Shown here: positions 1 to 14,361 of the stretch, piece by piece
Position numbering within the stretch: position 1 is the stretch's first letter
How the letters are laid out: the number at the start of each line of letters is the position of its first letter
NCBI GenBank assembly: GCA_017543725.1
Contig: JAFYFO010000226.1
Location: 1 to 14,361 of the forward strand
Reading direction: 5' to 3'
From: Eubacterium sp.
GTDB taxonomy: Bacteria; Bacillota; Clostridia; Oscillospirales; Acutalibacteraceae
Length of the DNA stretch: 14,361 nucleotides
Notes under the pieces: generated by a model
The model's input: the letters and a program-made list of their open reading frames with translations, nothing else
Database searches by the model: none
What the model was told of the DNA's origin: nothing
Program-made: the position numbers and the translations under genes

Positions 1-918
1 ACCGGCCACTGGGAGATCGCGGGACTTATTTCCACAAAGCCCATGCCCACATTCCCGGACGGATTTCCCGATGAGTTCATGGAAGCATTTTCAAAACGTG
101 TCGGAAGAAAGCTGCTGTGCAACAAGCCTTATTCGGGAACGGATGTCATCAGGGATTACGGCCGCGAGCATGTGGAGACCGGAGCGCTGATCTGCTATAC
201 TTCCGCGGGCAGTGTATTTCAGATTGCTGCGCATGAAGATGTGGTACCGGTAGAGACTCTGTACGACTATTGTAGAATAGCCCGCGAGATGCTCACGGGA
301 GACCTTGCCGTAGGAAGAGTCATCGCGCGTCCGTTTGAAGGAGAATGGCCTTATACAAGGACTCCGCGCCGTCACGATTTCTCGGTTGAACCTCCGAAGG
401 ATACAATGCTTGATATTTTGAAGAAAAAGGGTTATGATGTCCTTTCGGTCGGCAAGATCATCGATATATTTGCCGAAGAAGGCATTACCGATTATGTGCG
501 TACCGTAAGCAACGAGGACGGGATCAACAGAACGATCGAAAATGCGGATAAGGATTTTAACGGACTCTCATTTACAAATCTTGTTGATTATGATATGCTC
601 TACGGGCATCGCAACGATCCGGAAGGATACGCGAAGGCTCTGACTTATTTTGACAGAAGGCTTCCAGAACTGCTTGAGAAGCTCCGCGACGACGATATCC
701 TTATGATCACGGCTGACCACGGATGCGATCCGTGCACGCCTTCGACGGATCATTCGAGGGAGTACATTCCGATCGTTGTATATGGCCGCAATCTGAAGAA
801 CGGAGTCGATCTCGGCACGAGGACCGGTTTCTCGGATATCGGGGCAACGATACTTGATGTATTCGGTATCAACGAAGGGATCGCAGGAGAATCGTTCCTG
901 AAGGAAATAACGAAGTGA
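1..918 (+). CDS. deoB: Phosphopentomutase (DeoB), 3' part only
   Basis: This is the C-terminal 305 residues of a phosphopentomutase, open at the left edge of the window; full-length family members are about 390-400 residues. The enzyme interconverts ribose-1-phosphate (or deoxyribose-1-phosphate) and ribose-5-phosphate in cytosolic nucleoside salvage. The frame is open from base 1 and begins with TGHWEIAGL, the family motif around the metal-dependent active site, so an internal ATG at base 43 is not the start. Other family signatures are the NKPYSGT stretch, [38 protein letters not shown], and near the C-terminus TADHG followed by TDHSREYIP, which carry the Asp and His metal ligands of the alkaline-phosphatase superfamily. 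Family identity is secure. The N-terminus, including the phosphorylated Thr region, is outside the window. It lies 101 bp upstream of dtd on the same strand. Confidence 0.96.
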
Positions 919-1007
919 ATGCAGATATTTTCGGTTAAGTTTTCCCCGTTTATGGGAGAAGGTAACCGGTCTGTTATGCGGACCTGACAAAACCGCGGAA
1001 TGATGGC

Positions 1008-1013
1008 AGAGGA
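1008..1013 (+). promoter_or_regulatory. Ribosome binding site of dtd
   Basis: AGAGGA lies 6 nt before the ATG at 1020, which supports that start codon. The rest of the 101-bp deoB-dtd gap shows no convincing promoter or terminator, so the two genes may be co-transcribed. Confidence 0.6.
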
Positions 1014-1019
1014 CATTAA

Positions 1020-1448
1020 ATGAAACTTGTAATACAGCGTGTACAGCACGCATCGGTAACGATAAACGGGACAGAGACCGCACGTATCGGTAAAGGCTAC
1101 CTTGTTCTGCTCGGGGTGGGCCGTGAAGATGATGAGAAAACAGCTGACAAATATGCGGAAAAGCTTCTGAAACTCCGTATTTTTGAAGACGAGAACGGCA
1201 AGACGAATCTGAATCTTGCGCAGGGTGAAGGCGAGCTGCTTATAGTGTCCCAGTTTACGCTGTATGCGGATACAAGCTCCAACAGGCCGGGGTTCACGCT
1301 TGCGGCACCGCCCGATCTGGCGGAGAGGATATATGAGCATTTTGTGGATTATTGTTCACAGCGTGTTCCGATCGTGCGCCACGGCGAATTTGGGGCGGAT
1401 ATGAAGGTGGAACTGCTCAACGACGGACCGTTTACGATATTGCTGTGA
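1020..1448 (+). CDS. dtd: D-aminoacyl-tRNA deacylase (DTD)
   Basis: The product is a 142-residue D-aminoacyl-tRNA deacylase, a cytosolic dimeric proofreading enzyme that hydrolyses D-amino acids (classically D-Tyr) wrongly attached to tRNA. The protein opens with [15 protein letters not shown], typical of the family. The active-site SQFTLYAD motif is at residues 77-84, and the C-terminal NDGPFT stretch carries the Gly136-Pro137 cis-peptide motif that gives chiral selectivity across the dimer interface. It is slightly shorter than the usual 145-150 residues. The segment after SQFTLYAD reads TSSNRPGF and lacks the Lys-Gly often seen there (compare KKGNRPSF), a small deletion near the tRNA-end pocket. 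It is followed after 34 bp by a TSCPD gene. The family call is firm; activity is inferred. Confidence 0.96.
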
Positions 1449-1470
1449 ATGAGGTGACAATACAGAAAGC

Positions 1471-1475
1471 GAGGA
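1471..1475 (+). promoter_or_regulatory. Ribosome binding site of the TSCPD gene
   Basis: GAGGA lies 7 nt upstream of the ATG at 1483 and fixes that start inside the short gap after dtd. Confidence 0.55.
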
Positions 1476-1482
1476 ACAATAC

Positions 1483-1770
1483 ATGTACGAATACAAAACC
1501 CAGGGCACCTGCTCGACGAAGATCAACTTCGACATAGTGAATAAGGACGGCAAGAAGGTGGTTACCGCGGTCAGGTTCACCGGAGGCTGCAACGGCAATA
1601 CTCAGGGCGTTGCGAGGCTTGTTGAAGGTATGGAAGTCAATGAGGCCATTTCACGCATGGAAGGTATCAAATGCGGGTTCAAGCCGACCTCGTGCCCCGA
1701 TCAGCTGGCCAATGCATTAAAGAGCGCGCTTCTGGGCGTACTTGTAAGTGATGATGCTGTTGTAAAATGA
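1483..1770 (+). CDS. Small TSCPD-domain protein (TIGR03905-like)
   Basis: This 95-residue protein is a stand-alone TSCPD domain. TSCPD (residues 69-73) is the signature also found at the C-terminus of B12-dependent ribonucleotide reductases and in related small proteins of anaerobes. Four cysteines (C10, C36, C64, C71) lie in conserved-looking positions: GTCSTKI near the N-terminus, FTGGCNGN, IKCGF and TSCPD. This suggests a metal-binding or redox site. There is no signal peptide or membrane segment, so it should be cytosolic. It starts 34 bp after dtd and ends 24 bp before the murG start, so it probably shares a transcript with both. The biochemical role of free-standing TSCPD proteins is not established. 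A nucleotide-reductase or nucleic-acid-related role is only suggested by the domain's other context. Confidence 0.9.
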   Translation: MYEYKTQGTCSTKINFDIVNKDGKKVVTAVRFTGGCNGNTQGVARLVEGMEVNEAISRMEGIKCGFKPTSCPDQLANALKSALLGVLVSDDAVVK

Positions 1771-1781
1771 TGAACTGAATC

Positions 1782-1786
1782 GGAGG
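1782..1786 (+). promoter_or_regulatory. Ribosome binding site deciding the murG start
   Basis: GGAGG ends 2 nt before the TTG at 1789, too close for initiation, but 8 nt before the TTG at 1795. It therefore favours the second TTG, giving a protein that begins MKKIVLTGGGTAGH. Confidence 0.65.
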
Positions 1787-1794
1787 TCTTGATT

Positions 1795-2871
1795 TTGAAA
1801 AAGATTGTTTTGACGGGCGGAGGTACGGCAGGTCATGTTACGCCCAATATGGCGCTTATCGAGCGCCTGCGCGAAGCCGATTACGAGATCAGCTATATCG
1901 GGTCGTATTCCGGCATCGAGAAAGGGCTGATCGAAGGAATGGGGATCACTTATTACGGGATCTCTTCGGGTAAGCTGAGACGTTATTTTGACCTTAAGAA
2001 CTTCTCGGATCCGTTCAGGGTCATGAAGGGAATGCGCGAAGCGAAGAAGCTGATGAAGCAGCTCCGGCCGGATGTGGTATTTTCAAAAGGCGGGTTTGTT
2101 GCGGTTCCTGTGGTGTTTGCCGCGAAGAAATGCAAGATTCCCGTGATAATCCATGAATCGGATATGACCCCGGGACTTGCCAACAAATTATGCATCCCGA
2201 AGGCAGACAAGGTGTGCTGTAATTTTGCGGAAACGCTTGATTATCTGCCTCAGGGCAAGGCGGTACATACCGGAACGCCGCTGCGCAAGGAACTGTTCAC
2301 GGGAGACCGGCAGCGCGGACTCGAGTTCTGCGAGTTCGACGGCAAGAAGCCTGTGATCATGGTAGTCGGCGGAAGCACGGGGGCGGCAGCGATCAATGAG
2401 GCGGTGAGGAATCTGCTTCCCACGCTGCTCATGAAATACAATGTTATCCATCTGTGCGGCAAGGGCAAGAATGACCCGTCATACGACAACACTATCGGAT
2501 ACAAGCAGTTCGAGTACATCAGCAAGGAGCTCAAAGACCTCTTCGCGATAGCAGACGTGGTGGTTTCACGTGCCGGTGCCAACGCCGTATGTGAGATATT
2601 GGCTCTTGCAAAACCCAACATCCTGATCCCGTTGTCTGCAGCTGCCAGCAGGGGAGACCAGATCCTGAATGCGGAATCCTTTGAGAAACAGGGATACAGT
2701 TATGTACTCGATGAATCGCGACTTACCAATGAGACTCTGCTTGAAGCGATCAACGAGGTCTACGACAACAGGGAAAAATATATCGAAACCATGAAGACCG
2801 CCAAACAGGCCGATGCGACCGAAACAATCTTCAAAATGATCGATGAAGCGGCGGGCAAAGACGAGGCATGA
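1795..2871 (+). CDS. murG: UDP-GlcNAc:lipid I N-acetylglucosaminyltransferase (MurG)
   Basis: The product is 358 residues from the TTG at 1795; an in-frame TTG at 1789 adds Met-Ile but sits too close to the GGAGG. MurG transfers GlcNAc from UDP-GlcNAc to undecaprenyl-PP-MurNAc-pentapeptide (lipid I) to make lipid II on the inner face of the membrane. The glycine-rich GGGTAGHVTPN loop is at the extreme N-terminus. SKGGFVAVPVVFAA and HESDMTPGLANKLC follow in the acceptor domain, then HTGTPLRKE and the second glycine loop VGGSTGAAAINE. RAGANAVCEILALAKPNILIPL, with SRGDQILNAESF after it, forms the UDP-GlcNAc site. This version is typical of Clostridia, which carry a MurG outside the dcw cluster. 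No hydrophobic signal is present; association with the membrane is peripheral. Its TGA stop is followed by the purC promoter region. Confidence 0.95.
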   Translation: MKKIVLTGGGTAGHVTPNMALIERLREADYEISYIGSYSGIEKGLIEGMGITYYGISSGKLRRYFDLKNFSDPFRVMKGMREAKKLMKQLRPDVVFSKGGFVAVPVVFAAKKCKIPVIIHESDMTPGLANKLCIPKADKVCCNFAETLDYLPQGKAVHTGTPLRKELFTGDRQRGLEFCEFDGKKPVIMVVGGSTGAAAINEAVRNLLPTLLMKYNVIHLCGKGKNDPSYDNTIGYKQFEYISKELKDLFAIADVVVSRAGANAVCEILALAKPNILIPLSAAASRGDQILNAESFEKQGYSYVLDESRLTNETLLEAINEVYDNREKYIETMKTAKQADATETIFKMIDEAAGKDEA

Positions 2872-2897
2872 TCATTCAAATTGAATACGTGTTTGCC

Positions 2898-2926
2898 TTG
2901 ACTGGAATTTGATTGTTTGATAGAAT
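2898..2926 (+). promoter_or_regulatory. Sigma-70 type promoter of purC (possibly of the whole pur operon)
   Basis: TTGACT (-35, 2898-2903) and TAGAAT (-10, 2921-2926) are separated by exactly 17 bp in the AT-rich gap after murG. Transcription would start near 2933, leaving a leader of about 90 nt before purC. It is the best promoter I can see in the window. No purine riboswitch or CCGAAC-type PurR box is evident in the leader. Confidence 0.7.
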
Positions 2927-2929
2927 ATA

Positions 2930-2990
2930 GGCGTTTGATTTTTTCAAATAAGCGGTGCTGTTTGGAAACGCCGGAATGTAAATATCGGCG
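2930..2990 (+). other. Competing inverted repeats in the purC leader
   Basis: GGCGTTT (2930-2936) is the exact reverse complement of AAACGCC (2966-2972). The latter overlaps CGCCG (2969-2973), which can instead pair with CGGCG (2986-2990), so the two helices exclude one another. TTTGA/TCAAA (2934-2938 / 2944-2948) could form a further small hairpin. Part of the first arm lies at or before the predicted transcription start, which weakens the case for an RNA switch. Confidence 0.3.
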
Positions 2991-3025
2991 CTTCCCGGAT
3001 TTTATCAAAATTATGGGAGGACATC

Positions 3026-3736
3026 ATGGAAAAGAAAGAAATGCTCTATGAGGGTAAGGCAAAACAGGTATTTGCAACAGATGATCCCGAGGTACTTCTG
3101 GTTCATTACAAGGATGACGCGACTGCGTTCAACGGTTTGAAGAAGGGTACCATTTCCGGTAAGGGCGCGATCAACAACCGCGTTACGAATTTTATGATGC
3201 AGGTACTTGAAAAGGAAGGCGTTCCCACTCATTTCGTGGAAGAACTGAACGATCGTGATACTCTTGTTAAGAAAGTATCGATAGTTCCGCTTGAGGTTAT
3301 CATCAGAAATATCAGCGCAGGTTCATTTGCGAAGCATTACGGAGTAGAAGAGGGCATTGTATTTGATGAGCCGACCATAGAGTTTTCTTATAAAAATGAT
3401 GAGCTCGGCGATCCCCTGATCAACGAGTATCATGCACTGGCACTGAAGCTTGCTACCAAGGCCGAGATCGCGCGGATCAAGGAGCTTGCGTTCAAGACCA
3501 ATGAAGTAATGAAGAAGTTCTTCAAGGAGAGAAAGGTCGATCTGGTTGATTTCAAGCTTGAGTTCGGACGCCTTTCGGATGGGACCATAGTTCTTGCCGA
3601 TGAAATTTCTCCCGATACCTGCCGTTTCTGGGACAGTGAAACAGGCGAAAAACTTGATAAAGACCGTTTCCGCAGGGATATGGGCGGAGTTGAAGACGCA
3701 TATAACGAAATGATGCGCAGAGTGTTTGGAGAATAA
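3026..3736 (+). CDS. purC: Phosphoribosylaminoimidazole-succinocarboxamide synthase (SAICAR synthetase, PurC)
   Basis: PurC condenses CAIR with aspartate using ATP to give SAICAR, the eighth step of IMP synthesis in the cytosol. The 236-residue length matches single-domain bacterial PurC. Motifs in order are [10 protein letters not shown] (ATP loop), [53 protein letters not shown] and the metal/nucleotide site [14 protein letters not shown]. The ATG at 3026 is preceded by GGGAGG at 3015-3020 with a 5-nt spacer. Codon use resembles the upstream genes rather than the purine genes that follow: valine is GTT 9, GTA 7, GTG 2 and GTC 1. The AATAATTGAG repeat begins inside its stop codon. It lies 103 bp before purF with no terminator between, so it is probably the first gene of the operon. 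Confidence 0.97.
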
Positions 3737-3759
3737 TTGAGAGTTTCGCGTTGCGCGTT
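3732..3759 (+). repeat. Left copy of a repeat also found after purL
   Basis: AATAATTGAG (3732-3741), nine other bases, then TTGCGCGTT (3751-3759). The same two blocks occur joined without the nine bases at 14103-14121, just past the far end of the purF-purL block. Confidence 0.55.
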
Positions 3760-3785
3760 TTGCGTTTCGCGTTGCGCGTTTTGCG
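3744..3785 (+). repeat. Two perfect 21-bp tandem repeats between purC and purF
   Basis: Units at 3744-3764 and 3765-3785 are identical, each starting TTTCGCGTTGCGCG and ending TTTTGCG. The GC-rich CGCG core differs from the surrounding AT-rich sequence. The array sits exactly where codon use changes between purC and purF. Confidence 0.85.
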
Positions 3786-3826
3786 GCTTTTCGTTTACTC
3801 GGTAACAGCAATCTGTAATAATATAT

Positions 3827-3831
3827 AGGAG
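3827..3831 (+). promoter_or_regulatory. Ribosome binding site of purF-like gene
   Basis: AGGAG lies 8 nt before the ATG at 3840. Together with an in-frame TAA at 3816 it rules out an upstream start that could supply an N-terminal cysteine. Confidence 0.7.
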
Positions 3832-3839
3832 AACAAAAA

Positions 3840-5264
3840 ATGGGTGGATTTTTCGGTGCAGTTGGAAAGGGAAGCGTTATATCGGATGTTTTTTTCGGAA
3901 CGGACTATCATTCACACCTCGGAACAAGACGAGGCGGCGTTGCGGTTTATGATGAGGAAAAAGGTCTTCAGAGAAAAATACATAATATAACTAATTCTCC
4001 TTTCCGCACAAAGTTTGAAAATATATATAGCGAAATGGAAGGAACATCCGCAATCGGATGCATAAGCGATTACGACCCCCAACCCCTTCTGATTCGCTCA
4101 TCTCTCGGACTTTATGCCCTTTGTATGATAGGAATTATAACAAACGCAGACGAACTGATTCAGAAATATTTCAAAGATAACGGGGGTCAGTTCTGTGCAA
4201 TGAACGGCGGGGGAGTTAATTCAACAGAACTTTTATCGGCGCTGATTAACCAGAAAGAAGATTTTGTTTCGGGCATAAAATTTGCCCAGAGCGTTATTGA
4301 GGGAACTGCTTCAATCCTGCTTCTGACAAATGACGGAAGAATTATTGCGGCAAGGGATAAACTCGGCAGGCTCCCGATTGTAACGGGAAAGAGAGAAAAC
4401 GCCTACTGCGTTTCATTCGAGGATTTTGCCTATAAGAAACTCGGCTACACGGATGAAAAGGAACTCGGACCCGGCGAAATTGTTGAAATTTCGGCAGACG
4501 GCATAAAAACCCTTTCAAAAGCGGAAAAGAAAATGAGAATCTGCTCTTTCCTCTGGACATACTACGGCTATCCGACCTCTTCATATGAGGGCGTTAACGT
4601 TGAAGTTATGCGCTGCCGAAACGGCTCAATAATGGCTCAAAACGATAAAGACGGTAAAAACACTTCCGATATTGATTATGTCGGCGGTGTTCCCGATTCG
4701 GGAACGGCACACGCAATCGGATACGCAACAAAAAGCGGCGTTCCGTTTGCAAGAGCGTTTATCAAATACACTCCGACCTGGTCGAGAAGTTTTATGCCGA
4801 CCAATCAGAAAGACCGAAACAAAATTGCAAAAATGAAACTGATTCCCGTTGAGGATTTAATCAAAAACAAGAGCCTGCTCTTTGTTGACGATTCAATTGT
4901 CCGCGGAACTCAGATGAAAGAAACGGTTGATTTTCTTTATGAACACGGCGCGAAAGAAGTTCATATAAGAAGCGCCTGCCCTCCGATTATGTTCGGATGC
5001 AAATATCTCAACTTTTCAAGAGCAACAAGCGATATGGAACTTATTGCAAGAAGAGTTATTATGGAACTTGAGGGTGAAGAGGGCTTCAACCATATTGATG
5101 AATATATAGATACCAAAACCGAGCGCGGAAAGAAACTCAGGGATTCAATCTGCGAAAAACTTCGTTTTGCTTCCCTTGAATTCCAGACCCTTGACGGAAT
5201 TATTGAGGCTATCGGAATTCCGAGAGAGAATCTTTGCACTTATTGCTGGAACGGAAAGGAATAA
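3840..5264 (+). CDS. purF: PurF-like amidophosphoribosyltransferase lacking the glutaminase cysteine
   Basis: The product is 474 residues with the two-domain layout of glutamine PRPP amidotransferase: an N-terminal Ntn glutaminase-like domain (about 1-225) and a C-terminal phosphoribosyltransferase domain. The PRPP loop is LFVDDSIVRGTQ at about 347-358, preceded by GGVPDSGTAHAIGY and RSFMPTNQ. Canonical PurF begins Met-Cys-Gly, the Cys becoming the N-terminal nucleophile; here the start is MGGFFGAV and the first Cys is residue 74. Other glutaminase residues are also altered: the RYST region reads SDYD, HNGNLTN reads MIGIITN, and SDTE reads NSTE. The four cysteines that bind the 4Fe-4S cluster in Bacillus-type PurF appear kept (C235, C387, C466, C469). 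It resembles a subfamily I recall from gut Clostridia that is annotated as amidophosphoribosyltransferase. I infer ammonia-dependent phosphoribosylamine synthesis, or a partner glutaminase. It is 3 bp upstream of purM. Confidence 0.9.
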   Translation: MGGFFGAVGKGSVISDVFFGTDYHSHLGTRRGGVAVYDEEKGLQRKIHNITNSPFRTKFENIYSEMEGTSAIGCISDYDPQPLLIRSSLGLYALCMIGIITNADELIQKYFKDNGGQFCAMNGGGVNSTELLSALINQKEDFVSGIKFAQSVIEGTASILLLTNDGRIIAARDKLGRLPIVTGKRENAYCVSFEDFAYKKLGYTDEKELGPGEIVEISADGIKTLSKAEKKMRICSFLWTYYGYPTSSYEGVNVEVMRCRNGSIMAQNDKDGKNTSDIDYVGGVPDSGTAHAIGYATKSGVPFARAFIKYTPTWSRSFMPTNQKDRNKIAKMKLIPVEDLIKNKSLLFVDDSIVRGTQMKETVDFLYEHGAKEVHIRSACPPIMFGCKYLNFSRATSDMELIARRVIMELEGEEGFNHIDEYIDTKTERGKKLRDSICEKLRFASLEFQTLDGIIEAIGIPRENLCTYCWNGKE

Positions 5265-5267
5265 ACT

Positions 5268-6311
5268 ATGAACCTTAATTCAAAAAGTGAAAGTTATGCA
5301 AAAGCGGGCGTTGATATAACCGCAGGATACAGGGCTGTTGAACTTATGAAAGAGCATATCGCAAAAACTTCAACAGCGGGCGTTATGAGCGGAATAGGCG
5401 GATTCGGCGGTCTTTTTGAACTTGATTTAACAGGCATTTCAAAGCCCGTTCTTGTTTCGGGAACGGACGGAGTCGGAACAAAACTGAAACTTGCATTTGA
5501 AGCGGATAAACACGATACAATCGGCATAGACTGCGTTGCAATGTGCGTTAACGATATAATCTGCTGCGGCGCAAAACCGCTTTTCTTCCTTGATTATATT
5601 GCCTGCGGAAAAAACTTTCCCGAAAGAATTGCCGAAATTGTTAAGGGCGTTTGCGACGGCTGCGTTCAGTCGGGCGCCGCGCTGATTGGCGGCGAAACCG
5701 CTGAAATGCCCGGATTTTATCCCGAAAAGGAATACGACCTTGCAGGCTACTGCACGGGCGTTGTTGATAAGGATAAAATAATTGATAATAAAGAAATGAA
5801 AGCGGGCGATATTGTTTTGGCGCTTCCTTCAAGCGGCGTTCATTCAAACGGATTTTCGCTTGTCAGAAAAGTTTTTGATATTGAAAGCCGGAGCGCAAAA
5901 CAGCCCCTTGAAGAACTCGGCGGCAAGAGCATTCTTGAAACGCTTTTAACACCGACAAAAATCTATGTTAAGCCGATTCTGGCGCTTCTTGAAGAGGTTG
6001 ATGTTTTCGCAATTTCCCATATAACCGGCGGCGGATTTTATGAAAACATTCCGAGAAGTATTCCCGACGGACTCGGCGTTGTTATCAAAGAGGCGGATGT
6101 CAGAGTTCTTCCCATATTCGATATGATTGAAAAAGAGGGAAATATCAGCCGCCGCGATATGTTCAACACCTTCAATATGGGCGTTGGAATGAGCGTTGTT
6201 GTTGCAAAAGAGCAGGCGCAAAAGGCGCTTGAAATTCTTAAAGCAAACGGCGAAGAGGCATATATCCTCGGCGAAGTTGTTGAAAGCGATAAAAAAATCG
6301 AGTTGGTATAA
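5268..6311 (+). CDS. purM: Phosphoribosylformylglycinamidine cyclo-ligase (AIR synthetase, PurM)
   Basis: PurM closes the imidazole ring, converting FGAM plus ATP to AIR. The 347-residue length fits the bacterial family. Visible motifs are GTDGVGTKLKLA (65-76), CVAMCVNDIICCGAKPLFFLDYIACGK (about 89-115), GGETAEMPGFY (141-151), SSGVHSNGFSLVRK, and HITGGGFYENIPR near residue 250. The ATG lies 3 bp after the purF-like stop, with AAAGG at the end of purF as ribosome binding site, so translation is probably coupled. Codon use is extreme: 27 of 31 valines are GTT and none is GTG, unlike murG and purC upstream. Function is secure from conservation. Confidence 0.97.
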   Translation: MNLNSKSESYAKAGVDITAGYRAVELMKEHIAKTSTAGVMSGIGGFGGLFELDLTGISKPVLVSGTDGVGTKLKLAFEADKHDTIGIDCVAMCVNDIICCGAKPLFFLDYIACGKNFPERIAEIVKGVCDGCVQSGAALIGGETAEMPGFYPEKEYDLAGYCTGVVDKDKIIDNKEMKAGDIVLALPSSGVHSNGFSLVRKVFDIESRSAKQPLEELGGKSILETLLTPTKIYVKPILALLEEVDVFAISHITGGGFYENIPRSIPDGLGVVIKEADVRVLPIFDMIEKEGNISRRDMFNTFNMGVGMSVVVAKEQAQKALEILKANGEEAYILGEVVESDKKIELV

Positions 6312-6314
6312 ATT

Positions 6315-6941
6315 ATGGCGGAAAAAACTAAAATAGCCGTTCTTGTTTCGGGCGGCGGAACAAATCTTCAGGCGCTTATTGATTTTGAAAAAAGCGGCAG
6401 ATTGCAGCATGGAAAACTGTGCCTTGTTATTTCCGATAACGAAAATGCGTTTGCGCTTGAAAGAGCAAAAAAGGCACAGATTAAAACATCGGTAATCCTG
6501 AAAAGAAATTTTGAAAGCAAAAAAGCGTTTGAAGAGGCGATTATAAAAACCCTTGAAGAGAATGAAATCGAACTCATTATTCTTGCGGGCTTTATGAAGA
6601 TTTTAAGCGAGGACTTCACAAAGCGCTATCCCGAAAGAATAATCAATGTTCATCCCTCGCTGATTCCTTCTTTTTGCGGAGAAGGCTTCTATGGACTTAA
6701 AGTTCACGAGGCGGCGCTCGGCTACGGCGTTAAGGTAACGGGCGCAACAGTTCATTTTGTTAACGAAATTCCCGACGGCGGAAGAATAATTCTTCAGAAA
6801 GCCGTTGAGATTAAAGAGGGCGACACGCCCGAAATTCTTCAGAAAAGAGTTATGGAACAGGCGGAGTGGAAAATACTTCCCGCCGCTGCCGAAAAGGTTT
6901 GCAAAGAAATCTCAGAGAACAGACAAGGAGCATTAGTGTGA
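6315..6941 (+). CDS. purN: Phosphoribosylglycinamide formyltransferase (PurN)
   Basis: This is the 10-formyl-THF-dependent GAR transformylase, which converts GAR to FGAR, the third pathway step. The 208-residue protein starts with the Rossmann-like KIAVLVSGGGTNLQALID. The catalytic set is intact: Asn111 and His113 in INVHPSLIPSF, and Asp154 in FVNEIPDGG, following GATVHF with His147. The ATG lies 3 bp after purM with no clear ribosome binding site, which suggests coupled translation. The stop codon TGA (6939-6941) lies inside a perfect 11-bp inverted repeat, so the gene's last codons belong to a structured element that extends toward the next gene. It is one of several purine genes here that end in TAA or TGA. 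Confidence 0.96.
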   Translation: MAEKTKIAVLVSGGGTNLQALIDFEKSGRLQHGKLCLVISDNENAFALERAKKAQIKTSVILKRNFESKKAFEEAIIKTLEENEIELIILAGFMKILSEDFTKRYPERIINVHPSLIPSFCGEGFYGLKVHEAALGYGVKVTGATVHFVNEIPDGGRIILQKAVEIKEGDTPEILQKRVMEQAEWKILPAAAEKVCKEISENRQGALV

Positions 6942-6955
6942 AAATTCACACTAAT
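6932..6955 (+). repeat. Perfect 11-bp inverted repeat over the purN stop codon
   Basis: ATTAGTGTGAA (6932-6942), two A residues, then TTCACACTAAT (6945-6955). The stem would be 11 bp with a 2-nt gap in DNA, or about 9-10 bp in RNA. It is not followed by a T-run, so a terminator role is unlikely. It could be an operator, the end of a small insertion element, or an mRNA hairpin. Confidence 0.75.
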
Positions 6956-7064
6956 ACAGATTATATTGCCCGCTCAGTTTGCCGCAAGCGACAACGAGCG
7001 ATGGCTATAATTCCCATTATACGCCTTGTATGCCCAACAAGGGAAAGTATAGTGTGTGAATTTT
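6941..7064 (+). other. Structured purN-purO intergenic element with distant complementary ends
   Basis: AAAATTCACAC (6941-6951) is the exact reverse complement of GTGTGAATTTT (7054-7064). With G-U pairs, the helix extends to 6937-6951 / 7054-7068. Inside lie CCTTGT/ACAAGG (7024-7029 / 7037-7042) and CGCTC/GAGCG (6971-6975 / 6996-7000). TAATTCCCAT (7008-7017) is complementary to ATGGGAATTA (7092-7101), which covers the next gene's start region. The long helix competes with the local 6932-6955 hairpin. It is the only long gap (162 nt) in an otherwise tightly packed operon. It may be a miniature insertion element or a regulatory leader for the IMP cyclohydrolase gene. Confidence 0.45.
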
Positions 7065-7103
7065 TATAATCAATTTGTGGGCAGAAAGGCTATGGGAATT
7101 AAT

Positions 7104-7823
7104 ATGAATATTTATGAAATCAAAAAAATAGGTGAAGCAGTTGAGGGCAATTCCTATGTCGGACGCGGAATTGTTTGCGGAAAGAGCGAAAACGGCAAAA
7201 AGGCGCTTTGCGCATACTTCATAATGGGCAGAAGCGAAAACAGCAGAAACAGAGTTTTCAGCCTTAAAGACGGCGTTCTTTACACAGAGCCTTTTGACGC
7301 TTCAAAGGTTGAGGACCCGAGCCTTATCATCTATGCCGCTGCAAGAAAACTTGAAAACAATTTCATAGCAACAAACGGCGACCAGACAGACACGATTTTT
7401 GAGGCGCTCAAGGAGGGCAAAACCTTTGAGCAGGCGCTTGAAACAAGATGTTTTGAGCCCGATAAGCCGAATTTCACTCCGAGAATCAGTTCAATGATAA
7501 CTTTTGCGGATAATGATTTTTCATATAAAATGAGCATTCTCAAAAGCATTGACGAAGAGGGAAGCGACTGCGCAAGATACACTTTCTCCTACCCTTCAAA
7601 AGCAGGTCTCGGACATTTTATTCACACCTATGTTTGCGACGGCAACCCGATTCCGACCTTCCGGGGCGAGCCCGAAAGAGTTTTCATTCCAAATGATATT
7701 GATGAATTCACAAACGCTCTCTGGAATTCGCTTGATGAAGATAATAAAATTTCGCTTTTCGTTTCCTGCACTGATTTGGAAACAAAGAGCGAGGAAATAA
7801 GAATAATAAACAAGAATAAATAA
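7104..7823 (+). CDS. purO: IMP cyclohydrolase, PurO-type (stand-alone)
   Basis: The 239-residue product matches the stand-alone IMP cyclohydrolase family (PF07826, archaeal PurO). These enzymes have an Ntn-hydrolase-like fold and close FAICAR to IMP, the last pathway step. The diagnostic N-terminal stretch is GNSYVGRGIVCG (15-26), followed by AYFIMGRSENSRNRVF (37-52) and later ATNGDQTDTI, then FTPRISSMI. No MGS-like IMPCH domain of bacterial PurH is present. Position supports the call: the next gene is an AICAR transformylase lacking that domain. Starts are uncertain. GTG 7056 and ATG 7092 are in frame, but a GGGA at 7094-7097 with 6-nt spacing and the family N-terminus favour ATG 7104. I could not run a domain search; the family call rests on the motifs and neighbour. 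Confidence 0.88.
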   Translation: MNIYEIKKIGEAVEGNSYVGRGIVCGKSENGKKALCAYFIMGRSENSRNRVFSLKDGVLYTEPFDASKVEDPSLIIYAAARKLENNFIATNGDQTDTIFEALKEGKTFEQALETRCFEPDKPNFTPRISSMITFADNDFSYKMSILKSIDEEGSDCARYTFSYPSKAGLGHFIHTYVCDGNPIPTFRGEPERVFIPNDIDEFTNALWNSLDEDNKISLFVSCTDLETKSEEIRIINKNK

Positions 7824-7835
7824 GCGAGGTGCGAT

Positions 7836-9020
7836 ATGAAAGAATTTGAACTTAAATACGGATGCAATCCAAACCAGAAACCTGCAAAAATCTATATGGA
7901 AGACGGCGGCGAACTTCCCATTGAAATCCTTGCAGGAAAACCAGGATATATAAATTTTCTCGACGCTTTTAATTCATGGCAACTTGTTTGTGAACTCAAA
8001 GCCGCTCTGGGAATGCCCGCAGCCGCTTCTTTCAAGCATGTCAGCCCGACCTCTGCGGCAATCGGACTTCCCCTTGATGAAAAACTCAAAAAGGCTTGCT
8101 TTGTTGACGATATTGAAAACCTTGATGAATCTGCGCTTGCCTGCGCTTATGCAAGAGCAAGAGGAACGGACAGACTGTGTTCATTCGGCGATTGGGTTGC
8201 CCTTTCGGATGTTTGCGATTCAACAACAGCAAAACTTATAAAAAGAGAGGTTTCCGACGGCGTTATCGCTCCCGGCTACACCGACGAGGCGCTTGAAATA
8301 CTTAAAACAAAGCGCGGCGGCAACTATAATATAGTTAAAATTGATGAAAACTATGTTCCTGCAAAACAGGAGAAAAAGCAGGTTTTCGGAATAACTTTTG
8401 AGCAGGGAAGAAACGATTATAGAATTGACGAAAGCGTTCTTTCAAATATTGTAACTCAAAACAAGCAGTTCCCCGAAAGCGCACTTAAAGACCTTGTTAT
8501 CGCGCTTATAACTCTTAAATACACTCAGTCAAATTCGGTTTGCTACGCTTATAATGGACAGGCTATCGGAGTCGGCGCGGGCCAGCAGTCAAGAATCCAC
8601 TGCACCCGTCTTGCGGGAAGCAAGGCGGACACCTGGTTCCTTCGCCAGAGCGATAAGGTTCTCAACCTTCCTTTCAAGGATGAAATCGGACGCGCGATAA
8701 GAGATAATGTTATCGACGGATATATCAATCAGAATGAAGAAGATGTTTGCTCAGACGGCGTTTGGCAGAAATACTTCACCGCTCAGCCCGAGCCTTTCAC
8801 AAAAGAAGAACAAAGAGCATATCTCAGCACTCTTGACGGAGTTGCTCTCGGCTCGGACGCTTTCTTCCCGTTTGATGACAATATTATGCGCGCTGCGGCA
8901 AGCGGTGTTAAATATGTTGCTGAGCCGGGCGGTTCAATCCGTGACGACGCCGTTATCGAAAGAGCCGATAAACTCGGTATGGTTATGGCATTCACAGGTA
9001 TGAGATTATTCCACCACTGA
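7836..9020 (+). CDS. purH: AICAR transformylase without the IMP cyclohydrolase domain (PurH C-terminal type)
   Basis: The 394-residue protein corresponds to the AICARFT domain only; bifunctional PurH is about 510-525 residues. It transfers a formyl group from 10-formyl-THF to AICAR, giving FAICAR. It begins at KYGCNPNQKPAKIY, equivalent to the LRYGENPHQ junction of bifunctional PurH. The catalytic Lys67-His68 are in SFKHVSPTSAAIG. GAGQQSRIHCTRLA and SDAFFPFDDNIMRAA are conserved, as is the C-terminal EPGGSIRDDAVIERADKLGMVMAFTGMRLFHH. The start is not a truncation artefact: ATG 7836 has a GAGGTG ribosome binding site and lies 12 bp after the PurO gene. The two genes together replace the fused enzyme. 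Enzyme identity is strong; substrate use is inferred from intact motifs. Confidence 0.93.
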   Translation: MKEFELKYGCNPNQKPAKIYMEDGGELPIEILAGKPGYINFLDAFNSWQLVCELKAALGMPAAASFKHVSPTSAAIGLPLDEKLKKACFVDDIENLDESALACAYARARGTDRLCSFGDWVALSDVCDSTTAKLIKREVSDGVIAPGYTDEALEILKTKRGGNYNIVKIDENYVPAKQEKKQVFGITFEQGRNDYRIDESVLSNIVTQNKQFPESALKDLVIALITLKYTQSNSVCYAYNGQAIGVGAGQQSRIHCTRLAGSKADTWFLRQSDKVLNLPFKDEIGRAIRDNVIDGYINQNEEDVCSDGVWQKYFTAQPEPFTKEEQRAYLSTLDGVALGSDAFFPFDDNIMRAAASGVKYVAEPGGSIRDDAVIERADKLGMVMAFTGMRLFHH

Positions 9021-9026
9021 TAGTAA

Positions 9027-9031
9027 AGAGG
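9027..9031 (+). promoter_or_regulatory. Ribosome binding site supporting the TTG start of purD
   Basis: AGAGG lies 8 nt before TTG 9040. No ATG or GTG in the frame lies nearby, and the N-terminus MKILVVGGGGREHA is the expected one. Confidence 0.65.
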
Positions 9032-9039
9032 TTAGCAGT

Positions 9040-10305
9040 TTGAAGATATTGGTAGTAGGCGGCGGAGGAAGAGAACACGCCGTAATCAAAAAGTTTAAAG
9101 AAAACAAAGAAGTTGAAGAAATATTTGCGCTTCCCGGAAACGGAGGAATTGCAAAAGACGCAAAATGCGTTGATATCGGCGCAACGGATATTGAAAAAAT
9201 TGTTGATTTTGCAGTTAAAGAAAGCATTGATTATGCGGTTGTAACTCCCGATGACCCGCTTGTCCTCGGCTGTGTCAATGCGCTTGAGGAAAAGGGCATA
9301 CCCTGCTTCGGTCCGCGCGCTGAGGCTGCAATAATCGAGGGAAGCAAGGCTTTTTCAAAAGAACTTATGAAGAAATACGGAATTCCAACTGCAGAATTCA
9401 GAACTTTTGATAATCTTGAAAAAGCGCTCTCGTATGTTGAAACCTGCCCCATTCCAACAGTTGTCAAGGCTGACGGACTTGCTCTTGGCAAGGGCGTTAT
9501 CATTGCTCAGACGAGGGAGGAGGCAAAAAGCGCTCTCATTTCAATGATGCAGGATAAAGCCTTCGGAAAAAGCGGCGACACCGTTGTTATCGAAGAATTT
9601 CTGACAGGTCCGGAAGTTTCCGTTCTTGCTTTCACGGACGGAAAAACAGTTAAACCGATGGTTTCATCAATGGACCATAAAAGAATAGGCGACGGCGATA
9701 AGGGGCTCAATACCGGCGGTATGGGAACAATCGCACCAAATCCCTATTATTCCGAAGCAATTGCCGAAAGATGTATGAAGGAAATCTTTATTCCGACAAT
9801 CGAGGCGATGAATAAAGAGGGAAGAACTTTTAAAGGATGTCTTTATTTCGGACTTATGATAACCGAAAACGGACCCAAGGTTATTGAATATAACTGCCGT
9901 TTCGGCGACCCTGAAACCCAGGTTGTTCTTCCGCTTCTTGAAAGCGATTTGCTTGAAATTATGCAGGCGGTAACAAACGGGTCTCTTGATGAGTGCGAAG
10001 TTAAGTTCAGCGATAAAAAAGCCTGCTGCGTTATTATGGCAAGCCGGGGATATCCCGTTAAATACGGCAAGGGCTATGAAATAACAATTCCCGAGGATAT
10101 TCAGGACAGAGTTTTTGTTGCGGGCGCTAAACTCGAAAACGAAAAACTCTTAACAAACGGCGGAAGAGTTCTCGGCGTAACAGAAATAAGAAAAACGCTC
10201 AGGGAAGCGATTGAGGCGTCATATAAGGATGTTGAAAGAATAAACTTTGAAAACGCTTATTTCCGCAAAGATATCGGCGCTAAAGCGCTTTTGGCAGAGG
10301 TGTAA
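9040..10305 (+). CDS. purD: Phosphoribosylamine-glycine ligase (GAR synthetase, PurD)
   Basis: PurD joins phosphoribosylamine to glycine with ATP, directly consuming the unstable product of the PurF step. The 421-residue ATP-grasp enzyme starts at a TTG codon with the expected MKILVVGGGGREHAV. Motifs include GPRAEAAIIEGSKAFSKELM, VVKADGLALGKGVIIA, EEFLTGPEVSVLAFTDG, DHKRIGDGDKGLNTGGMG (about 212-229) and YNCRFGDPETQ (284-294), which carries the metal-binding Glu/Asp region. The protein is of normal length and shows no domain fusion; in some bacteria and eukaryotes PurD is fused to PurM and PurN. It follows the AICARFT gene by 19 bp and precedes purL by 2 bp. Its presence beside an altered PurF suggests direct hand-over of phosphoribosylamine. 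Confidence 0.97.
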   Translation: MKILVVGGGGREHAVIKKFKENKEVEEIFALPGNGGIAKDAKCVDIGATDIEKIVDFAVKESIDYAVVTPDDPLVLGCVNALEEKGIPCFGPRAEAAIIEGSKAFSKELMKKYGIPTAEFRTFDNLEKALSYVETCPIPTVVKADGLALGKGVIIAQTREEAKSALISMMQDKAFGKSGDTVVIEEFLTGPEVSVLAFTDGKTVKPMVSSMDHKRIGDGDKGLNTGGMGTIAPNPYYSEAIAERCMKEIFIPTIEAMNKEGRTFKGCLYFGLMITENGPKVIEYNCRFGDPETQVVLPLLESDLLEIMQAVTNGSLDECEVKFSDKKACCVIMASRGYPVKYGKGYEITIPEDIQDRVFVAGAKLENEKLLTNGGRVLGVTEIRKTLREAIEASYKDVERINFENAYFRKDIGAKALLAEV

Positions 10306-10307
10306 TT

Positions 10308-13300
10308 ATGGTATACAGAATATTTGTTGAAAAAAGAGAAAACCTTGCAAACGAAGCGGCTTCGCTTCTTTCGGAAATCAGGGATTTTCTTAAAATCAAT
10401 TCAATAACAAATCTTCGTATTCTTAACAGATACGACGCTGAAAACATAACCGAAGAACTCTTTGAAACCGCGGTTAAAACTGTTTTTTCGGAACCCCAGA
10501 CCGATATAACATATAAAGAGCCCGCGCTTGACGGAAACGCCGTTTTCGCTGTTGAATACCTTCCGGGTCAGTTCGACCAGAGAGCCGATTCAGCCGCTCA
10601 GTGTATTCAGCTTATTTCCTGCGGTGAAAGACCGATTGTCCGCGCCGCAAAGGTTTATGTTTTATACGGCGATTTAACAAAGGAAGAAATAGCGGCGGTT
10701 AAAAAATATGTTATCAACCCCGTTGATTCGCGTGAAGCCTCGCTTGAACTTCCGAAAACGCTCAACATTCCCTATGATATGCCCGACAGCGTTGCAACAA
10801 TGGAAGGCTTCACCGAACTTGATGAGAGCGGACTTCAGAATCTTATAAACGAACTCGGTCTTGCAATGGATTTGGATGATATAAAATTCTGTCAGCAGTA
10901 TTTTATTTCGGAAAAGAGAAATCCGACTATAACCGAAATCAGAATGGCGGACACCTATTGGAGCGACCATTGCCGCCACACAACATTTTTAACCGTTATT
11001 GATTCGGTAACCTTTGAAGATGAAATCGTTGAAAAGGCGTATAACGAATATCTTGCAAAGAAAAAAGAACTCGCCACAACCTCTCCGATTTGTCTTATGG
11101 ATATCGCAACTCTTGCCGCCAAAGCGCTCAAGGCAGACGGCAGATTAACAGGTCTTGATGAATCGGATGAAATAAACGCCTGCACGGTTAAAATCAATGT
11201 TACAGTTGACGGCAAAGAAGAGCCGTGGCTTCTTCTTTTCAAAAATGAAACCCACAACCACCCAACCGAAGTTGAGCCCTTCGGCGGCGCGGCAACCTGC
11301 ATAGGCGGCGCAATCCGCGACCCGCTTTCAGGCAGAGCATATGTTTACGGCGCAATGCGTATAACAGGCGCGGCGGACCCACTCAAACCTGTTGAAGAAA
11401 CAATCAAGGGCAAACTTCCTCAGAGAAAAATCGTAACGGGCGCCGCAGCGGGATATTCTTCATACGGAAACCAGATTGGTCTTGCAACGGGAATTGTTGA
11501 CGAACTTTATCACGATGGCTATGCCGCAAAAAGAATGGAAATCGGCGCGGTTGTTGCAGCCGCACCCGAAGAGAATGTTCGCCGTGAAAAGCCCGTTGCA
11601 GGGGATATAATTATTCTTCTCGGCGGAGCAACAGGCCGCGACGGAATCGGCGGCGCAACGGGCTCTTCAAAGGCGCACACTGTTTCTTCCGTTGAAAAAT
11701 GCGGAGCGGAAGTTCAAAAGGGTAACGCTCCCGAAGAAAGAAAACTTCAAAGGCTTTTCAGAAGAAAAGACGCCTGCAATCTCATTAAAAAATGCAATGA
11801 TTTCGGCGCAGGCGGAGTTTCCGTTGCAATCGGTGAACTTGCAGACGGACTTGAAATAGACCTTGATAAAGTTCCGAAGAAATATGAAGGTCTTGACGGA
11901 ACAGAACTTGCAATCAGCGAAAGCCAAGAAAGAATGGCGGTTGTTGTTGATAAAAACGACGCCGAAAAATTCATCTCAATGGCAAAAGAGGAAAACCTCA
12001 GCGCAACGCCTGTTGCAGTTGTAACGGAAGAGGCACGCCTTGTTATGAACTGGCACGGCAAAAAAATCGTTGATATTTCAAGAAGTTTCCTCGATTCAAA
12101 CGGCGCTGAAAAGCATATTGATATCAGGGCTGCGAAGGCTGATAAATATTCAAAAGAAATTCCTCAGAGTTTTTCAGAGGGTTATAAAGAACTCTTATCC
12201 GATTTGAATATCTGCTCGAAAAGAGGACTTTCCGAAAGATTTGATTCAACAATCGGCGCAGGAACGGTTATTATGCCCTTCGGCGGAAAAAATCAGTTAA
12301 CTCCTGCTCAGGCAATGGTTCAGAAAGTTTCCGTTGAAAAGAAACATACCGACACCTGCTCGCTTATGGCTTGGGGATATAATCCCTTTATCGCGGAGCA
12401 AAGCCCCTATCACGGCGCATATCTCGCGGTTGTTGAAAGCGTTGCAAAACTTATTGCCTCGGGCACTTCCTTCAAACAGGTTTATTTAACTTTCCAGGAA
12501 TACTTTGAGCATCCCGGAAACGAATCAAGCCGCTGGGGCAAACCGCTTTCAGCCCTTCTCGGAGCATATAAGGCTCAACTTGAACTCGGAGTCGGTTCAG
12601 TCGGGGGAAAGGATTCGATGAGCGGAAGTTTTGAAGATATAGATGTTCCGCCAACTCTTGTTTCCTTTGCGGTTACAACCGAAAAAACAAAAGATATAAT
12701 TTCAAACGATTTCAAAAAAGCAGGAAGCAAGGCGGTTTTAATCTCTCCCGAATATGATGAAAACGCTCTTCCCAAATCAGAGTCTTTAATTAAAGTTTTC
12801 AACAAAGTTACCTCGCTTATCAGAGAGGGCAAGGCATATTCTGTTTACACCCCGTCAATCGGCGGTATTGCCGAAGCGGTTTTCAAAATGTGCATTGGAA
12901 ACGGATTCGGATTTAAGTTTTCCGATGAACTGAGTATGGAGGAACTTTTCGGATATAAATACGGCTCCTTCATTGTTGAAACGGATGATGAAACTGCGGG
13001 AAAACTTATCGGAACGGTTGAAAACGGCTCAGAAATTAAGTATAAAAACGAAAAAGCCGATATGGGCGCTCTTCTTTCCTGCTATGAAAACAAACTCGAA
13101 AGCGTTTATCCGAGCAGAGCAAGGGCGGATAAAACCGAGGCTCCCGTTGTTTCCTATGAAGCAAAGGAAAGAGTTGCTCCGGCAATCAAATGCGCAAAGC
13201 CGAAAATTCTTATTCCCGCATTTCCGGGAACAAACTGCGAATACGATACTGCAAAATCTGCCGCAGACGCAGGACTTGAGCCTGAAATCTTTGTTATAAA

Positions 13301-13994
13301 CAATATGAGCAAGGACGGTATTTTAAACAGCGTTGAAACCTTCGCTAAGAAGGTCAGAGAGTCGCAGATAGTCTTTATTCCCGGAGGTTTTTCAGGAGGC
13401 GACGAGCCCGACGGAAGCGGTAAATTCATAACCGCGTTTTTCAGAAACGCAGATGTTAAAGACGCTGTTTCAGACCTTCTTGATAATCGCGACGGTCTTA
13501 TGGCAGGCATTTGCAACGGCTTCCAGGCGCTTATCAAACTCGGTCTTGTTCCGTTCGGAAAGATTATTGAAGCGGATGAAACCTGCCCGACCCTGACATT
13601 CAACACAATCGGACGCCACCAGTCAAGAATTGTCAGAACGCGCGTTGCATCAAACAAATCCCCGTGGCTTGCGCACACCGAAGTCGGCGAAATATATAAT
13701 GTTCCCGTGTCCCACGGCGAGGGAAGATTTATAGCAAGCGATGAACTTCTTGAAAGCCTTATTGAAAACGGTCAGGTTGCAACTCAGTATTGCGACCTTG
13801 AGGGCAACCCGACTCTTGATATTGATTTCAATGTTAACGGCTCGTTCTATGCTATTGAGGGTATCACATCGCCCGACGGCAGAGTTCTCGGCAAAATGGG
13901 TCACTCGGAGCGTATCGGCGAGGGATTATATATGAATGTTCCCGGTGAATATGATATGAAGATTTTCAAATCTGCAAAAGAATATTTCAAATAA
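10308..13994 (+). CDS. purL: Phosphoribosylformylglycinamidine synthase, one-piece PurL with fused glutaminase
   Basis: The 1228-residue enzyme converts FGAR, glutamine and ATP to FGAM. It is the long clostridial form (TIGR01857-like, as I recall), which merges the PurS, PurL and PurQ functions; no purS or purQ lies nearby. The N-terminal PurS-like part (about 1-170) is followed by TYWSDHCRHTTF with His221, then the first AIRS-like domain with NETHNHPTEVEPFGG (313 on) and GGATGRDGIGGATGSS. A second AIRS-like half includes LGVGSVGGKDSMSG. The C-terminal class I glutaminase starts near AKPKILIPAFPGTNCEYD. Its catalytic triad looks intact: Cys1069 in GICNGFQAL, and His1199 with Glu1201 in MGHSER; oxyanion-type sequence PGGFSGGDEPDGSGK is also present. 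The ATG lies 2 bp after purD with GAGGTG 5 nt upstream. It is the last gene of the operon. Confidence 0.97.
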   Translation: MVYRIFVEKRENLANEAASLLSEIRDFLKINSITNLRILNRYDAENITEELFETAVKTVFSEPQTDITYKEPALDGNAVFAVEYLPGQFDQRADSAAQCIQLISCGERPIVRAAKVYVLYGDLTKEEIAAVKKYVINPVDSREASLELPKTLNIPYDMPDSVATMEGFTELDESGLQNLINELGLAMDLDDIKFCQQYFISEKRNPTITEIRMADTYWSDHCRHTTFLTVIDSVTFEDEIVEKAYNEYLAKKKELATTSPICLMDIATLAAKALKADGRLTGLDESDEINACTVKINVTVDGKEEPWLLLFKNETHNHPTEVEPFGGAATCIGGAIRDPLSGRAYVYGAMRITGAADPLKPVEETIKGKLPQRKIVTGAAAGYSSYGNQIGLATGIVDELYHDGYAAKRMEIGAVVAAAPEENVRREKPVAGDIIILLGGATGRDGIGGATGSSKAHTVSSVEKCGAEVQKGNAPEERKLQRLFRRKDACNLIKKCNDFGAGGVSVAIGELADGLEIDLDKVPKKYEGLDGTELAISESQERMAVVVDKNDAEKFISMAKEENLSATPVAVVTEEARLVMNWHGKKIVDISRSFLDSNGAEKHIDIRAAKADKYSKEIPQSFSEGYKELLSDLNICSKRGLSERFDSTIGAGTVIMPFGGKNQLTPAQAMVQKVSVEKKHTDTCSLMAWGYNPFIAEQSPYHGAYLAVVESVAKLIASGTSFKQVYLTFQEYFEHPGNESSRWGKPLSALLGAYKAQLELGVGSVGGKDSMSGSFEDIDVPPTLVSFAVTTEKTKDIISNDFKKAGSKAVLISPEYDENALPKSESLIKVFNKVTSLIREGKAYSVYTPSIGGIAEAVFKMCIGNGFGFKFSDELSMEELFGYKYGSFIVETDDETAGKLIGTVENGSEIKYKNEKADMGALLSCYENKLESVYPSRARADKTEAPVVSYEAKERVAPAIKCAKPKILIPAFPGTNCEYDTAKSAADAGLEPEIFVINNMSKDGILNSVETFAKKVRESQIVFIPGGFSGGDEPDGSGKFITAFFRNADVKDAVSDLLDNRDGLMAGICNGFQALIKLGLVPFGKIIEADETCPTLTFNTIGRHQSRIVRTRVASNKSPWLAHTEVGEIYNVPVSHGEGRFIASDELLESLIENGQVATQYCDLEGNPTLDIDFNVNGSFYAIEGITSPDGRVLGKMGHSERIGEGLYMNVPGEYDMKIFKSAKEYFK

Positions 13995-14012
13995 AAAACA
14001 TTCCCATTGAAA

Positions 14013-14042
14013 GGGGCTGTCTCACGGAAGTGAGGCAGCCCC
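14013..14042 (+). terminator. Terminator-like hairpin after purL
   Basis: A 13-bp stem, GGGGCTGTCTCAC (14013-14025) with GTGAGGCAGCCCC (14030-14042), has a single G-U pair and a GGAA (GNRA-type) tetraloop. It begins 18 bp after the purL stop, is preceded by an A-rich stretch, and is followed by only a weak T-rich tract. The strong stem fits an intrinsic terminator of the purine operon. Confidence 0.7.
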
Positions 14043-14052
14043 ATCTTAATGT

Positions 14053-14080
14053 AAAATGCAAAATGCAAAATGGAAAATTT
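14053..14080 (+). repeat. AAAATGC heptamer tandem repeat
   Basis: Two exact AAAATGC units (14053-14066), then AAAATGG and AAAATTT, form four degenerate 7-bp units directly after the terminator hairpin. Confidence 0.7.
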
Positions 14081-14081
14081 T

Positions 14082-14105
14082 GGTTACTCGCTTCGCTCGG
14101 ACAAT
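14082..14105 (+). repeat. 24-bp direct repeat, copy 1
   Basis: It starts GGTTACTCGCTTCGCTCGG and ends ACAAT. An identical copy lies at 14189-14212, 107 bp downstream. Confidence 0.85.
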
Positions 14106-14121
14106 AATTGAGTTGCGCGTT
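14103..14121 (+). repeat. Right copy of the AATAATTGAG/TTGCGCGTT repeat
   Basis: AATAATTGAG (14103-14112) directly followed by TTGCGCGTT (14113-14121). It matches the two blocks at 3732-3741 and 3751-3759 in the same orientation, on the other side of the purF-purL block. Confidence 0.55.
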
Positions 14122-14126
14122 GGTAG

Positions 14127-14148
14127 GGGAGGGTCTCCGCGCCCTCCC
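14127..14148 (+). repeat. Small GC-rich palindrome
   Basis: GGGAGGG (14127-14133) and CCCTCCC (14142-14148) form a 7-bp stem with an 8-nt loop. It is flanked by GGTAG on the left and looks like a short dispersed intergenic palindrome rather than a terminator, as no T-run follows. Confidence 0.6.
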
Positions 14149-14154
14149 GATAAA

Positions 14155-14189
14155 AATTACGAATTACGAGTGACGAATTACGAATTTCG
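14155..14189 (+). repeat. AATTACG heptamer tandem repeat
   Basis: Five 7-bp units, AATTACG, AATTACG, AGTGACG, AATTACG and AATTTCG, run without gaps. It is a short simple-sequence array of a kind seen between genes in some Clostridia. Confidence 0.75.
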
Positions 14190-14212
14190 GTTACTCGCTT
14201 CGCTCGGACAAT
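14189..14212 (+). repeat. 24-bp direct repeat, copy 2
   Basis: Identical to 14082-14105. Each copy is followed, after a short stretch, by a TAGGGG-initiated palindrome, so the whole unit of repeat plus palindrome seems duplicated in degenerate form. Confidence 0.85.
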
Positions 14213-14217
14213 TGTAG

Positions 14218-14239
14218 GGGTCGACGCCCTCGACGACCC
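14218..14239 (+). repeat. Second small GC-rich palindrome
   Basis: GGGTCG (14218-14223) and CGACCC (14234-14239) form a 6-bp stem with a 10-nt loop. It follows GTAGG as the 14127-14148 palindrome follows GGTAG. Confidence 0.55.
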
Positions 14240-14286
14240 GCGGTGAATACTTAATGATTTGATTAACATTTAAATGAAACAAAGTA

Positions 14287-14322
14287 AATAATCTCGGCGC
14301 ATTTCCGCGCCCCGAAATTATT
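14287..14322. terminator. Imperfect AATAAT...ATTATT hairpin, possible terminator
   Basis: AATAATCTCGGCGC (14287-14300) pairs imperfectly with the segment 14307-14322 ending ATTATT, with two bulged bases on the right arm. A T-rich stretch follows on the + strand and an A/T-rich stretch precedes it, so it could act in either direction. No gene lies between it and purL. Confidence 0.35.
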
Positions 14323-14361
14323 CATTATTAAATTTTAAGTTTTCAATTTTCAGTATATTAA

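Follow-up and report, generated by a model that had tools for sequence, protein, structure and literature searches.

A PurF-Like Family without the Glutaminase Nucleophile in Clostridia and Its Probable Dependence on Free Ammonia

Purine synthesis is taught as a glutamine-initiated pathway. A stretch of 14,361 nucleotides from Eubacterium sp., analysed at its full length and referred to here as the window, raises the question of how the pathway begins when the gene in the purF slot encodes a PurF homologue that lacks the N-terminal cysteine nucleophile. The gene (Table 1) lies in an operon ordered purC, Cys-less PurF gene, purM, purN, IMP cyclohydrolase-like gene, AICAR formyltransferase gene, purD, and purL. 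Its product begins MGGFFG, and the first cysteine is residue 74. A plausible Shine-Dalgarno sequence, AGGAG, lies at 3827-3831, ahead of the start. This start, with no upstream alternative that would supply a cysteine, had been proposed in a sequence-only reading of the window and is borne out by the open reading frame and by the in-frame stop that precedes it. A frameshift or miscalled start that hides the cysteine was ruled out by the same stop and by the presence of MGG(F/Y)FG in the 36 aligned rows described below.

Several other features of the contig were recorded. Separate genes for IMP cyclohydrolase (PF07826) and AICAR formyltransferase, at 7056-9020, replace the fused PurH. A perfect 21-bp tandem duplication, in two copies with degenerate GTTTCGC units, lies at 3743-3785 between purC and the PurF-like gene. 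Past purL, near the contig end, are two short arrays of heptamer repeats, AATGCAA and AATTACG, at 14048-14078 and 14155-14186.

Table 1. Features of the window, with ZTP riboswitches found ahead of Cys-less pur operons in five loci (positions given within each locus)
Feature	Position	Strand	Basis
purC	3026..3736	+	TIGR00081, 256 bits
In-frame TAA stop upstream of the PurF-like ORF; excludes a Cys start further upstream	3816..3818	+	Read directly
Cys-less PurF-like protein, 474 aa	3840..5264	+	ORF; TIGR01134, 175 bits (cut-off 350); best PDB relatives are PurF
N-terminal domain (former glutaminase, Ntn-fold), residues 1-230; equivalents of Cys1, R26, R72-T75, N102, and D127 lost	3840..4529	+	Alignments; boundary approximate
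Family signature DYHSHLGT, residues 22-29 (canonical PurF, (Y/F)ALQHRGQ)	3903..3926	+	Alignment
Phosphoribosyltransferase domain, residues 231-474	4530..5261	+	Structural relatives and alignment
Fe-S ligand Cys235	4542..4544	+	Alignment
Remodelled flexible loop KYTPTWSRSF, residues 309-318 (canonical K-N(R/K)Y(I/V)GR(T/S)F; K, R, and F kept)	4764..4793	+	Alignments
PRPP loop DDSIVRGT, residues 350-357	4887..4910	+	Alignment
Fe-S ligand Cys387	4998..5000	+	Alignment
Fe-S ligands Cys466 and Cys469	5235..5246	+	Alignment
purM	5268..6311	+	TIGR00878, 449 bits
purN	6315..6941	+	TIGR00639, 206 bits
IMP cyclohydrolase-like protein; start codon uncertain	7056..7823	+	PF07826, 202 bits, scanned from 7092
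AICAR formyltransferase, stand-alone	7836..9020	+	NF005492, 663 bits
purD, consumer of phosphoribosylamine	9040..10305	+	TIGR00877, 534 bits
purL, large form; glutaminase motif GICNGFQ intact	10308..13994	+	TIGR01857, 1858 bits, and motif
ZTP riboswitch, L192	4117-4213		
ZTP riboswitch, L198	4566-4646		
ZTP riboswitch, L203	5443-5524		
ZTP riboswitch, L097	8624-8703		
ZTP riboswitch, L108	8006-8105		

Active-site residues were compared in an alignment of 36 family rows, 53 canonical PurFs of the same GTDB order, and B. subtilis PurF. The rows came from loci L001 to L088, leaving out L015 (start pattern unmatched), L081 (cut by the locus edge), L030 (no full-length ORF), L001 (identical to the window), and L020 (G034:C19), a canonical purF with an internal TAG stop whose match is otherwise full-length. 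At the Cys1 position the family reads Met-Gly in 36/36 rows, and cysteine is found in none of them versus all 53 canonical rows. R26 is replaced by leucine, N102 by isoleucine or valine, and D127 by glycine, serine, or asparagine, each in 36/36 rows, with the alignment register around D127 uncertain. The canonical R72-T75 stretch is absent or reads S-D-x-D, also in an uncertain register. The PRPP loop DDSIVRGT is present in every family and canonical row (36/36 and 53/53), and the PPi-loop PDSG is present in 36/36 family rows. K305 is kept in 36/36 and R311 in 35/36, as are Fe-S cysteines C235 and C387 (36/36) and C466 and C469 (35/36, with a gap in one row). Thus, what had been noted for the single protein, loss of the glutaminase Cys, Arg, Asn, and Asp positions together with an intact PRPP loop and four Fe-S cysteines, holds across the family, within the register uncertainty at R72-T75 and D127. 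Because the substitution pattern is family-wide, it reflects neither sequencing error nor chance decay.

The glutaminase site was not merely lost. New residues, counted in 52 family rows versus 10 canonical rows, are near-invariant, which indicates rebuilding of both the N domain and the flexible loop, followed by fixation. In the N domain these residues are DYHS-L-T (22-29; D22, Y23, H24, S25, L27, and T29 each in 52/52 rows), IH-I-N-P-RTKF (47-59), CISD (74-77), and N127. In the rest of the protein they are LW (238-239), H291, R305, YTPTW (310-314), and Q358, which takes the place of canonical T353 beside the PRPP loop. One explanation for the rebuilt, invariant flexible loop over the active site (KYTPTWxRSF) and for the change from T353 to Q358 is that the protein uses PRPP in some other reaction, with a different nucleophile. 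However, the gene stands between purC and purM, where purF belongs, and no other PurF candidate turned up in genomes that keep purD, so we regard a different reaction as extremely improbable.

The protein retains the architecture of PurF. It scores 175.3 bits against the NCBIfam purF equivalog TIGR01134, below the cut-off of 350, and its PDB relatives are PurF enzymes, with B. subtilis PurF the closest. An AlphaFold2 model (pLDDT 87, pTM 0.86) has the two-domain PurF fold, with the lowest confidence at residues 312-318 in the flexible loop, and its top Foldseek match, which spans its length, is 1ao0, the B. subtilis PurF (TM 0.82/0.85). In a tree, the family (52 rows) and canonical PurF (43 rows) fall on either side of a branch with an SH-aLRT support of 100%. 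The root of this tree, placed at the midpoint, is a drawing aid only. Subtype B (22 rows) forms one group inside the family with support of 98, and the remaining 30 rows, which include the window and are referred to as subtype A, are not a single clade. Compared with two relatives that are 90-91% identical, the N domain has a dN/dS of 0.05-0.075 and the C domain one of 0.085-0.087, values low enough to rule out a decaying pseudogene. The strong purifying selection and the new invariant residues fit the possibility, raised in the sequence-only reading, that the N domain may have acquired a new role.

To evaluate the distribution of the family, P0001 and TIGR01134 were searched in 297 genomes of the order, the window's own and 296 others, each of the others at least 90% complete. 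E-values to P0001 were bimodal, either ≤1.1e-109 or about 1e-33 to 2e-49. The PurF class of a genome was set by score, N-termini being inspected just for the aligned rows, and the order-wide searches for PurF, glutamate synthase, and Amt gave scores to no more than five first-look candidates in each genome, so that an overlooked PurF copy is possible in the counts that follow. The family was found in 165 of the 296 other genomes: alone in 67, with a full canonical PurF in 97, and with a partial canonical PurF in 1. Genomes without the family comprised 109 with canonical PurF only, 1 with a partial canonical PurF only, and 21 with neither (20 listed and 1 unlisted). Incomplete assemblies were rejected as the sole cause of the missing canonical PurF, because 22 of the 67 Cys-less-only genomes, counted by hand, reach at least 98% completeness. 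Within the window's genus (24 relatives), 17 genomes had a canonical PurF and 22 had a family-level match.

The family extends beyond the order. It was found in 17 of 298 other genomes sampled from the phylum, each with a further match at the canonical level or weaker. Ten loci fetched from the phylum sample, one of which (L303) belongs to the order, all start without Cys and all have KYTPTWxRSF and a C-terminal CTYC. DYHSHLGT and DDSIVRGT are each present in 9/10, with DYNSHLAT in L305 and DDSVVRGT in L310 (G342:C12), the latter also having a non-ATG-looking start, LGGLF. A genome in the phylum sample, G514, carries two Cys-less copies (C67:12485-13882 and C49:150356-151753) in addition to a canonical-level match. 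The 80 public records of the family that were kept are mostly Clostridia metagenome assemblies, with named sources that are mostly rumen or animal gut, and the records that name the proteins call them amidophosphoribosyltransferase.

Gene neighbourhoods place the family in the purine pathway. In the 80 public loci, the next recognised downstream gene was purM in 77 (none was recognised in 3), and the recognised upstream gene was purC in 39 (none in 41). The neighbour search covered pur genes, canonical PurF, and four other window genes, and canonical purF was not found in any of these 80 stretches of 3-21 kb. Cys-less-only genomes keep the enzyme that consumes phosphoribosylamine: purD was found in 65/67, 64 above the cut-off (a fragment in G132 fell below it, and G044 and G152 had no match). 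It was found in 3 of the 13 genomes tested from the 20 listed with neither PurF.

The two subtypes differ in their link to the operon. Subtype A lay inside the pur operon in all 11 of the Cys-less-only subtype A loci that contained the gene; the stretch fetched for L202 lacked it. Subtype B was unlinked to the pur operon in 21 of 24 loci, the exceptions being L191, L200, and L258, and no neighbour of the solitary subtype B genes recurred in more than 3 of 20 loci. ZTP riboswitches were detected in 5 of 7 pur-operon loci with the Cys-less gene and in none of 9 subtype B loci. Rfam searches revealed none in the window or in 8 canonical-cluster loci.

The replaced glutaminase site, the retained PRPP, PPi, and Fe-S sites, the purF slot, and the many near-complete genomes in which no other PurF was found lead to the reading that this is an ammonia-dependent PurF. 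We consider it likely, on the strength of these features, that the Cys-less protein is a PurF-fold phosphoribosyltransferase that makes 5-phosphoribosylamine (PRA) from PRPP and free ammonia, serving as a high-ammonia isozyme beside glutamine-dependent PurF. Synthesis of phosphoribosylamine from ammonia, as proposed in the sequence-only reading, is the best-supported interpretation, given the intact PRPP and PPi sites and the 67 genomes with no other PurF found, 65 of them with purD; catalysis itself is what we infer. Against it stand the two Cys-less-only genomes without a purD match, the 3 genomes that have purD but neither PurF, the mostly solitary subtype B genes, and the lack of a ZTP riboswitch in the subtype B loci and in the window.

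Two alternatives bear on the genomes that have one or both forms. If the protein were a paralogue without catalytic activity that instead regulates the pathway or canonical PurF, loss of the glutaminase residues and the gain of new invariant ones would be understandable, as would the full canonical PurF in 97 of the 165 carriers in the order. However, invariant PRPP and PPi sites, and the standing of the Cys-less form as the sole PurF found in 67 genomes with purD in 65, make this very unlikely. Alternatively, as the sequence-only reading also allowed, the protein might be an active phosphoribosyltransferase supplied with ammonia by a separate glutaminase, for example the glutaminase domain of PurL or a canonical PurF that joins it in a mixed oligomer. 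PurL is encoded in the same operon, and both the window and all 6 Cys-less-only loci that reach PurL keep its glutaminase motif intact (13 were scanned; the other 7 were too short). Thus, these cells do use glutamine in the purine pathway, a point against dependence on free ammonia. Furthermore, in five loci with both forms (L204-L207 and L232) the pur operon contains both the Cys-less and the canonical gene, four of these having been picked as tandem. Canonical PurF was not found in 67 near-complete genomes, and delivery by a partner therefore seems unlikely.

Canonical PurF neighbourhoods were examined with a reference-protein search within 8.5 kb in hand-chosen genomes, 44 with both forms and 20 canonical-only. 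Glutamine or nitrogen genes were near canonical PurF in 30/44 loci from genomes with both forms versus 1/20 canonical-only loci (pyrG). In the canonical-only loci, purC was near canonical PurF in 19/20 and purM in 15/20. In genomes of the window's genus with both forms, glutamate synthase parts were nearby in 9/10, Amt-PII in 8/10, and purM in 0/10. In other genera with both forms, pyrG, carAB, asnB, GS, GOGAT, or Amt were near canonical PurF in 21/34, and purM was near it in 8/34, canonical PurF itself being in the pur operon; the five shared-operon loci described above are among these eight. Neither glutamine/nitrogen genes nor purM were near canonical PurF in L180, L234, L237, L240, and L241.

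NCBIfam supports GlnA, Amt (with its P-II-like end), AsnB, CarA, CarB, and PyrG in the canonical PurF clusters. The glutamate synthase FMN-domain protein matches GltB below the NCBIfam cut-off. The proteins that we take to be gltB_GAT and gltGXGXG have no NCBIfam name, and those labels rest on gene order. Proteins of 697-700 aa labelled 'glnN' also have no NCBIfam name, and no locus was counted by that label alone. Two loci illustrate the clusters. L179 (4701-13670) has the glutamine amidotransferase cluster carB-carA-canonical purF-pyrG-asnB, possibly a low-ammonia glutamine regulon. L170 (10239-11984) encodes an Amt fused to a P-II-like domain (581 aa), close to glutamate synthase parts and GlnA.

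Gene content also differs between the PurF classes. The glutamate synthase FMN domain (E ≤ 1e-20) was found in 5/67 Cys-less-only genomes, 90/97 with both, 75/109 canonical-only, and 3/20 with neither. The contrast between Cys-less-only genomes and those with both forms had a Fisher p of 6.7e-31 and a within-family CMH p of 3e-18, related genomes not being independent and family strata removing the effect of kinship in part. Small genome size was ruled out as the cause of the GOGAT link, because the contrast persists in each of four genome-size classes. Amt was found in 2/67, 72/97, 62/109, and 2/20 of the same classes (CMH p 3e-11). GDH was present in 65/67 Cys-less-only genomes and is not discriminating, because all 13 of the tested genomes with neither PurF carry GDH too. 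Exceptions that count against the ammonia reading were found in both directions: 5/67 Cys-less-only genomes kept GOGAT, and 7/97 with both forms lacked it. Canonical PurF was also kept without GOGAT in 34/109 canonical-only genomes. Among family carriers without GOGAT, 62/69 are without canonical PurF, as expected if the Cys-less form can replace the canonical enzyme when ammonia is plentiful.

The window's own species probably belongs with those that have both forms. A genome search for a second PurF found no canonical copy in the window's assembly (G000; 74.6% complete, 398 contigs). However, two genomes of the same genus, G002 and G007, carry the same operon, with purM 89 and 87% identical to that of the window, and in both a canonical PurF adjoins the GXGXG gene within a glutamate-synthase cluster. 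The cluster breaks there in G000: the GXGXG gene is cut by the end of contig C357 (residues 1-92 of 244), which also carries the FMN-domain gene, and Amt is on another small contig, C337. Thus, canonical purF is probably just off the contig end, and its absence is likely an assembly gap. The suggestion that the window gene is the only PurF of its species is not supported, given the completeness of the assembly and the canonical copy that is probably missing from it. In the same genus, G003, G004, and G016 (90-93% complete, without canonical PurF) have no GXGXG match, and their FMN-domain matches are weak (E ≥ 5.7e-6). A stray contig in the bin was ruled out by the presence of the same operon in two other same-genus genomes.

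In the mechanism that we favour, ammonia would enter the Cys-less PurF from solution, and PRA would pass from it to PurD. In species with both enzymes, the Cys-less PurF would be active at high ammonia; at low ammonia its place would be taken by the glutamine-dependent PurF, whose gene lies near GS, GOGAT, Amt, and PII or other glutamine-amidotransferase genes. Species that gave up GOGAT and Amt would keep the ammonia enzyme alone. A broader proposal, which we offer tentatively and which may well prove wrong, is that, across a large lineage of Clostridia from gut and rumen, the first committed purine step uses free ammonia, that the rebuilt N-domain site (DYHSHLGTRR, IHxIxNxPFRTKF, and CISD) gates or senses ammonia or a nucleotide, and that nitrogen status either picks between two PurF isozymes under separate regulons or renders the glutamine form unnecessary.

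If the ammonia-dependent reading is right, PurF of this kind occurs naturally, and in some cases as the sole form, in a large group of bacteria from animal guts. Under the public name amidophosphoribosyltransferase, metabolic models would charge these cells for glutamine that they do not spend and would mispredict growth at low ammonia. The family would also provide natural tests of the fate of an Ntn glutaminase domain after glutamine cutting ends and of whether the half that forms PRA can function by itself in cells. From the split in gene content, clear predictions follow for how growth should vary with ammonia concentration.

No report of a bacterial Cys-less PurF family was found in the open literature, which misses most subscription journals, and neither papers on nitrogen sought there nor passages of the purine-regulation review PMC10912719 gave a lead. 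The bacterial family, the genomes with the Cys-less form alone, the canonical copy near glutamine and nitrogen genes, and the concurrent lack of canonical PurF, GOGAT, and Amt seem to be new. A Cys-less PurF homologue and its proposed ammonia dependence are already known from Crenarchaeota, as Brown et al. (2011; PMC3261824) describe.

Comparison with known systems defines what is distinctive. The family shares with the glutamine PRPP amidotransferase PurF (EC 2.4.2.14; B. subtilis 1ao0/1gph and E. coli 1ecf) the whole fold, the PRPP and PPi loops, the place in the pur operon, and four Fe-S cysteines of the B. subtilis type. Unlike PurF, it is without the Cys1 nucleophile and the glutamine-binding residues, has another invariant flexible loop, and scores 175 against the TIGR01134 cut-off of 350. 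The crenarchaeal PurF' is linked to purine genes and, like the window family, is a PurF homologue without the N-terminal Cys; according to that paper, many of its members carry Ala or Val in place of that Cys, and every Crenarchaeon examined had a true PurF as well (PMC3261824). In contrast to PurF', known here by that description, the window family has Gly at the Cys position in 36/36 rows and is found alone in 67/296 genomes of the order. The same source, citing Mei and Zalkin (1989), states that E. coli PurF without its Cys loses glutamine use and is left with ammonia use (PMC3261824). Those E. coli proteins are laboratory point mutants, whereas the Cys-less family is natural and has further remodelled residues. 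Ammonia assimilation is itself divided between GDH, a cheap and direct route at high ammonia, and the GS/GOGAT glutamine route at low ammonia. The division proposed for the two PurFs, as gene content and gene order suggest it, would follow a like logic.
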